Positions 1-64,000 of a stretch of 64,000 nucleotides of DNA are shown here, piece by piece. The notes under the pieces were generated by a model. It was not told the DNA's origin. It made no database searches and saw nothing but the letters and a program-made list of their open reading frames with translations. Source of the stretch: Collinsella provencensis (GTDB lineage Bacteria > Actinomycetota > Coriobacteriia > Coriobacteriales > Coriobacteriaceae). The stretch lies in NCBI RefSeq assembly GCF_900199705.1, contig NZ_LT904908.1:467542-531541 (forward strand), in the 5' to 3' direction. A program made the translations under genes and the position numbers. Within the stretch, counting starts at the first letter, position 1, and the number at the start of each line of letters is the position of its first letter.

Positions 1-391
1 GCGCATCGAGCGGCTTCTTGCAGGTGGGGCACACATTGCGAACCTGCGTGTTGCACACGGGGCACACGATGAAATCCTTCTCGATGGGGGTACCGCAGTT
101 GGGGCAAGTGCCATACTGCGCAAGCTGGCGCTCACGCAGGGCAACGTCGAGCTCCTGCTCTTCACGATCGGAGAGATAGGAATTGGGACGAAGCACCACG
201 TAGGCAATGAGACCGACGAAGGGAATGAGGGCAACGAGACCCCAAGCCCAGAACTGCCTGACACCGCGACGCTTCGCGTCGATGAACACATAGACGACGG
301 AGAGCACGTAAAGTGCGACCACAAAAGCAATGAAGGCGTAAACCACCATCATAAGCTGCGGAGACATAAGCTCGGAGATGTACTTCGACAT
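1..391 (-). CDS. Membrane-anchored double zinc-ribbon protein, partial (C-terminus outside window)
   Basis: The reading frame runs leftwards from an ATG at 389-391 and leaves the window still open. A good Shine-Dalgarno (GAAAGG) lies upstream of the ATG. The first about 65 residues contain two hydrophobic segments with a short basic loop (DAKRRG) between them, like the PLDc_N type of small membrane domain. After an acidic linker come CxxC pairs in order CPNC, CPVC and CPTC, a double zinc ribbon like those at the end of many regulatory or stress membrane proteins. The first pair is about 105 residues in. Function is unknown. It may anchor a zinc-ribbon sensor or adaptor in the membrane. It is divergent from the oxidoreductase that follows. 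Confidence 0.75.
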   Translation of the reverse strand, partial: MSKYISELMSPQLMMVVYAFIAFVVALYVLSVVYVFIDAKRRGVRQFWAWGLVALIPFVGLIAYVVLRPNSYLSDREEQELDVALRERQLAQYGTCPNCGTPIEKDFIVCPVCNTQVRNVCPTCKKPLDA

Positions 392-597
392 GCTGATTAA
401 CCTTTCAGCGGGCTGCGAGAACGCAAACTGGTCATTTACGTTCAGCATTGTATACCCGCACATACGGGCATGCGCCCCACAACACGCAGGTCGCACGCGA
501 GCGCCACGAGAAACCCTCGAAAACGGAAGACCTAAAAACGAGTAGGATATACAGAGGAGCCTGTAAGCACGCGACCATCGCGGACGGGAGCACGAAC

Positions 598-3378
598 ATG
601 GAACGTTTTGATGTCGCCATTGTCGGAGCCGGTATCACAGGGTGCGCAATCGCGCGACACCTGGCACAGTTCGAACTCAAGATATGCGTTGTCGAAGCGG
701 GAAATGACATTGCGTTGGGCGCCTCCAAGGCGAATGGCGGCTTGGTACATGCAGGCTATGACCCCGCGCCGGGCACCGTGAAAGCCTCGGTTAACGCACG
801 CGGATGTTCCCTATACGGCACATGGTCGGATGAGCTTGGCTTTTCGTTCCGACGCACCGGATCGATGGTGCTGGGATTTAGCGAAGAGGACCGTGCGAGA
901 CTCGAGCATCTGAAAGCCAACGGCATTGCAAATGGCGTACCGGAGCTTTCGATTATCACGCCCGAACGCATCCACGAACTTGAACCGCGTGCCAGCGAAG
1001 AGGCGACCTGTGCACTGTGGTGCCCATCCACCGGATATGTCGATTCTTTCGAGGTCGCCATCACGGCGGCAGAAAACGCCGTGGCAAACGGTGTGACCTT
1101 CCTGCGCAGCGCGGCGGTCGAATCCATCGAACACACCGAAAACGGCGATTTTGAGCTTTCCACAACCGCGGGAACGGTGCGCTCCCGTTTTCTCGTCAAT
1201 GCGGCGGGCGCGGGCGCGGCCGACATCTCCCGTATGACAGGTGGCGAGGAATTCAAACTCAAGTGGCGCCAGGGAAACATCGTCGTCCTCGACAAAGAGC
1301 CGCGCGCACTCATGCCGCTCTACCCGGTTCCCACGCCCATTTCCAAGGGCGTGATCGTTACCGGCACCGTCCACAACAACACCGTCATCACCGCCACCGC
1401 GGCTCTGCGCGAGCCTGGTGACACCGATACGTACGCCGCCGATATCGAAGCGTTGCTCACGGGCGCTCGCAAGCTCGTCCCCAGCTTGGATACGCGACGT
1501 GTGGTGCGCGCCTTTGGCGGTGGGCGAGCCGTCATCGAGGGTCTGAACGACTTCTACATCGGAGCGTCAACACAGGTCGAAGGCCTTTTCCACGCTGCGG
1601 GCATCCAATCCCCCGGCGTTGCGAGCGCGCCCGCAGTCGCGGAGAGCATGGAGCATGTTATGAGAGACGCCGGCGTGCCCCTCGTCCCCCGCTCCGATTG
1701 GAACCCGCGCCGAATCGCACCCGACGACTTCGATGTCGCCCCCCTTGCGCGCAAGCAAGAACTCATTGCCCAAGATCCCGCATGGGGTCGCATCGTCTGC
1801 CGCTGCGAAACGGTCCCCGAGGCCGAAATCGTCGCCGCGATTCATCGAGAGCCGGGTGCCGTTTCGGTTGAGGGCGTCAAACGACGCTGCCGTGCGGGCA
1901 TGGGTCGTTGCCAAAGTGGCTTTTGCCAGAGTCGCGTGGTGGACATCCTCGCGCGCGAATTGGATTGCAAGCCCGAAGAAGTCTTACTCGAAGATTCCGG
2001 ATCCTGGATCGTCGAGGGAGCGCTCAAGGGCGATACCTCAACTGCAGCCCGCCCACTTGATGAGCGCCATGTCCCAGCAGCCCAAACCAATACCGACGTC
2101 GTTGTCATAGGCGGCGGCCCGGCGGGCATGGCAGCCGCACTCTCTGCACATGAGGCGGGTGCACGAGTCGCCCTCATCGAGCGTAACGAGCGCTTAGGCG
2201 GCATCCTGCGCCAGTGCATCCATCCCGGCTTTGGCCTCAAACATTTCAACGAAGAGCTTACCGGCCCTGAATATGCGCAGCGTTTCATCGATCTGGTGGA
2301 AGCCGAAAATATCGATGTCATGCTCAACAGCATGGTACTCGGCATCGACTCCGATGATGCAGACGTGTCTGGCAAGCCGACCGGCCACCATACCGTCACC
2401 GTCATGTCGAGCGAAGGCATGATAAAACTTTCCTGCCGCTCGGTCGTTCTCGCCATGGGATGCCGCGAGCGCACGCGCTCCGAAATCAAAATCCCCGGCA
2501 GCAGGCCGGCGGGCGTGTTTACCGCGGGCCTGGCGCAGCGTTACATCAACATCGAAAACCTCAAACCCGCACGGCGCGTGGTCATTTTGGGCTCGGGTGA
2601 CATCGGCCTCATTATGGCACGCCGCTGTGCACTCGAGGGCATTGAGGTCGAAGGCGTCTACGAACTCATGCCCTATGCCAACGGTTTGCACCGCAACATC
2701 AAAAACTGCCTGGACGACTTTGGCATCCCCCTGCATCTTTCCACCACGGTCACGCGCGTCATCGGGCGCGAGCGCGTGGAGGCGGTCGAGGTCTCCCAGG
2801 TAGACGATTCGCTCTCCCCGATTCCCGGAACCGAGCGGGTCATCCCCTGCGACGCCCTGCTGCTCTCCGTGGGTCTCATCCCCGAAAACGAGCTCGCCAC
2901 CGCAGCGGGCGTTGAGCTCAACCCGCGCACACGCGGTGCCGCGGTCGATCAAGACCTGCAGACGAACGTCCCGGGGATCTTCTCGTGCGGCAACGTGCTG
3001 CACGTGCATGACCTGGCAGATAATGTCACCGACGAAGCGGAGCGAGCGGGCCGCGCAGCTGCTGCATATGCATGCGAGATGGGTTTTGAGGGCGCAGATG
3101 CCACCGTTACCTGCGACATCACCGTCGAGCCTGCAGGATTTGCCGGATACGTCATGCCCTCGCGCATCACGCATCCCGCCTCCACCAAGCTCTACTTCCG
3201 CGTGCGCAAACCGCTTGACCATGCACGCCTGCGCATCCTCTCGGGCGACCGTGTGCTGTTCGAGGGCAAACCGCGTGCGTTCAAGCCGAGCATCATGGAG
3301 GCGGCACCGCTTACCGCCAAAATGATCGACGCCGCCCAAGGCACCATCACGCTTTCCATTGAGCCGATTGAGGGGTAA
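598..3378 (+). CDS. Fused GlpA-like / BFD / GlpB-like FAD-NAD(P) oxidoreductase (anaerobic glycerol-3-phosphate dehydrogenase type)
   Basis: This 926-residue protein joins two flavoenzymes usually encoded separately. Residues 1 to about 380 form a GlpA/DAO-type FAD domain (VAIVGAGITG near residue 5). Residues about 397-460 form a BFD-like [2Fe-2S] domain with cysteines in CRC...CRAGMGRCQSGFC. From about 499 a second dinucleotide-binding domain starts (VVVIGGGPAG), with an internal NAD site VVILGSGDIG near 661. It probably oxidises sn-glycerol-3-phosphate or a related hydroxy-acid and passes electrons to the membrane or a soluble acceptor. The frame is open from 448, but the ATG at 598 has GGGAG upstream and starts directly on the FAD motif. 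The next gene, a DUF1667 protein, is the usual third member of this set. The exact substrate is not certain. Confidence 0.88.
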   Translation: MERFDVAIVGAGITGCAIARHLAQFELKICVVEAGNDIALGASKANGGLVHAGYDPAPGTVKASVNARGCSLYGTWSDELGFSFRRTGSMVLGFSEEDRARLEHLKANGIANGVPELSIITPERIHELEPRASEEATCALWCPSTGYVDSFEVAITAAENAVANGVTFLRSAAVESIEHTENGDFELSTTAGTVRSRFLVNAAGAGAADISRMTGGEEFKLKWRQGNIVVLDKEPRALMPLYPVPTPISKGVIVTGTVHNNTVITATAALREPGDTDTYAADIEALLTGARKLVPSLDTRRVVRAFGGGRAVIEGLNDFYIGASTQVEGLFHAAGIQSPGVASAPAVAESMEHVMRDAGVPLVPRSDWNPRRIAPDDFDVAPLARKQELIAQDPAWGRIVCRCETVPEAEIVAAIHREPGAVSVEGVKRRCRAGMGRCQSGFCQSRVVDILARELDCKPEEVLLEDSGSWIVEGALKGDTSTAARPLDERHVPAAQTNTDVVVIGGGPAGMAAALSAHEAGARVALIERNERLGGILRQCIHPGFGLKHFNEELTGPEYAQRFIDLVEAENIDVMLNSMVLGIDSDDADVSGKPTGHHTVTVMSSEGMIKLSCRSVVLAMGCRERTRSEIKIPGSRPAGVFTAGLAQRYINIENLKPARRVVILGSGDIGLIMARRCALEGIEVEGVYELMPYANGLHRNIKNCLDDFGIPLHLSTTVTRVIGRERVEAVEVSQVDDSLSPIPGTERVIPCDALLLSVGLIPENELATAAGVELNPRTRGAAVDQDLQTNVPGIFSCGNVLHVHDLADNVTDEAERAGRAAAAYACEMGFEGADATVTCDITVEPAGFAGYVMPSRITHPASTKLYFRVRKPLDHARLRILSGDRVLFEGKPRAFKPSIMEAAPLTAKMIDAAQGTITLSIEPIEG

Positions 3379-3383
3379 CACAC

Positions 3384-3782
3384 ATGGGCACGGATACGAA
3401 CACCATTGAGATCAGGCAGATCCACTGCACCACCTGCCCCTCAGAGTGCCTGCTCACCGTGGAGGTGGAGCTTGACTCCATGGGCGTCGAGGTGGGCGTG
3501 CGCGAGGTGAGCGGCAATCGCTGCCCCCGGGGAGCCGCCTTTGCCCATCAGGAGATAACCCGCCCCATGCGCGTCCTCACGACAACCGTGATTTTGCACG
3601 ATGCAGATGAGCGCCTGCTGCCCGTGCGGACCGCCGAGGCAATTCCTCTCGACTTGCACGCACAAGCGATGGAGCTGCTCCAACATACCACCGTCCAAGC
3701 GCCCGTTTCCATGGGTGACGTCGTGATTTCCAATATCCTGGATACCGGGACGGATGTCGTCGCTAGCCTCAGCGTGCGCTGA
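3384..3782 (+). CDS. DUF1667 family cysteine-rich protein, partner of the GlpA/B-like oxidoreductase
   Basis: A 132-residue protein starting 5 nt after the oxidoreductase stop, so the two are almost surely co-transcribed. Cysteines at 15, 18 and 22 (HCTTCPSEC) and the later GNRCPRG motif are the hallmarks of DUF1667. Such proteins follow GlpA-like and thioredoxin-reductase-like flavoproteins in anaerobes. The cysteines could bind a metal or an Fe-S centre and serve in electron transfer; this is inferred, since no DUF1667 mechanism is firmly established. No membrane segment or signal peptide is visible. Confidence 0.85.
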   Translation: MGTDTNTIEIRQIHCTTCPSECLLTVEVELDSMGVEVGVREVSGNRCPRGAAFAHQEITRPMRVLTTTVILHDADERLLPVRTAEAIPLDLHAQAMELLQHTTVQAPVSMGDVVISNILDTGTDVVASLSVR

Positions 3783-3859
3783 GTTCGCAAGAACGCACGC
3801 GACTCATTTGTTGAAAGCTGCACAAAAGGCTGAAGCTCCCGCCAAAACCACCAGCAAGT

Positions 3860-5206
3860 TTAGCGGAACAGCCCTGCAACCTCGCCGGCGAGGGTGATGG
3901 TACCCGCCGCCACAAACGGTGTGCCCGCTGCGGTAAGCACATGCACGGCCTCTTCAACCGTGGCGTATGTTGCGACGATTTTGTCCTTCGGCTGAATGAG
4001 CCCGACAAGCTCGTCAGCCGGAAGCGCGCGCTCGCTCGATGTGGCAGTTACCACCACACGCGGAAACGCGGAAACAAGCACATCTACGATACCGCTTACG
4101 TCCTTGTCGGAAAGCGCAGCGACAAGCAGCGTGGGACGGGTCTCCACACATGGTTCAATCTCATCAAGGGCGAACACGAAGTTCTCACAGCTCTGCGGAT
4201 TGTGACACGCATCGATAAGCACCAACGGATCGACGCGCAACACATCAAAACGACCAGGTGTCGGACAGGCATCGAGGCTCTCCGAAAGTACGGTGTCATC
4301 AAGTTTCCGACCCAGATACGCCTCGGCCAAAGCGATTGCACATGCGGCATTTTGCGGCTGATAGCTCGGCTTATGCAGAGACGCATGGTAGGTAGCGTGG
4401 GTCGTTGTAGTCTTGAACTCAACGGTATCGCCCAAAAACGCCGGCTCCTTGAGCGTCGTGTGGGACACCACTACAGGATCGACATCGCATGCCGCGCAGC
4501 GCTCTTGCATTACGCGCCATACGCTCGGCTCATGCACGCCCTCGCCGAGCACCACCGCTCGACCCGGTTTGATAACAGCCGCCTTCTCGCCTGCGATTTC
4601 GGAGAGCGTGTTTCCCAAGATATGCATATGGTCGAGACCGATGCCAGTAATGGCGACGGCGAGGGGGTCGGCTGCGCTCGTCGCATCCCAACGTCCGCCC
4701 AAGCCAACTTCGAGCACCGCCACATCGACGCGTGCCTCGGCAAACAATACAAAGGCGCCGACGGTCAGCAGGTCGAACGGAGAGATGCCATACGGCTCCC
4801 TCCCCGCTTGAACACGTTTTTCGTTAACGCGGCGTCCAGCCTCCACGGCAACTGACACTCCGTGGGCAAAAACCTCACTCGAGACAGGAGAACCCGCAAT
4901 CTCGATGCGCTCTTCAAAGTGCACGAGTTGGGGCGATGTGTACAAGCCCGTCTTCAGCCCCTCGCCCGACAAAATGGCCGCGGTAAAGCGCGCCGTGGAC
5001 GTCTTGCCATTGGTGCCCGCAACCTGAATGCAGTCCACATGCTCGTCGGGACGCTCGAGCTCGTCGAGCAACGCCACGACCGTCTCAAGCAGCGCCGTTC
5101 CCGTACCGAATATCTTTCCGGTATCAAATGCAACGGCGAGCGCCTCTTCATAGCCAAGTTCCCGCACCTCAAAGGGCACAGCATATGTCTGCATACGTTT
5201 TGACAC
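3860..5206 (-). CDS. folC: Folylpolyglutamate synthase / dihydrofolate synthase
   Basis: FolC adds glutamate to dihydropteroate and to folates in the cytoplasm, using ATP. The 448-residue length fits the family. The N-terminal Mur-ligase-type domain has the P-loop GTNGKTS at residues 64-70, then a YTSPQLVHFEERI segment and a GLGGRWDATSA motif. The glutamate-ligase domain follows (LIDACHNP). A GTG start at 5204-5206 is preferred because AGGAG lies 6 nt upstream; the internal ATG at 5194 would be too far away. It lies 15 nt downstream of the FNT channel gene, so these form a two-gene unit. It converges on the DUF1667 gene. Confidence 0.93.
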   Translation of the reverse strand: MSKRMQTYAVPFEVRELGYEEALAVAFDTGKIFGTGTALLETVVALLDELERPDEHVDCIQVAGTNGKTSTARFTAAILSGEGLKTGLYTSPQLVHFEERIEIAGSPVSSEVFAHGVSVAVEAGRRVNEKRVQAGREPYGISPFDLLTVGAFVLFAEARVDVAVLEVGLGGRWDATSAADPLAVAITGIGLDHMHILGNTLSEIAGEKAAVIKPGRAVVLGEGVHEPSVWRVMQERCAACDVDPVVVSHTTLKEPAFLGDTVEFKTTTTHATYHASLHKPSYQPQNAACAIALAEAYLGRKLDDTVLSESLDACPTPGRFDVLRVDPLVLIDACHNPQSCENFVFALDEIEPCVETRPTLLVAALSDKDVSGIVDVLVSAFPRVVVTATSSERALPADELVGLIQPKDKIVATYATVEEAVHVLTAAGTPFVAAGTITLAGEVAGLFR

Positions 5207-5221
5207 GAAAGGCTCCTTCGA

Positions 5222-6055
5222 TTATTCGCGTCCAAACGCGACCCAATACGTCGTGCCGAAGGCCACGCCACCCACGACGTTACCGAGTGTCACGATAACG
5301 ATGTTGACAAGCACCCCCTGGCACAAAGCGGCGAGGCCCGTGGCAGGAGCCACAGCGCCGAACAAACCTTGAATGGCCAAACCGAGCGGTAAGAAGAACA
5401 GGTTGGCAACCGAGTGCTCGCAGCCAAGCACCACGAACGCGGTCACAGGCAAGATGGTGGCCGCAAGTTTATCGCACGTCGTCTTTCCGGCGCTACCAAT
5501 CCAAACGGCCAAACACACGAGATAGTTGCACAAGATACCGCGCACGAAGGCCTCAAGCGGGGCAAGACTCGCTTTGCCCACCGCCACGTTGTATGCCGTC
5601 TGTGCAAAGGCGCCGCCGAACAGACCGAGACATCCGGAACAATAAATCAGCGCCACCATGAGCAGCGAACCCACGAGATTTCCCGCATACACGACGGCCC
5701 ACATCTTGAGCATGCGTCCCATGCTGAATCGACCGCGCAACACGCCGATCGCCATGAGGCTATTGCCCGTGAACAGCTCCGCACCCGCCGCCATAACGGC
5801 AAACAAGCCAAAGCAAAATGCCAGACCGCCTATGATCGCTGAAGCAGTGGAGCCGAGCGTAGCGTCGGAACGCACGGCAATCATGAACGATCCGCCCGTG
5901 GCAACGAACACGCCAGCGAGCACGGCGAGCGCAAATGCGCGCACCAAAGGCATGTTCGCCTTCGCCGCCATCGCGTTCTCAACCGCCGTGAGGTTCTCGG
6001 CGGGGGGGCGCATGACAGCCGACGCGCACTCATTATGTTGTTGCATACCCGACAT
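5222..6055 (-). CDS. Formate/nitrite transporter (FNT) family channel
   Basis: A 277-residue integral membrane protein with about six hydrophobic segments, the size of FocA/NirC channels. FNT landmarks are visible: AGAELFTGN in the second segment, RGILCNYLVCLAVW in the middle and GCEHSVANLFFLP with the pore histidine. Family members move formate, nitrite or hydrosulfide through the inner membrane as pentamers. Which anion is used here cannot be told from sequence; formate is plausible in a fermenter. The ATG at 6053-6055 has GAGGGG upstream. folC follows after 15 nt. The cytoplasmic N-terminus of about 30 residues is polar, as in FocA. Confidence 0.88.
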   Translation of the reverse strand: MSGMQQHNECASAVMRPPAENLTAVENAMAAKANMPLVRAFALAVLAGVFVATGGSFMIAVRSDATLGSTASAIIGGLAFCFGLFAVMAAGAELFTGNSLMAIGVLRGRFSMGRMLKMWAVVYAGNLVGSLLMVALIYCSGCLGLFGGAFAQTAYNVAVGKASLAPLEAFVRGILCNYLVCLAVWIGSAGKTTCDKLAATILPVTAFVVLGCEHSVANLFFLPLGLAIQGLFGAVAPATGLAALCQGVLVNIVIVTLGNVVGGVAFGTTYWVAFGRE

Positions 6056-6070
6056 GACGACTTCCCCTCA

Positions 6071-6113
6071 CCGAAAAATAACGTGTCCGGCCAGGTAAAA
6101 CACCCAGCCGGAC
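6071..6113 (-). terminator. Rho-independent terminator of valS
   Basis: On the minus strand a 7-bp perfect stem (GTCCGGC / GCCGGAC, arms 6107-6113 and 6085-6091) with a 15-nt loop is followed by a T-rich run (TTATTTTT). It lies 24 nt after the valS stop and just before the FNT gene. Confidence 0.8.
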
Positions 6114-6136
6114 CTTACCCGAACAATTCGATACTA

Positions 6137-8851
6137 CTACGCCCCGAAGTCGGCAAGCTGCGCCTTGATTGCGGCAATGGTATCGGTAAGTTCCGCTGCG
6201 CGATCGCGCTTCTTGGCGACGACCTCAGGTGCGGCCTTTGCAACAAAGCCCGCGTTCGACAGGGTCTTCTGCGCGGAAGCAAGCTCCTTCTCAGCCGCAG
6301 CGAGTTCCTTTTGCAGGCGCGCCTTTTCGGCGTCAAAGTCAACCAAATCGCCCACGACCACGAAGGAGTCGAAATCAGAGCCGGCAAACGCGATCGACTG
6401 GGCCGGCTTATCAAAGCCCTCAAACCCGCACACGGCGAGCTCGCTGATGTTCGCCAAACCGCAGATGAAGGCGGACATGCCCTCGATCGCGTCGGCGACC
6501 TCGGCATTCGCGGCCTTCACAACTACGGCAAGCGGCTCTTTGGGGCTCAGGCGATAACGAGCGCGCGTGGAACGGACATTGCCCACCACAGCACGCGCCA
6601 GCTCGAAGGAGCGCTCGGCAGGCTCATCAACATAGCGCTCGAACGCCTCGGGCTCCGGCCATGCGGCAACGATAAGTGCCTCGGCACGATTGCACTCCCC
6701 CGCCTCGTTCACATCGAGCCAGCTTGCAGGCATCTGGTCCCAAATCGCCTCGGTCACGAACGGCATGAGCGGATGCATAATGCGCAGCGAGGTGTCGAGC
6801 ACGAAGATCAAGTTGCGCTGAGCCTGCAGGCGGGCATCATCGTCCTTGAGACGCGTCTTGGTGACCTCGATGTACCAGTCGCACACCTCGTTCCAGAAGA
6901 AGTTCTGCACGCCACGGGCAGTGTCACCAAAGGAATACTGCTCGATGCCCTCGGTCACCATACGGACGGCCTTGGCAAGGCGGCTGAACATCCACGCATC
7001 TGCAGCGGTCTCGGCAATCGGCTCGCCAGGGGTGTAGCCTTCCATGTTCATGAGCAGGAAACGGCTGGCGTTCCAGATCTTGGTCACGAACGCGCGGGCC
7101 TGGTCGGTGCGCGGGGAGCCTTTTAGCTCGTGGGTCTTCTTGTCGATATCGGCGTCAAATTTGACGTCTTGGTTGTTGGTGCACAGCGTGTACAGGTTGA
7201 AGCGCATGGCATCGGCGCCATACATGTCGATGAGGTCCATGGGGTTCACACCGTTGCCCTTGGACTTGGACATACGGCTGCCGTCTTTGGCGAGAATCGT
7301 AGGGTAAATCACCACGTCATGGAAGGGAATCTCATCCAGGAAGTACAGCGAGCTCATGACCATGCGGGCAACCCAGAGCGCGATGATGTCTCGCGCGGTG
7401 ACCAGCGCGGTCGTGGGATGATGACCCTCGAGCTGCTCGGGGTGCTGCGGCCAGCCCTGCGTGGCAAAGGTCCACAGCTGGCTCGAGAACCACGTGTCAA
7501 GCACGTTCTCGTCCTGATGCACATGGCGACCGCCGCACTTGGGGCATACGTCGACGTCCTCCATGCAGGCGTCTTCCCAGCCGCAATCCTCGCAGTAGAA
7601 CACGGGGATGCGGTGACCCCACCACAGCTGACGAGAGATGCACCAGTCCTTGAGGTTTTCCATCCACGTGGTGTACGTATCGGTCCAACGAGCCGGATGG
7701 AACGTCACGCGACCGTCCTTCACGGCATCAAGCGCAGGGCCCTTGAGCTTGTCGACGGCCACGAACCACTGCTCGGAGAGCCACGGCTCGAGCGTCTGAT
7801 CGCAGCGGTAGCAGTGCATGACGGAATGGTCGTGATCCTCTACGTGATCGAGTAGATCATGCTCCTCGAACCACGCGACAACAGCCTCACGGCACTCGTC
7901 GCGCGTCATTCCGCTGAATTCGCCATACCCCTCGACAACAACCGCGTGCTCGTCGAAGATGTTGATCTGCGGCAGGTCGTGGGCTTGGCCCATGGCGTAG
8001 TCGTTGGGGTCGTGCGCGGGCGTGACCTTGACGAAACCCGAGCCAAAACCGGCGTCGACGTGCCAATCCTCAAAAATGGGAATCTCGCGATCGACAATGG
8101 GCAGGCGAACGGTCTTACCCACAAAGGCTGCCTTCTCAGGGTCCTTGGGACTCACGGCAACACCGGTGTCGCCGAGCATAGTTTCGGGACGCGTAGTTGC
8201 AACGACAATGTACTCTTGGCCGTTCACGGGCTCGGTGAGCGGATAACGCAAATGCCACAGATGGCCGGCCTCATCCTTGTACTCAGCCTCGTCATCCGAA
8301 ATAGCGGTGGTGCAGTCGGGACACCAGTTGACGATGCGCTTGCCGCGGTAAATCAAACCGTCGTGATACCAATCGCAAAAGACCTTGCGAACGGCCTCGG
8401 CGTAATCATCATCCATGGTGAAGCGCTCACCATCGAAGTCGATGGAGCAGCCCATGCGCTTAATCTGCTCGACGATGGTGCCGCCGTATTCATGCGTCCA
8501 GTCCCAACAAGCGTCAAGGAACTTCTCGCGGCCGATTTCAAGGCGCGAAATGCCCTCGCTCTTGAGTTTCTTATCGACCTTGGTCTGTGTGGCGATGCCC
8601 GCATGGTCAGTTCCGAGAATCCAACGCGTGGAGCGGCCACGCATGCGCGCCATACGAACGATGGCATCCTGAATGGAATCGTCGGTGGCGTGGCCCATGT
8701 GCAGGATGCCCGTGACATTGGGCGGCGGAATGGTAACCGTGCAGTCACCCACGCCGGGACGACGGCGATAGTAACCCCCATCGAGCCATTTCTGAATCAT
8801 CGCAGGTTCATTGACCGCAGGATTGTAGTTCTTGGGCATCTCTTCTGCCAT
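6137..8851 (-). CDS. valS: Valine-tRNA ligase
   Basis: A 904-residue class I aminoacyl-tRNA synthetase that charges tRNA-Val. The HIGH motif appears as HMGH at residues 51-54. KMSKS appears as RMSKSKGN near residue 525. An editing (CP1) domain lies between them, with the TTRPETMLGDT signature. The last about 70 residues are a charged coiled coil (DAEKARLQKELAAAEKEL), the tRNA-binding arm typical of ValS and absent from IleS. The ATG start follows GAGGAAGGA. The leader of about 200 nt shows no T-box signature. A terminator follows the gene. Confidence 0.97.
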   Translation of the reverse strand: MAEEMPKNYNPAVNEPAMIQKWLDGGYYRRRPGVGDCTVTIPPPNVTGILHMGHATDDSIQDAIVRMARMRGRSTRWILGTDHAGIATQTKVDKKLKSEGISRLEIGREKFLDACWDWTHEYGGTIVEQIKRMGCSIDFDGERFTMDDDYAEAVRKVFCDWYHDGLIYRGKRIVNWCPDCTTAISDDEAEYKDEAGHLWHLRYPLTEPVNGQEYIVVATTRPETMLGDTGVAVSPKDPEKAAFVGKTVRLPIVDREIPIFEDWHVDAGFGSGFVKVTPAHDPNDYAMGQAHDLPQINIFDEHAVVVEGYGEFSGMTRDECREAVVAWFEEHDLLDHVEDHDHSVMHCYRCDQTLEPWLSEQWFVAVDKLKGPALDAVKDGRVTFHPARWTDTYTTWMENLKDWCISRQLWWGHRIPVFYCEDCGWEDACMEDVDVCPKCGGRHVHQDENVLDTWFSSQLWTFATQGWPQHPEQLEGHHPTTALVTARDIIALWVARMVMSSLYFLDEIPFHDVVIYPTILAKDGSRMSKSKGNGVNPMDLIDMYGADAMRFNLYTLCTNNQDVKFDADIDKKTHELKGSPRTDQARAFVTKIWNASRFLLMNMEGYTPGEPIAETAADAWMFSRLAKAVRMVTEGIEQYSFGDTARGVQNFFWNEVCDWYIEVTKTRLKDDDARLQAQRNLIFVLDTSLRIMHPLMPFVTEAIWDQMPASWLDVNEAGECNRAEALIVAAWPEPEAFERYVDEPAERSFELARAVVGNVRSTRARYRLSPKEPLAVVVKAANAEVADAIEGMSAFICGLANISELAVCGFEGFDKPAQSIAFAGSDFDSFVVVGDLVDFDAEKARLQKELAAAEKELASAQKTLSNAGFVAKAAPEVVAKKRDRAAELTDTIAAIKAQLADFGA

Positions 8852-9012
8852 GGGATATCCTTCCTCAGCTTTTCAGACCAAAGAATCAAGTCGTATGGCT
8901 CAACAGAATAGCACACGAACCAGCGAGAACCCCGCGCTCGAATAACCCTCACACGGCATGCGAAAACGGGAAGGCGGACAGACGCCGAAACCTCCTTTGC
9001 GCTATCGGCACC

Positions 9013-9056
9013 TGGCACAAGGGCTCGCCATGGTGTATAGTGTATACGCGTATACA
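9013..9056 (+). promoter_or_regulatory. Promoter and palindromic operator of the relB-like/PIN toxin-antitoxin operon
   Basis: A perfect 16-bp palindrome, TGTATACGCGTATACA, lies at 9041-9056, 13 nt before the antitoxin start. An extra TGTATA half-site lies directly upstream. A likely -10 (TATAGT, 9036-9041) touches it, and TGGCAC lies 17 nt upstream as a weak -35. This layout fits autorepression by the ribbon-helix-helix antitoxin; that role is inferred. Confidence 0.65.
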
Positions 9057-9069
9057 GAAAGGGGCAAGT

Positions 9070-9384
9070 ATGAGTACGGCAATCGTTTCAGGACGCGTCG
9101 ATTCCGATGTGAAGGATCGGGCGGGAGCCTACATTCTCGCTGCCGGACTTACCGTAGGTGAGGTTATAAACGATCTTTGGACGTATATTGCTCAGACAAA
9201 AAGTGTTCCCCGGTTTTCCGTGGAATCCGATACCGAAACAACAGATGCATTCGAGCAGTTCATGCTGATCCGTGAACAAATGCAAGTTCAAAACACGGAA
9301 AGCGGCGTGCCGGAAATGACCAATAGCGAACTTAAAGAATACCTCGCGAACGAAAAGCTCAAAGAATACGAGGCGCTTTTATAA
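9070..9384 (+). CDS. RelB/DinJ-like ribbon-helix-helix antitoxin
   Basis: A 104-residue protein. The first about 45 residues carry a strand (AIVSGRVDSDVKDRA) and a GLTVGEVINDLW helix pair, the RelB/DinJ type of RHH DNA-binding domain. The C-terminal half is acidic and helical, as expected for the toxin-neutralising tail. The ATG at 9070 has AAGGGG upstream and is preferred over a 9040 start, which would lie in the promoter. Its stop overlaps the toxin start by one base (TAATG). RelB/DinJ proteins usually pair with RelE/YafQ RNases; here the partner is a PIN nuclease. Confidence 0.8.
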   Translation: MSTAIVSGRVDSDVKDRAGAYILAAGLTVGEVINDLWTYIAQTKSVPRFSVESDTETTDAFEQFMLIREQMQVQNTESGVPEMTNSELKEYLANEKLKEYEALL

Positions 9385-9827
9385 TGGTAAAGCAAAGGAA
9401 ACACCGCATTTTGTTTGACACCAACACGTTGATCGACGCCGCTGATGCCACCCGCGAGCACTCCGAAGCGGCATGTCGAGCACTTCAATGCTGCAATGGT
9501 GGTGGTGATATGGGAATCGCATCCCCTTCATCCCTCAATGATGCATATTATGTGCTCAGAAAAAACTACGGAGAATCATGGGCGCGCGAAGCCGTCAAGA
9601 GCCTTTTGGCTCTATTGGTCGTCCTTCCCTTCGGGCCCGAGGAATGCATCATCGCTGCAGAATCTAATGAGCCCGATTTTGAAGACGGCATGGTACGCGC
9701 TGCCGCAGAACTCAATGATGTCGATTTCATCCTCACTCGCGATTCGGAAGCATTCAAGCGTTCAACGATACGGGCAATCACCTGCGAAGAGTATCTCGAT
9801 ATCGTCGAGTCAGAAAACCGATGGTAA
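9384..9827 (+). CDS. PIN-domain toxin (VapC-like ribonuclease)
   Basis: A 147-residue PIN protein. The acidic residues expected for metal binding are visible: ILFDTNTLID at the start, DFEDGMVRAAA in the middle and FILTRDSEAF near residue 120. Family members cleave tRNA or other RNA and are held inactive by the cognate antitoxin. The one-base overlap with the antitoxin implies translational coupling. The C-terminal motif ITCEEYLDIV recurs in the decayed ORF that overlaps the stop codon. Confidence 0.85.
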   Translation: MVKQRKHRILFDTNTLIDAADATREHSEAACRALQCCNGGGDMGIASPSSLNDAYYVLRKNYGESWAREAVKSLLALLVVLPFGPEECIIAAESNEPDFEDGMVRAAAELNDVDFILTRDSEAFKRSTIRAITCEEYLDIVESENRW

Positions 9828-9994
9828 GGGCGGCTGCTGAGCACCTTTCACAGATGGTCGACGATGAATTGGAGAGCACGATAATCGATCACTTGATTGG
9901 GAAATATCAGTACTTCTCCGTACCCACGCTTACCTGTGAGGATTACCTGGATATGGTTGCATGTGAACAAAAGCGGCATTCGTTGCTGAGGTAA
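9821..9994 (+). pseudogene. Decayed duplicate of the PIN toxin C-terminus (57 codons)
   Basis: An open frame of 57 codons starts inside the last codons of the PIN toxin gene, in another frame. It begins MVRAAAE, identical to the toxin's catalytic-helix segment MVRAAAE, and ends with LTCEDYLDMV against ITCEEYLDIV in the toxin. The part between has diverged and lacks the catalytic TRD motif. It is therefore a remnant of a tandem second PIN gene, not a full toxin. Whether it is still translated is unknown. Confidence 0.65.
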
Positions 9995-10008
9995 GGACTT
10001 CCCCTCAT

Positions 10009-10047
10009 ATCAAACAAAACGGGCGGTGAACCCTGTGTCCACCGCCC
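10009..10047 (-). terminator. Rho-independent terminator of the TPR gene pair
   Basis: On the minus strand an 8-bp perfect stem GGGCGGTG / CACCGCCC (arms 10040-10047 and 10021-10028) is followed by GTTTTGTTTG. It lies downstream of the second TPR gene. Confidence 0.8.
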
Positions 10048-10124
10048 GCAAAGGCAATTTGCCCTGAAGGCTCAAACAATTCGATATCCAAGCTGGCTGC
10101 CGGCAAACCGGTCCACCCCTCGTA

Positions 10125-10913
10125 TTAGCCCTTAAGGTCAACCATGGCCGCCAGATAACCGAAGGTGCACCAGCCCTCGGCGTCGAGGCTCTCCATGAGC
10201 TTGCCGAGCTCTTCCACACCACGCGCTTCCTCACCGGTCTCGCGCAGGTAATTCGCCATGGCGTAGCTGTTGGTGGCGGCATTCAGAGGATCTTTGTCCG
10301 CGCACATCACAAGCACATCGTCCACCGTCGCACGACCCTGATAGACGGCGCAGTTGAGCGCATATCCGCACTCGTCGGTGCCGACCTCGAAATCGGCGGG
10401 CAGCATCGCGAGCAGCTCGGCGGCATAGGCCTCGTCACCGCGACGGCGTGCTGTACGCCACGACCAGTCGATCACCGCGGGGAACGCCTCGATATCGGTC
10501 ATATCGGTCAGCTCGAGGCAGCGCTTGTAGGCGGCCTGGGCAAGGTCGTACTCACGCAGCAGATAGTAGGACAGGCCGAGGTGGTACCACACATCCCAGT
10601 TGTCCGGAATGATGCGTGCGGCGACCTCGAAGTCAGCGGCAGCCTCGGGAAACTCCCAGCAGCTCAGATGACGGTGACCGCGATGACGGTACAGGATGCC
10701 GCGGAAGGGATCGAGGGCGATGGCGCGCGAGTACGCCTCGACGGCCTCGCGCATCAAGGAGTCGCGGGAAAGCGCCAAACCATAATCGAGCCACAGGTCA
10801 GCGTTGCGCGGATTGTCGGCAACAGCGGCTGCCAAACGAACGGTTTCCTCAGAACGCTCGGTCTCGGTGCGCTGCGGATCGGCGACCTGGTGGTCCTTGG
10901 GGGTTCCAAACAT
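10125..10913 (-). CDS. TPR-repeat protein (paralogue of the upstream gene)
   Basis: A 262-residue soluble protein with tandem tetratricopeptide-type helices between about residues 25 and 160, for example AVEAYSRAIALDPFRGILYR, then WYHLGLSYYLLREYDLAQAA. It ends GYLAAMVDLKG. It is clearly a paralogue of the gene 10 nt upstream, sharing IPDNWDVWYHLGLS and FGYLAAMVD. The ATG at 10911-10913 has AAGGAG 6 nt upstream and is preferred over an earlier in-frame ATG. TPR proteins are scaffolds for protein interactions; no partner is evident. No signal peptide is seen. Confidence 0.75.
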   Translation of the reverse strand: MFGTPKDHQVADPQRTETERSEETVRLAAAVADNPRNADLWLDYGLALSRDSLMREAVEAYSRAIALDPFRGILYRHRGHRHLSCWEFPEAAADFEVAARIIPDNWDVWYHLGLSYYLLREYDLAQAAYKRCLELTDMTDIEAFPAVIDWSWRTARRRGDEAYAAELLAMLPADFEVGTDECGYALNCAVYQGRATVDDVLVMCADKDPLNAATNSYAMANYLRETGEEARGVEELGKLMESLDAEGWCTFGYLAAMVDLKG

Positions 10914-10923
10914 GTGATGCTCC

Positions 10924-11718
10924 TTATCGTTCGCTCTTGTCAACCATGGCGGCAAGGTAACCGAAGGCGAAGTAGCACTCGCGTTCATCGCCGGCCTCGA
11001 TGATGGCGTCGACGATAGCGTCAGCCTTCTCGACATCGCCGTTCATGCGATAGTAGTTCGACACGCCGAAGCCGCGGGTGATGATGTCGATGGCGTCGAG
11101 CGTGCGAAAGTCCTCCGGGAAGACATCCTCGGGCTTGAGAATGCCCTTGTACATGCGGGTGCGCTCGAAGTAGTCGAGGTTCTCGCCCTCATAGCCCTCA
11201 TCGGGAACGTTGGCGAGCAGCGCAAGCGCCTTCTCGTCGTTGCCCAGACGGCGCTCGGTCATGTAATACCAGTCGCAGACGGCGATGAAGTCGTCGACCT
11301 CACGAGAGAGCTCGAGGCAGCGCTGATAGGCCTGAGCCGCCTTCTCGTAGTCGCGCAGCAGGAAGTGGGACAGGCCGAGGTGGTACCACACATCCCAGTT
11401 GTCGGGAATCAGGCGCGAGGCGATGGTGAAGCCCGCGCGGGCGTCCTCGAAACGCCACTGGGACAGCATGCGGTGCGCCATATGGCGGTAGAGGATGCCG
11501 TTGAAGGGCTCGAGGGAGATCGCATGGGCGTAGCACTCCTCGGACTCGCGATAGAGCTCGGCGCCGGCGAGGGCGAGGCCCTTCTCCATCCAGAGCTGCG
11601 CGTTGTCGGGGTCCTCGGCGAGCTTGGCCTCAATCGCGGCGAGCTCCTCGTCGGGCGTGTACGTGCTGGGGTTGGGGTCGGAGACCTCATAGGAGCGGTT
11701 AAGCGTTCTCTCGATCAT
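10924..11718 (-). CDS. TPR-repeat protein
   Basis: A 264-residue cytoplasmic protein with TPR-like helix pairs such as ESEECYAHAISLEPFNGILY and HLGLSHFLLRDYEKAAQAYQ. It shares repeat phase and the C-terminal GYLAAMVDKSER ending with the next gene, so the two arose by tandem duplication. The start has AAAGGAAA upstream. The pair lies downstream of the opp operon and might be read through from it, but function is unknown. Confidence 0.75.
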   Translation of the reverse strand: MIERTLNRSYEVSDPNPSTYTPDEELAAIEAKLAEDPDNAQLWMEKGLALAGAELYRESEECYAHAISLEPFNGILYRHMAHRMLSQWRFEDARAGFTIASRLIPDNWDVWYHLGLSHFLLRDYEKAAQAYQRCLELSREVDDFIAVCDWYYMTERRLGNDEKALALLANVPDEGYEGENLDYFERTRMYKGILKPEDVFPEDFRTLDAIDIITRGFGVSNYYRMNGDVEKADAIVDAIIEAGDERECYFAFGYLAAMVDKSER

Positions 11719-11837
11719 GGGTTGTTTCCTTTCTTCTTCGATGGAGCAGCGCCCCGGGTGAGGCGCATCGTTCCCAAAGGGGGTCCATCCGCACGGCGAC
11801 GCGGACGGAGCGTGCTAAATGCACGACAAGAGGGCCC

Positions 11838-12827
11838 TTATACAGGGGTGCCCTCGCCGGCAGCATCGCCGGTAACCAGATGGCAGGCGCACCAGTGCGA
11901 GGGGCCGACCTGGACCGTCTGGGGACGCGCCGCCGAGCAACACTCGGTCGCAAAGGGGCAGCGCGTGTGGAAACAGCAACCCGAGGGCGGGTCGAGGGCG
12001 CTCGGGACATCGCCCTCCAAGCCGCGCACGGGCTCCACGTCGTCAAATTTGATCTGCGGAATCGCCTCGAGCAGCGCCTTGGTATACGGATGCTGCGGGT
12101 TTTCGAAAATCGACTCGACGTCGCCATACTCGACGATGTGGCCGAGGTACATCACGGCCACCTTGTCGCAGATATGCTCCACCACGCTCAGGTTGTGCGA
12201 GATGAACACAAAGGACAGGTGGTGACGGCGCTGCAGATCGTCGATCAGGTTGAGGATCTGAGCCTGGATGGACACGTCGAGGGCCGAAACGGCCTCGTCG
12301 CACACGACGATCTTGGGGTTGGTCGCCAGGGCGCGGGCGATGCCGATGCGCTGGCGCTGACCACCGGAGAACTCATGTGGATAGCGGTTGTACTGGTCGG
12401 GACGCAGACCGACCTCCTCCATGAGCTCAAGGCCGCGACGGCGGCGCTCTGCGCGCGACATCCCCTCGATGACCGCGAGTGGCTCCTCGATGGACTCCCC
12501 CACCGTCATGCGGGGATCGAGGGAGGAATACGGGTCCTGGAAGATGATCTGGATGTTGCGGGCACGTTCCTTGGTGGACATCTCGGCATAGGAACGGCCG
12601 TCGAACTCGATGCTTCCCTCGGTGGGTTTGATCAGACCGACGACGGCTTTACCCAGCGTCGACTTGCCGCAGCCGGACTCGCCCACGATACCCACGGTCT
12701 CGTTCTCGGCGACCTCGAGACTCACGTCGTCGACCGCCTTGAGCCACGACACACGGCTGCTCAGGCGATTGGCGGCCTTCACGGGGTAGTAGACCTTGAG
12801 GTTCTTCACGCTCAGCAATGACGTCAT
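11838..12827 (-). CDS. oppF: Oligopeptide ABC transporter ATP-binding protein OppF-like
   Basis: A 329-residue ATPase of the oligopeptide/dipeptide importer. Walker [10 protein letters not shown] is near residue 55, the signature is [15 protein letters not shown], and Walker B is [11 protein letters not shown]. The C-terminal extension has the OppD/F cysteines [10 protein letters not shown] that bind an Fe-S cluster or metal in this subfamily. The ATG at 12825-12827 overlaps the oppD stop (ATGA) and has GGAGG upstream. It pairs with OppD to power OppB/OppC at the inner membrane. Confidence 0.92.
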
Positions 12828-13885
12828 GCGGATTCGCCTCCTTTCGGCGCGGCGGTTGAGACATCGACGGCGCCCTCCGCGTCGGCATACAGCCAGCAGC
12901 GCACGCGGCGGCCGTCGGGCAGCTCCATGAGCGGCGGACGCTCGTCCCGGCAGCGCTCGCAGGCGCGGTTGCAGCGCGGACAGAAGCGGCAGCCTGCGGG
13001 ATAGGAATCGGGGCTGGGAACGGCACCGGGGATGGTAAAGAGACGGTCGGTCTTCTCGTGCAGGCGCGGAAGGCATTGCAGCAGGCCGAGCGTGTACGGA
13101 TGCAGCGGATCCTCGATGATCTGGCGCACCGAGCCGTACTCCACGGCCTGGCCCGCGTACATGACCATGACATAGGTCGCGATCTGCGCCACGACGCCCA
13201 GGTCGTGGGTGATGAGAATCGTAGCGGTGCCCGTCTCGTCCATCAGCTCGCGCAGCAAACGCAGAATCTGGGCTTGGATGGTCACGTCGAGCGCCGTGGT
13301 GGGCTCGTCGGCGATCAGCACGCGCGGACGGCAGGCGAGCGCCATGGCGATCATGACGCGTTGGCGCAGACCGCCGGAAAGCTCGTGCGGGTACTCTTTG
13401 AAAACCGTCTCGGGCGCGGGGATGCCCACGAGGCGGAGCATCTCGATGGTCTTCTCGCGCGCCTCGGGCTTGGAGAGGTGCTGGTGAATCTGGAAGGACT
13501 CCATGACCTGGCTACCCACGGTGAAGACGGGATTCAGACTCGTCATGGGCTCCTGGAAGATCATCGAGACCTTGTTGCCACGCACACCGCGCATCTCCTC
13601 TTCGGAAAGCTGCAGCAGGTCGGTGCCCTCAAGCTCCACAGAGCCGCCCACGATCTTTCCGGGCGACTGAATAAGGCGCATGATCGATAGGCTGGTGACG
13701 GACTTGCCGCAGCCGGACTCGCCCACGATCGCGAGCGTCTCATGCGGATACAGGTTGAAGTCGATGCCCTCGATGATGTTGGTCATCGCGCCGCTGGATT
13801 TGAACGCAGTGGTGAGACCGCGCACTTTGAGCAGCGGGGTGCTCTCGACGTCCACCTCGGGAACGGGCGCGGTGTTCTCGCTCAT
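12824..13885 (-). CDS. oppD: Oligopeptide ABC transporter ATP-binding protein OppD-like
   Basis: A 353-residue ATPase with Walker [10 protein letters not shown] near residue 56, signature [15 protein letters not shown], Walker [13 protein letters not shown] and the oligopeptide-transporter C-terminal segment with [11 protein letters not shown]. It starts 12 nt after oppC and overlaps oppF by 4 nt. The first about 20 residues are a polar tail. AAAGGAGGGG precedes the ATG. Confidence 0.92.
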
Positions 13886-13897
13886 ATAACCCCTCCT

Positions 13898-14731
13898 TTA
13901 CGCGTTCTTGAGGCGCGGGTCAAGCGCGTCGCGCAAGCCGTCACCCACCAGGCTGAAGCACACCACGACCAGGGTGATGGCGATGCCCGGAACGACGGCG
14001 GGAAGCGGATACGAGCGCAGGACGTCGCGGGCGGAGGAGAGCATGGCGCCCCACTCCGGCGCAGGCGGCTGCACGCCCAGGCCCAAAAAGGACAGGGCCG
14101 AGGTCGTGAGGATCGCCGTGCCCAACTGCAGCGTCACGTTGACGATGATCTGGGAGATGGCGTTGGGGATCACGTGGCGGACGATAACACGCGCGCTGCT
14201 CTCCCCCATGACCTTGCACACGGCGATGTAGTCGGCGGAGCGGATCTTGAGGACCTCGCCGCGCACCATACGAGCGACCGTCGGGATCGAGAAGATCGCG
14301 ATGGCGACGACCGTGTTCGACTCGCCGGAGCCGAGGATAGCCACAACCACGATGGCGAGCAGCAGGCCGGGAAACGCCAGCAACACGTCGATGAGGCGGG
14401 AGATGAGCGTGTCGGCGATGCCGCCGAAGTACCCGGCGATCACGCCGAGGATCACGCCGACCGCCGTGCCGGACAGCACGCCGGAGAAACTGATGGCAAG
14501 CGAGCTGCGGCCGCCGTAAAGCAGGCGCACCAGGATGTCGCGCCCGAGGTTATCTGTGCCCAGTAAATGCTCGGCGCTGGGGCGCGCGTAGGTGTTGAAC
14601 AGATTCTGCTTGAGCGGATCGACGTGCACGTAAAGCGGCGCGAACGCGCATGCGGCAATGATGAGGATGAGCATCACGCCCGCGACCACGGACATCCTCT
14701 TGCGGCAGAAGCGCTGAACGATCTCTTTCAC
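13898..14731 (-). CDS. oppC: Oligopeptide ABC transporter permease OppC-like
   Basis: A 277-residue inner-membrane permease. It has an N-terminal membrane segment after a basic stretch (RFCRKRM), LLGTDNLGRDILVRLLYGGR typical of DppC/OppC, and about six membrane segments with the EAA-type loop near IVRHVIPNAIS. It starts with GTG, with GGAGG 8 nt upstream, 15 nt after oppB. It forms the channel with OppB. Confidence 0.92.
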   Translation of the reverse strand: MKEIVQRFCRKRMSVVAGVMLILIIAACAFAPLYVHVDPLKQNLFNTYARPSAEHLLGTDNLGRDILVRLLYGGRSSLAISFSGVLSGTAVGVILGVIAGYFGGIADTLISRLIDVLLAFPGLLLAIVVVAILGSGESNTVVAIAIFSIPTVARMVRGEVLKIRSADYIAVCKVMGESSARVIVRHVIPNAISQIIVNVTLQLGTAILTTSALSFLGLGVQPPAPEWGAMLSSARDVLRSYPLPAVVPGIAITLVVVCFSLVGDGLRDALDPRLKNA

Positions 14732-14746
14732 CGAAACGCACCTCCT

Positions 14747-15670
14747 TTAGGAATCGAATTCGATACGGGGATCGGCGACGGTGTAGAGCACGTCGACGAC
14801 GGTGTTGACGATGACGAAGGTCGCGGCGAGGATGAGCACGCACCCCTGGATGAGCGGGTAATCGCGCCCGGCGACCGCGTCGACGGTCAAGCGGCCGATG
14901 CCCGCAAGGGAAAAGACGGTCTCAACCAGCGTGGCGCCCGCAAGCAGGGAGCCGAATCGCAGGCCGATCGACGTCAGAACCGGAATGATGGCGTTCTTGA
15001 GCGCGTGGACGCAAATGACCACATGCTCGGCGACGCCACGGGCGCGCGAAGTGCGGATATAGTCCTCGCCTAACACGTCGAGCATAGCGGAGCGGGTGAT
15101 GCGGGTGATGTAACCGACTTCCTGCATGCCCAGCGTGATGATGGGAAGCACCAAGCCGACCCAGCTTGAGGCGCCGCCCGAGGGGAACCACTTGAGCGTC
15201 ACCGAGAAGATGATGAGCAGCAGGATCGCCAGGAAAAACGACGGGGTCGAGACCGCGAACAGAGAGACGAACATCAGGATGTTGTCGGCCAGCTTGCCGT
15301 GGTACACCGAGGAGATGATGCCGAAGGCGATACCCACCACGGCGGAAAGCGCCGTCGAGCCGACAGCGATGATGATGGTGAGCGGATACCGGCGCACGAT
15401 CTCGGTGAGCACGGGCTTGTGCGTGGTGATCGACGTGCCGAAGTCACCGTGGAACACATTGGTGAGCCACATCACGTACTGCTGCGGCAGTGGATAGTCG
15501 AGTCCCAAGCGCGCACGCTCGGCCGCAATGGCCTCCTTGCCCGCACCTTGCCCCAACATCATGGTGACCGGGTCGCCGGGAATGAGGCGGACCATCAAAA
15601 AGACGATCACCGACAGCGCGAACAGCATGACAAGCATCTGCAAAAAGCGCTTGACGACATACTTGAACAT
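14747..15670 (-). CDS. oppB: Oligopeptide ABC transporter permease OppB-like
   Basis: A 307-residue permease starting MFKYVVKRFLQM. It shows the family signature of a long periplasmic loop (RLIPGDPVTMMLGQGAG) and six hydrophobic segments, with the EAA loop near HALKNAIIPVLTSIG. The ATG at 15668-15670 has GGGAGG upstream; an in-frame upstream ATG lacks one. A hairpin separates it from oppA, so it may be less expressed than the binding protein. Confidence 0.92.
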   Translation of the reverse strand: MFKYVVKRFLQMLVMLFALSVIVFLMVRLIPGDPVTMMLGQGAGKEAIAAERARLGLDYPLPQQYVMWLTNVFHGDFGTSITTHKPVLTEIVRRYPLTIIIAVGSTALSAVVGIAFGIISSVYHGKLADNILMFVSLFAVSTPSFFLAILLLIIFSVTLKWFPSGGASSWVGLVLPIITLGMQEVGYITRITRSAMLDVLGEDYIRTSRARGVAEHVVICVHALKNAIIPVLTSIGLRFGSLLAGATLVETVFSLAGIGRLTVDAVAGRDYPLIQGCVLILAATFVIVNTVVDVLYTVADPRIEFDS

Positions 15671-15689
15671 GGCGGTCGTCCTCCCATCT

Positions 15690-15732
15690 GACAAAGAAGC
15701 GAGGAGTCCGGGATGGCATTCGGACCCCTCGC
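15690..15732 (-). terminator. Intercistronic hairpin between oppA and oppB (partial terminator)
   Basis: A 12-bp near-perfect stem GCGAGGAGTCCG / CGGACCCCTCGC (one mismatch) is followed on the minus strand by CTTCTTTG. Such hairpins often stabilise the binding-protein message or reduce read-through to the permease genes. Confidence 0.6.
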
Positions 15733-15755
15733 GTACCTACGATCTGCCAGGGCGT

Positions 15756-17375
15756 TTACGCCTTGACCTTAATCGTCTCGAAGCAGGGCACCTGCAGCGG
15801 GTTGAGGGAGAAGTTCTCCACGCCCTCGGCCATGACAAACAGGCTGTTGCGCAGGTTCAGATACACGGCGAACGGATCCTCGGTATAGATAATCCGCTGG
15901 GCCTCCTCGTACATCTCCATGCGCTTTTCCTGGTCAACCAGGGTGATGGCGCCGTTCAGCAGCTCGTCGACGCGAGCGTTGGAGTACCAGCCGTAGTTGT
16001 TGGTGTTGAGGCCGTCCTCGCTCGTGACGCAAATGCGGCGCAGGGACGCATCCGGGTCGAGCGAGCTGCCTCCGAAGCCCATGATGAACATGTCGTACTT
16101 CATCTCTTCAGGCGTAAGGCCGTTGAGGGTGGCATTGAAGGTCGCGGAGTCGACCGTGACGATTTCGGCGATGATACCAGCGTCGGCGATCTGATCCTTG
16201 ATCGCCTCGGCGAGTTCAACACCCTTGTTGTAGCCGTCGAACGTCATGATGGTCATCTCAAAGCCGTCGGGGACGCCCGCCTCGGCGAGCAGCTGCTTGG
16301 CGGCGTCGACGTCACGGGTGGGAACACCAAGGTCAACGTAGCCACGATTCATCGGGACGAGCGGACCGTGGGTCGGAGTCTCACCGATCTCCTTGAACAG
16401 GGAGCCGACGATAGCCTCGCGGTCGATGGCGATGCTGATGGCCTTACGGACGTTGACGTCCTGGCATTTCGAGTACTCGGAGCAGTTGAACTGGAAACCC
16501 TGCAGGCCGTAGCCGGGCTCGGAAACCAGAGTGAGGCCCTCAATGGAGCTCAGGCGCTCGACGTCGTCGACAGCGGGACGGTCGACGATATCAACCTCTC
16601 CGTTTTCCAAAGCCATGGCACGGCTGGAAGCCTCAGGGATGACCTTCATGATGATGTTCGGGGTACCCGGCTCGCCCAGGTACCAGTTCTCGTTGACCGC
16701 GAAGGTCATCTGCTCGTCGATATCCCAGCTCGTGACCTTGTACGGACCGGTGCCGTTGATTGTCTCAGGATCGGTGCCGATGTCGTAGCCGAACTCCTCG
16801 AGGGTGGATTTGCACATGATGAAGCAGCACTGCATGGCGAGGGTGTCTTCGACCGCGCCGTAGGTGGTGTTCATGGTCATAACGACGGTGTAATCGTCGG
16901 TCGCCTCGACTTTGTCGATAAACGCGACGGTATCGGTGTAGCGCAGCGGGTGATCGGGGTTGAGCAGGCGCTCGAACGTAGCCACGACGTCGGCGGAGGT
17001 GAAGTCCTCGCCGTTGGCGAACTTGACGCCCTCCTTGAGGTGGAAGGTCCAGGTAAGGCCATCCTCGCTCATGTCATAGGTCTCGGCAAGGTCGCCGGCG
17101 ATGCTGCCGTCCTCCTGGACGACGAGCAGGCCGCTGTACAGCAGGCGCAGAACCTTGTCATTCGTGACGTTGATCTGGGGGTCGAGGGTGTCCTGGTCGC
17201 CATAGGCGGCAACGACGAGCGTATCCTTGTATCCGTCTTCGCCAACCGAACCGGTGCCGGAATCGCCGCCACACGCGACCAAGCCAGAGGAAAGCATTGC
17301 TAGCGCAGCGGCTCCCATGCCTCCTACGAAACCACGACGGGAGACTCCGTTGTTTCCCTGTGCACAACCATTCAT
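15756..17375 (-). CDS. oppA: Oligopeptide ABC transporter substrate-binding lipoprotein OppA-like
   Basis: A 539-residue SBP_bac_5 protein. The N-terminus has a twin-arginine-like SRRGFVG motif, a hydrophobic core and a lipobox ending LVAC, so it is probably an exported lipoprotein, possibly Tat-dependent. The mature protein starts CGGDSGTG and carries the family's DTLDPQINVTND and EGVKFANGEDFTSADVV segments. It captures peptides or similar solutes outside the membrane for OppBCDF. The ATG at 17373-17375 has AAAGGTGAG upstream; the in-frame start at 17399 has none. It is transcribed away from the AraC-type gene. Confidence 0.92.
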   Translation of the reverse strand: MNGCAQGNNGVSRRGFVGGMGAAALAMLSSGLVACGGDSGTGSVGEDGYKDTLVVAAYGDQDTLDPQINVTNDKVLRLLYSGLLVVQEDGSIAGDLAETYDMSEDGLTWTFHLKEGVKFANGEDFTSADVVATFERLLNPDHPLRYTDTVAFIDKVEATDDYTVVMTMNTTYGAVEDTLAMQCCFIMCKSTLEEFGYDIGTDPETINGTGPYKVTSWDIDEQMTFAVNENWYLGEPGTPNIIMKVIPEASSRAMALENGEVDIVDRPAVDDVERLSSIEGLTLVSEPGYGLQGFQFNCSEYSKCQDVNVRKAISIAIDREAIVGSLFKEIGETPTHGPLVPMNRGYVDLGVPTRDVDAAKQLLAEAGVPDGFEMTIMTFDGYNKGVELAEAIKDQIADAGIIAEIVTVDSATFNATLNGLTPEEMKYDMFIMGFGGSSLDPDASLRRICVTSEDGLNTNNYGWYSNARVDELLNGAITLVDQEKRMEMYEEAQRIIYTEDPFAVYLNLRNSLFVMAEGVENFSLNPLQVPCFETIKVKA

Positions 17376-17720
17376 TGCTCTCACCTTTCCCTTTCCCATA
17401 GTCGCGGGTGCTTCGCCCTTCGTTCTCTTCGAAAGGTTTTCGGTATACTAGCATCCAAAAAATGCAGATGTTCGGCACGTTTTATTCACGAATTCGATTT
17501 CAGGGCCACAAATAGTCAATTCAGGGCATTCAATAGAAATTATTTTTTGGACAAATATTGCACTTTACTCTACGAGAGTGCTTTAATGGGATAGCGCAAA
17601 AGGGACAGAAATTGCACTCATCTTGCACGGTGCTACACCGTGCACTCTTCACGGTGTCGGAAAAAAGTTAAACAGTCCGAAACATCCCAGACATATTACT
17701 TGGGAAGGAAGGTGGAAACT
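17376..17720. promoter_or_regulatory. Divergent control region between oppA and the AraC-type gene
   Basis: This 345-bp stretch has no gene and is noticeably AT-richer than its flanks. It holds a perfect palindrome GCACGGTG-cta-CACCGTGC at 17625-17643. A partial direct repeat of TTGCACTC / GTGCACTC lies around 17612-17648. Near 17560-17580 is a looser GCACT...AGTGC inverted repeat. These are good candidates for binding sites of the adjacent AraC-type regulator and would sit between the two promoters. No clear consensus promoter is obvious. Confidence 0.5.
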
Positions 17721-18626
17721 ATGACAGTAGCTGCGCGCGGTGACGTTACCGATCGCTTCTCTCCTTCCATCGTCGCAATCACGGCGACCGGAGCGCTCTA
17801 CCCCCTACATCGGCAAAATGGTCATGAGATCATCTACCTCGAATATGGAGACGGCATCATGTACGTCGGTGGGTTAGCTCGGCATTTACACGCGGGTGAC
17901 CTCGTATTCGTCGACCGTCTTTCAACGCACGGGTTTTGCTTCAGTCCTGACTCTTCAGCCTTACTCGCCGGTATCAGCTGCGACCTCATGCCACAGTTCA
18001 CTGAGTTCGTCGACGAGATGAACGTCTCGGCGTTCATCATCAAGCATGCGTTGGACGATCCAGAGATCTACCAGGCCATCGGTCACCTCATTTCGCATCC
18101 CACGGCGTTTAAAACCGGAATCAAACTTATGAGTGGATTCGGCTTGCTGCTCGACTCTCTTTCGACGCGCATGACACGCGCGAAGCATCTCCCGCAACGA
18201 CACTGTGAGAGCATGGAGGATCGGTTTGCACGCGCAGCGTACATCGAAGTCGACGAGATGAACCCGTCACTCGACAGCATCGCCCAAACGGTTGGAATCT
18301 CGCGCACATACGCCTCGCGTTCCCTCAAGCCGGTGCTCGGATTGTCCCTCGCCTCATATACCGCCGTCACACGCGTCAATGCAGCGCGCCGTTTGCTCGT
18401 GCAGACCGACCGCCCTGTCGGTGAAATCGCCCTCATGTGCCGCTATTCGTCGATTCGAACATTCAATCGGCAGTTCGCCGATGTAGCGGGAATGACCGCG
18501 CTCGCCTATCGAAAAGCCTGTTCTAACTCCCAGACGATTGGCTACGATTTACCCCGCTATCGGAGTGAACTTGAGGTGTTCTTCAGTCGTTTGGCAGACG
18601 CGAGCCCCGAGATTCCCATCGACTGA
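17721..18626 (+). CDS. AraC-family transcriptional regulator
   Basis: A 301-residue regulator. The N-terminal about 110 residues look like a small cupin sensor domain (HEIIYLEYGDGIMYVGG, HAGDLVFVDRLSTHGF). The C-terminal about 100 residues are a two-HTH AraC domain: NPSLDSIAQTVGISRTYASR, then RLLVQTDRPVGEIALMC and FADVAGMTALAYRKA. The ATG at 17721 has AAGGAAGGTGG upstream. It faces away from oppABCDF, so it probably controls that operon and itself in response to a peptide or metabolite. This is inferred from position. Confidence 0.85.
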   Translation: MTVAARGDVTDRFSPSIVAITATGALYPLHRQNGHEIIYLEYGDGIMYVGGLARHLHAGDLVFVDRLSTHGFCFSPDSSALLAGISCDLMPQFTEFVDEMNVSAFIIKHALDDPEIYQAIGHLISHPTAFKTGIKLMSGFGLLLDSLSTRMTRAKHLPQRHCESMEDRFARAAYIEVDEMNPSLDSIAQTVGISRTYASRSLKPVLGLSLASYTAVTRVNAARRLLVQTDRPVGEIALMCRYSSIRTFNRQFADVAGMTALAYRKACSNSQTIGYDLPRYRSELEVFFSRLADASPEIPID

Positions 18627-18770
18627 AACGACGTTGGCACCTATCGCAAGCGCCCGAAATGGGGTTTACGCTACGAGACGATATGCCGATCCGTCACCCA
18701 TAGCAGAATCATATTGCACACCGATAAAAGCGAAGCGTCTCAGGCGGCACCCGTTGAATCACTCAGTACG

Positions 18771-18816
18771 AAAAAGGGCCGGCTCGCACGAAGGCATCCT
18801 TCTGCGAACCGACCCC
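18771..18816 (-). terminator. Rho-independent terminator of the iron alcohol dehydrogenase gene
   Basis: On the minus strand a long GU-tolerant stem (GGGGTCGGTTCGCA / TGCGAGCCGGCCC) with an inner AAGGATGCCTT hairpin is followed by TTTTTCG. It lies about 100 nt after the dehydrogenase stop and may also end the convergent AraC-type transcript. Confidence 0.75.
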
Positions 18817-18911
18817 GATCAGATAAGGGAAATTGAACGGCGGCAACTCAAGGCAAGCAATACGCCGGGTAAGAGCGCGCGGCGGCATTACGAGACTGTG
18901 CTGCTACCTCA

Positions 18912-20078
18912 CTACAGGCACATCTTGAAAATGTTCTCGACATCCTCAGCCGAAAGCGGCTTGAAAGCGTGGTCCAAACCATGGGACGCGGCCTTCTCAG
19001 CCATGACCTTGAAGTTGGTGTCATCGATGCCCAGCTCACCAAGGGTGCTAGTGAGGCTCAGCGTGTCGAAAAGGAACTCGGAGGTCTTCTCGATGGCCTT
19101 GTGGGCAATCTCCATCGGCTCGAGATTCGCGTCAATGCCGAACACGTTCACGCCGTAGCTCACATAGCGCGGCAACGTGGTCTCGTCCAGGCAGTACTCG
19201 AGCCAACGCGGCGCGAGAATCGCCAAGCCCAGACCGTGGGTGATGTCATAGATAGCCGAAATCTCATGCTCGATGGGATGGCAGCTCCACGGCTGGGTGC
19301 GTCCGCCATCGACAAAGCCGTTGATCGCCCACGAGCTGGTCCACATCAGGTTGGCACGAGCCTCGTAGTTGTCCGGCTCCTTCATGGCGATGGGCGCGTA
19401 CTTCACGATGGTCTTCATCATGCCTTCCATGAAACAATCCAACATGTAAAGGTCCTGCTCCGTGTTGAAGTAGACCTCCATTATGTGATTGAACATGTCG
19501 GCCGAACCGCAAGCCGTTTGATACGGACTCACAGAATACGTGATGGTGGGATCGAGGAACGACACCTTGGGCAGCATCGCAGCCGCTCCCCTTCCCAGCT
19601 TATCCTGGGTTTCGGGGTTGGAGATCACGCCGCCGTTGTCCATTTCGGAACCCGTAGCGGAAAGCGTCAGCACCGTGACGATGGGCAGGGCCTTCTCGAT
19701 GGGGGCGCGCTCGCTTAGGAACAGCCAGGGGTCGTGATCGACGCAGGCGCCAGCCGCCATGAACTTGGTGGCGTCGATGGTGGAACCGCCACCGACTGCG
19801 AGCAGCACGTCGATGTGCTCGTCCTTGCAGATTTGAGCGCCCGTACGGACAGACTCGATACGGGGATTCGGTTCGATACCAGAGAGCTCAAAGAGGGTCA
19901 GACCGGCCTTCTCGATCTCTGCTACGATTTGATCGTACAAGCCGCTCTTCTTGATGGAGCCGCCACCATACGTCAACAGGACGCGAGATCCGAATTTGCT
20001 CAGCTCTTCGCCCAGATGGCAGAGCTGATTCTCGCCGAAGTAAACCTTGACTGGAATGTTATAGATGAACCCGTTCAT
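18912..20078 (-). CDS. Iron-containing alcohol dehydrogenase (BdhA/YqhD-like)
   Basis: A 388-residue cytoplasmic enzyme of the Fe-ADH family that reduces aldehydes, or oxidises alcohols, with NAD(P)H. The GGGS dinucleotide segment (LLAVGGGSTIDATKF) is near residue 100. The metal ligands are in GSADMFNHIMEVYF and HPIEHEISAIYDITHGLGLAI. Residue spacing matches butanol-dehydrogenase/YqhD members. AAGGG precedes the ATG. The gene is monocistronic, with a terminator downstream. Substrate is unknown. Confidence 0.9.
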   Translation of the reverse strand: MNGFIYNIPVKVYFGENQLCHLGEELSKFGSRVLLTYGGGSIKKSGLYDQIVAEIEKAGLTLFELSGIEPNPRIESVRTGAQICKDEHIDVLLAVGGGSTIDATKFMAAGACVDHDPWLFLSERAPIEKALPIVTVLTLSATGSEMDNGGVISNPETQDKLGRGAAAMLPKVSFLDPTITYSVSPYQTACGSADMFNHIMEVYFNTEQDLYMLDCFMEGMMKTIVKYAPIAMKEPDNYEARANLMWTSSWAINGFVDGGRTQPWSCHPIEHEISAIYDITHGLGLAILAPRWLEYCLDETTLPRYVSYGVNVFGIDANLEPMEIAHKAIEKTSEFLFDTLSLTSTLGELGIDDTNFKVMAEKAASHGLDHAFKPLSAEDVENIFKMCL

Positions 20079-20190
20079 GGAAACCCTTCTTTCGAACTCG
20101 CCTATCTATGTGTCCGAGCGGAGCGGCCCCGCTCGAAAACACCGGAACAAAACGTTGCGCACGAAGCGCCCCGCATGGCTGCCCTACGTG

Positions 20191-21705
20191 TTAATCCAAG
20201 TCAAACGCATCCGGTGCAGTTCGCCCGCCACCACGAACAGTCGCCGACCCGGATGCAGGGGCATCGGCAACGCGGGTATCGGCGGCCGCACCCTCGGCGA
20301 CGGACGCGTGGCTCGGCGCCTGCGCACCCTGCTCGTACACGCGACGAGGCTGCTCCTCGCCACGTGCAGCGGCAACGGTCACCACAACCTGGCGGACACC
20401 GGTCTCGCTCGGCAAGTCGAACATCGTCTGCTGGAGAAGCTCCTCACAGATGCTGCGCAGACCACGGGCACCGGTCTTGCGGGCCAACGCCTTCTTTGCG
20501 ATCTCATGCAGGGCCTCGGCTTCAAACACGAGATCGACGCCCTCCATGGCGAACATGCGACGATACTGCTTGACCACGGCGTTGCGCGGCTCGGTGAGGA
20601 TGGCAACCAGGTCATCCTCGGACAGCGCCTGCGTCTGCGTGATAACCGGCGTACGGCCGATGAACTCGGGAATCATACCGAAGTTGTTGAGGTCCTCGGG
20701 CAGCACCTGTTTGAGCAGGACGTTCTCGTCTTTTGACGTGGGGCCGGCGATCTCGGAATTGAAGCCGACGCCCTGGTTGCCCACACGGTCGGAGATGATC
20801 TTGTCGAGGCCAACGAAGGCGCCGCCGCAGATGAACAGGATGTTCGTGGTGTCGATCTGCAACAGCTCCTGCTGGGGATGCTTACGGCCTCCCGTGGGAG
20901 GAACACTCGCAACCGTGCCCTCGAGGATTTTGAGAAGCGCCTGCTGCACGCCCTCACCACTCACGTCGCGCGTGATGGAGAGGTTCTCGGCCTTGCGGGC
21001 GATCTTGTCGATTTCGTCGACGTAGATAATGCCGATCTGCGCGCGATCGATGTCGCCGTCGGCGGCGGTAATGAGCTTGAGCAGGATGTTCTCAACATCC
21101 TCGCCCACATAGCCCGCCTCGGTGAGCGCCGTGGCGTCGGCGATGGCAAAAGGCACCTCGAGCACGCGGGCGAGCGTCTGCGCGAGCAGCGTCTTGCCCG
21201 TACCCGTGGGACCGAGCAGCAAGATATTGCTCTTGGCAAGCTCGACATCCTCGTCGAGAGCATCGAACGCCTCGCCTGCGGTATGGGGCTCGTCGCCCTC
21301 AAGCACGCGGCGATAGTGGTTGTACACCGCAACCGACATGGCACGCTTGGCGTCCTCCTGCCCCATCACGTACTGGGACAGCGCATCATAAATCTCATGC
21401 GGCGTGGGAACGCGCGTGATAAGGGCCGAAGCGGTCTCACGCATGGTGGGTGCGGGGGCCTCCTCGGGCTCGTCTTCCTCCATATGCGGAACGTAAGTGG
21501 CGCCGAAGGCCTGCATCATGGCATCCTGGGCAAACGACTGGCCCAAAATCTCGTTGCATGCGTCGACGCACTCGTCGCAGATAAACATGCCATCCGCACC
21601 GCGCACGAGCTTGCGCACCTGGTCCTGCGTCTTTCCGCAGAACGAGCAACGGATCGAACCGTCGTCGGAGGAATGGGGATTGTGCGTTGTGGTATCGCGG
21701 GGCAT
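20191..21705 (-). CDS. clpX: ATP-dependent Clp protease ATP-binding subunit ClpX
   Basis: The AAA+ unfoldase that feeds ClpP. The N-terminal zinc-binding domain has CSFCGK (near residues 20-25) and CDECVDAC. The AAA core has Walker A GPTGTGKT near 165, pore loop GYVGED, Walker [11 protein letters not shown], the RKH loop (GRKHPQQE) and the ClpP-contact loop region NQGVGF. At 504 residues it is longer than the usual 410-430. The extra is a C-terminal Ala/Gly/Arg-rich tail of about 70 residues after [10 protein letters not shown], probably disordered. Its ATG overlaps the clpP stop (TAATG). Confidence 0.97.
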
Positions 21706-22325
21706 TAGCGCTCGCTTCCTGCGTCGTTGCGGGAGGTAACGATGCGATCGATGAGACCATACTCGAGAGCGTCCTTCGCGCGCAGGTAGTTGTCGCGCTC
21801 GGTGTCGCGCTCAACCTTCTCAAACGGCTGGCCGGTGGCGTCGGACAGAATCTGGTTGAGGTTGCGGCGCATCTCTTTGATCTCGCGCGCGGCGATCTCG
21901 ATCTCGGTCTGCTGGCCCTGGGCGCCACCGCTCGGCTGATGGATCATGACCATGGAGTTGGGCAGGCAGAAGCGCTTACCCTTGGCACCGGCGGCAAGCA
22001 GCACGGCGGCCATGGAAGCCGCCATGCCCACGCAGATGGTGGAAACGTCGGGCTTGATGTAGTTCATGGTGTCGAGGATCGCCAAACCGGAATACACTTC
22101 GCCACCAGGGGAATTGATATACAGCGAGATGTCCTTCTCGGCATCTTGGCTCTCAAGGTGCAAGAGCTGGGCGATGACGAGATTCGCCGTAACGGAGTTG
22201 ACCTCCTCGCCCAAGAAGACGATGCGGTCGTTGAGCAGGCGCGAGTAAATGTCGTAGCTGCGCTCACCGCGCGGAGTTTGCTCGATGACATAAGGCACGA
22301 GGGCCGAATCAAGGCGTTGAATCAT
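21705..22325 (-). CDS. clpP: ATP-dependent Clp protease proteolytic subunit ClpP
   Basis: A 206-residue serine protease of the S14 family. The catalytic serine is in [14 protein letters not shown], the histidine in [10 protein letters not shown], and the aspartate lies in the [10 protein letters not shown] region. [11 protein letters not shown] is also typical. It forms the tetradecameric chamber for ClpX substrates. It is co-transcribed with clpX by a one-base overlap. Trigger factor upstream completes the common tig-clpP-clpX order. Confidence 0.97.
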
Positions 22326-22438
22326 GATGCTCCTTTCGTGAGAAGTATCGAGATAGATATGCGGCGCGCGGCGGACGCTCGTTCAAGCACATCTGCCACG
22401 CACCGCACGAACAATAAGCGTACAGCCGCTATGATACC

Positions 22439-22469
22439 CCGTTTGCAGCGGTCCTACCGCGTCAAACGG
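22439..22469 (-). terminator. Hairpin after tig (weak terminator)
   Basis: A 7-bp perfect stem (CCGTTTG / CAAACGG) with an inner 4-bp CGGT/ACCG stem lies 15 nt after the tig stop. No strong T-run follows, so it may only weaken read-through into clpP or protect the message end. Confidence 0.4.
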
Positions 22470-22483
22470 TATGGGGGTCCGAG

Positions 22484-23782
22484 TTACTCGGCGTCCTTGG
22501 CCTCGGCAGCCTTGGCAACCTCGTCGACCTCGGTGACCTGAGCGTTCTCAACGAGCCACTCGACGGCCTTGGTGCGACGGATGGAGTCGCGGATGGCAGC
22601 CATGCGGCCGTCGGCGAGGAACGCGGCCTTGGCAGCCTCGACGTCCTCGACGCCAGCGTTTGCGAACTCGGCGTCAATGTCCTCGTCGGTGACCTCAACC
22701 TTGAGGTTGCGAGCGAGCGCATCGAGCGCGAGGGACTCGCGAGCGACATCGTTGGCCTGACGGTGCAGGTCGCCGATGAACTGGTCGGCGGTCAGACGGT
22801 TGGCCTGGAGCCACGTGTCGAGGTTCATGCCACGGGAGGAGAGGCTCTGCAGGAAGTTCTGACCGAGGTCCTGGAAGACGGACTGCTCGTAATCCTCGTC
22901 GAGCTCCTCGAGCTCAAGACGCTTGGCGAGCTCGGCGACCGCACGGTTCTCCTTGAGCTGCGGCAGCTGGGTGGTCTTGTCCTGCTCGATCTCGAGCTTC
23001 ACGGCGTCGCGCATGGCGTCGATGCCGTCGAAGCCGAAGTTCTCCTTGGCGAAGTCGTCGGTGAGCTCGGGGATGTTGCGGGTGCGGATGCTCTTGACGG
23101 TGACCTCGGAGGAAGCGGTGGTCTCCTCCTCGCCCGGGAAGGTCCAGGTGATGGTCTTGGTCTCGCCGATGTTCATGCCCTTGAGGCCCTCGTCGAACTC
23201 CTTGGGCTGGTTGCCGCCGCCGACCGCGAACATGCGGCCCTCACCGGCAAGCGCCTCGGCGTTCTCGACGTCCTTGATGTCGACGGTCACGTAGTCGGTA
23301 TCCTCGACAGCGCGCTCGACGTCCTCGAAGGTGGCGTGATAGCCCATGAGCATGTCGATCTGCTGGTTGATCTCGGCCTCGGTGACCTCCGCCGGAGGCA
23401 TCTCGATGGCAACGGCCTCGTAAGAGGAGAGCTCGGGAGCCGGACGCAGCTTGAACTCGACGGTGTAGGTGTAGTCGGTACCGTCAGCGCAGAGGTCGAT
23501 CTCCTGGTAATCGCCCTCCTTGACCGGAACGATATCGAGCTCGTTCAGAACGGCACCCTCGTTGGAGCCGATGAGCTCATTGGTAGCATTGCCGAGGATG
23601 TACTCCTTGCCCAGCGCGGAATCGACGACGCGACGCGGGGCCTTGCCCTTGCGGAAGCCCGGGAAGTTATACTTCTTGGCAGCGTCCTTGGCTGCCTTCT
23701 TGATAGCAGCGTCGACCTTCTCGGCCTCAATGGTGACCTGAGCGGTAAGCTTACCGTCTTTCACGTCAGAAGTGATGTTCAA
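22484..23782 (-). CDS. tig: Trigger factor (ribosome-associated chaperone and prolyl isomerase)
   Basis: A 432-residue chaperone that meets nascent chains at the ribosome exit. The ribosome-binding signature appears as FPGFRKGKAPRRVV near residue 43. A PPIase-like domain (about 150-240) and the helical C-terminal arms follow. The final about 20 residues are acidic (TEVDEVAKAAEAKDAE). The start is a TTG at 23780-23782, chosen because GAGGAGGAACG is directly upstream. clpP and clpX follow. Confidence 0.95.
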   Translation of the reverse strand: MNITSDVKDGKLTAQVTIEAEKVDAAIKKAAKDAAKKYNFPGFRKGKAPRRVVDSALGKEYILGNATNELIGSNEGAVLNELDIVPVKEGDYQEIDLCADGTDYTYTVEFKLRPAPELSSYEAVAIEMPPAEVTEAEINQQIDMLMGYHATFEDVERAVEDTDYVTVDIKDVENAEALAGEGRMFAVGGGNQPKEFDEGLKGMNIGETKTITWTFPGEEETTASSEVTVKSIRTRNIPELTDDFAKENFGFDGIDAMRDAVKLEIEQDKTTQLPQLKENRAVAELAKRLELEELDEDYEQSVFQDLGQNFLQSLSSRGMNLDTWLQANRLTADQFIGDLHRQANDVARESLALDALARNLKVEVTDEDIDAEFANAGVEDVEAAKAAFLADGRMAAIRDSIRRTKAVEWLVENAQVTEVDEVAKAAEAKDAE

Positions 23783-23794
23783 CGTTCCTCCTCT

Positions 23795-23826
23795 AAAACA
23801 CGCCCGACATTGACATGGGTGTCGGG
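23795..23826 (-). terminator. Terminator downstream of tRNA-Leu
   Basis: On the minus strand a 7-bp perfect stem (CCCGACA / TGTCGGG, arms 23820-23826 and 23803-23809) is followed by CGTGTTTTAG. It lies between the tRNA and tig. Confidence 0.65.
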
Positions 23827-23855
23827 GCCCCTTTTGATACCACGATTTGGGACTG

Positions 23856-23939
<84 letters not shown>

Positions 23940-23968
23940 AACATGGTCACACAAGCTGTAGATGATAA

Positions 23969-24006
23969 CAAAAAGGGACGCACGAAACATCGCGCATCCC
24001 TTTGCA
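23969..24006 (-). terminator. Rho-independent terminator of gdhA
   Basis: On the minus strand an almost continuous stem (AAAGGGATGCGCGA / TCGTGCGTCCCTTT) with a 4-nt loop is followed by TTTTTGTT. It lies 110 nt after the gdhA stop and before the tRNA-Leu gene. Confidence 0.85.
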
Positions 24007-24115
24007 TACCCAGTTTCCACAGGATGAGGGGTTATGTTGCGTTTGACGAACCCGCAAGCGGCGACGATGCCCCCGCCAGCGTGCCCGCGCGATTAACGAA
24101 AATCGCCTTCGTCAC

Positions 24116-25471
24116 TTAGCAGACGCCCTGTGCCATCATGGCATCGGCGACCTTCAGGAAGCCGGCGATATTGGCGCCGAGGACGAAGTTGCCCTCGTTG
24201 CCGTAAGCGCGCGCCGTATCATCGACGTTGTGGAACATGCCGCGCATGAGCTGCTCGAGCTTGCCGTCGACCTCCTCGAACGTCCAAGAGAGGTGCTCGG
24301 CGTTCTGGCTCATCTCAAGACCGGACACAAGTACGCCGCCCGCATTCGCAGCCTTGCCGGGCATGAAGGCGACACCGTTCTCCTGCAGGTAATTCGTGGC
24401 ATCGATCGTAGTGGGCATGTTGGCGCCCTCACCCACGACCTTGCATCCGTTGGCAACGAGTGCCTGAGCGTCCTCGAGAAGCAGCGTGTTCTCGCGAGCG
24501 CACGGAAGCGCGATGTCACACGGGACCTGCCACACACCGCGGCCGTCCTCGGCGTGCCAGACGGCATTCGGGCGCTCCTCGGTATACATAGCAAGCGTGA
24601 CGCCCTTGTCGTGGCCGGAACGCTTCTGGTTGTAGACGTGCTCGAGCACGGTGTAGTCGATGCCGTCGGGATCCTCGACCCAGCCGTGGGTATCGGAGCA
24701 GGCCAGTACCTTGCCGCCGAGCTGAGCGACCTTCTGGACGGCGTAGATGGCGACGTTGCCGGAACCGTGCACGACGACGTTCTTGCCCTCAAAGGAATCG
24801 CCGTTGCTCTTGAGGTACTCGTCCACAAAGTACACCAGGCCATAACCGGTGGCCTCGGTGCGGGCAAGCGATCCGCCAAAGCTGAGGCCCTTGCCGGTAA
24901 GCACGCCGGTCCATTCGTTGCGCAGGCGCTTGTACTGACCGAACATGTAGGCAACCTCGCGGCCGCCAACGCCCAGGTCGCCGGCGGGAACGTCGGTGTT
25001 CGGGCCGATGTGGCGATAGAGCTCGGTCATGAAGGACTGGCAAAAGTGCATGATCTCGTTGTTGGACTTGCCCTTGGGGTCGAAGTCGGAACCGCCCTTG
25101 CCGCCGCCCATGGGTAGCGTGGTGAGGGAGTTCTTGAGAATCTGCTCGAGACCGAGGAACTTGAGCATGCCGAGCGTGACCGTTGGGTTGAAGCGCAGAC
25201 CGCCCTTGTAGGGCCCGATGGCGGAGTTGAACTCGACGCGGTAACCGCGATTGACCTGAACCTTACCCGCATCGTCAACCCACGGGACGCGGAAGATGAT
25301 GACGCGCTCAGGCTCGACGAAACGCTCGAGCAAGGCGGCCTCTTCGTACTCGGGGTGCGCATCGAGTGCGGGCTGTAGGGTACCGAGAATCTCGGTGGCA
25401 GCCTGGATGAATTCGGTTTGCTCGGGATAGCGATCCTTGAGCTCGGCGAGGACCTTTTCGGTGTAGGTCAT
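24116..25471 (-). CDS. gdhA: Glutamate dehydrogenase (hexameric, NAD(P)-dependent)
   Basis: A 451-residue enzyme interconverting glutamate with 2-oxoglutarate and ammonia. The dimerisation domain contains GPYKGGLRFNP and the catalytic lysine region PMGGGKGGSDFDPKGKS. The PAGDLGVGGRE segment follows, and then the nucleotide fold (VVVHGSGNVAIYAVQ) with a lower-domain ANAGGVLVSGLEM motif. Length and motifs match the bacterial 450-residue class, often NADP-specific. The ATG at 25469-25471 has GGAGG 5 nt upstream and is preferred over one 12 nt earlier. It is monocistronic with a strong terminator. Confidence 0.96.
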   Translation of the reverse strand: MTYTEKVLAELKDRYPEQTEFIQAATEILGTLQPALDAHPEYEEAALLERFVEPERVIIFRVPWVDDAGKVQVNRGYRVEFNSAIGPYKGGLRFNPTVTLGMLKFLGLEQILKNSLTTLPMGGGKGGSDFDPKGKSNNEIMHFCQSFMTELYRHIGPNTDVPAGDLGVGGREVAYMFGQYKRLRNEWTGVLTGKGLSFGGSLARTEATGYGLVYFVDEYLKSNGDSFEGKNVVVHGSGNVAIYAVQKVAQLGGKVLACSDTHGWVEDPDGIDYTVLEHVYNQKRSGHDKGVTLAMYTEERPNAVWHAEDGRGVWQVPCDIALPCARENTLLLEDAQALVANGCKVVGEGANMPTTIDATNYLQENGVAFMPGKAANAGGVLVSGLEMSQNAEHLSWTFEEVDGKLEQLMRGMFHNVDDTARAYGNEGNFVLGANIAGFLKVADAMMAQGVC

Positions 25472-25678
25472 TGTTGCCTCCAAAGTGCATAGCGGTGTAA
25501 TGCGAGGCCATAGTACTACGCTTCACTAAAGCGATTTGAGAACAATTGCCCTCGTTTCCTGTAGGTTTCTAGCCTGTGAACGAGCGAGAACGAATACGTT
25601 TCCAACGAGTGATTTGCCTGCATCTCATGCGCCTCATGTGGAGTGCGGGCGTTTCCACGTTACCTGGATGCCGGTCAT

Positions 25679-25707
25679 TTGCTCCTTCGGACCGAATCCT
25701 CTATAAT
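25679..25707 (+). promoter_or_regulatory. Sigma-A-type promoter of the tRNA-Pro/tRNA-Gly unit
   Basis: TTGCTC (25679-25684) and TATAAT (25702-25707) are spaced by exactly 17 bp. The promoter lies about 50 bp upstream of tRNA-Pro. Confidence 0.75.
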
Positions 25708-25759
25708 CGCTAGCGCCTTGGGACAAGCAGGGTCATATAACCCGGCTGCTCAACACCTT

Positions 25760-25836
25760 CGGGACGTGGCGCAGTTTGGTAGCGCGCCTGCTTTGGGAGC
25801 AGGATGTCGCAGGTTCAAATCCTGTCGTCCCGACCA
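25760..25836 (+). tRNA. tRNA-Pro (anticodon TGG)
   Basis: A complete cloverleaf: acceptor CGGGACG / CGTCCCG, anticodon loop TTTGGGA between CCTGC and GCAGG (anticodon TGG), T-arm GGTTCAAATCC, and encoded CCA end. 77 nt. Confidence 0.96.
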
Positions 25837-25841
25837 TATTT

Positions 25842-25915
25842 GCGGGCGTAGTTCATTGGTAGAACCTCAGCCTTCCAAGCTGATGAGGCGGGTTCGATTC
25901 CCGTCGCCCGCTCCA
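25842..25915 (+). tRNA. tRNA-Gly (anticodon TCC)
   Basis: A complete cloverleaf: acceptor GCGGGCG / CGCCCGC, anticodon loop CTTCCAA between TCAGC and GCTGA (anticodon TCC), T-arm GGGTTCGATTCCC, and encoded CCA. 74 nt. It follows tRNA-Pro by 5 nt. Confidence 0.96.
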
Positions 25916-25925
25916 GAGACTTTTC

Positions 25926-25963
25926 GAGCCCGGAGCCATCGCGGTTCCGGGCTCGCTTCTTTT
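25926..25963 (+). terminator. Rho-independent terminator of the tRNA unit
   Basis: A 9-bp perfect stem GAGCCCGGA / TCCGGGCTC (25926-25934 and 25946-25954) is followed by GCTTCTTTT. It lies 10 nt after tRNA-Gly. Confidence 0.85.
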
Positions 25964-25971
25964 ACGTGCCA

Positions 25972-25987
25972 ACGGGAATCGAACCCG
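25972..25987 (-). repeat. Inverted 16-bp copy of the tRNA-Gly T-arm
   Basis: The 16-bp T-arm core CGGGTTCGATTCCCGT of tRNA-Gly (25889-25904) recurs here on the opposite strand. No D-arm, anticodon arm or acceptor is recognisable around it, so it is a tRNA-like fragment, not a tRNA. Such tRNA 3'-end fragments often mark integration sites. Confidence 0.6.
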
Positions 25988-26113
25988 GTTGCGGGTGCGG
26001 AGCTGCGGAAACGCGGAAGCGTTTGCCAGCGAAGCACGCGAGGGCCGCAAGGGCCGAAGCGGAAAGAGCGCGCCTGCGCGCGGCGATTCCCGTCACTGGC
26101 TGCATATAAGAAA

Positions 26114-26180
26114 ACTTTGGGCCAAAATTCGGCATTCGGACCTCGTAATTGAGGGCCAAATGCCTAAAACAGCCCAAAGT
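26114..26180. repeat. 67-bp imperfect palindrome
   Basis: The outer arms are ACTTTGGGC / GCCCAAAGT (perfect). The middle arms are GGCATTCGG / CCAAATGCC (8 of 9). The inner arms are CCTC / GAGG with a 6-nt loop. Together they form one long nested hairpin in a gene-free area. Confidence 0.65.
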
Positions 26181-26213
26181 ATGGACACTCGCTCACTATG
26201 GACACTCGCTCAC
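26180..26213. repeat. Tandem 17-bp direct repeat
   Basis: TATGGACACTCGCTCAC occurs twice without spacer (26180-26196 and 26197-26213). It abuts the preceding palindrome. Confidence 0.8.
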
Positions 26214-26347
26214 GCATTTTCCGCCTGCCTGTATCCCGTTATCTATGGTTTCCCGCCATCGCCTATGGGTTTGCGCGCTTTGAGGCTTTCATACTGCAGT
26301 AATTCATAGGCAACGACAATTTGCCATAAGGAACAACGACCCGGCAT

Positions 26348-26453
26348 AGGCGATAGCGTCGTACCATGGGAACAGCCCATGTCAATCCTCTCCATTTTCG
26401 GTAAGAATACGGAAGGCGATAGCGTCGTACCGTGGGAACGGCCCATGTCAATC
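26348..26453. repeat. Two 40-bp direct repeats with an internal hairpin
   Basis: The unit at 26348-26387 recurs at 26414-26453 with two A/G differences, separated by 26 bp. Both copies contain a hairpin (CATGGG or CGTGGG pairing with CCCATG), and the changes keep pairing possible. Read on the minus strand, both would encode DMGxSHGTTLSP. Confidence 0.75.
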
Positions 26454-26585
26454 ACACTGGATTTCTCAATGCATGTTGGCGGAATCGATTGCTCTTTGGA
26501 GCAGTTAGGCGGCGCGATACGCCGTATACTTGAGCATGCGTATGCTCATTACAAAGCCGCTAATACAAAAGACCTTAAAACGTGA
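26445..26585 (+). CDS. Possible small ORF, unrecognised
   Basis: A 46-codon open frame starts at the end of the second 40-bp repeat and ends just before the channel gene. The predicted peptide begins MSITLDFSMHVGG and has a helical, basic-acidic tail (RRILEHAYAHYK). No family is recognised and the ribosome-binding site is weak. It may be chance. The stretch 25990-26440 holds no other convincing gene. Confidence 0.22.
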   Translation: MSITLDFSMHVGGIDCSLEQLGGAIRRILEHAYAHYKAANTKDLKT

Positions 26586-26611
26586 AGCAAGACGAGGGGG
26601 TACGTCCATCC

Positions 26612-28018
26612 ATGCGACCCAAGCAGGCACTCGAGACAACACGCGACGGACTCACGCGTTCCACACATGCGCTTACTGCAGATGCCACGCGCGACGTTCG
26701 CAATCTGCGCGATAGCCTGCGCGTATATATCCTGTGCATCATCGTCGCCGCGCTCATGGGCATCGCGGGCTGGGCGTTTCTCGCTGCGCTCAACTGGGCA
26801 ACCGCCACACGCGAAGCTCACCTCTGGCTCTTTTTGCTGCTTCCCATAGTCAACGTCGCAACGGCATGGATTTACCGCAACCACGGCCTGCGCGCACAGC
26901 GCGGCAATAACCTGGTCATCGACAGCACGCTCGGCGGCTCCCCCATCCATCGCCGGATGGGCCTGCTCACATTTGTCTGCTCCACCGCAACCCACCTGGC
27001 AGGCGGCTCGGCGGGACGCGAGGGCGCGGCCGTGCAGATGGGCGGAACCATTGCCAGCACCGTTGCCTCGGCATTCCACGTAACCGGACATGATCGCCGC
27101 GACGTCATGATGGCGGGAATCTCGGCGGCGTTTGGCGCCGCTTTCGGCACCCCATTGGCCGGCGCGTTCTTCGGCATGGAGATGTGCTTCATCGGAAAAC
27201 TCGACTACAGTGCGGCGCTCTACTGCCTTACCGGCTCGTTTGTAGGCGACTTTGTGAGCCGAGGGTTGGGCAGCACCTTTGTCTTCCAGCCCATCGGCGC
27301 GGTGCCGAGCATGCAGCCCGCAACAATCGCCCTCGTCATCGTCGCCGCCATCCTCTTCGGTCTCACCGCGCGCCTGTTCACCTTCTGCATTCGCACCGTC
27401 AAACGGTTCTATGCGCGCTTCTTCCCCAACTACCTCGCCGCCGCGGTAGTCAGCGGCCTTGTGCTCATCGCCCTGTTCCTCGGATGCAAGCTGCACCTTT
27501 ACGGCGGACTTTCCGAATGGCTCGTTCCCGCTGCATTCCGAGGGCAAACCACGCTGGCGGATCCGATCGCCAAGCTCGGCATGACGGCGCTCACCGTCGG
27601 CGCTGGATTCCAAGGTGGCGAGGTCACTCCCCTATTCGGAATCGGAGCATCGCTCGGCGGCTGGTTCGGCGAGGCGACGCTCGGAGAACCGGACTTCATG
27701 GCTGCCCTTGGCATGCTCGGCTTGTTCGGCAGTGCGCTCAACGTGCCTGTCACCACCATCATGCTGGGTATCGACATGTTCGGAGGCACCGCAGGAGCGT
27801 ACTTTGTCATCGTTTCGTTTGTGGGCTATCTGGTCGCGGGTCATAGCGCGGTCTACCCCGCCCAGCGTATCATCACGCCTAAACGCCGCAGCCTTAAAGA
27901 GGATGCAGAACTCAGCGTGGCAGACGCCCTCGAACGACACCGCACAATCGTCGAAGTTCACGAGCCATCCCACACAGACGCCGAAACCGCAGCCCCTTCC
28001 ACGAAGGACGAACAATGA
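26612..28018 (+). CDS. CLC-type ion channel/antiporter, CLC-F (fluoride)-like
   Basis: A 468-residue membrane protein of the CLC superfamily with about ten hydrophobic segments. GGSAGREGAAVQMGG contains the gating glutamate and matches the fluoride/proton antiporter clade more than the chloride clade. The usual chloride-filter motif GSGIP is absent (IDSTLGGSP at that place). GGEVTPLFGIGASLGG is the later conserved motif. Export of toxic fluoride is the likely role; the clade assignment is from motifs only. The ATG at 26612 has GAGGGGG upstream; a GTG at 26582 is also in frame. It overlaps the lipid kinase gene by 4 nt. Confidence 0.8.
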   Translation: MRPKQALETTRDGLTRSTHALTADATRDVRNLRDSLRVYILCIIVAALMGIAGWAFLAALNWATATREAHLWLFLLLPIVNVATAWIYRNHGLRAQRGNNLVIDSTLGGSPIHRRMGLLTFVCSTATHLAGGSAGREGAAVQMGGTIASTVASAFHVTGHDRRDVMMAGISAAFGAAFGTPLAGAFFGMEMCFIGKLDYSAALYCLTGSFVGDFVSRGLGSTFVFQPIGAVPSMQPATIALVIVAAILFGLTARLFTFCIRTVKRFYARFFPNYLAAAVVSGLVLIALFLGCKLHLYGGLSEWLVPAAFRGQTTLADPIAKLGMTALTVGAGFQGGEVTPLFGIGASLGGWFGEATLGEPDFMAALGMLGLFGSALNVPVTTIMLGIDMFGGTAGAYFVIVSFVGYLVAGHSAVYPAQRIITPKRRSLKEDAELSVADALERHRTIVEVHEPSHTDAETAAPSTKDEQ

Positions 28019-29022
28019 TGCAAAACCGTCTCAAGGCACTTGGAAAAACGCTCATCATCGTCAACCCCACGGCACAAAGCGGTGCCGCTGCAAACGTTGC
28101 CGAACGTCTGCAGCGCTTCTTGTCGCTCTACAGCCATGGCAATACGTTTGACCTGGTACGGACCGAATATCCGCGCCACGCTATCGAGCTTGCGAAACAC
28201 GCCGTAGGCTACGACACCGTGCTTGCCCTTGGTGGCGACGGCGTGGTGCATGAAGTGGCAAACGGCCTGATGGCAATCGAAGCGGATAAGCGACCCACGC
28301 TCGGGATCATGCCTGTGGGATCGGGCAATGATTTTGCGAGGACGCTCGGTATTGCGGAAATCACCAACGCCAACAACGCTGACTTGTCCGCACTTCTCGA
28401 CTGCGCACGCACCGCGATCGACGTGCTCAAGGTGACGTACGAACCTGTTGAGGAAGCGCGCAACACCGTTATGGGAAATGCGACAAACGCACCTCGCGAT
28501 CAGGTCGAATACGCCGTGGAAACGGTGTCGTTCGGTCTTTGTGCCGCCATCGCAGCCGACACGCAGGTTCTTCGCAAGTCAACCGGACTTCGAGGTGCCC
28601 CACTCTACACCGCAAGCGGTATGAGATGCTTCGGACGCGGATACCGCAACTTCCCGGTAACCGTGCGCATCGACGACGGCACGTCTGAGAACCTCAAAAT
28701 CATCGTCTTCGCTGTGCAAAACGGCCCCACCTATGGTTCCGGCTACCACATTTGTCCCAGTGCCGACCCTGCCGACGGGGCACTCGACATCTGTTATGCA
28801 AAAGGGCCTGTTCCCAGAGCCGTCGCCCTTCCCGTGTTCCTTTCCGCCAAAAACGGTAATCACGTGAATAACAAGCACATCCATCTGCAGCGCGCGCACT
28901 CAGTTGACCTGCAGTTTGCCGAGGACACCTACCCCATCCAACTTGACGGCGAAATCCTCAAGGCCCGCAACATGCGCATCGAGATCGTCCCGCAGGCACT
29001 TAACGTGCTCAAGCCGGCGTAA
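28015..29022 (+). CDS. Diacylglycerol/lipid kinase family protein (YegS/BmrU type)
   Basis: A 335-residue soluble enzyme. The N-terminal DAGK catalytic domain shows IIVNPTAQSG, the nucleotide loop LALGGDGVVHEVANGL and PVGSGNDFARTLG. The C-terminal β-rich domain of this family follows and ends with IQLDGE. It would phosphorylate diacylglycerol or another lipid with ATP. The ATGA overlap with the channel gene indicates one transcript. Why a lipid kinase is coupled to a CLC protein is not clear from sequence. Confidence 0.9.
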   Translation: MMQNRLKALGKTLIIVNPTAQSGAAANVAERLQRFLSLYSHGNTFDLVRTEYPRHAIELAKHAVGYDTVLALGGDGVVHEVANGLMAIEADKRPTLGIMPVGSGNDFARTLGIAEITNANNADLSALLDCARTAIDVLKVTYEPVEEARNTVMGNATNAPRDQVEYAVETVSFGLCAAIAADTQVLRKSTGLRGAPLYTASGMRCFGRGYRNFPVTVRIDDGTSENLKIIVFAVQNGPTYGSGYHICPSADPADGALDICYAKGPVPRAVALPVFLSAKNGNHVNNKHIHLQRAHSVDLQFAEDTYPIQLDGEILKARNMRIEIVPQALNVLKPA

Positions 29023-29118
29023 GAGGTGCGCTTCTGACGATCGAAAACAGAGAATATGGATGAGCGCTATTCAGAGGGGATGCATCGGCAGACATTAAAC
29101 GAAAAGGAAAATATCGAC

Positions 29119-29721
29119 ATGACGCACAGAGAACGCATGGAAAATGGGCTGTGGTATGACGCCAATTTTGACCCGGAGCTGCTGGCTCTACGGGAAAACG
29201 CAGATGAATTGTGCTTTCGGTTCAATCACACAAGTCCTAAAAAATCGGAAGAAAAAGAACGCCTTCTGTCACAACTAATCCCCAGGCATGGGAATGACAC
29301 CGTAATCCTTGCTCCCATCTATGCCGACTATGGTGTCAAAACCACGATCGGAGACGGAACTTTTATCAACCACAATGCCTATCTCATGGACGGCGGCACC
29401 ATTACCATCGGTAGGCACTGCTTTATCGGTCCCAACTGCGGGATGTATACGGCGGGGCACCCCTTGAACCCGGAGGAACGAAACAAGGGGCTGGAAAGAG
29501 CGTTGCCAATTGTCATTGAAGACAATGTGTGGATTGGTGCGGATGTGACCATCCTGCCCGGAGTAACCATTGGGGAGGGAGCAGTCATTGGCGGCAAAAG
29601 CTGCGTGACAAAGGATGTCCCTGCCGGGGTAATCGCCGTTGGTAATCCTTGTCGAGTGATGAGGCCAATCACCGAAGAAGGTCGTATCGGAGAATTGGGG
29701 GTTGATGATGAATTGGGGTGA
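29119..29721 (+). CDS. Sugar O-acetyltransferase (maltose/galactoside acetyltransferase type)
   Basis: A 200-residue left-handed β-helix acyltransferase. The N-terminal helical Mac domain (RERMENGLWYDANFDPEL) is followed by hexapeptide repeats. The catalytic histidine is in MYTAGHPLNPEERN, and the C-terminal turns read GVTIGEGAVIGGKSCVTKDV. It transfers acetyl from acetyl-CoA to a sugar hydroxyl. The ATG at 29119 has AAGGAAA upstream; a longer in-frame start at 29056 lacks one. The base composition is visibly more AT-rich than the flanks, so recent transfer (perhaps from Firmicutes) is plausible. Confidence 0.9.
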   Translation: MTHRERMENGLWYDANFDPELLALRENADELCFRFNHTSPKKSEEKERLLSQLIPRHGNDTVILAPIYADYGVKTTIGDGTFINHNAYLMDGGTITIGRHCFIGPNCGMYTAGHPLNPEERNKGLERALPIVIEDNVWIGADVTILPGVTIGEGAVIGGKSCVTKDVPAGVIAVGNPCRVMRPITEEGRIGELGVDDELG

Positions 29722-29745
29722 AATGGCTTCCGCTTATTCACCCCA

Positions 29746-30309
29746 TCACCTCGTAACTGGGGCGTCATTCTCTGGTTGCGAGGTTCTTTTTTGTCCCAAC
29801 GCCAGCCCCTCGGACGGCGTGTCTTCAGAATCGTTCGCACGCAAATAGGCCAACATGTCATCGACGTTCAACGCTGCAACGAGACTATGCTGTAAGAGTC
29901 TCAAATCACCCGTAACGAGAAAATCGGCATGTGCACGCTGCGCGGCTGCAAGTATAAGATTATCCTCGTAGTCGCTATGAATTGAACGTGTTTTGCAAGC
30001 GTGCCACACATCGGACTCATCGCTGCCAACCGCCGTGGCCAATCCATGCATATGTTCAACGCTCGCCCATGCCACAGCCTGAGCGGCAAGCGCCTCTGCA
30101 TCCGTTAATACACCGCCTGAGTCTTCCCTACAAGCCTGTTTCGCGTCAGCAGCCACGCGATAAAACACGTCTCGAGATGAATTGACGGCATACAGCAGAT
30201 CTATCCCATGAGCAGAAGCATAGTCGATGAGCTCAAAAGCTTTCACATGACCCGCTCGAGACGCAGAGTAATAATCCATCCACACATTGGTATCGAGCAA
30301 AAGCATCAT
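29746..30309 (-). CDS. PIN-domain toxin
   Basis: A 187-residue PIN ribonuclease. Acidic metal-site residues are in LLLDTNVWMDYY at the start, HSDYEDNLILAAA near 130 and DFLVTGDLRLL near 145. The C-terminal 20 residues, polar and rich in Gln/Pro, are encoded by the acetyltransferase terminator and may be dispensable. The antitoxin gene lies 20 nt upstream. It is larger than the PIN toxin at 9384 and not closely alike. Confidence 0.82.
   Translation of the reverse strand: MMLLLDTNVWMDYYSASRAGHVKAFELIDYASAHGIDLLYAVNSSRDVFYRVAADAKQACREDSGGVLTDAEALAAQAVAWASVEHMHGLATAVGSDESDVWHACKTRSIHSDYEDNLILAAAQRAHADFLVTGDLRLLQHSLVAALNVDDMLAYLRANDSEDTPSEGLALGQKRTSQPENDAPVTR
29749..29792 (+). terminator. Rho-independent terminator of the acetyltransferase gene
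   Basis: CCTCGTAAC / GTTGCGAGG (one G-T pair) is followed by TTCTTTTTT. The structure lies inside the last codons of the convergent PIN toxin gene, so one sequence serves as terminator and coding DNA. Confidence 0.8.
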
Positions 30310-30329
30310 ATAACCACCCAGACAGGCTT

Positions 30330-30707
30330 CTAGGCACCAAAACGCTCTTCAAACATGAGATAGCGCAGCTCTTCGTCGGAAATGGGATCAATTTTTGGAG
30401 GCCAAGAAAGTCCCTGTTCGCGGTAGAAATCCTCGACGATCTTCGGTCCACGGCGCGCCCACTCAATACGGCGTTGACGCTCAGCTTCCGCCTCAGCTTG
30501 CTGCGCCTCAAACTCATCGGGACGTAGCAACGCATGGATATCCGCAGGCTTATCACCCAAATCCGAAACACGCTCCCATAGAGCACGAATCGCCTCACTC
30601 GGCGTAAAGCCAGCAGCTCGCAGCGCAGCATCTCCCGCACGCTTCAACTCGCTTTCAATACGGACGTTCATCTGTGTCATAGCCGGACTTATCGTTGGGG
30701 CGGGCAT
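30330..30707 (-). CDS. RelB/DinJ-like ribbon-helix-helix antitoxin
   Basis: A 125-residue protein. MTQMNVRIESELKRAGDAAL and AAGFTPSEAIRALWERV form a typical RHH domain. The C-terminal half is rich in Glu/Gln and ends DEELRYLMFEERFGA, a motif seen at the end of RelB-like antitoxins. The ATG follows GGAGG. Like the pair near 9 kb, a RelB-type antitoxin is combined with a PIN toxin. Confidence 0.8.
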   Translation of the reverse strand: MPAPTISPAMTQMNVRIESELKRAGDAALRAAGFTPSEAIRALWERVSDLGDKPADIHALLRPDEFEAQQAEAEAERQRRIEWARRGPKIVEDFYREQGLSWPPKIDPISDEELRYLMFEERFGA

Positions 30708-30760
30708 AGGGACCTCCTTTACCTCATGGAACCTATTTTAGTTCACACTATTCATTTTTA

Positions 30761-30775
30761 TATAGCTGTATAGCT
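30761..30775 (-). promoter_or_regulatory. Tandem TATAGCT repeat in the control region of the second relB-like/PIN pair
   Basis: TATAGCT occurs twice with one base between, about 55 bp upstream of the antitoxin start, in an AT-rich stretch that holds likely -10 sequences. It may be the antitoxin operator; this is inferred from position only. Confidence 0.4.
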
Positions 30776-30803
30776 CTGCAATAGAGCCAGCAAGACACAA
30801 GCG

Positions 30804-30857
30804 CTCCCGTTCCGTCTGTCCCCACGAGGGGCACAAGCCGCATGAACGGGACGGGAG
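30804..30857 (-). other. GC-rich hairpin after res
   Basis: CTCCCGTTC can pair with GAACGGG or ACGGGAG downstream, and CCCC-acga-GGGG forms an inner stem. It lies just downstream of the res stop. No T-run follows, so it is a possible 3' stabiliser and not a clear terminator. Confidence 0.4.
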
Positions 30858-30872
30858 GCCCTATCGGAGATC

Positions 30873-33800
30873 CTACCTCATCACCTTGTCCATGAGCTCG
30901 TCGTACGTACTCACAAAGTCATAGCGAACGCCGTCCTCGCCGAGTTGCTCAAACAGCTTTCGTGCGCACTCAATCTTTGTCCGTTCCACTTCCTTGAGGC
31001 TGAACGAGTTGAGCGAGCCCTTGGTCTCGGCAATAAAGTAAATATGCTTCACCACACCCTCGTTGAAGGCGATTGCCCAGTCGGGTGCGTAGTCACCCAC
31101 AGGCGTGGGAATCTTGAATGAGCGCGGCAGGTGTGCAAACACGCACACTTCATCAGACTCTTCGAGCTCCTGGGCAAACTTACGCTCCGTCTCGCTGTCA
31201 AACACCGTCCAATTCTGCACGCCCCTTTTAGACGTCGGCAACGCGCGCCCCAGGCTCTCTGGCATATCCGCGGCAAAGATTTCCGCAGCATCGTACTCTC
31301 CCGCCACGCGGTTATAGCGGATATGCTCCACCACCATGCGCGCTTTTTCGTCCACAATGAGCGCCGCGACCTTGACGATGAATTCCTCGGGGTTCGTTCG
31401 GAATGCAGCAAATCGGTCCGGCGCGATCTCCGACAAAATCGCCGCTGCAGTTGCGCGCGTAATACGCGCCTTACCTGCCACTTCGCCAACCAGGTCGTAT
31501 GCAACATTTGAAATCACACCAGCATTGACCTCAAGCGTTTTACTGCTCTGGGCCGCAAAGCTATCGGCGGATTCGACTTGCTCGCGCGTCGTCTCATCAC
31601 GCTGCGCACCTTTCTTGAGACGATAACGCGGAGCGGATACCGTGAGATTCTTATTGATACTTGCCACGGCGTTGCGTCGGAGCTCGTTTGAGTCAAACTC
31701 CACCGTGTACGCATGCTTGTGATTGATGCGCGCCCACAACTCCTGGAACTCCTTTTTACGGAAGTTGTCGTTGAGGCCGTTACTTGCCACCTTGGTGCCC
31801 AAGCCGTTTGCATACATGCCCGCAAGAGCAGACGAATCCTCAATGCTGCGCACCAGACTCTCGATTTGAGCACGATATCCATCAAGGTGCTCGGGTATAT
31901 CCGAATCTCCAAGCGCCTTGAGACCCTTCTCGTTAAACTCGTCCGTAAGCTGACCTTTACGGTCAATGAGACCATTTCGAACCAACGCGTACATAATTTC
32001 GTTGGCATCTTCCTCGGTGAGCTTGTACTCCGCCACACCGTCGGACAGCACAAAGCCAGTGAAAAGCTTCTCCTCAACCTTCTTTGGGCGTTCACGCAGT
32101 TCGCTGATTGTCTCGCTTTGAAGCGACTTCACAAAGCTGTCGTAACCCTCGGAAGCGATTACAGTGAGCAGATTCACCGCATGCACACCGTCTCTGCCAA
32201 GCAACCTTTCGTCCTGGCGCGTACCGTCTTGGTCCACGCATAGACGCAAGCCGCGACCCACCTCTTGGCGCTTGGAAATATCCGAGTCGCCCGAGCTTTT
32301 GAGAGTGCAAATCTGGAACACATTGGGGTTGTCCCAGCCCTCACGCAGTGCGGAGTGGGAGAAGATAAAACGCACAGGCTCCTCAAATGAAAGCAGACGT
32401 TCCTTGTCCTTGAGAATAAGATCGTAGGCCACTACCGCATCCTCGCCCTCGGCAAACTCAGTGCCGCGCTTGAGTTTGTTGTCAATCGCGCGGCCCTTTT
32501 TGTCAATGGAGAAATAGCCCTCGTGAACCTTATGCTCAAGAGACTCGCGCAGATAGCGAAGATAGCGCGGATCACGCGCGTCATCGAGCGTGGGTTCGGC
32601 CGTGCGCGCCTCGACTGCAACCTGATATTCCTCCTCGAATATGCGTCCGTATACGCCTACGCCCTCGCTACCATCCTCGTCGTAGACGCGATATTTAGCC
32701 ACCTCGTCAATGAAGAACAAAGACAGGCACTTGATACCTTGGCGGAACAGCACCTCCTCCTTTTGCAGATGCGAGGCTATCGTCTCGCGGATTTGAATAC
32801 GACGCAGGTCCTCTTCGGAGGAGTCGTTGGCAATCTGCCCACGGTAGAGCCTCTCGTGGTTGTCAAACTCCACATAGCCCGTTTCGCCGTTCTGATCGGG
32901 CACAATACGCAGAATGCGGTACCCATGCACATACGCCTCAAGCTCATTTGACGCATAGTAAATGTTGTCGTTCTCGGAGAAGCGCCCCATGCTCTTGGTG
33001 ACCTTACCGCCTGAGAGCTGCTTTTTATACTCAATCACTGCCACAGGAGGCTTGGTGGGACTCACGCGAATGTCCTGTAGATACACATAACCATCGGTAC
33101 CGCGCATACCTATCATCTCGATGCCCTTGACCTCGATACGCTTGACCAAGCGCTCGTTATAGGCGTCGAGAGGGTCGAGCGCGAACACCGTGTTATGGCG
33201 CTCTTTATGGGTAGCGGAGTAATTGAGGCTGAACAGCGGTTTGAACTGCTGCATGGCTTTGCGCGTTGCACCCGATTTCTTGCCCATCTTCTGAGGCTCG
33301 TCGATGATGAGGATTGGATTAGTGGTGGAAAGCACGTCGATGGGACGACGGCTGCCAAAGTCGTCGCGCTCGGAGAACATGATACGCGCGGTCTTGTCAC
33401 CGCCACGCCCCTCCTTGCTTTTGGACTCATCAAAAGCATTGAAGGCTTGCATGTTAATGACCATGACGGAGATGTCCGCGCGACTGGCAAAAGAGTCGAT
33501 CTCGTTCAGGCGGCTCGAGTTGTACACAAACGACCAAAGGCGCTTGCCGTACTGCTCGTGAAAATGCTTGGCGGTAATCTCGAGGGACTTCGCAACGCCT
33601 TCGCGAATCGCCACGCTCGGAACCACGATGATGAACTTGGACCAGCCATAACGCGCATTGAGCTCAAACATCGTCTTGGTGTAGACGTAGGTCTTGCCCG
33701 TGCCCGTCTCCATTTCCACGTCGATCTCCACGGCACCAAGATCGCAATGCAAGCCAGCGGAAACGGGGATGCTGTTCTTACGCTGGGACTTCTTCACGTT

Positions 33801-34046
33801 TTCGAGCAGCTCGAGAGTGGTGAGTTGCAACGGCGCGTTGCGAAAACCCGAACCATTATCCACTACAACACCGCCGTCGGCGGCGCCCGTCAACCCAAGT
33901 GAGCTCTGCCCGCGCTTGTCCACGCGCGTTGCGCCAAGGTCGCGCACGTAGGACTGCGCGTCGATTTTTGACTGTCCGTCAAACACGTTGACCACGGCAT
34001 CCGCCGCGCGCGTCTGGTAGTCGAGAACAGAGAACTTGAATTCCAT
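30873..34046 (-). CDS. res: Type III restriction enzyme, Res subunit (helicase-nuclease)
   Basis: A 1057-residue ATP-dependent restriction subunit. The SF2 motor has Walker A METGTGKTYV near residue 115, motif II LIIDEPQKMG and motif VI QEVGRGLRL, with SHSALREGWDNPNVFQ before it. Near the C-terminus GDYAPDWAIAF followed by YFIAETKGS is the PD-(D/E)xK nuclease signature. With Mod it cuts DNA carrying two unmethylated, oppositely oriented sites. The ATG at 34044-34046 (MEFKFSVLDYQTRAAD) fits the family start; its ribosome-binding site is poor. It is separated from mod by a toxin-antitoxin pair on the other strand, so it needs its own promoter or read-through. Confidence 0.95.
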   Translation of the reverse strand: MEFKFSVLDYQTRAADAVVNVFDGQSKIDAQSYVRDLGATRVDKRGQSSLGLTGAADGGVVVDNGSGFRNAPLQLTTLELLENVKKSQRKNSIPVSAGLHCDLGAVEIDVEMETGTGKTYVYTKTMFELNARYGWSKFIIVVPSVAIREGVAKSLEITAKHFHEQYGKRLWSFVYNSSRLNEIDSFASRADISVMVINMQAFNAFDESKSKEGRGGDKTARIMFSERDDFGSRRPIDVLSTTNPILIIDEPQKMGKKSGATRKAMQQFKPLFSLNYSATHKERHNTVFALDPLDAYNERLVKRIEVKGIEMIGMRGTDGYVYLQDIRVSPTKPPVAVIEYKKQLSGGKVTKSMGRFSENDNIYYASNELEAYVHGYRILRIVPDQNGETGYVEFDNHERLYRGQIANDSSEEDLRRIQIRETIASHLQKEEVLFRQGIKCLSLFFIDEVAKYRVYDEDGSEGVGVYGRIFEEEYQVAVEARTAEPTLDDARDPRYLRYLRESLEHKVHEGYFSIDKKGRAIDNKLKRGTEFAEGEDAVVAYDLILKDKERLLSFEEPVRFIFSHSALREGWDNPNVFQICTLKSSGDSDISKRQEVGRGLRLCVDQDGTRQDERLLGRDGVHAVNLLTVIASEGYDSFVKSLQSETISELRERPKKVEEKLFTGFVLSDGVAEYKLTEEDANEIMYALVRNGLIDRKGQLTDEFNEKGLKALGDSDIPEHLDGYRAQIESLVRSIEDSSALAGMYANGLGTKVASNGLNDNFRKKEFQELWARINHKHAYTVEFDSNELRRNAVASINKNLTVSAPRYRLKKGAQRDETTREQVESADSFAAQSSKTLEVNAGVISNVAYDLVGEVAGKARITRATAAAILSEIAPDRFAAFRTNPEEFIVKVAALIVDEKARMVVEHIRYNRVAGEYDAAEIFAADMPESLGRALPTSKRGVQNWTVFDSETERKFAQELEESDEVCVFAHLPRSFKIPTPVGDYAPDWAIAFNEGVVKHIYFIAETKGSLNSFSLKEVERTKIECARKLFEQLGEDGVRYDFVSTYDELMDKVMR

Positions 34047-34076
34047 AATCACGCCAATCAACATACAGGATGGTTT

Positions 34077-34096
34077 TATAATGGGATTACTATCCC
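34077..34096 (+). promoter_or_regulatory. Promoter/operator of the embedded toxin-antitoxin pair
   Basis: A TATAAT -10 box (34077-34082) is followed by an inverted repeat GGGAT-tact-ATCCC (34083-34096). The opposite strand reads TATAAA here, so the 67-bp gap could hold overlapping promoters for res and the antitoxin. Confidence 0.5.
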
Positions 34097-34113
34097 TTGA
34101 AAAGGAGTCTTGT

Positions 34114-34416
34114 ATGGTTATCGCACCAATCAAAGAACTCAAAGACGGAGCAGCGATTTCCGCCAAATGCCACGAACTCAACGAGCCCATCCACATCACT
34201 AAAAACGGATACGGCGACATGGTCATCATGAGCACCGAGGTATTCGAGCGCTACGACCGAATCATGCAGCGCGTGCTTGAGCGCGAACTAAGACATCAGC
34301 AGGAGCTCGAAGAAATCGTCGAGGATTTCCGCGCTGGTATGGCAGATTACAAAGCGGGAAATACTCGCGATGGCTTTGAGGTGCTGTCCGAGCTGAGGGC
34401 ACAGTATGACCTATAG
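34114..34416 (+). CDS. Phd/YefM-type antitoxin
   Basis: A 100-residue protein. The N-terminal half, APIKELKDGAAISAKCHEL followed by PIHITKNGYGDMVIMS, is the Phd/YefM fold. The C-terminal half is helical and charged (RELRHQQELEEIVEDFR). The ATG at 34114 has AAAGGAG 6 nt upstream; an earlier in-frame ATG at 34036 would begin inside res. It overlaps the toxin gene by 11 nt. It lies between mod and res but on the opposite strand. Confidence 0.85.
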   Translation: MVIAPIKELKDGAAISAKCHELNEPIHITKNGYGDMVIMSTEVFERYDRIMQRVLERELRHQQELEEIVEDFRAGMADYKAGNTRDGFEVLSELRAQYDL

Positions 34417-34738
34417 AATTCGCGTGGTCCCTGCCTTGACAGAACGCCTGGGTGAAATTACCACTTACATCAGGGATGACCTCGGTCTCCCAAAATCCGC
34501 CTCCATGTTGTACGACGATCTCGAGGCTAAGTTTGCAGTCATAGAGGAGTTCCCCCGCGCTTACATGGTTGACAAAGATGCGAGCAGGGCCATCGGTGAG
34601 GAGATCCGCGGTGTCAGCATTCGCTCGTTCAAACTTCTGTACTGGATTGACGATGCTGAGCAGACTGTCCTCGCATTCGCCATTCTGTTCCGCGGCGAGG
34701 ATCCAAAGGCGCTGAGCAAAAACACATTCTTGCTGTAG
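34406..34738 (+). CDS. RelE/ParE-superfamily toxin
   Basis: A 110-residue protein of the RelE/ParE fold: YRIRVVPALTERLGEITTYI at the start, then the helix KSASMLYDDLEAKFAVIEEF, and the strands RSFKLLYWIDDAEQTVLAFAILFRG in the C-terminal half. Relatives inhibit either mRNA translation or gyrase; sequence alone does not tell which. It is coupled to the Phd-type antitoxin and ends 7 nt from the convergent mod stop. No terminator is seen between them. Confidence 0.82.
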   Translation: MTYRIRVVPALTERLGEITTYIRDDLGLPKSASMLYDDLEAKFAVIEEFPRAYMVDKDASRAIGEEIRGVSIRSFKLLYWIDDAEQTVLAFAILFRGEDPKALSKNTFLL

Positions 34739-34745
34739 CACGTCC

Positions 34746-36797
34746 CTACACCACCCTCGTCTGGGTGGCGGGGCTTATGGTCTTGAAGATTTCCTCAAAG
34801 TTGGCAAGAGCGTCGTCGCCGATGAAGGACGCGTCGCGCAGTACGGCACGAAGCGGCTCGCGCTCGGCCATGGCGCGGATGACATCCTCGGGCACCTCGC
34901 GATCAAAGCACGCCAGTAGCGTGTCATCGTCCACGGAATAGACCGTTTTGCCGCAAATATCGAGCTTGTCAATGCGGGCGGTATAAGGAATTACGAACTG
35001 CGGGAACAGCTGAAAGAGGATGTCCTCGGGAGTACGATCGGGCTTGAGGTTGTCTGCCAAACCGGAAAGCTGATCTTGTTGAATTACATCAGGAGTACGC
35101 TTGACGTCCTCGAAGTTGGATGAGTCGATCTTGAGCACACGGAAACCGATGTCGGGAACCTTCTTTGGCTCCTCGCCAAGCTTCAGCTGGGCGTTTGCCT
35201 CCTCGACCTCGGCCGCAATCTTAGCACCCGCACGGCGGATGCGCTCCTTGCCGATTTCGCAGAGATTGCCGAATTGCCCAGATACCTTTTCTGGAATCTG
35301 AACAAGAACAAACTGCCGCAAGCCGCCATCTTCGGAGTTTTTCTCCATAACACCCTCGGCCATGCTGGCAGAACCCGAGAAGAAGTCCAAAACAATACAG
35401 TTTGCATCCGTTGCAATATCCAAGATGCGTTTCATGAGACGAACTGGCTTTGGGGTATCAAAAGGCGCCACATCATCAAACAACAGTTTGAGATGTTTCT
35501 TCGCCTCATCGGTATGCCCAACTTCAGAATACGGCCATAGGTTGGTTGGCATTTTGCCGCCCATTGTATCCAGATATCGCTTTAAGCGCATTCCCCCTTT
35601 ACCGCCGCCAGTAAAATAAAGTCGAGGCCAATTTCCCTCTTCATATCTTTTCTGGGCTGCAGCGAAAGTCTCTTCAGTAGGATTCTTCAGCATGATTGCG
35701 TCAACATCTTTGCGCACATCCTCTACAGCGACACCGCATATTTCCGCTCGCTTTTCCTCATCATGAATGTTGCGGAATTCATATTCAGCCCACTCATTCA
35801 TTATTTCGAGCATGCTGTACCCGCCGAACGGTCGGCACCGACCGTTCGGCGGGTACAGCAGCTCTCCAGTGATGGGATGCTGAATTGCATAAACCATACC
35901 CTGATGATTTGCCGCACCTGGAGCTGCAGCATCGCCAGAAGACCACGGGCGAGGGTCTCCGTCAGGCGAAGCATAGCGATCATCCATGTCAGCAGTCCGC
36001 TCAAGACGACCCGGAATCCACATGCCCTGCTTCGAATACACCAGAATATGCTCGATTTCTGCAGGAATCCCTTTCGAGTCATTCCTCGGCGAATACGTCT
36101 TCTGCCAAGCGATATCCGCCACAAAACAATTCACACCAAAGATTTCATCGGACAGCAAGCGCAGATTTCTTGACTCATGATCATCGATGGAAATAAAAAT
36201 GGCACCATCATCGCTCAGCAAATCTTTAGCGAGAAGCAGGCGCGGATACATCATTGAACACCAGTCGGAGTGGAAACGCCCTTTACTCGTACGGTTCTCC
36301 TCAAACCCATCGAGAATGTTGCCCCTTTCGTCAAAGGCCCCATTCTCGACACGCTCTTCCTCCGCCGTGCAAGCAAAGCTGTCGTTGTAGACGAATTCAT
36401 GACCCGTGTTGTACGGCGGGTCGATGTAGATCATCTTGATTTTGCCGGCATAGGTCTCGCGCAGAATCTTGAGCGCATCAAGGTTATCGCCCTCAATGTA
36501 GAGGTTCTCCGTAGTGTCCCAGTTGACACTCTCCTCGGGTGCCGGGCGCATGGTCTTTCCGATAGGGCGAATCGCCTCTGCACGAGCCTTCTGTTTGCCA
36601 GGCCAAGTGAACTGATAGCGCTCGCGTTTGTCCTCCGCAATATCACCCACATGGGCTTTGAGTGCCTCTACGTCGATGCTATGGCAAACGTTGCCGTCCT
36701 TATCCAACACCTCGGTCACAATATCAGGAAACAGCTCTGCAAGTTTAGCAGCGTTCTCACTGGCGATGTCCGCCGTTGCAAGGTCGACCTTTTCCAT
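34746..36797 (-). CDS. mod: Type III restriction-modification, Mod subunit (N6-adenine methyltransferase)
   Basis: A 683-residue β-class amino-methyltransferase. The catalytic motif IV is DPPYNTGHEF near residue 125, and motif I, LDFFSGSASMAEG, comes later at about 470, the type III order. The middle (about 230-420) is the target-recognition region. It methylates one strand of the site and directs Res. Odd: a perfect 23-bp inverted repeat lies in the coding region at YPPNGRCRPFGGYS. GAAGGGGAG precedes the ATG. A short, frameshifted ORF ends 3 nt upstream, so translation may be coupled. Confidence 0.95.
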   Translation of the reverse strand: MEKVDLATADIASENAAKLAELFPDIVTEVLDKDGNVCHSIDVEALKAHVGDIAEDKRERYQFTWPGKQKARAEAIRPIGKTMRPAPEESVNWDTTENLYIEGDNLDALKILRETYAGKIKMIYIDPPYNTGHEFVYNDSFACTAEEERVENGAFDERGNILDGFEENRTSKGRFHSDWCSMMYPRLLLAKDLLSDDGAIFISIDDHESRNLRLLSDEIFGVNCFVADIAWQKTYSPRNDSKGIPAEIEHILVYSKQGMWIPGRLERTADMDDRYASPDGDPRPWSSGDAAAPGAANHQGMVYAIQHPITGELLYPPNGRCRPFGGYSMLEIMNEWAEYEFRNIHDEEKRAEICGVAVEDVRKDVDAIMLKNPTEETFAAAQKRYEEGNWPRLYFTGGGKGGMRLKRYLDTMGGKMPTNLWPYSEVGHTDEAKKHLKLLFDDVAPFDTPKPVRLMKRILDIATDANCIVLDFFSGSASMAEGVMEKNSEDGGLRQFVLVQIPEKVSGQFGNLCEIGKERIRRAGAKIAAEVEEANAQLKLGEEPKKVPDIGFRVLKIDSSNFEDVKRTPDVIQQDQLSGLADNLKPDRTPEDILFQLFPQFVIPYTARIDKLDICGKTVYSVDDDTLLACFDREVPEDVIRAMAEREPLRAVLRDASFIGDDALANFEEIFKTISPATQTRVV
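35813..35860. repeat. Perfect 23-bp inverted repeat inside mod
   Basis: Arms 35813-35835 and 35838-35860 are exact reverse complements around a 2-bp centre. The arms encode LYPPNGR and RPFGGYS. In many Mod proteins as I recall them the GRC is followed by a tryptophan and a different sequence, so the right arm may be a templated copy of the left. Confidence 0.9.
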
Positions 36798-36800
36798 GGC

Positions 36801-36975
36801 CTACTCCCCTTCCAAAAAGGAGAGTCCGACCTCGATACGCTTGGAGGGCTGAACCTCCTTCACGTAGCTCCATTTGAGGCTGACGATCAGCGCCTTCAGC
36901 GTGGTAGCACCATCTACTTGGGAGAGAACCTCAGTTTTGAGCGCCCCCCCCGAAACGAATTTCGGGGTTCAGCAT
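36801..36975 (-). pseudogene. Small ORF upstream of mod, out of frame at a G8 tract (possible phase-variable leader)
   Basis: An ATG at 36973-36975 has AGGAG 7 nt upstream, an excellent start. The frame begins MLNPEIRF, then hits a G8 tract and stops after 14 codons (TGA, 36931-36933). If one G were missing, it would run to 57 residues, continuing ALKTEVLSQVDGATT and ending EVGLSFLEGE at a TAG (36801-36803), 3 nt before the mod start. The restored peptide has clear codon structure over about 45 codons, so it is or was translated. No family is recognised. It may be a leader coupling translation to mod. Confidence 0.7.
36944..36951 (-). repeat. Homopolymer G8 tract
   Basis: Eight consecutive G residues on the coding strand, near the start of the upstream small ORF. 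Length change of one base switches the frame. Confidence 0.9.
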
Positions 36976-37105
36976 GAATCGCTCCTCAAACGCATTTCAT
37001 AGACGCATTTATTGTACAGTCACTCACCGCAGGATTGGCAAATTGCTCCCAAGATACACGCGCTCCGACAAATCCCCTCTCTCGGAGAGGTCACATGCAA
37101 AACCG

Positions 37106-38563
37106 CTATCGAGCCCGGGAGCGCATTCTCCAAAGCGTGAGGGCGAACCCAAGGGCGACCAGGGCACTCATCACCCAATACACTCGCTCGTATCCAAAGA
37201 GGAAGATATCCGGACGACCCTCCACGAACGCCGTCACGTGCTCTCCCGCCGCCACGCTCATCTGCCCGTAGAGCAGCGACATGGAGCCCGTGATGCCCGT
37301 GGCGAGGCCCAAATATCGTGCCAGAGCGCTCGCACTTCCGGCGAATCCCAGTAACTCGTGCGGAACCGATCCCATGATGAGCGAATTGTTGGGCGACTGG
37401 AACAGCGATGTGCCGAACGAAGCCAAGCCCAGGAAGAACAGAATCTCGGGCAGACCGCTCTCCATGTCGAAACGCCCCACCATGAACAGGCCGAATGCGA
37501 ACGTAGCCAAACCGGCGCAGGTGGGAAGCTCGCACCCGATGCGATCGGACGCAGCGCCCGAAAGCGGGCCGGTGATGGCGTTCGCCAGCGGGATGACACA
37601 AAACACAATGCCCGCCAAACTCGGCGTAAATCCGCGCGCATCCTGCAGGTAAAACGGCGTCATGAGCTCATAGGCGCCAATGGCGACGAAGGAGATGAAC
37701 AAACAGAGCAGATTCACCACGAACATGCGGTCAGAGAAGAGCTCAAGCGGTACGAGCGGGTCACGTGCGCGCCGCTCGTGCAACGCGAACCCAGCCAGCA
37801 ATACAAGCCCGATCGCCAATCCGCCCAAGACGGGCGTCTCCACGCCCGAGGCGAGCGTAGATGCGCACACGAAGGTCAAAAACATGCCGGGAACGATGAG
37901 GACGCAGCCCAACGCATCGAGCGAACGACCTGCAATCTGGGGCTTGACATGGGGAAGCGTCTTGAAGCCGAGGACGAGCGATGCGATACCTACCGGCACG
38001 TTGATGAGAAAGATGTACTCCCAGGGTAGCGCCGAGACGATGAACCCGCCGAGCACCGGCCCGCACATCATGCCGAGCGCCACGAAGCTCGAGAGCAGGC
38101 CGAGCGCACGTCCGCGTTCGCGCGCAGGAAATGATTCGGTGATGATGCCCATGTTGTTCGCCATGGCCGCCGCACCACCCACGCCCTGAACCGCACGCGC
38201 TGCCACAAGTTGTCCCAGCGTAGCCGACATGCCGCACAAAAGCGATCCCACCGTAAAGACGGCGACGCCGGCTTGAAACATCCAGACCTTTCCGTACAAA
38301 TCGCCCAGACGGCCGAATACCAAAAGAACCGCACAGGTCACCAGCAGGTAAATCGATGAGATCCATTGAATTTCGTCAAGGCCGACGGCAAGGTCTCGCT
38401 GCATTACGGGCATCGCGACGTTGACGATGCTCGAATCGAGCGTCGCCATGAACGTCATAATCAGCACGGTAAACAAGACGGCCCATTTACTTTTGCCATG
38501 AGTGTTGCCCTCAACAAGGTCGCGCCGCTGCTCCTCGCTCAACTTCAACGTCTCTCGATTCAT
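37106..38563 (-). CDS. MFS drug/H+ antiporter, DHA2 (EmrB/QacA) family
   Basis: A 485-residue protein with about 14 hydrophobic segments. The antiporter motif LDSSIVNVAMPVMQRDL in the first membrane segment and GRLGDLYGKV in the loop between segments 2 and 3 are typical. Members export drugs or metabolites by proton exchange. The ATG at 38561-38563 has GGAGGCGG upstream; longer in-frame starts at 38596 or 38617 are less well placed. It is a single gene, convergent with mod's upstream region only by orientation. The substrate is not predictable. Confidence 0.9.
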   Translation of the reverse strand: MNRETLKLSEEQRRDLVEGNTHGKSKWAVLFTVLIMTFMATLDSSIVNVAMPVMQRDLAVGLDEIQWISSIYLLVTCAVLLVFGRLGDLYGKVWMFQAGVAVFTVGSLLCGMSATLGQLVAARAVQGVGGAAAMANNMGIITESFPARERGRALGLLSSFVALGMMCGPVLGGFIVSALPWEYIFLINVPVGIASLVLGFKTLPHVKPQIAGRSLDALGCVLIVPGMFLTFVCASTLASGVETPVLGGLAIGLVLLAGFALHERRARDPLVPLELFSDRMFVVNLLCLFISFVAIGAYELMTPFYLQDARGFTPSLAGIVFCVIPLANAITGPLSGAASDRIGCELPTCAGLATFAFGLFMVGRFDMESGLPEILFFLGLASFGTSLFQSPNNSLIMGSVPHELLGFAGSASALARYLGLATGITGSMSLLYGQMSVAAGEHVTAFVEGRPDIFLFGYERVYWVMSALVALGFALTLWRMRSRAR

Positions 38564-38666
38564 TCCGCCTCCGCGTCGAACGTCCAAATCGTCCATTAGC
38601 ATACAACGCGAATGCACGGGCGGTTATCATAGAGAACATCCAGCGGCCAAATCGACGGGAGCGCAC

Positions 38667-39140
38667 ATGACAGACAAGAAAAAGGGTATCATCGCCGAGT
38701 TCAAAGAGTTCATCAACCGTGGCAACGTCATGGATATGGCCGTCGGCGTCATCATCGGCGGCGCGTTCACCGGCATTGTCAACTCATTGGTGACCGACAT
38801 CCTCCAGCCGCTGCTCAACTCCGTGGGTGGCTCGCCCGAAATCAAGGGCTTGGCGTTCTACCTCAACGGCCAGGAAATCAACTTCGGCGCCTTCATCTCC
38901 GCCATCATCAGCTTCCTCATCACCGCGATCGCGGTGTTCGCCATCGTCAAGGCGATGAACGAAGCTGCTCACATCAAGGAGCGCGCTGCCGAGAAAGTCG
39001 GTCTTGCCAAGGCAGCGGAAGAGGCGGCAAAACCCGCACCACGCGTGTGCCCCTTCTGCAAGTCCGAGATCGCCGACGATGCAACCCGGTGCCCCAACTG
39101 CACGAGCAAGCTCGAAGGATACGACAACCCTGTCGAATAG
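38667..39140 (+). CDS. mscL: Large-conductance mechanosensitive channel with C-terminal zinc ribbon
   Basis: A 157-residue protein. The first about 105 residues are MscL: EFKEFINRGNVMDMAVGVIIGG with the first membrane helix, a short periplasmic loop and a second helix (FISAIISFLITAIAVFAIVK). It opens on osmotic downshock to release solutes. The usual C-terminal helical bundle is followed here by a zinc ribbon, CPFCKSEIADDATRCPNC. Plain MscL proteins lack this. GGGAG precedes the ATG at 38667. Confidence 0.92.
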   Translation: MTDKKKGIIAEFKEFINRGNVMDMAVGVIIGGAFTGIVNSLVTDILQPLLNSVGGSPEIKGLAFYLNGQEINFGAFISAIISFLITAIAVFAIVKAMNEAAHIKERAAEKVGLAKAAEEAAKPAPRVCPFCKSEIADDATRCPNCTSKLEGYDNPVE

Positions 39141-39172
39141 GCTCTGTGCAAATAAGGATTCACACGAGAGAG

Positions 39173-39267
39173 CCGACATATCATCCGGCGCTCGGGCAGT
39201 CCTGTTCGCACGAAGGGTCCACTGGACCCTTCGGCTCGTGCGGAACTCGCGGCGGACGATATGTCGG
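39173..39267. repeat. 95-bp palindromic element between mscL and the hydrolase gene
   Basis: Outer arms CCGACATATCATCCG / CGGACGATATGTCGG match 14 of 15. Inner arms CGAAGGGTCCA / TGGACCCTTCG are perfect with one base between. A middle stem GTTC(C)GCACG is also paired. The whole can fold into one long hairpin. No T-run follows on either strand. It sits between convergent genes, so it may be a bidirectional terminator-like hairpin or a MITE. Confidence 0.75.
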
Positions 39268-39319
39268 TTCCGTCCCATTTACGGCGAAGGAAGCGACATA
39301 AGTACAGCGTTCGGCGCGC

Positions 39320-40291
39320 TTACAGACCGCGCTCGGCAAGCCACGTGTTCACGTCGGCATATACCTCATCACGTATCGGCTCATTGAGGATCTCGTGGCG
39401 CGCTCCATCGTAGAGCTTCTCGTCCACACGCTCGATGCCTGCCTTGCGATACATCTCAACCGCGCGGTCCACACCCGCGCCGCACTCACCCACCGGATCA
39501 TCACTGCCCGCGATGAACAGCAACGGCAACCCATGGGGAATGCCGCGCGCCAAACGCACGTCCGTGGCATCGGACACCAAACTCAGCAGCGTGTGATACG
39601 CGCCCACCGTGAACGGCTGACCGCAGAGGGGGTCGCGCTGATATTCGGCCACAACTTCGGGATCGGTGGAAATCCAATCCACCTCGGTCTGTGCGTCCTC
39701 GATCTGCTTGCCGTACGCGCCGGCGCCCAAGCCGTCTACCAGAGTGCTTACATGGTGCTCACCGCGCGTGCGCGCGAACAAGCGCGTGAGAGTCTTACCC
39801 GCCTGCGTCAACGCGCGCGGTTGCTGACCGGTTCCACACAACACCGCTGCGCGGACGCCGAGAGCGTGCCGCGTGATGTACACACGGGCGATGAAACTGC
39901 CCATGGAGTGGCCGAAGATGATGTACGGGATGTTGCTCGGACGCATGTCCGCCTGCTTGGCAAGCACCTCGAGCGCGGCCTTGCGCAGCGTGTGCACATC
40001 GGCAATCAGTACGTCCTCCCCCGCCTCAAGCGGCATGTGTCCCAGTTCATCAGCGGAGGACACCGTTTTTCCATGACCCACATGATCGTTGGCGCACACG
40101 GCAAAACCCTGCTCGCACAGGTATGCGGCAAACGGAGCATAGCGTTCCACGTGTTCGGCCATGCCATGCACGAGCTGGATCAAGCCACGCGGTGCCTCGC
40201 TGCCAGCGACAACCGTGGCAGGTTCCCACAGCAAAGCGCGCACCGTGGAACGACCATCACGGCTCGGATACGTTAGCGTCGTCGTTTTCAT
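39320..40291 (-). CDS. Alpha/beta hydrolase, lysophospholipase/monoacylglycerol lipase type
   Basis: A 323-residue cytosolic hydrolase of the Hydrolase_4 family. The nucleophile elbow is FGHSMGSFIARVY near residue 120. The oxyanion region is LVHGMAEHVERYA. The acid is in AGSDDPVGECG and the histidine in GARHEILNE near the end. It should cleave an acyl ester of a (lyso)lipid or monoglyceride. The ATG at 40289-40291 has GAGGAG upstream. No neighbour suggests a specific substrate. Confidence 0.88.
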   Translation of the reverse strand: MKTTTLTYPSRDGRSTVRALLWEPATVVAGSEAPRGLIQLVHGMAEHVERYAPFAAYLCEQGFAVCANDHVGHGKTVSSADELGHMPLEAGEDVLIADVHTLRKAALEVLAKQADMRPSNIPYIIFGHSMGSFIARVYITRHALGVRAAVLCGTGQQPRALTQAGKTLTRLFARTRGEHHVSTLVDGLGAGAYGKQIEDAQTEVDWISTDPEVVAEYQRDPLCGQPFTVGAYHTLLSLVSDATDVRLARGIPHGLPLLFIAGSDDPVGECGAGVDRAVEMYRKAGIERVDEKLYDGARHEILNEPIRDEVYADVNTWLAERGL

Positions 40292-40405
40292 GGAAGCTCC
40301 TCTGCAGTCGCGCCAAGTGGACAAGCACGCGCCCGAGCCTCATAGCGACCGCACGCGCGCAAGCTCCCCTACAAATGATCGATGTAAGCCCGCTGGCAGC
40401 AGGTT

Positions 40406-40951
40406 TTACTCGGAAAACATCGAGGGGATTCTGAACTCGCTCATGGGGATACGGCGAGCCTCGCGTTTTTCGGCATCACCGATCTCGTCGCTCGCATAGC
40501 CCACGGTGAGCATGTGGATCGGATACAAATCGCTTGGCAGACCAAACGAATCGATGACCTCACGCGGATCGAAGTGGCACACCCAGCAGGTATGCAATCC
40601 AAGGTCCTCCGCCTGCATCATCATCTGATCGACCACGATACTCGTATCGATGTTTGCGGAGCTCATCAAGTCGTAGGTGCGCACCCACGCCGTGTCGACC
40701 TTCTCGCACACCATGAGCACGAGCGGTGCACCGAACACGCTGCCGTCACGCCCGAAGCGTCCCGCAGCAGCAGCCGCACGCTCGCGCAGCGCCGGCGTGT
40801 CGCATACCAGCACGCGCGTGGGATGGTTGTTGTGAGCCGACGGCGCGATGCGTCCCGCCTCGAGGATGGCATTGAGCTTTTCGGGCTCGACGGGCCGGTC
40901 CTCGTAATGACGGCAGGAATAGCGGCTTTGGGTCAGGTCGGCAAACGGCAT
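40406..40951 (-). CDS. Nitroreductase family protein
   Basis: A 181-residue FMN-type oxidoreductase. SRYSCRHYEDRPVE at the start and GRIAPSAHNNHPTRVLV are the family motifs around the flavin phosphate. The protein ends with a GYASDE.. segment typical of small nitroreductases. It reduces quinones or nitro compounds with NAD(P)H. AAAAAGGAG precedes the ATG. The substrate is unknown. Confidence 0.87.
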   Translation of the reverse strand: MPFADLTQSRYSCRHYEDRPVEPEKLNAILEAGRIAPSAHNNHPTRVLVCDTPALRERAAAAAGRFGRDGSVFGAPLVLMVCEKVDTAWVRTYDLMSSANIDTSIVVDQMMMQAEDLGLHTCWVCHFDPREVIDSFGLPSDLYPIHMLTVGYASDEIGDAEKREARRIPMSEFRIPSMFSE

Positions 40952-40963
40952 GGCGGCACTCCT

Positions 40964-41001
40964 TTTTCAAAAGAAAACGGCGCGCCCGTTGTGGACGCGC
41001 C
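40964..41001 (-). terminator. Rho-independent terminator after the [FeFe] hydrogenase gene
   Basis: On the minus strand a GGCGCG / CGCGCC stem with an 11-nt loop is followed by GTTTTCTTTT. It lies between the hydrogenase stop and the nitroreductase start. Confidence 0.75.
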
Positions 41002-41073
41002 GCCATCAACTGTGGGACTCATACCCACATTCGCCTGCGCTTATGCCTCAACCAAAGGGTCGTATGAGAAGCT

Positions 41074-42708
41074 TTACGCCTTGGGGCGTTGCGCCTCGTC
41101 GGTCTCGGCAACCTGCGCGCGCTCAATTACGCCGTCTTCGGGACGCTCGAGCTCCGGGATGAGCGAACAGTACGCGTTCTCGGTCGCATCCTTGCGCGAG
41201 CTCTTCTTGGCGTACGCTTTTACTGCACCGGTGGTTTTGGCAATGGACTGCAGTGTTCCCGCGCCGGCCACGCAACCGCCCGGGCACGCCATGCCCTCAA
41301 GCAGGTATCCGTCGTATTTGCCCTTGGTGGCGAGCTTCATCATCTTGCGGCACTCGTCGAGACCCTCGGCGTTGGCAACCTTAACTTTAAGATCAGGATG
41401 CTCGCGGTGGATGGCGTTCACCACCGCCGTCGCCACACCACCCGCCACGGCAAACCCGCGACCGTCGGCGCTAGCGACCTCGAAATCACCGCCCTCGCCC
41501 TCAAGGGCCGTGTACTCGATGTCCTTGGCCTGCATCATGCCGGCCATCTCCTCGAACGTCAGCACAAAGTCGACTTCACTCTTTACGCTCTTGCGCATGG
41601 CCTCGAGCTTCTTTGCCGAACATGGCCCCACAAAGACGATCTTCGCGTTGGGATGCTGTTTGCGAATGAGGCGCGCCGTGAGCGTCATGGGCGTGAGAGC
41701 CATCGAGATGCAGTCGGCATGTTCGGGAAACTCCTTCTTTGCCATAACCGACCAGGCCGGACAGCAGGAGGTGCCCATGAACGGGATCTTGTCGGGAACC
41801 TCCTCCAGGAAGTCGCCCGCCTCCTCGACGGCGCAGAGATCGGCACCGAGGGCAACCTCCTCCATGCCGGCAAATCCCAGCTGCTTAAAGGCCTCACGCA
41901 GCTTATCGACGTTGCCCTTGCCACCGAACTGACCAACAAACGCAGGCGCCACCTCGGCGATGACCTCGTCTCCCGCGTTGATGGCCATGATGATCTGGAA
42001 GATCTGGCTCTTGTCTGCAATAGCGCCAAACGGACAGTTTACGAGGCACTGTCCGCAGCTCACGCATTTCTCATAGTCGATCTCGGCGCGACCGTGTTCG
42101 TCGGAACCGATGGCGTGCATACCGCAAGCCTCGGCGCACGGGCGTACGTGATGGTGGATCGCGTGGTAGGGGCACACCTGGGCGCAACGGCCGCACTTGA
42201 TGCATTTCTCCTGGTCGATAAACGCTTTCTTGTCTTTGAACGTGATGGCGCCCTTGGGACAGATCTCGCGACACGGATGGGCCAGACACGCCTGACAGGC
42301 AGAAGGCGACACGCGATAGACGTTGTCCTCGCAGGCATTGCAGGCAAACTTGATGACATTCACCAGCGGCGGCTCGTAGTAGGTCTCCGCCACTGCGGCC
42401 TTCTTGATGTCGCCAGTCGCGCCTTCGGGCTGGTCGAGGTCCTGCAATGACAAGCCCATGGCAAGGCGGATGCGCTCCTGCACGATGGCGCGCTCCAAGA
42501 AGACCGACTCGCGGTACGTTGCCACGTCGCCGGGAAGGATGTCATACGGCAGGCGATGGAGCCGTGAGGCGACCTCGCCCAACTGACCGTCCCCTTCGGC
42601 GGAGGCGTCGACCGAGCCCGACGCGTATGCGATCTTCGCGACCTCGGTAAATACCCTCCTACGGATCTGAGTCAAATTCGTGTAAACGCCGCGCATCGTT
42701 CCAGACAT
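41074..42708 (-). CDS. [FeFe] hydrogenase, monomeric group-B-like
   Basis: A 544-residue protein. Several CxxCxxCxxxC ferredoxin motifs lie between about residues 130 and 245 (CQACLAHPCREICP, CIKCGRCAQVCP, CVSCGQCLVNCP). The H-cluster motifs follow: TSCCPAW (L1), VGPCSAKKLE (L2) and GMACPGGCVAGAG (L3), so all cluster cysteines are present. Family members make or consume H2. The size and motif variants fit the group B enzymes found in anaerobes. The ATG at 42706-42708 has GAGAGGG upstream; the frame is open further up but that overlaps the RluA gene. No maturase (HydE/F/G) is in the window. The electron donor is presumably ferredoxin. Confidence 0.9.
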   Translation of the reverse strand: MSGTMRGVYTNLTQIRRRVFTEVAKIAYASGSVDASAEGDGQLGEVASRLHRLPYDILPGDVATYRESVFLERAIVQERIRLAMGLSLQDLDQPEGATGDIKKAAVAETYYEPPLVNVIKFACNACEDNVYRVSPSACQACLAHPCREICPKGAITFKDKKAFIDQEKCIKCGRCAQVCPYHAIHHHVRPCAEACGMHAIGSDEHGRAEIDYEKCVSCGQCLVNCPFGAIADKSQIFQIIMAINAGDEVIAEVAPAFVGQFGGKGNVDKLREAFKQLGFAGMEEVALGADLCAVEEAGDFLEEVPDKIPFMGTSCCPAWSVMAKKEFPEHADCISMALTPMTLTARLIRKQHPNAKIVFVGPCSAKKLEAMRKSVKSEVDFVLTFEEMAGMMQAKDIEYTALEGEGGDFEVASADGRGFAVAGGVATAVVNAIHREHPDLKVKVANAEGLDECRKMMKLATKGKYDGYLLEGMACPGGCVAGAGTLQSIAKTTGAVKAYAKKSSRKDATENAYCSLIPELERPEDGVIERAQVAETDEAQRPKA

Positions 42709-42721
42709 GAAAGCCCTCTCT

Positions 42722-43438
42722 TTACGAATCGATGTCTCGCTTTGAAAAGTATGGCACAAAACGGTCGGGGTACGGAGCGCGCAGTTCGAGACGCCCGCCC
42801 GTCGCGGGATGCGGAAACACCTCGGCGGCAGCATGCAACATGAGCGGGGCTCGGCCGCCGCGATTCGCCGCGGTGCCATACAACGGGTCTCCCAGAATCG
42901 GGAAACCACGACTCGCAAGATGCACGCGGATTTGATGACGGCGCCCCGTCTTGAGCGTGAGCTCGAGCAGCGTGAGGTTAGCCCCATGGCGGCGCGTCGT
43001 ATCGAGCACGCGTACGAGGGTCGTCGCCGACTTGCCCTGCTTGCCCGTACCCACGCGCATACGGCGCGCGTCGTGACGGTCGCGTGCGATGGGCGCGTCG
43101 ATGCGCGTAAGCGACGCCGGCACATGTCCGCGCACGATGGCGAGGTAGCGCTTTTGCATACCGTCGTGCGTTGCCACGAGTGCATCGAGGGCCGGTTGCG
43201 TGCTTTTGTCGAGCGAGAAGAGCACCAAGCCGGTCGTATCGGCGTCGAGCCGCTGCACGGGCTGTACCTGCGCGGCGGCCTGCACGCGCCCCTCTTGCTT
43301 GAGATGGTCGCGGACGGCATCGGTGAGCGTGGGCGCACCGGTGCCGTCGCCGTGCACGATGATGCCCGCGGGCTTATCCACAGCAAGCAGCCAGTCATCC
43401 TCATAGACAATGGCTGGCTCCTGTGCCGTTGCGCCCAT
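42722..43438 (-). CDS. RluA-family pseudouridine synthase
   Basis: A 238-residue enzyme. The catalytic aspartate motif is VQRLDADTTGLVLF near residue 62. TLKTGRRHQIRVHLA and the MLHAAAEVFPHP end are also typical of RluA. It isomerises uridine in rRNA or tRNA; which target cannot be told. It lies 13 nt upstream of the hydrogenase gene and in the same direction, with GAGGAG before the ATG. It lacks an S4 domain. Confidence 0.9.
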   Translation of the reverse strand: MGATAQEPAIVYEDDWLLAVDKPAGIIVHGDGTGAPTLTDAVRDHLKQEGRVQAAAQVQPVQRLDADTTGLVLFSLDKSTQPALDALVATHDGMQKRYLAIVRGHVPASLTRIDAPIARDRHDARRMRVGTGKQGKSATTLVRVLDTTRRHGANLTLLELTLKTGRRHQIRVHLASRGFPILGDPLYGTAANRGGRAPLMLHAAAEVFPHPATGGRLELRAPYPDRFVPYFSKRDIDS

Positions 43439-43553
43439 CTTCTCCTCAAATCCCTTTACTCAATCGGCCATCCCAACGCCTCGCATATGGAGCGCGAAAC
43501 GAAGCACGCAACGTGCAAAGACGCCGGAAATAAACCGTTTTCACGTTCAAAGG

Positions 43554-44834
43554 CTACAGCTGAGCCAACGCCTGCTCGACATCGGCAATCAAGTCCTCAG
43601 TGGACTCGATACCGCAGGAGAGGCGCACCATGTCGGGAGCGATGCCGCAGGCTTCGAGCTCGGCATCGTTCATCTGGCGGTGCGTGGCGTTTGCCGGATG
43701 CAGACAGCAGGTGCGCGCATCGGCCACATGCGTGGCGATCTGCGCGATCTTCAGGCTCTTCATGAACTGCTCTGCCGCGGGGCGCCCGCCGTTGAAGCCA
43801 AAGCTCACCACACCGCAGGAGCCGTTCGGCAGGTACTTCTGCGCAAGCTCATGATACTCGTCGCCCGGCAGACCCGGATAACGCACAAAACGAATGGCGG
43901 GATGCTGCTGCAGGTACTCGGCCATAGCCTGGCCGTTTTTGCAGTGCTGGGCCATGCGCACATGCAGGCTCTCGAGGCCCATGTTGAGCAGGAAGGCATT
44001 TTGCGGGCTCTGGATGGAACCGAAGTCGCGCATGAGCTGGGATGTTGCCTTGGTGATGAATGCGCCCTCGTTGCCGAACTTCTCGGCATACACCACACCG
44101 TGATACGTCTCATCGGGCGTGGTAAGGCCGGGGAACTTGTCGGCATGTGCCATCCAATCGAAACGGCCCGCGTCCACAATGGCGCCGCCCACCGCCGCGC
44201 CGTGGCCGTCCATGTACTTGGTGGTGGAGTGCGTCACGATGTCCGCTCCCCACTCGATGGGACGGCAGTTGATGGGCGTGGGGAACGTGTTGTCGACGAT
44301 CAACGGCACGCCATGGGCGTGGGCAGCCGTAGCGAAACGCTCGATATCGAGAACGGCGAGCGCAGGGTTGGCGATTGTCTCACCGAACACGCACTTGGTG
44401 TTGGGACGGAACGCCGCCTCAAGCTCCTCCTCGGTAGCGTTGGGGGCTACGAAGGTGCACTCGATGCCCATGCGGTGCATGGTGTGGGCGAGCAAGTTGT
44501 AGCTGCCGCCGTAAATCGCGGAGCTCGCCACCACATGGTCACCGTTACCCGCGATGTTGAACACGGAGAAGAAGTTCGCCGCCTGGCCGGAGCTCGTGAG
44601 CATAGCCGCGGTACCGCCCTCGAGCTCGGCGATCTTCGCTGCCACGTAATCGTTCGTGGGGTTTTGCAGACGCGTGTAGAAGTAGCCGGATTCCTCGAGG
44701 TCGAAGAGGCGCCCCATGTGCTCAGAGGTATCGTACTTCCACGTCGTGGACTGATAGATGGGAATCTGACGCGGTTCGGCATCGCCGGGATGATAACCGC
44801 CCTGCACACACGTTGTTCCGATATGCTCTGCCAT
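43554..44834 (-). CDS. O-acetylhomoserine aminocarboxypropyltransferase / cysteine synthase (Cys/Met metabolism PLP enzyme)
   Basis: A 426-residue PLP enzyme. The Schiff-base lysine is in THSTTKYMDGHG, with GAAVGGAIVD after it. SGQAANFFSVFNI and YTRLQNPTND are typical. It joins sulfide or a thiol to O-acetylhomoserine to give homocysteine or methionine. The ATG at 44832-44834 has AAAGGAG upstream. It is divergent from the C_GCAxxG_C_C gene. The alternative is a related lyase, but the length and SxxTKY context fit MetY. Confidence 0.9.
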   Translation of the reverse strand: MAEHIGTTCVQGGYHPGDAEPRQIPIYQSTTWKYDTSEHMGRLFDLEESGYFYTRLQNPTNDYVAAKIAELEGGTAAMLTSSGQAANFFSVFNIAGNGDHVVASSAIYGGSYNLLAHTMHRMGIECTFVAPNATEEELEAAFRPNTKCVFGETIANPALAVLDIERFATAAHAHGVPLIVDNTFPTPINCRPIEWGADIVTHSTTKYMDGHGAAVGGAIVDAGRFDWMAHADKFPGLTTPDETYHGVVYAEKFGNEGAFITKATSQLMRDFGSIQSPQNAFLLNMGLESLHVRMAQHCKNGQAMAEYLQQHPAIRFVRYPGLPGDEYHELAQKYLPNGSCGVVSFGFNGGRPAAEQFMKSLKIAQIATHVADARTCCLHPANATHRQMNDAELEACGIAPDMVRLSCGIESTEDLIADVEQALAQL

Positions 44835-44934
44835 TGCGGGCTCCTTTGCTCGATAGCGCGGCGTTTGCACCGCGCTGTGAATTGCAATACGGGTAAAATG
44901 GTATACCGAACAATCGCATTCGAAAGGATGAACC

Positions 44935-45393
44935 ATGGCAATCAACAAAGAAGAAATGTCCCTTGACCGCGAGGCGCTCAAGCAGACGGCGGACGCCTAT
45001 CACAAGAGCGGCTTCAACTGCGCTCAGTCGGTCATCTGCGCCCTCGCACCGTGTATCGATCTCGATGAGCACGTGGCCTTTGCCCTCACGGAAGCGTTCG
45101 GCGCGGGCATGGGCGGCAGGACCGAGACGTGCGGTGCCATCAGCGGTGCGATTGCGGCGCTTGGCCAAGTTGAAAGCAGCGGTTTTGATGCCCCGGGAAG
45201 CAAGGGCCGCACGTACAAGATCGCCAAAGACCTCTGCGAACGCTTCTGCGAAAAAAACGGTTCGAACATCTGCCGTGAGCTCAAGGGCATCGGCACCGAC
45301 CACGGTCCCTTGCGCAGCTGCCCGGGATGCATCGACGACGCCATCGACCTGTTCTGCGACATCATGATTGAGCAGGGAGCGCAGGTAGGCTAA
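44935..45393 (+). CDS. C_GCAxxG_C_C family redox-type protein
   Basis: A 152-residue protein. It shows the family pattern: SGFNCAQSVI, then GGRTETCGAISGAI, and later cysteines ICRELK and CPGCIDDA. Family members (TIGR01909/PF09719) are suspected redox or metal-binding proteins without known activity. GAAAGGATG precedes the ATG. It lies next to the sulfur-amino-acid gene, divergent. Confidence 0.85.
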   Translation: MAINKEEMSLDREALKQTADAYHKSGFNCAQSVICALAPCIDLDEHVAFALTEAFGAGMGGRTETCGAISGAIAALGQVESSGFDAPGSKGRTYKIAKDLCERFCEKNGSNICRELKGIGTDHGPLRSCPGCIDDAIDLFCDIMIEQGAQVG

Positions 45394-45415
45394 CGCACAA
45401 TCCCGCAAGCGAAGC

Positions 45416-45469
45416 AGACGCGTCCCATCAGGCTCAGCTCTTCGAGAAATCGCCTGAAAGGACGCGTCT
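45416..45469. other. Nested hairpin after the C_GCAxxG gene
   Basis: AGACGCGTCC / GGACGCGTCT (10 bp, perfect) encloses CAGGC / GCCTG. There is no T-run, but it lies 20 nt after the stop and is a likely transcript-end structure. A second CCGCCTT / AAGGCGG hairpin lies at about 45550-45576. Confidence 0.5.
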
Positions 45470-45579
45470 TCCCTGCTGATTGACACCCAATTTATACGGA
45501 GCCGCACATGAAACGATGCGTGCGGATACGCGGGCTCGCCTGAACCTCCGCCTTCACGCAAGGGAGGCAAGGCGGCGCA

Positions 45580-46215
45580 CTAGAACTCATCAAAACGCGG
45601 GGTGTCTACAACGGCGCACTCGTCACCGTTCGCCAGCTCGGTGAGCGCCGCCAAGAACGGTCGCTCCTCCCCCACTCGAAACACAACGTGCACGGCAACC
45701 ACATCGGTGAAGTCAGTCCCCACTACCTTGCCGCCCGCGTCCTCAACAAGACGCGTGGCCTGGTTGTACAGCGAATATGGCACAGTGACGTCAACGGGCA
45801 CGACGCTCGTCATCTCCACAAGTTGCCCCGCGGCATGTGCCGACTCAATCGCCGCCTGCGCAGCCGCCGTATACGCGCGCACCAAACCGCCCGGACCGAG
45901 CAGGGTCCCACCAAAGTAGCGCGTCGTCACGCAGCACACGTCACGCAGACCCGCTCCGCGCAGCACCTCCAGCGTGGGCATACCGCTCGTACGCTGTGGC
46001 TCGCCGTCGTCGCTTGCCCGCTCCGTTCCGTCGGCCAAGATGAACGCGGGAACATTGTGACGCGCATCGTAATGCTTGGCGCGCATGGCGGCCTGATGCG
46101 CCGCAGCCTCCTCGGAGCTTTCTACATGCACGAGCTGCGCGATGAACCGGCTCTTGCGGTCCACGAACTCCCCTATCGCCATCTCGCCCGCTCGAAGTGT
46201 GGTGTAGTTTTCCAT
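45580..46215 (-). CDS. YigZ/IMPACT family protein
   Basis: A 211-residue protein. The UPF0029 N-terminal domain contains FVDRKSRFIAQLVHVES and DDGEPQRTSGMPTLEVL, followed by TTRYFGGTLLGPGGLVRAYT. The C-terminal domain is the DUF1949-like fold. Yeast and mammalian relatives regulate Gcn2 signalling; bacterial function is unknown. The start is uncertain: the ATG at 46213-46215 (MENYTT) is preferred by family length, and 46245 is also possible. Neither has a strong ribosome site. Confidence 0.85.
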   Translation of the reverse strand: MENYTTLRAGEMAIGEFVDRKSRFIAQLVHVESSEEAAAHQAAMRAKHYDARHNVPAFILADGTERASDDGEPQRTSGMPTLEVLRGAGLRDVCCVTTRYFGGTLLGPGGLVRAYTAAAQAAIESAHAAGQLVEMTSVVPVDVTVPYSLYNQATRLVEDAGGKVVGTDFTDVVAVHVVFRVGEERPFLAALTELANGDECAVVDTPRFDEF

Positions 46216-46299
46216 ACCGGCAACCCCATTCGTGTCATTTCTCATGCGTCCATGATACCCAAGCCTCGCCCGAGAATCCCCGTGGTACAATGCCCTCTC

Positions 46300-46667
46300 G
46301 CAGAGCGGGCCAGGCGATCGCGCGATGCACGCACCTTCGGGCCGTGCACGTGAGGAAAGTCCGGGCTCCATAGGGCAGGAAGCTGGTTAACGGCCAGGCG
46401 GGGCAACCCGACGGAAAGCGCCGCAGAAAAGAAGACTCCCGCTGCCCGTGTCATGCGGGTGAGAGAAAAGCTGAAACGGCGGTGTAAGAGACCACCAGCG
46501 TCGCGGCAACGCGACGGCTTGGCAAGCCCCTTCCGGAGCAAGCGCGAATAGGAACGCCATGGGTCGGCCCGACTCGCGTTCGGGTAGCGTGCGAGGAACT
46601 GCATGGCAACGTGCAGGCAAGATAAATGATCGCCCTCGACAGAACCCGGCTTATCGGCTCGCTCTGC
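46300..46667 (+). ncRNA. rnpB: RNase P RNA (bacterial type A)
   Basis: The catalytic RNA that removes 5' leaders from tRNA precursors. The P4 strand GAGGAAAGTCCGGGCTCC is at about 46351-46370, followed by ATAGGGCAGGA. The conserved 3' parts are GATAAATGAT (46621-46630) and ACAGAACCCGGCTTATCGG. The 5' strand GCAGAGCGGGCC pairs with 3' GGCTCGCTCTGC as P1, which sets both ends. TTTTCTTT after it is a likely terminator. Ends are within a few bases. Confidence 0.95.
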
Positions 46668-46881
46668 TTTTCTTTGCGCACTCCGCTGACACCTCCCACT
46701 TCCCCACGTTCAACTGCATTACCACACGAGACGAGTCGGATTATTTCGTGCTCAAGCATCCGGTTTCCCACACTCAATCTCGACAAAAAACGCCCTTGAT
46801 GTTGGGGCAAACTCAAACGCATGGTGGTAGACTAATACGGCTATGTAAACAGGTGCGCTATGCATCGCACCCGACGGGAAT

Positions 46882-47940
46882 GTGGTATACGTGGACGTAT
46901 CATTCTCCTTTTTCATTGCGCAAGTCACTTCCAATCCAATACTTGCCCTCACGGTCCTTCTCACGCTCGGCGTGATCTTCGTCAATGGCTGGACCGACGC
47001 GCCGAACGCCATCGCCACCTGCGTGACCACGCGCTGCATGCCTCCGCGGCAGGCCATCATCATGAGCGCCATCTTCAACTTCCTGGGCGTTTTCATCATG
47101 ACGAGCATCAACTCGAGCGTCGCCTCGACCATTTCCAACATGGTCGACTTCGGATCGAACACGCAGATCGCGCTCATCGCGCTGGGTGCGGCGCTCTTCT
47201 CCATCGTGGTCTACTCGGTGGGTGCCAGCATCTTCGGCATCCCCACCTCCGAGAGCCATAGCCTTATCGCCGGCCTCACCGGCGCGGCCATCGCTCTGGG
47301 CGGCGCCGACGGCGTGAACATGGACGAGTGGATCAAGGTCATCTACGGTCTGGTGCTCTCCCTGGTTCTCGGCTTCTTTATGGGCTGGCTCACCTGCAAG
47401 GTCGTGACGGTGCTCTTCTCCGGCACCGATCGCCGGAAGTCCAACACGTTCTTCAAGTACGCTCAGATCGCCGGTGCCGCCGCTATGAGCTTCATGCACG
47501 GCGCGCAGGACGGTCAGAAGTTCATCGGCGTGCTCTTCCTCGGCGTCGCGTTCTGCAACGGCCAGAGCTCCGTGGTGGACATGATCATCCCTGTGTGGCT
47601 CATGATCCTGTGCTCCATCGTCATGGGCGTGGGTACGAGCGTGGGAGGCGAGAAGATCATCAAGTCCGTGGGTATGGACATGGTCAAGCTCGAAAAGTAC
47701 CAGGGCTTCTCCGCCGACCTCTCGAGCTCCCTGTGCCTGTTGCTCGCCACCCTCACGGGCATTCCCGTTTCGACCACGCACGTCAAGACGAGCGCCATCA
47801 TGGGCGTCGGCGCGGTCAAGCGCCTGTCCGCCATCAACTTCGGCGTGGTCAAAGACATGCTCCTCACCTGGGTCTTCACATTCCCGGGATGCGGTATCAT
47901 CAGCTTTTTCATGGCAAAGCTGTTCCTTCTTCTCGTCTAG
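46882..47940 (+). CDS. PiT-family inorganic phosphate transporter
   Basis: A 352-residue permease. The duplicated PiT signature is visible: GWTDAPNAIATCVTTR in the first half and SFMHGAQDGQKF in the second. GIPTSESHSLIAGLTGAA and GIPVSTTHVKTSAIMG are the paired repeat motifs. It moves phosphate with protons or sodium. The GTG at 46882 is one possible start; another GTG at 46891 or a nearby codon cannot be excluded, because no Shine-Dalgarno is clear. A DUF47 regulator follows by 48 nt, the usual pairing. Confidence 0.9.
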   Translation: MVYVDVSFSFFIAQVTSNPILALTVLLTLGVIFVNGWTDAPNAIATCVTTRCMPPRQAIIMSAIFNFLGVFIMTSINSSVASTISNMVDFGSNTQIALIALGAALFSIVVYSVGASIFGIPTSESHSLIAGLTGAAIALGGADGVNMDEWIKVIYGLVLSLVLGFFMGWLTCKVVTVLFSGTDRRKSNTFFKYAQIAGAAAMSFMHGAQDGQKFIGVLFLGVAFCNGQSSVVDMIIPVWLMILCSIVMGVGTSVGGEKIIKSVGMDMVKLEKYQGFSADLSSSLCLLLATLTGIPVSTTHVKTSAIMGVGAVKRLSAINFGVVKDMLLTWVFTFPGCGIISFFMAKLFLLLV

Positions 47941-47988
47941 TTCCCATCGTGCATGATATGAACGATCGATCTGTAAAGGACTCACATC

Positions 47989-48612
47989 ATGGCTAAGAAA
48001 AATGACGCATTCTATTTTGACAACTTCATGGCCAGCGCCAATTTGGCTGTTCAGGCGGCCGAACTGCTCTACGAAGTCATGAACGACTTCGACCCCGAGG
48101 CCATCGAAGCCAGCGTGAACAAGATGAGCGAGATCGAAAACGCCGCCGACGACATCGTCCACATGGTTGACGATGCGCTCGTCACTGCGTTCATCACCCC
48201 CATCGAGCGCGAAGACATCTCCACCCTCAGCAACGCACTCGACACCATGGTCGACCGCGTCGAGGGCGTTTTGCACCGCATCTACTTCACCAACGTGCGC
48301 GAGATTCGCCCCGACTCGCTCGAGATGGCCGCAAAGGTGCTCGAGGCGTACGAGCAGATGCGTGAGCTCGTGCGTGAGCTGCCGCAGTTCAAGCGTTCCA
48401 AGAGCCTGCGCGAGCACGTTATCGCCGTCAACACGCTCGAAAGCGAGTGCGACGCCCTGTACATCGATTCCATGCGCAGGCTCCACACCACCGAGCCCGA
48501 CCTGCTCACCATCGTCTCGTGGCGTGACGTGTACACCTTCCTCGAGTTCTGCGCCGACGCCAGCGAATACGTTGCCGATACGGTCGAGTCGATCATCATG
48601 AAGAACAGCTAA
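47989..48612 (+). CDS. DUF47 family protein (Pit accessory, PhoU-like)
   Basis: A 207-residue helical protein of the PhoU/DUF47 type, with DNFMASANLAVQAAELLYEV at the start. Helical pairs rich in Glu/Asp follow: SEIENAADDIVHMVDDAL, and ISTLSNALDTMVDRVEGVL. Such proteins sit next to PiT transporters and gate or regulate them. AAAGGAC precedes the ATG. A terminator follows. Confidence 0.92.
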   Translation: MAKKNDAFYFDNFMASANLAVQAAELLYEVMNDFDPEAIEASVNKMSEIENAADDIVHMVDDALVTAFITPIEREDISTLSNALDTMVDRVEGVLHRIYFTNVREIRPDSLEMAAKVLEAYEQMRELVRELPQFKRSKSLREHVIAVNTLESECDALYIDSMRRLHTTEPDLLTIVSWRDVYTFLEFCADASEYVADTVESIIMKNS

Positions 48613-48640
48613 GGCGAGAACACATTTCCGCTTCTGCAAT

Positions 48641-48675
48641 GCCTGGCGAGACGCTTGTGTCGCCAGGCTTTTTGT
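48641..48675 (+). terminator. Rho-independent terminator of the pit-DUF47 operon
   Basis: A 9-bp perfect stem GCCTGGCGA / TCGCCAGGC is followed by TTTTTG. Confidence 0.88.
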
Positions 48676-48708
48676 TAGAGATGGAACGAGGACTTAAGGG
48701 CACATGCC

Positions 48709-50016
48709 CTACCCCGCTATACCGTACTTTCGTTGGATGCGAGCGAGCTTCTTACCCATGGGATCGGCCAAGAAGAAGAGGAACAAGGCGGTTGAAACCG
48801 CGTGAACGAAGTTGAATGGCACGCCTGCAAGATAGACGGCACCGAAGGCGCGCGCATTCATGGCCCCCATGCCATAAAGCACACTTGAGGTGTCGACGAT
48901 CGGCCCATAGATGAGCATGACCGAGATGAAGCCATATATGCATGTCAAGGCCCTGTTTGTAACGCCCGATTTGCGAGAGCCCTTGAACAACACTCCCGCC
49001 AAAAATCCGATGCATCCAAAACCGAACATCTGCCAGGGCGTCCAGGGACCTTGCCCGAAGAAGAAATTGGACGTGAAGGCGGAAAGCATACCGACTAGGC
49101 ATCCCGCCTCAGGTCCAAGCCATATGCCCGAAATGATGACCAGCGCGGACGTAGGTTTGACTTGGGGGACCATGAACAACGCAAGGCGACCTGCGACGGA
49201 AAGCGCCGTCATAACCGCAATGAGCACGATTTCGCGAGCTTGCGGACCGCGATGCTCAAACGACCAGGCAAAAGGCGCCATAGCAGCGATTACCAAACAC
49301 AGGCTGATGAACACCTGGCTGCGATTACCCAACAGCACGATGCCCAGCCCCATGATGAGCGGGACAATCACCGCTATGACAATGAGCGACAAGCGCGGGC
49401 GATTGCGAGCGTCACCGTCGTTTTGCACACTCCACGTAACGCGCTCCTCCCCCACGAGCTCATGAGGGGGCGCAAGCAGACGTTCAGCAGACAACGCCGC
49501 CGCCAGCCCTGAGAATAGCTGCGCCAACGGAACATAGGTCAACCGGATGAACCCTTTGGAGGTCAGATTGGCCAGGGTGGGTACTTGCCCTGTAAGTGCA
49601 TGTAGGCTCGCGTTGCAAACCACGAGCAGCGCAATCGTCAGACACGGGACCATGCACGATGCGACAAAGCACCTGCGCACCATACGTGCCGAGGTGGTAC
49701 GAAATCGCCACATGAGCAGCATGGCTACGACCATACACGCAATGTCCGCAAGAGCGGTCACCCGCACCACCCAGCCCCACGTCTCGAACGGGGCCCAAAT
49801 GTTCACCGGAATTGTCGAGGCGCCGTATAGCTGGCTCAGCAGGGCACGTGCACCGCTTGCAAACGCATACGCGGTGAACTCATACGGCGCGCCCGCGTGA
49901 CCGACAGCCGGAATTTCAAACCATGGCAGCAGGACGCATGCCACGATGTTGAACAGGGCGACGAGCACCAACACAAAAGCAGGGGCGGCTATAGACGTCG
50001 CGTCGCGTCTTTGCAC
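48709..50016 (-). CDS. ECF transporter substrate-specificity component with extra N-terminal membrane domain
   Basis: A 435-residue membrane protein. The C-terminal about 200 residues are an ECF S component: EIVLIAVMTALSVAGRLALF, VKPTSALVIISGIWLGPEAG, and a GPWTPWQMFGFGCIGFLAG segment. The first about 230 residues hold four to six extra hydrophobic helices not typical of S components, which are normally about 180-200 residues. The GTG at 50014-50016 has GAGGAGG upstream and overlaps the ATPase end by 28 nt. It binds the substrate for the ECF module; which vitamin or metal is unknown. Confidence 0.85.
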   Translation of the reverse strand: MQRRDATSIAAPAFVLVLVALFNIVACVLLPWFEIPAVGHAGAPYEFTAYAFASGARALLSQLYGASTIPVNIWAPFETWGWVVRVTALADIACMVVAMLLMWRFRTTSARMVRRCFVASCMVPCLTIALLVVCNASLHALTGQVPTLANLTSKGFIRLTYVPLAQLFSGLAAALSAERLLAPPHELVGEERVTWSVQNDGDARNRPRLSLIVIAVIVPLIMGLGIVLLGNRSQVFISLCLVIAAMAPFAWSFEHRGPQAREIVLIAVMTALSVAGRLALFMVPQVKPTSALVIISGIWLGPEAGCLVGMLSAFTSNFFFGQGPWTPWQMFGFGCIGFLAGVLFKGSRKSGVTNRALTCIYGFISVMLIYGPIVDTSSVLYGMGAMNARAFGAVYLAGVPFNFVHAVSTALFLFFLADPMGKKLARIQRKYGIAG

Positions 50017-51758
50017 GCGTGAACCACCTCCTCGACCGTAATGGCGTTCGGGAAGAGATGGCGTGCCATGCGATTCGCCGCGGTGGTGTAAAAGCTGTTG
50101 CCGCAAAAGAACGTGTTGGCATCTGCCTTAGAAACGATGGAGCCGTCAAACAGCAGGGCGAATCGACCACCATGGGCGGCGCAGAACTCCACATCGTGTG
50201 AAACCATGAGGATCGTCACACCCTGTGCGCGCAAGCGCGTGAAGATGTGGGCGAGCTTTTCCTTGTATAGTCCATCCAAGCCCTTGGTCGGCTCATCGAG
50301 CAGCAAGATCTTCGGCTCAAGCAGCAGGACTTTGGCAAGCGCCGCGCGCTGTTGCTCTCCTCCCGAAAGGTCGTAGGGATGCATGTCGAGCAGGTGCGTG
50401 ATTTCGACAAGCTCCGCCATGCGCTCGACCTTGCAGGCGCGCTCGTCAGGTGCCATATCTTTGCGGTCGAGAAGCATTTCTTCCAAATCCGCACGTACCG
50501 TGTCCTCGGCAAAGAGACACTGCGAGTCCTGTGGGAGCATACCGACACCGCCTGTCGATGTCGCCAGTTCTCCGCGACGCAGTTTGCGTCCAAAAACCTG
50601 GACGTCCCCACGATACGGCTGCAACAGACCGGCGAGTACTCCCAATGCGGTGCTCTTGCCCGTTCCGTTGGCGCCGAGCAGACAGAACAGCTCACCGCGC
50701 CGCACCTCCATCGTGAGACCGCGCAGTACATCGGGCGCACGCCGCTCATAGCGGAACCATACCTCCTGGCAGCGCAACACCACGTCCCCGTTCTTGGGCA
50801 CGACACTGTATCCGTCACAAGCCTCCTGGGCGGCAAAACCAACGCTGTACGAACTGTCTCCGGCGTTTTGTAGGCTGCTGTCTGAACCGGCAAGTCCATC
50901 AGGAGCGGCATGTACACGCAGCGTGCTCGCGCCCGCATCGAGACGATCATCCAACCAAACACGGCCCTCGCGCACCGTAAGCGGACAGTCGCCACCCAGC
51001 TGCGATCCCTCCATTATGCGCATGGGGCTCGGCATGGTGAGGAACAGCTCATTCCCAACCAGATTGTGCCCCACGGTGCGCGGGTCTCCATAGAGCAGCT
51101 GGCGTCCCTGTTCAAGCACCAGGACCTTATCGGCCAAGGGCAGCACATCTTCCAAGCGGTGCTCGACCATGATCACCGTCGTACCCAAATCGACGTTGAT
51201 GTGATGGATTGTGTCCAAAAACTCTCGCGCCGTCAGCGGATCGAGCTGTGCGGTCGGCTCGTCGATCACCAACACGCGCGGTTGCATCGCCATGACCGAT
51301 GCCAGGTTGAGCAGCTGTTTTTGCCCTCCCGAAAGCTCATCCACGCGCTTGTCAAACCACGGTTGCATGGCGAAAAAGCTCGCCATCTCAGCTACGCGCA
51401 AGCGAATGACCTGCTGGTCGAGGCCCAAGTTTTCCAATCCAAACGCCAGCTCATGCCATACTTTGTCGGTCACGATCTGCGCATCGGGGCTCTGCAGCAC
51501 ATATCCGATTGCGCCAGCTTGCTCGCGCACCGAGACATTCTCGAGCGCACGACCTTCGAAACGCACCTCACCCGAACGCGCGCCATGAGGAGTGAGCGCC
51601 GTTTTCAGATGGCGCAGCAATGTCGATTTGCCGCATCCCGACTTACCGCACACGACCACGAACTCTCCCGGTTCGACAGCCATGTTGATCCCGCACAAAG
51701 CGGGACGTTGGGCATCTGGATATGAGAATGTCAGATCTTTGATCTCAAATATCGCCAT
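49989..51758 (-). CDS. ECF transporter ATPase, fused A-A' (two ABC domains)
   Basis: A 589-residue protein with two ABC domains. Domain 1: Walker A GKSGCGKST near residue 38, signature LSGGQKQLL, Walker B VLVIDEPTAQLD. Domain 2: Walker A GANGTGKST near 370, signature LSGGEQQRAALAK, Walker B LLLDEPTKGLD. This replaces separate EcfA1 and EcfA2. It drives vitamin/metal uptake with the T and S subunits. It overlaps both neighbours by 28 nt, so all three are one operon. Confidence 0.93.
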   Translation of the reverse strand: MAIFEIKDLTFSYPDAQRPALCGINMAVEPGEFVVVCGKSGCGKSTLLRHLKTALTPHGARSGEVRFEGRALENVSVREQAGAIGYVLQSPDAQIVTDKVWHELAFGLENLGLDQQVIRLRVAEMASFFAMQPWFDKRVDELSGGQKQLLNLASVMAMQPRVLVIDEPTAQLDPLTAREFLDTIHHINVDLGTTVIMVEHRLEDVLPLADKVLVLEQGRQLLYGDPRTVGHNLVGNELFLTMPSPMRIMEGSQLGGDCPLTVREGRVWLDDRLDAGASTLRVHAAPDGLAGSDSSLQNAGDSSYSVGFAAQEACDGYSVVPKNGDVVLRCQEVWFRYERRAPDVLRGLTMEVRRGELFCLLGANGTGKSTALGVLAGLLQPYRGDVQVFGRKLRRGELATSTGGVGMLPQDSQCLFAEDTVRADLEEMLLDRKDMAPDERACKVERMAELVEITHLLDMHPYDLSGGEQQRAALAKVLLLEPKILLLDEPTKGLDGLYKEKLAHIFTRLRAQGVTILMVSHDVEFCAAHGGRFALLFDGSIVSKADANTFFCGNSFYTTAANRMARHLFPNAITVEEVVHACKDATRRL

Positions 51759-52642
51759 CGGACCTCATCTGCGCCGTCAACTATCAGGGGAAACATACAC
51801 AACACCGCAAAAGCGCCGCATGCCGCTGCGGAACTGGCACATGGAGCGGCTGCATTGATCATGGGGAAAAACGACATCTCCAGTCCACCCGACCACAGGC
51901 CGTAGGTTATCAAACCGACAAGCACCAACACGACTGCAGCTGCCATCCGATCGCGTAAATCAAACCGATACGGCGAATAGCTCGTCCTCCCCCGCAATCC
52001 GTAACCACGTGAACGCATGGAGTCCGCTGTCTGAATCGATCCCTCAAGCGCCCACGTCGCCATAATCAAAATCGTTTTTGCCGCCGTGCTTGTACGTTCT
52101 CTCAGCGTGCCGTGAATGACGTCTCGCCCCATACAGCGCTGGGCGTTGAGCACACGTTTGAACTGCGTCATGAAACGCGGCACAAACTGCAACGTCATCG
52201 AGAAAACGAGCGAAAGCGCGGGAACCGCCTTGCCGAACAGATAAATCGTCTTATCCGACGTCATCACCACGCGATAACAGGCAAACCATGCGACCACGGA
52301 TGCAAGCATGCAACCCGTGCATAGGCCGAAGGCAACAGCTTCGAGGGTGACGGGAGCGCCCCACCACAACCTGAACAGCACCGTGGCGCCTGCGTGATTG
52401 AACAACGGGTTGATAAGCGCGGGGAGAACCATCGCGCTAAGCATCATGGTGATCAGGCCCCTTTGGGATGCCCCGCGTGTCAAATACCAGCTATACGAGA
52501 CGCCTCCGACAAGCGAGGCGGTAAGAACGGCGGGGTGCATCACGAACATGGAACAGCCGATGATCGCCAAAAAGTAAAAAAACGTCAATGCGGGATGGAA
52601 GGACGAAAACGCATCGTCTTGGGTGGTCAAAACGTCGTCCAC
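51731..52642 (-). CDS. ECF transporter transmembrane (T) component
   Basis: A 303-residue protein with hydrophobic segments at both ends and a cytoplasmic coupling region containing the EcfT-type motif SIQTADSMRSRGYG (ATPase contact). FVPRFMTQFKRVLNAQRCMG and the surrounding basic helix are also typical. It connects the ATPase to the S component. The GTG at 52640-52642 has GGGGAGG directly upstream and is preferred over an ATG 33 nt earlier. It is the first gene of the operon. Confidence 0.87.
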   Translation of the reverse strand: MDDVLTTQDDAFSSFHPALTFFYFLAIIGCSMFVMHPAVLTASLVGGVSYSWYLTRGASQRGLITMMLSAMVLPALINPLFNHAGATVLFRLWWGAPVTLEAVAFGLCTGCMLASVVAWFACYRVVMTSDKTIYLFGKAVPALSLVFSMTLQFVPRFMTQFKRVLNAQRCMGRDVIHGTLRERTSTAAKTILIMATWALEGSIQTADSMRSRGYGLRGRTSYSPYRFDLRDRMAAAVVLVLVGLITYGLWSGGLEMSFFPMINAAAPCASSAAACGAFAVLCMFPLIVDGADEVRWRYLRSKI

Positions 52643-52706
52643 AATCCTCCCCTTCCATCGTGCCTCGACGCACATTGTTTAGGCTCACGAATGCGTCTGA
52701 AGTCCT

Positions 52707-52741
52707 CGAAAACAAACGGGCCCAGGCATACACCTGGGCCC
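52707..52741 (-). terminator. Rho-independent terminator of the divIVA operon
   Basis: On the minus strand a perfect 9-bp stem GGGCCCAGG / CCTGGGCCC with a short loop is followed by GTTTGTTTTC. Confidence 0.88.
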
Positions 52742-52767
52742 GCGGCTAGAGCGGTTTTGGCAATACG

Positions 52768-53397
52768 CTAGTCCAGATCGTCGGCGCCGAAGTTGGGCAG
52801 CGGGGCGAACGGATCGGCGACCGGCATGGGCTCGGGCGCAGGCGCCGGTGCGGGGGCAGCCACTGCCGCTGCCTCGGAGCCCGTGGGCAGTCCGGAAAGT
52901 AGGCTGGGCGGGAACTCGTTTTGGGCCTCGTCCATGAAGTGCTGAATGAGCTTGAGATACTCAGCCTTGAACTCCTCACGAGAAGCCTTGAGACGGTCGA
53001 TCTCGGCAATCTCGTTCTGCTTCTCGGCGAGCGCCTGGCGAATAACCTCGCGGGCCTTGGCATCGGCCTCATTGCGGATGCGATCGGCATTGTCGCGAGC
53101 CTCGGCGACGATGGCGTCGGCAGACTGCTGGGCCGCGATGAGCGCAGCGGAGATCTGACTGGCGGTAGCCGTGTACTCGGGCGAGGGGGTCAGCGCGGGA
53201 GTGGCGGCCTGTGCCTGGGCCGCGGCAAGTTCTTGCTCGGTAGCCGTCAGACGGTTCTTAAGATCGACGATCTTGTTGAGCATGGCGTCGACCTCAGAAG
53301 CGAGCGTCTCGAGGAACACGTCGACCTCGGCGGGGTCATAGCCGCGCATAGCTTCGGAGAATGTCTGTGCCTGAATGTCAGCGGGGGTGATAGCCAT
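52768..53397 (-). CDS. divIVA: DivIVA-domain cell division/polarity protein
   Basis: A 209-residue protein. The N-terminal DivIVA membrane-binding motif TFSEAMRGYDPAEVDVFL is followed by coiled coil (about 30-160). The C-terminus is Pro/Ala-rich and acidic (PAPAPAPEPMPVADPF). It binds curved membrane at poles and septa and recruits partners. It is the last gene of the yfiH-yggS-sepF-yggT cluster, a typical actinobacterial and Firmicute order. AAAGGATTG precedes the ATG. Confidence 0.92.
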   Translation of the reverse strand: MAITPADIQAQTFSEAMRGYDPAEVDVFLETLASEVDAMLNKIVDLKNRLTATEQELAAAQAQAATPALTPSPEYTATASQISAALIAAQQSADAIVAEARDNADRIRNEADAKAREVIRQALAEKQNEIAEIDRLKASREEFKAEYLKLIQHFMDEAQNEFPPSLLSGLPTGSEAAAVAAPAPAPAPEPMPVADPFAPLPNFGADDLD

Positions 53398-53459
53398 GAG
53401 TCAATCCTTTCCAACGCGAGAGGCGCCCGAACAGGCGCCCGCAGCTCAGCGTCTTATCC

Positions 53460-53729
53460 CTACAATACTAACCTCAAAACAAAGGTTTCCAGCATATTCA
53501 ACACAAGTATCGCAATCACGGGCGACCAATCGATTCCTCCCATAGGCGGTAGGAACCGACGGAAAATGCCCAGATACGGTTCGACAATCGTACGAAGCGC
53601 GTACGCGATGTCCTCTACAACACTGCCCGAGCGGATGGGAATCCAGCTCATAAAACAGTATGCCAAGATCAGAAGGCTGTAGAAGTTGAAAAGCGACTGG
53701 ATGAATCGAGCAATCGTGAGAGTCGTCAC
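53460..53729 (-). CDS. YggT family membrane protein
   Basis: An 89-residue protein with two hydrophobic segments. FYSLLILAYCFMSWIPI and the PYLGIFRRFLPPMGGIDWSP motif are the YggT signature. It starts with GTG (GGAG upstream) 13 nt after sepF. Relatives help septum assembly or osmotic tolerance; mechanism is unclear. Confidence 0.92.
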   Translation of the reverse strand: MTTLTIARFIQSLFNFYSLLILAYCFMSWIPIRSGSVVEDIAYALRTIVEPYLGIFRRFLPPMGGIDWSPVIAILVLNMLETFVLRLVL

Positions 53730-53742
53730 TGTCTATAAACTC

Positions 53743-54465
53743 CTAGCGCTTCAAATAGCCCTCGGTGCGAAGCTTCGCAAGATCGGAATCCTTGACCTCG
53801 CAACCCTTCGGCAGCACGATGAACACACGGTCGCCCACTTCGCGCACACTGGCGCCCAGGCCGCAGGCAAAGCCATAGCTAAAGTCGAGCACGCGCTTGG
53901 CAACCTCGGTGCGTACGCCCGCGAACACGAGCGCGACCGGCTGGCGGGTGCGCACGCGGCGCACGACCGTCTCGACATCGTCATAGCTCTCAGGACGCAA
54001 AATGTAGGCGGGCAGCTGCGGATTGGCATCCAACACTGCACTCACGCGAGCGTCGGTCGCCGAGGTCGCAGTCGAAACGGCGGCGGCATGCTGGGACTGC
54101 GCCTGAGCGTAGCTGGACGGCGTGTCGTAAGCGCCGGGACGATACCCCGCGTCGCGCGCAGGCGGCGTATAGATGGTGGCGTGACGGTCGGCATCACCCA
54201 CGAGCTGGCCGGAACGCGTATAGACCGCTACCGACTCAGCCTCGCCGCGACGCGTCTGACCGAGCATGCCGTTACCGGGCGCTGCGGGCTCATAACCGCG
54301 ATAGCTGTCTTGTGCAGGCTGTACATAATCGGATGCGGCATACGAATCGTATCCGTCGCCTGCTCCATCGTCATAACAGTCGTCGTAGGGTTCGTCACCA
54401 TAGGGCTCGGGCTCGACGTTTTGGCCAAACGGCAAACGGCTTTTCAGATCATCTAAGAAACTCAC
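53743..54465 (-). CDS. sepF: SepF cell division protein
   Basis: A 240-residue protein. The C-terminal about 95 residues are the SepF domain that binds FtsZ: YILRPESYDDVETVVRR, PVALVFAGV and LDFSYGFACGLG. The N-terminus (SFLDDLKSRLPFG) is the amphipathic membrane helix. Between them is an acidic, Tyr/Gly-rich linker longer than in Bacillus. It anchors FtsZ to the membrane. GTG start, AAAGG upstream. Confidence 0.93.
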   Translation of the reverse strand: MSFLDDLKSRLPFGQNVEPEPYGDEPYDDCYDDGAGDGYDSYAASDYVQPAQDSYRGYEPAAPGNGMLGQTRRGEAESVAVYTRSGQLVGDADRHATIYTPPARDAGYRPGAYDTPSSYAQAQSQHAAAVSTATSATDARVSAVLDANPQLPAYILRPESYDDVETVVRRVRTRQPVALVFAGVRTEVAKRVLDFSYGFACGLGASVREVGDRVFIVLPKGCEVKDSDLAKLRTEGYLKR

Positions 54466-54503
54466 GGTAATACCTTTCCTCGCACCATGCAGGGCGTACC
54501 CAC

Positions 54504-55241
54504 CTATAGTACTTCAAACATAGGGTCAAATACCACGCGCCCTAGGCGAACGATGGTAGAACCCTCGACAAGTGCCGCTTCAAAATCCTCGCTCATGCCG
54601 CAGGAAAGCTCCGGAAGGGCAAGACCGCTCGAAACAGCGAGCTCGTCGCGCAGGTCCCGCAAGTCCGAAAAACACGAACGCGCGACATCTTTGTTCCCAC
54701 GCGGCGCCATAGTCATAAGACCCCGGATATCAATTCCACAAAGATTTTGAAGTTGGTCCATGTGACGCCGCAGGTCGTTGGGAGCAAAGCCACCTTTCGT
54801 CTCCTCCCCACTCACATTGACCTCGATGAGCACGGGCTGCGGAGCCTTCAACTCCCCTGCTTCCATGCGACGCGCCGCGCGGGAGGAAACTGCCTCCGCG
54901 AGATGGAGCGACCCGATGGAATGGATGAGTTTTACGCGGCCGAGCGTGGCGTTGATTTTATTTGTCTGCAGGTTGCCGATCATGTCAAAGCGAACAGATG
55001 GCAGGTCGACAATGGAACCAAGGCCCTCAAGTTTGCGCATGAGCTCCTGTGGGCGATTCTCGCCAAAGGTGCGATATCCCGCATCAATCGCCGCGAGGAC
55101 CTCGGGAATACCCACGGTTTTTGAGACGGCGACGAGCTCCACGTCATCGAGCGTACGGCCCGACATGCGCACGGCGGCATCCATGCGCGCGAGAATCTCC
55201 TCACGACGCTCGCAAATCATATGCGCGTATTGCTCGTGCAT
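54504..55241 (-). CDS. YggS-type PLP homeostasis protein
   Basis: A 245-residue PLPBP. The PLP lysine is in DDVELVAVSKTVGIPEV. FGENRPQEL and FDMIGNLQTNKI are family motifs, and the C-terminus has CGMSEDFEAALVEGSTIVRLG. It binds pyridoxal phosphate without catalysis and supports amino-acid metabolism. The ATG at 55239-55241 (MHEQYAH) has GGGAG upstream; a longer form at 55274 is also open. It lies between yfiH and sepF. Confidence 0.93.
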   Translation of the reverse strand: MHEQYAHMICERREEILARMDAAVRMSGRTLDDVELVAVSKTVGIPEVLAAIDAGYRTFGENRPQELMRKLEGLGSIVDLPSVRFDMIGNLQTNKINATLGRVKLIHSIGSLHLAEAVSSRAARRMEAGELKAPQPVLIEVNVSGEETKGGFAPNDLRRHMDQLQNLCGIDIRGLMTMAPRGNKDVARSCFSDLRDLRDELAVSSGLALPELSCGMSEDFEAALVEGSTIVRLGRVVFDPMFEVL

Positions 55242-55361
55242 CCGTGCACTCCCTCGTTTTCGACCTATCGCCATGCTACCCCAAATTCATGCAGATACCG
55301 CAGGACAGACCGATAGTCACAAAGGGGCAACAGAATACCGAATCGATCCGGGCGAACGAGG

Positions 55362-56159
55362 CTACTCCCCCATCAAAACCGCAACGGCACCGTGGCGACC
55401 GCACGTCCCTTGCTCCACGCGATACGAGTAAAAGCGATCGTTTTCCTTGACGGTGGAAAGGCCCGTGTCTTCGATACGATCGGGCTCCAGCCCAACCTCC
55501 TCGAGCGCTTGGCGAATGGCGCGAGTCAGGTCGAGCAAGCGGGTCTTGCCCGCCTCATGCCAGCCAAACGCCGCATCAAAACGCTGGATGAGCTCCTCGG
55601 AGACCTCGTATTCATCGCCTTGAATATGGGGGCCGATATAAGCTGAAATGGCGCTCAGCGGGCACTGAGCTACCTCGGCGAGCACGCGTGCAGCCTTGGC
55701 GGAGATACGGGCAAACGTTCCCTTCCAACCCGAGTGGACCACTGCAAAACCACCTGGAGCGGTAAGGACTACCGGCACGCAATCGGCATAGCAAAGCATC
55801 ACCGGCACATGTGGGGCAACGCAAACGATGGCATCGGCACCCTCGGCGATCTCGGCGCGCACGGAACACAGCTCGTCTTCGTCGCCATGCGTTACCAGCA
55901 CCACGTGATCTCCGTGCACCTGGTTGGGGACGAGCAGCGCGGCCATATCCGCCTCGCAACCGAGCGCCGCCAGCACGCGACGACGGTTTTCCTCAACCGC
56001 AGATGGATCATCGCCCACATGGGTGCCCAGATTAAGCGAGGTGTAGGGGGCGACAGAGACGCCTCCTGTCCGCTCTGTGAACCCAAATGCCACCGAGGAA
56101 CCCTGCGCGTTCGGGAAAACACCCGTTAACGCAACCCCATTGGATTCGATTCGCTCCAT
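55362..56159 (-). CDS. YfiH/LACC1-type laccase-domain protein (polyphenol oxidase / purine nucleoside phosphorylase family)
   Basis: A 265-residue protein. The conserved ligands are in LVPNQVHGDHV, ADCVPVVL and VVHSGWKGTFARI. Family members phosphorolyse or deaminate purine nucleosides, and some are reported as copper phenol oxidases or peptidoglycan-editing factors. It is the first gene of the division cluster here. AAAGG precedes the ATG. The specific role in this organism is not known. Confidence 0.9.
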   Translation of the reverse strand: MERIESNGVALTGVFPNAQGSSVAFGFTERTGGVSVAPYTSLNLGTHVGDDPSAVEENRRRVLAALGCEADMAALLVPNQVHGDHVVLVTHGDEDELCSVRAEIAEGADAIVCVAPHVPVMLCYADCVPVVLTAPGGFAVVHSGWKGTFARISAKAARVLAEVAQCPLSAISAYIGPHIQGDEYEVSEELIQRFDAAFGWHEAGKTRLLDLTRAIRQALEEVGLEPDRIEDTGLSTVKENDRFYSYRVEQGTCGRHGAVAVLMGE

Positions 56160-56362
56160 CCCATGACCTTTCTGACAAAAAAGCGCGAAGTGCGGTGATG
56201 TAATCGAACGCTCCGAGTATACCCAACTGTTATCTCCGCAAAAATGCAGGTCAAGCGTTTGTAAGAAAAGGGTCTACTCGACAGGGTAAGAACAATCCCC
56301 ACACTTCGCGCAGTTTTGGGCGCTGGGCCCGTTCAGCACAAAGCTATCGGTGTAAAAACGTA

Positions 56363-56842
56363 CTACTCTGCAACGCAGTACTTAACCATGGTCTCGACCA
56401 TGCCCTCGGGCGTGTCCTGAGCCAAGATATCGGCAGAAGCGGCATCGTCCATGAACACGCGCATGAGAGCCTGGAGGATGGCGACCTGGCCCTCGGCGTG
56501 CTGGAGCAGACCGAGGTTCACGATGAGCTCAGCAGGCACCGGATCGCCCATACCGGCCATGTACTCGAAGACGACCGGCTTCTTGGGCTTGATAACGGCG
56601 ATGTAGGGCTTCTCGAGGTGCTCAGGGTCGGTGTGAGGAATAGCGACATTGATGGCCTGGCAGGCAAGGCCCGTGGGATAATTGGCCTCACGCGTGGTGA
56701 TGGCGTCATACCAGGTGTCCTTGATGTAGCCACGGTCGCCAAGTTCCTTGCCGAGCTTCTTGAAGAAGTCCTCGCGGTCCTCAGCCTCAAAATCAAAGAA
56801 AACGAGTTCGGGTTTGAACAGATCGGTATCAATGGTGGCCAT
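56363..56842 (-). CDS. PTS EIIA component (galactitol/fructose-type, PTS_EIIA_2)
   Basis: A 159-residue protein. The phosphorylated histidine is in NVAIPHTDPEHL, about residue 70, with DTWYDAITTREANYPTG before it. It carries phosphate from HPr to the EIIB in the same cluster. The ATG at 56840-56842 has GAAGGGA upstream; a longer form at 56902 is unlikely. It is the last gene of the sugar cluster, separated from the aldolase by a hairpin. Confidence 0.9.
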   Translation of the reverse strand: MATIDTDLFKPELVFFDFEAEDREDFFKKLGKELGDRGYIKDTWYDAITTREANYPTGLACQAINVAIPHTDPEHLEKPYIAVIKPKKPVVFEYMAGMGDPVPAELIVNLGLLQHAEGQVAILQALMRVFMDDAASADILAQDTPEGMVETMVKYCVAE

Positions 56843-56888
56843 GCGAATCCCTTCGTTAGAAAGAACGATACGACGAATATAGGTTACA

Positions 56889-56921
56889 GCTATGAGCCGC
56901 ATGCGTACAGTGACTCATAGC
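56889..56921 (-). other. Intercistronic hairpin between aldolase and EIIA
   Basis: GCTATGAG / CTCATAGC is a perfect 8-bp stem with a 17-nt loop. It may set different message levels for the two genes. No T-run follows. Confidence 0.45.
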
Positions 56922-56939
56922 CGCAAAACACAATCTTCC

Positions 56940-57827
56940 CTATGCCAGAGGTGCGGCGCCGTTGGCGAACACCTTCATGACGTCGGTGAAGTCGGCAAGC
57001 AGGCGCTCATATGCGGCAATGGTCATGTCGTGCCAATACACCTGAGTACCGGCGGTGCGACGGGCGTCCACAAGCTCGGCCACGGACTCACCGGCGTACT
57101 TCACACCGTAGGTGTAGTAGTTGATCTTGCGGATACCCGCGTCGATGGCCTTGTGGTAGTCCTCGTTGGACACGCCGGAACCGCCGTGCATGACGAGGGC
57201 GGCACGAGGCACACGCTCGCGGATCTGCTCGAGTACCTCGAAGGACAGATGCGGCTCACCGCGATACAGGCCATGGACCGTACCGAACGAGCAGGCGAGC
57301 AAATCGGCACCGGTGGCATCGAGGAACTCACGGGCCTGGTCGGGGTCGGTGTAGGTCGCACCGGTACCGCCAGCCGGGGTGTCGCCGCCGTGGAGCACGT
57401 CGCCTTCGCGGGCACCGAGGCTGCCGAGCTCGCACTCAAGACCGCAGTCGAAGTTAGCGCACATGGCTGCAGCGCGGGCAGACATGGCGACATTCTCCTC
57501 GTAAGGAAGCGCGGAGCCGTCGAGCATAACGCCAGTGAAGCCCATCTCGAGCGCACGACGGATGTAGGAGAGGTTCTCGCCATGGTCGAGGTGCACGCAG
57601 ATCTGAGCGGTTGAACGCTCGGCCAGGGCGACCATGGCCGGGCCGATCACGTCGAGCGGCGCGATGTTCTCATGGCACTCGGCATGCTGGATGATGACGG
57701 GATAACCGGTAGCCTCGGCCGCGCCGATGGCAGCGCGGACGGCCTCGAGGCTCGGAGTGTTGAATGCGGCGATCGCCATGTTGTTCTGCTCGGCGATAGC
57801 GCAGATATCACGAAGGTTAACGAGCAT
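56940..57827 (-). CDS. Class II fructose/tagatose-bisphosphate-type aldolase
   Basis: A 295-residue zinc aldolase of the GatY/KbaY/FbaA class. VHLDHGEN and GFTGVMLDGSALPY are the zinc-site motifs. AHGGSG-type MHGGSGVSNEDYH and INYYTYG bind the phosphate. It cleaves a ketose bisphosphate or phosphate to dihydroxyacetone phosphate plus an aldehyde. The ATG at 57825-57827 is preferred by family start; a TTG at 57845 is also open. In this cluster it presumably acts on the sugar imported by the PTS. Confidence 0.9.
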   Translation of the reverse strand: MLVNLRDICAIAEQNNMAIAAFNTPSLEAVRAAIGAAEATGYPVIIQHAECHENIAPLDVIGPAMVALAERSTAQICVHLDHGENLSYIRRALEMGFTGVMLDGSALPYEENVAMSARAAAMCANFDCGLECELGSLGAREGDVLHGGDTPAGGTGATYTDPDQAREFLDATGADLLACSFGTVHGLYRGEPHLSFEVLEQIRERVPRAALVMHGGSGVSNEDYHKAIDAGIRKINYYTYGVKYAGESVAELVDARRTAGTQVYWHDMTIAAYERLLADFTDVMKVFANGAAPLA

Positions 57828-57911
57828 AGTCGGCTCTTTTCTCAATGGTGGATTAAAAGGATGGGCAATCGTGGATGACCAGCTGCACGCATGTAGGGAC
57901 GTGGAATACCC

Positions 57912-58451
57912 TTAGTTCTTCTTGGCGTTTTTTCTCGATTCGACGGTACGTGAACGCACGCGGATGTTATCCGGATCGAGCCGCGCCTCAGTGTCGAGGA
58001 AGAATTGATAGAGGTCGAGCGCCTTCTCGCCGTTCTCGTCGTACATGTCTCCGCAGCCCACAAAGTAACGGCCGCGAAGAAGTCCGCCTCCATTTACGCG
58101 AAGATAGGCATTGTGAGTCATAGCGTTCTCGCGAACCTGCAAGCGCGTGATCTCGTCGACACGGTACACATCGGTGCGGCCGAAGGAGACCAACCTCAGC
58201 TCCCCGTCTACGAGCGCCGCAGTCTGGGGGTAGGTCTTGGCAACGAGCGTGTTGAACAACACGTACACGCACAGCACCATCACGCCGATGGCAATGGGGG
58301 TGAACATGCCCGCGAGGGCGAAGTACCCCGCCACGAAGAAGGCGATGGCAGCAACGACGGCAGGCACTTTCACATCGAAAAGATACCGGCGTGCGTTGTA
58401 TACGTACGTTTTGCCCTCTGGCATGCGATCAAGCGACTGAGCGTCTTCCAC
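57912..58451 (-). CDS. Two-helix membrane protein, unrecognised
   Basis: A 179-residue protein. After a polar start come two hydrophobic helices (PAVVAAIAFFVAGYFALAG and IAIGVMVLCVYVLFNTLVA), then a cytoplasmic domain (about 75-179) with YPQTAALVDGELRLVSFG. The C-terminus is very basic (RTVESRKNAKKN). The domain somewhat resembles a PH-like fold but I do not recognise a family. GTG start with AGAGG upstream. It lies between EIIC and the aldolase, after a terminator. Confidence 0.6.
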   Translation of the reverse strand: MEDAQSLDRMPEGKTYVYNARRYLFDVKVPAVVAAIAFFVAGYFALAGMFTPIAIGVMVLCVYVLFNTLVAKTYPQTAALVDGELRLVSFGRTDVYRVDEITRLQVRENAMTHNAYLRVNGGGLLRGRYFVGCGDMYDENGEKALDLYQFFLDTEARLDPDNIRVRSRTVESRKNAKKN

Positions 58452-58491
58452 TGGTATTCCTCTAACGCGAACATAGAAAGGTCTGGTATGT

Positions 58492-58538
58492 GAAAAAGCC
58501 CGCGCCCTTGCACCTCAACGGGGCAGATGGGCGCGGGC
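58492..58538 (-). terminator. Rho-independent terminator after EIIC
   Basis: On the minus strand CCCGCGCCC / GGGCGCGGG (9 bp, perfect) is followed by CTTTTTC. It would split the cluster into an upstream TIM-YjbQ-EIIB-EIIC part and a downstream aldolase-EIIA part. Confidence 0.85.
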
Positions 58539-58572
58539 AGTGTCACAGCATATCGGAGTGAAACCTCAGGAC

Positions 58573-59979
58573 TTACGCCTCAGCGTGAAGCTCCTTGGCC
58601 TCCTTCAGGATGCGGCCACGGTTCCAGATGGCGAACGCGACGGCGGCGACACCGGTAACACCGATGCAGACGAAGCCGTTGATGTTGCTCAGGAACACGA
58701 AGATGAAGGTCAGCGGGTTGGCGCCGTCGCAGAGCGAAGAGATCTGGGCGTTGGCGCTACCAGCAGCGCTGGCGATATCGAAGCCGGACTGGACAGCAGC
58801 GGCGGTCTGGAACGGGGCCATGTACGTGGCGATGAGCAGACCGACGGCAAGCACGACGATGCCGACGATGAGGCCGCGGAAGCCGTTCTGGTCGACGATC
58901 GGGGTAACGAGCACGAGCATGTAGGTGGCGACGGAAAGGTCGACCAGAGGAATGACCTGGTTGCCGAGCGGCTGCAGGATAACAGCGAGCGCGAGCATAA
59001 CGGGAACGAGGATCAGAGCCAGGGACAGGGTCACGGGGTGACCAACGCCCACGGCGGAGTCGAGGCCGATGTAGATCTTGGCGCGGTTGGGCATGCGCTT
59101 CTGGATGAAGGCGGAAGCACCGTCAGAGATGGGAAGCAGGCCCTCCATGAGCAGGGAAGCCATACGGGGGATGAGCACCAAGACGGCACCGAGGGAGACG
59201 CCGAGGGTCAGAATCAGGGTGATGGAACCCATGATGTCAGCGGGATCGAAGTAGGCAACGCAGCCGATGATGACACCGATGATGGTGCCGATGAAGATGG
59301 GCTCGCCGAAGACGCCGAACTTCTCCTGCATGGACTGGACGTCGAGGTTGATGTCACGGACGCCGGGAATCTTGTCGATGAGCCAGTTCACAGCCATGGC
59401 GATCGGAGCGAAGGCGGCGGTGAAGCCGTGAGGCAGGGAAACGCCGGGCATGCCGAGGGACTTCTCAACCTGCGGAGCGGTGATGTCGCCGAGGATGAGG
59501 ACGATGACCTCGTTGATGACGGCAGCGGCAAAGCCGAGCGTCAGATCGTTGGTGATGATGGCGACGATGGAGCCGGTGAAGGCGAAGTGCCAGTAGTTCC
59601 AAATGTCGACGTCAACGGTCTGGGTGGTGTTGGTGAACAGCATCACGAGGTTGACGAGCAGGCCGAGCGGAATGATGAACATACCGACGGTGGTGCCCAT
59701 GGCGATTGCCGCGGACGCAGGCCAACCCACATCAATGATGGAGAGGGCAAGGCCGAACTTCTCGACCATGGTGGTGACGGCGGGAACCAGGCTGGTGCCG
59801 AGCACGTTGTTGATGATGAGGTTAAGGCCGATGAAGCCGACGCCGACCGTCAGACCGGCCTTGATGCTCTTGCCAAGGCCCACGCCCAAGGCGGCACCGA
59901 TGACGGTGATGATGATGGGCATCATGACAGAGACGCCCAGGCCCTGAATAAAACCAAAGAAACCTAGGATTGCATCCAT
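58573..59979 (-). CDS. PTS EIIC component, galactitol-type
   Basis: A 468-residue permease with about nine to twelve hydrophobic segments. GVSVMMPIIITVIGAALGVGL, GVGFIGLNLIINNVLG, and GDITAPQVEKSLGMPGVSLPHG fit the EIIC-GAT family. It moves and phosphorylates the sugar at the inner membrane with EIIB. AAAGGAATG precedes the ATG. Its exact sugar is not known; galactitol itself is unlikely because no dehydrogenase is present. Confidence 0.9.
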   Translation of the reverse strand: MDAILGFFGFIQGLGVSVMMPIIITVIGAALGVGLGKSIKAGLTVGVGFIGLNLIINNVLGTSLVPAVTTMVEKFGLALSIIDVGWPASAAIAMGTTVGMFIIPLGLLVNLVMLFTNTTQTVDVDIWNYWHFAFTGSIVAIITNDLTLGFAAAVINEVIVLILGDITAPQVEKSLGMPGVSLPHGFTAAFAPIAMAVNWLIDKIPGVRDINLDVQSMQEKFGVFGEPIFIGTIIGVIIGCVAYFDPADIMGSITLILTLGVSLGAVLVLIPRMASLLMEGLLPISDGASAFIQKRMPNRAKIYIGLDSAVGVGHPVTLSLALILVPVMLALAVILQPLGNQVIPLVDLSVATYMLVLVTPIVDQNGFRGLIVGIVVLAVGLLIATYMAPFQTAAAVQSGFDIASAAGSANAQISSLCDGANPLTFIFVFLSNINGFVCIGVTGVAAVAFAIWNRGRILKEAKELHAEA

Positions 59980-60023
59980 TGCTGCATTCCTTTCCGTAAA
60001 ACTACTACGTTGCGGACCGTACT

Positions 60024-60308
60024 TTACTTAGAAACGATGTCCAGGATCTTCTGCTGCGTGTCAGCAAGGCCCATGCCGGTCAGGAACGGCAGACCGCTCA
60101 CGAACTCACAGGTGATGCCAGCCGGAGCAACAGTCGTTGCAATGAGTAGGTCAGCATCGGCGCACTGGGAGGCAGCCTCAGCGATGGCGCACTGCACGAT
60201 GTGATACTGGCCTTTGAAGCCCTTCTCGTCGAGCAGGGTGCTAACCTTCTGCGCAACAGCAGTGGAGGTAGCAATACCGGAGCCACACGCCAAAACGATC
60301 TTCTTCAT
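60024..60308 (-). CDS. PTS EIIB component, galactitol-type
   Basis: A 94-residue protein. The phosphorylated cysteine is in VLACGSGIATSTAVAQK (Cys 8), the PTS_IIB_gat form. It passes phosphate from EIIA to the sugar in EIIC. AAAGGAG precedes the ATG. EIIC starts 44 nt downstream. Confidence 0.92.
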   Translation of the reverse strand: MKKIVLACGSGIATSTAVAQKVSTLLDEKGFKGQYHIVQCAIAEAASQCADADLLIATTVAPAGITCEFVSGLPFLTGMGLADTQQKILDIVSK

Positions 60309-60417
60309 GTCTTTCTCCTTTCTTGGGAACGATGCCTATCCACAATACCGCTTTTTCCTATCTCCCCTCTTGGATAATAGGCGAAAGGTGGTAACAAAAA
60401 TGGGGTTTGGGCTGAAC

Positions 60418-60939
60418 CTACTCGCCCATGACGATGACGCGGGCCTTACGAGTGCGCTCGCGGGTGCGGTCATAATCGACAAAATAAATGCTCGCGAGGC
60501 CGTTCATCTCGAGTTTGCCGTCAGCGACCTCGTAGACGCCGCTGGGGCCGATGAGGGTGGAGCGCAGGTGCGCGTCGCCGTTCCACAGCATGGTGCGGTC
60601 GCCGCCGGGCAGCCAGGACTCGAGGTTGGGCCAGGACTCGACCTCCTCAAAGTGCTTCATGCCGGGATAGCGGTAGGTGTTCCAATCGTGCTGCTCGGGG
60701 AAGACGCGGTCGAGGCCGTTGTTGAGGTCGGCCTGCAGGTAGGTGTCGCCCGCGGGCGTGTGGTCGTGGTCGTACTCCTCGGAGAAGACGGCGCACGTGG
60801 TGTGGCAGGAGATGACCGTGACGGTGCCCTCCTTGATGCCAGAAGCCTCAACGGCGGCGGCGACCTCGGCGGTGATGTCCACGTACGTGGGCTTACCGGC
60901 GAGGGTGTCCATCTTGATGAGATCCTTGTAAACGGTCAT
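60418..60939 (-). CDS. YjbQ/UPF0047 family protein
   Basis: A 173-residue protein of the secondary thiamine-phosphate synthase-like fold. ISCHTTCAVFSEEYD near residue 44, GDTYLQADLNNGLDRVFP and LWNGDAHLRSTLIGPSG are family motifs. E. coli YjbQ has weak thiamine-phosphate synthase activity; its true role is unknown. It is longer than the usual about 138 residues, with extra around the EEYDHDHTP region. It starts 3 nt after the TIM-like gene. CAGGAGG precedes the ATG. Its presence in a sugar PTS operon is unusual. Confidence 0.85.
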   Translation of the reverse strand: MTVYKDLIKMDTLAGKPTYVDITAEVAAAVEASGIKEGTVTVISCHTTCAVFSEEYDHDHTPAGDTYLQADLNNGLDRVFPEQHDWNTYRYPGMKHFEEVESWPNLESWLPGGDRTMLWNGDAHLRSTLIGPSGVYEVADGKLEMNGLASIYFVDYDRTRERTRKARVIVMGE

Positions 60940-60942
60940 GGT

Positions 60943-61647
60943 TTAAGCCTCCTGGCAAAAATCGGTGCGGGCGCGATCGAGAGCCTCGAACATCTCGTCG
61001 AGCGTCGCGAACGGATCCTCGGCGGCAACGATGCCAGAAGTGCCGCCCGTTGCGTCGGCGCCGTACTTGATGGCGTCGTAAACGTTCTGACCGGTGGAGA
61101 TGCCAGCGGCCTGAAGAACCTTGGTGTTGGGGGAAACTGCCTTGACTGCCTCGGTGGAAGCGCGCATATAGTCCTCGCCGGCAACCTGACCGGTGCCGAT
61201 GAGGCTCGTGAGCTCGCACACCATGACATCGGGCTCGAGACCGGCAATCCACTCGCCCTCCTCGACGGAGTCAGCGCACACGACGGTAAGGATGCCCACC
61301 TCGTTGGCGCGGGCGATCGTGGAAGCCAGCTCGTGCACGGTGCAGGGGTTCTCCGCGTGATTGAGGAACGTCGCCTTCACGCCCGCGGCTGCAAGCGCCT
61401 CGGGAAGCACGTGGCCCATGCCGCGACCCGGCTTGAGGCTCTCCATGTGCTGAGCGCACGGAATAAGATGCGGGCATTCGGCGATGATGCGGGGCAGGTC
61501 GATGAGCTGGGCGGTGAACAGAACATCAAAGTCGTACTTCGCTGCCAGTTCGTCAGTCTTCTTCGCGAGGGCGAGAATATCGTCACCATACAGATACGAT
61601 TTGGGGTTCACCACAAAAAACGGAGTCCTCAACGCTTGTTTCTCCAT
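60943..61647 (-). CDS. Triosephosphate isomerase-like protein (divergent)
   Basis: A 234-residue TIM barrel. The active-site lysine lies in NPKSYLYG, where typical TpiA has GNWKMN. The histidine is in FLNHAENPC (normally GHSERR) and the glutamate in CELTSLIGTGQ (normally YEPVWAIGTG). It is shorter than the usual 250 residues. It probably interconverts triose phosphates or a related small sugar phosphate made by the cluster's aldolase. The ATG at 61645-61647 has GAGGAAGG upstream. It is the first gene of the cluster. Confidence 0.8.
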   Translation of the reverse strand: MEKQALRTPFFVVNPKSYLYGDDILALAKKTDELAAKYDFDVLFTAQLIDLPRIIAECPHLIPCAQHMESLKPGRGMGHVLPEALAAAGVKATFLNHAENPCTVHELASTIARANEVGILTVVCADSVEEGEWIAGLEPDVMVCELTSLIGTGQVAGEDYMRASTEAVKAVSPNTKVLQAAGISTGQNVYDAIKYGADATGGTSGIVAAEDPFATLDEMFEALDRARTDFCQEA

Positions 61648-61716
61648 CGACACAACCTTCCTCGTCTACGATGGCCGCGTGGATACGGGCGAAAACCAAA
61701 TGTGAACATTCGGTTG

Positions 61717-61775
61717 TAGTTGTCCACTCCACAGTGTACAGATAGTTGTATACCCCACTATGAACAACTATGCAA
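61717..61775 (-). promoter_or_regulatory. Promoter and GntR-type operators of the sugar PTS operon
   Basis: On the minus strand TTGCAT (61770-61775) and TATACA (61747-61752) are spaced by 17 bp. An inverted repeat TAGTTGT (61743-61749) / ACAACTA (61764-61770) overlaps both boxes; the half-site centres are 21 bp apart. A third TAGTTGT lies at 61717-61723. Repression by the adjacent GntR protein is likely. Confidence 0.65.
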
Positions 61776-61842
61776 GAGCCAACCGCAAATTCGGTTTATC
61801 AAAGGTCGATATTTCTCGTTGTACGGTTTGTGTGGCACTTGA

Positions 61843-62649
61843 TCAGTCGCGCTGAATGGCGGTGCCCACGATGGATTGCCCGGGACGGAACCAGGTGTTG
61901 GTCCATTCGATTATCGTTCCATCCTCGAGCGAAATGTTCTGCTCGAGCAAAAGCAGGGCAGCAGTCTCGCTGCACGCGAGAAGCGAACCGTATTCGATGC
62001 CTGCAGTCCGGGCGCTGTAGCGCATGTTGGAAGTCTTGATCTTGCGCCCAGAGCAACGTTGGACCGCATTGAAGAGGGATTCCGCTGTGTAATCGATATC
62101 GAACAGCCCCGGGCAGGCGCCGAGGTTCAGCCAGCTCTCTTGGCACATCACGGGCTCATCGTCAACCGTGCGAACGCGGCGCATAAACATGACTTCCTCG
62201 CCCGCGTTGATACCCAATTCCGCGGCGACCTCAAACGAAGCGGGCGCCGTCCATTTTTCGATAACGATCGTCTTGAAGCTCTTGCCCTGTTCGGCAAGAG
62301 AATCGGCAAACGACAAGGGTCGCACGCCGGCGGGGTGGGAGATCCCGGGCTCCGCCACATAGGTTCCACTCCCCCGCATCTGAACGAGCAGTCCCTCATC
62401 TACAAGGGATTTCAGGGCTTTGCGCACGGTGCCGCGCGCAACGTTGAACTGCTCCATGAGCTTGTGCTCCGAGGGAATCTTGGTGCGCGGTTTCCATTCC
62501 TTTGAGTAGATCTTGGCACGAAGGATATCTGCAAGCTGCGTATAGAGGGTCTCGCGCGGTTTGAGCGCGGGCGCGGGCGCCTGGCTACCAGAATCCTGCC
62601 GTTTTGCAGCATTCGCCTCTGCGTTTGCCATTGCCCACACCGTAGCCAT
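61843..62649 (-). CDS. GntR/HutC-family transcriptional regulator
   Basis: A 268-residue repressor. The winged HTH is at about residues 33-98: LYTQLADILRAKIYS, IPSEHKLMEQFNVARGTVRK and LVQMRGSGTYV. The C-terminal about 160 residues are a UTRA effector domain with PASFEVAAELGINAGEEV and DDEPVMCQESWLNL. It senses a sugar phosphate and releases the operon. It is upstream of the TIM-like gene in the same direction. The start at 62649 is uncertain; 62631 is also possible. Confidence 0.9.
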   Translation of the reverse strand: MATVWAMANAEANAAKRQDSGSQAPAPALKPRETLYTQLADILRAKIYSKEWKPRTKIPSEHKLMEQFNVARGTVRKALKSLVDEGLLVQMRGSGTYVAEPGISHPAGVRPLSFADSLAEQGKSFKTIVIEKWTAPASFEVAAELGINAGEEVMFMRRVRTVDDEPVMCQESWLNLGACPGLFDIDYTAESLFNAVQRCSGRKIKTSNMRYSARTAGIEYGSLLACSETAALLLLEQNISLEDGTIIEWTNTWFRPGQSIVGTAIQRD

Positions 62650-62792
62650 CGTATCCGTCCAAATTGTCCCGTAGGTTGTTCATGCGTTGTACAGCATAGA
62701 CCTTCTTGGCCTATATATATACAGCCTTATGGACAAATACGTAAATCGCACGATTCAAATTGCAAATGCTACGACACCATGAGAGCGGCGCA

Positions 62793-62940
62793 TTTCAAAA
62801 ATAACGGATATGCATAGATTAAGAACGGAATCACGAGTATACGCAAATCTATTACCTTATTTACCTGCGCTTTTATTTCAGAAAAAGGCAGACTACTCGG
62901 AACATAGAAGAAGAATTATGCATTTCCGTCATTTTTGAAA
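62793..62940. repeat. 148-bp MITE-like element with 24-bp terminal inverted repeats
   Basis: Ends 62793-62816 and 62917-62940 are inverted repeats that match at 22 of 24 positions (TTTCAAAAAT.ACGGA.ATGCATA). The interior is AT-rich and non-coding. The surrounding spacer 62650-62988 holds no gene. No clear target-site duplication is seen. Confidence 0.7.
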
Positions 62941-62988
62941 AAGTAAGGAACGCTCGCGTAAGCCATGTAACTTCACAGCTGTCTGATG

Positions 62989-63015
62989 CAAAAAGAAAGC
63001 CGCCCGAAGGCGGCT
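62989..63015 (-). terminator. Rho-independent terminator of ftsZ
   Basis: On the minus strand AGCCGCC / GGCGGCT with a 4-nt loop is followed by TTTCTTTTTG. It lies 31 nt after the ftsZ stop. Confidence 0.88.
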
Positions 63016-63045
63016 CTCTTAAAGTTTCTGCAGTGCGCTCAAACG

Positions 63046-64000
63046 TTAGAAATTGCCACGCTTGAGGAAGTCAGGCAGCTCAAACTGGTCGTTGCCGAAG
63101 TTGGGGAGCTCGGTACCGCCGACGTTGCGCGTGGGAGCGGGAGTGGAGACGGGCTCGGACGCGTGCTCGGCGGTGCGTGCGGACTTGCTGGAAGCGAACA
63201 GCTCGTCCTGACGGTTCACGTTGGCATCGGTAAAGCCCGTGGCGATAACGGTGATACGCACCTGGTCGCCCAGAGACTCGTCCACAACGGTACCGAAGAT
63301 GATGTTGGCATCGGGATCGACGGCGTTGGCAACGAGATCGGCGGCGTCGTTGATCTCCTGGATGCCGAGGTCCTTGGAACCGGCGATGGAAAGCAGGACG
63401 CGCGTGGCACCGTCGATGGAACTCTCGAGCAGACGGCTGGAAATGGCCTGCTGAGCCGCGTCGGTAGCGCGGGTGTCACCAGAGGCGACGCCGATGCCCA
63501 TCATGGCGGTACCGGCCTGCTTCATGATGGTCTTGACGTCGGCGAAGTCGAGGTTGATGACGCCCGGAACGGTGATGAGGTCGGTGATGCCCTGGGTGCC
63601 CTGGGAAAGCACACCGTCGGCCGTAGTGAAGGCCTCGAGCATGGTGGTCTTCTTTTCGGCGATGTCGAGCAGGCGGTCGTTGGGGATGACGATCATGGTA
63701 TCGACAGACTCGGAAAGGGTCTTGATGCCTTCCTCAGCGGACAGCTTGCGCTTGCGGCCCTCAAAGGTGAAAGGCTTGGTCACAACGGCGACCGTCAGCG
63801 CGCCCACGTCGTTGAGTGCGATATCAGCCACGATGGGAGCAGCACCCGTACCGGTGCCGCCGCCCTCGCCGCAGGTGATGAACACCATATCAGCGCCGGC
63901 AAGCGCCTCGGAGATGTCGTCGCGGGACTCCTCGGCAGCCTTGCGACCGACCTCGGGGTTGGCGCCAGCGCCCAAACCGCGGGTGATATCGGTGCCGATG
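63046..64000 (-). CDS. ftsZ: Cell division protein FtsZ, partial (N-terminus outside window)
   Basis: The C-terminal about 318 residues of the tubulin-like GTPase that forms the Z-ring. The T4 signature [13 protein letters not shown] is present, preceded by [11 protein letters not shown]. The T7 and core segments follow, including [13 protein letters not shown]. The C-terminal linker is short and ends [12 protein letters not shown], the peptide that contacts SepF/FtsA-type partners. The reading frame is open to the window edge. A terminator follows the stop. Confidence 0.97.

Follow-up and report, generated by a model that had tools for sequence, protein, structure and literature searches.

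Our preferred reading, held with moderate confidence, is that a G8 tract in a short leader ORF directly upstream of the type III methyltransferase gene mod is a slipped-strand phase-variation site, which switches mod expression through the leader ORF. Coordinates are positions in the window, the whole 64-kb stretch of DNA that was analyzed. The leader, the tract, mod, and res lie on its minus strand, with the following features.

36982 to 36987, minus strand: Shine-Dalgarno sequence GAGGAG of the leader ORF (read from the sequence; same position in 'Collinsella phocaeensis')
36931 to 36975, minus strand: leader ORF as assembled with G8, 14 codons plus stop (sequence, frame count)
36944 to 36951, minus strand: G8 tract, putative slippage site (sequence)
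36801 to 36975, minus strand: 57-codon frame obtained with G7 (58 codons with G10), stop 3 nt 5' of the mod ATG (frame count)
36801 to 36900, minus strand: decayed remnant of a DUF4391 gene, 3' part (KEVQPSKR...LEGE), which compared with Slackia has lost 27 nt in frame (alignment)
36944 to 36975, minus strand: start-hairpin-polyG element ATGCTGAACCCCGAA-N6-TTC-G8, 32 nt (common to 'C. phocaeensis', where the tract is G9)
36948 to 36967, minus strand: perfect hairpin CCCCGAAA-TTCG-TTTCGGGG, its 3' arm being the tract's first four G (sequence; stem kept in 'C. phocaeensis', loop different)
36803 to 36825, minus strand: predicted 10-bp hairpin over the mod Shine-Dalgarno sequence GGGGAG, 36804 to 36809 (structure prediction)
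34746 to 36797, minus strand: mod, type III N6-adenine methyltransferase, 683 aa with DPPY motif, apparently intact (domain search)
30873 to 34235, minus strand: res, type III restriction subunit with helicase and endonuclease domains (domain search)

From the leader ATG (36975 to 36973), the tract is reached after 24 nt. The preliminary description of this DNA had given the tract's site and length, the GAGGAG and ATG before it, and the premature stop behind it, and all of these match the sequence. It had also stated that one G fewer yields a 57-residue frame that stops 3 nt short of the mod ATG, and our frame count agrees. The tract is a simple repeat in which unit changes shift the frame: the open frame has 19 aa with G6, 57 with G7, 14 with G8, 20 with G9, and 58 with G10. 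The distance from the leader stop to the mod ATG is 3 nt with G7 or G10, 133 nt with G8, 116 nt with G9, and within 116 to 133 nt with G6. One length class in three, n = 1 (mod 3), connects the leader to mod, and the assembled G8 is out of frame. Only in the G7 and G10 frames does the first stop fall within ~10 nt of the second start, as in a coupled gene pair.

The G8 is the single G/C run of at least 8 nt in the window. Since 0.27 such runs are expected per 64 kb (order-3 Markov model) and the whole genome has nine per 1.74 Mb, the tract by itself is just mildly unusual. Its place is more than mildly unusual. For a homopolymer switch, eight G are few, and this counts against phase variation. 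Poly-G as a genome-wide repeat was rejected: the other runs lie dispersed, in some cases close to terminators or within intact frames. No consensus promoter was found.

The restored 57-residue frame (P0001) exists as described, but it is not an independent small gene, since its 3' part is a DUF4391 remnant. Only its final ~30 residues align to a Slackia DUF4391 protein (pairwise E 3e-7), and the remnant can be aligned to Slackia as DNA, with a single 27-nt in-frame deletion. The database search proposed for the restored protein returned no Pfam family, the DUF4391 profile (PF14335) included, and, across 298 further genomes of the order, no relative of P0001 as a unit; a new small protein was rejected on these grounds. 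The tail is not maintained as a protein, because its changes relative to Slackia (L038) show no codon-position bias (10/10/13 by codon position, versus 6/1/25 over codons 1 to 60 of mod).

In Slackia piriformis and other Coriobacteriia, with mod identities of 52 to 78%, mod is preceded by a gene of ~204 aa that encodes DUF4391 (PF14335, E 2.4e-31). In Slackia a helicase, of which the C-terminal part was seen, precedes DUF4391, giving the order helicase-DUF4391-mod-res. The DUF4391 stop of the relatives lies 0 to 5 nt from the mod ATG, and the final codons contain the Shine-Dalgarno sequence of mod. The window shares with this operon (Slackia L038, L048, L013) the mod and res homologues and a DUF4391 3' end that abuts mod. 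It differs in that the helicase is absent and DUF4391 is reduced to its last ~35 codons, whereas the relatives have no tract. Upstream of mod in the window are an MFS transporter gene and mscL. A search of the rest of the genome for a full DUF4391 gene, with a weak control (itself without a match), gave no hit, and the leader-tail arrangement was present in one genome only.

Start and tract recur together in 'C. phocaeensis' (L039, an assembly identical with G206 from the genus of the window). Of 67 family genomes, 2 have the 15-mer start, each time at mod, and the generic form of the element, ATGCTGAACCCCGAA-N6-TTC-Gn, has L039 as its one other carrier among the 67. There, mod occupies the equivalent place, divergent from mscL, and is preceded by ATGCTGAACCCCGAAGAGAATTTC-G9; the window counterpart is ATGCTGAACCCCGAAATTCGTTTC-G8. 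Apart from the extra G, all positions outside the 6-nt spacer (26/26) are identical. The DNA 3' of the tract differs, and the 90 nt upstream give no alignment above chance (53 of 500 shuffles were as good), which argues that the element itself is conserved. A hairpin composed of its constant parts, CCCCGAA(A/G)...TTTCGGGG, occurs once in the genome and is thus no genome-wide repeat; three other genomes have matches to the pattern, at unrelated sites. A promoter common to both loci was rejected, since the DNA upstream of the Shine-Dalgarno sequence did not align significantly and no consensus promoter was seen. Likewise rejected was a mobile-element origin: the mod locus had no near plasmid match and the leader pattern no IMG/VR match.

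In L039, the tract runs straight into mod, with no other start. A tract of n = 1 (mod 3), the same class as in the window, would give MLNPEENFGG... fused to LEKVDLRTADI; with the assembled n = 9, the ATG is out of frame with mod. A GTG farther upstream also opens the mod frame, without a visible Shine-Dalgarno sequence. The start of the window's mod matches that of Slackia at 95% over 141 aa, versus 91% for L039. Because it is nearer to the former, an exchange of mod together with a piece of the DUF4391 tail is possible.

We surveyed 79 relatives for G/C runs of at least 8 nt in the start zone of mod (-60 to +30 of its start) and counted 3 runs versus 0.05 expected, an approximate figure, since the expectation comes from other DNA of the same loci (background of 4 runs), the cutoff was picked post hoc, and the loci are partly nonindependent. 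In L022 (Bifidobacterium rousetti) the order is ATG, 10 nt, C10; in L047 (Bifidobacterium ramosum) an ATG is followed by C8; the third 5' tract is the G9 of L039. In all three, the nearby ATG and mod are in different frames. Furthermore, a G8 inside mod of L017 (3474 to 3481) and a G10 inside the second mod copy of L047 (6548 to 6557) lie exactly at frame breaks and are likely internal phase-variation sites; each of the two mod copies of L047 has an out-of-frame tract. The mods nearest to that of the window retain an intact DUF4391 gene 0 to 5 nt away and have no tract. The tracts at mod starts or internal frame breaks in L022, L047, L039, and L017 thus suggest that poly-G/C slippage points arose repeatedly in this mod family, mostly extending mod itself.

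The survey also yielded sites of other kinds. In L030, a G9 (2494 to 2502) ends a DUF4391-like frame with the next gene adjoining, and other tract lengths would fuse or separate the frames. In L019, a short ORF that has a Shine-Dalgarno sequence contains a G10 (2090 to 2099) and precedes a truncated helicase gene, DUF4391, and mod; the tract was rejected as a switch, since at no length does it join this ORF to a longer frame. In L018 (B. catenulatum subsp. kashiwanohense), mod has a frame break at 3546 without a G/C run of at least 7 nt.

Taken together, the enrichment of tracts (3 versus 0.05), the out-of-frame tracts at mod, and the element common to L039 make phase variation of mod likely on comparative grounds. 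The proposal of phase variation in the preliminary description finds good comparative support in the G9 element joined to mod in L039 and in poly-C/G at other mod starts and frame breaks, and its interpretation as a whole is partly supported. It had also held that the tracts of known type III mods usually sit inside mod, and the described cases, with the tract within the mod ORF, agree (PMC8125046). The window resembles these in that mod adjoins res and a repeat tract near the 5' end is predicted to switch Mod by frameshift. It differs in that the tract is in a separate leader ORF ending before mod (stop 3 nt 5' of the mod ATG), while L039, L022, and L047 have it in the mod ORF.

The window encodes a type III mod together with its res, as judged from PF01555 in mod and the ResIII and RE_endonuc domains in res. 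Both genes look intact, and the true res start is probably near 34046. Between them, on the opposite strand, is a Phd/YefM-ParE-like pair (34036 to 34738, plus strand). The mod-res gap contains a different opposite-strand pair in L039 (DUF2442/DUF4160-like by eye), a lone similar ORF in L048, and a same-strand ORF of 286 aa in L038, and it is empty in L013, so that small modules seem to use the junction as a slot. Immediately after res comes a second toxin-antitoxin pair (RelB-like plus PIN domain; 29746 to 30707, minus strand).

How might a tract outside mod switch it? In the ancestor, the DUF4391 frame would have reached mod and borne its Shine-Dalgarno sequence, so that mod translation was probably coupled. 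Start and tract would be a separate element that took the place of the upstream helicase and DUF4391 in this genus. An upstream deletion would have set this element before a DUF4391 tail already coupled to mod, leaving the last ~35 codons between tract and mod in the window; in L039 the join would lie inside mod. We infer that tract length changes by slippage in the population. With G7 or G10, ribosomes on the leader would cross the tail, melt the hairpin over the mod Shine-Dalgarno sequence, and reinitiate (mod ON). With G8 or G9, they would stop 116 to 133 nt upstream and the Shine-Dalgarno sequence would stay covered (mod OFF or reduced); untranslated RNA may add polarity in this state. Because the DUF4391 tail carries the Shine-Dalgarno sequence of mod, it is plausible, as the preliminary description suggested, that the position in a leader ORF works by such translational coupling. 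The OFF state is perhaps only partial, because overall the hairpin is predicted to be no stabler than shuffled sequence (z -0.6) and mod could be translated without coupling from an ATG and GGGGAG of its own.

The same ATG and GGGGAG would also serve if the leader were dead, a deletion scar consisting of an old start and the decaying DUF4391 end, with mod made from its own Shine-Dalgarno sequence at any tract length and slippage without effect. In line with this, the tail shows no amino-acid constraint, the arrangement was seen once, and the full DUF4391 is missing from its usual place, and the genome search for it (with the weak control mentioned) gave no match. However, conservation in L039 extends to the start, hairpin stem, and tract but not to the flanks. 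Moreover, the frame to mod is stop-free with just an in-frame 27-nt deletion, a weak argument, as by our own estimate the chance of this is ~1/10 under neutrality. We consider a dead leader rather unlikely.

Conservation of a hairpin that includes the tract could alternatively reflect a real switch or regulator that acts on RNA and needs no replication slippage, either as a small-RNA site or through ribosomal or transcriptional slippage with constant partial read-through. There is precedent for the former in Helicobacter pylori, where a variable G-repeat in the tlpB leader is the target of the small RNA RepG (PMC8295292). The likeness is a variable-type G-repeat in an mRNA leader, and the difference is that RepG acts on the leader RNA with no reading frame involved. 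This explanation seems improbable to us: the two species have tracts of different length, both out of frame, and four other sites in the family have poly-G/C at plain frame breaks, as is typical of DNA slippage. Least probable is a base-calling error hiding an intact short leader with a tract fixed at G7 or another length, because, unreliable as assembled homopolymer lengths are (as stated for G-tracts; PMC9187656), out-of-frame tracts occur at the same gene start in independent assemblies of three other genomes, and G7, if real, would mean the ON state and would not contradict switching.

Phase-variable switching through the leader ORF also has a partial parallel in Actinomycetota. In the sortase-pilus switch of B. 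breve (bbr_0113, bbr_1889), a tract of ~G10 lies between a short 5' ORF and the remainder, slippage joins the frames, and the OFF state exerts polarity on downstream genes (PMC9187656). Common to both is a G-tract between a short 5' ORF and the following frame. The B. breve ORFs, however, are halves of one protein, whereas in the window the second ORF is a relic, and mod starts at an ATG of its own. The preliminary description took the arrangement to be undescribed. There are earlier examples of phase-variable mod genes as well as of G-tracts that switch between two ORFs, and what holds of this claim concerns the combination: a limited literature search found no case of a tract that lies outside mod, in a coupled leader ORF.

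More tentatively, the strong Shine-Dalgarno sequence, the ATG, and the hairpin whose 3' arm starts the G tract may form a cassette that is a transferable unit. Placed in frame, or before a retained coupling tail as here, it could let leader slippage tune an intact methylase by reinitiation; we regard this as a possibility, and a doubtful one.

If the preferred reading is true, the window and 'C. phocaeensis' would be a natural pair of loci, coupled in the one and fused in the other, that shows how a switch is acquired upon deletion of an upstream gene. Coriobacteriia would then have a phase-variable type III system whose OFF states are partial instead of all-or-none, and screens for phase-variable methylases that are confined to mod would overlook switches in coupled leader ORFs.
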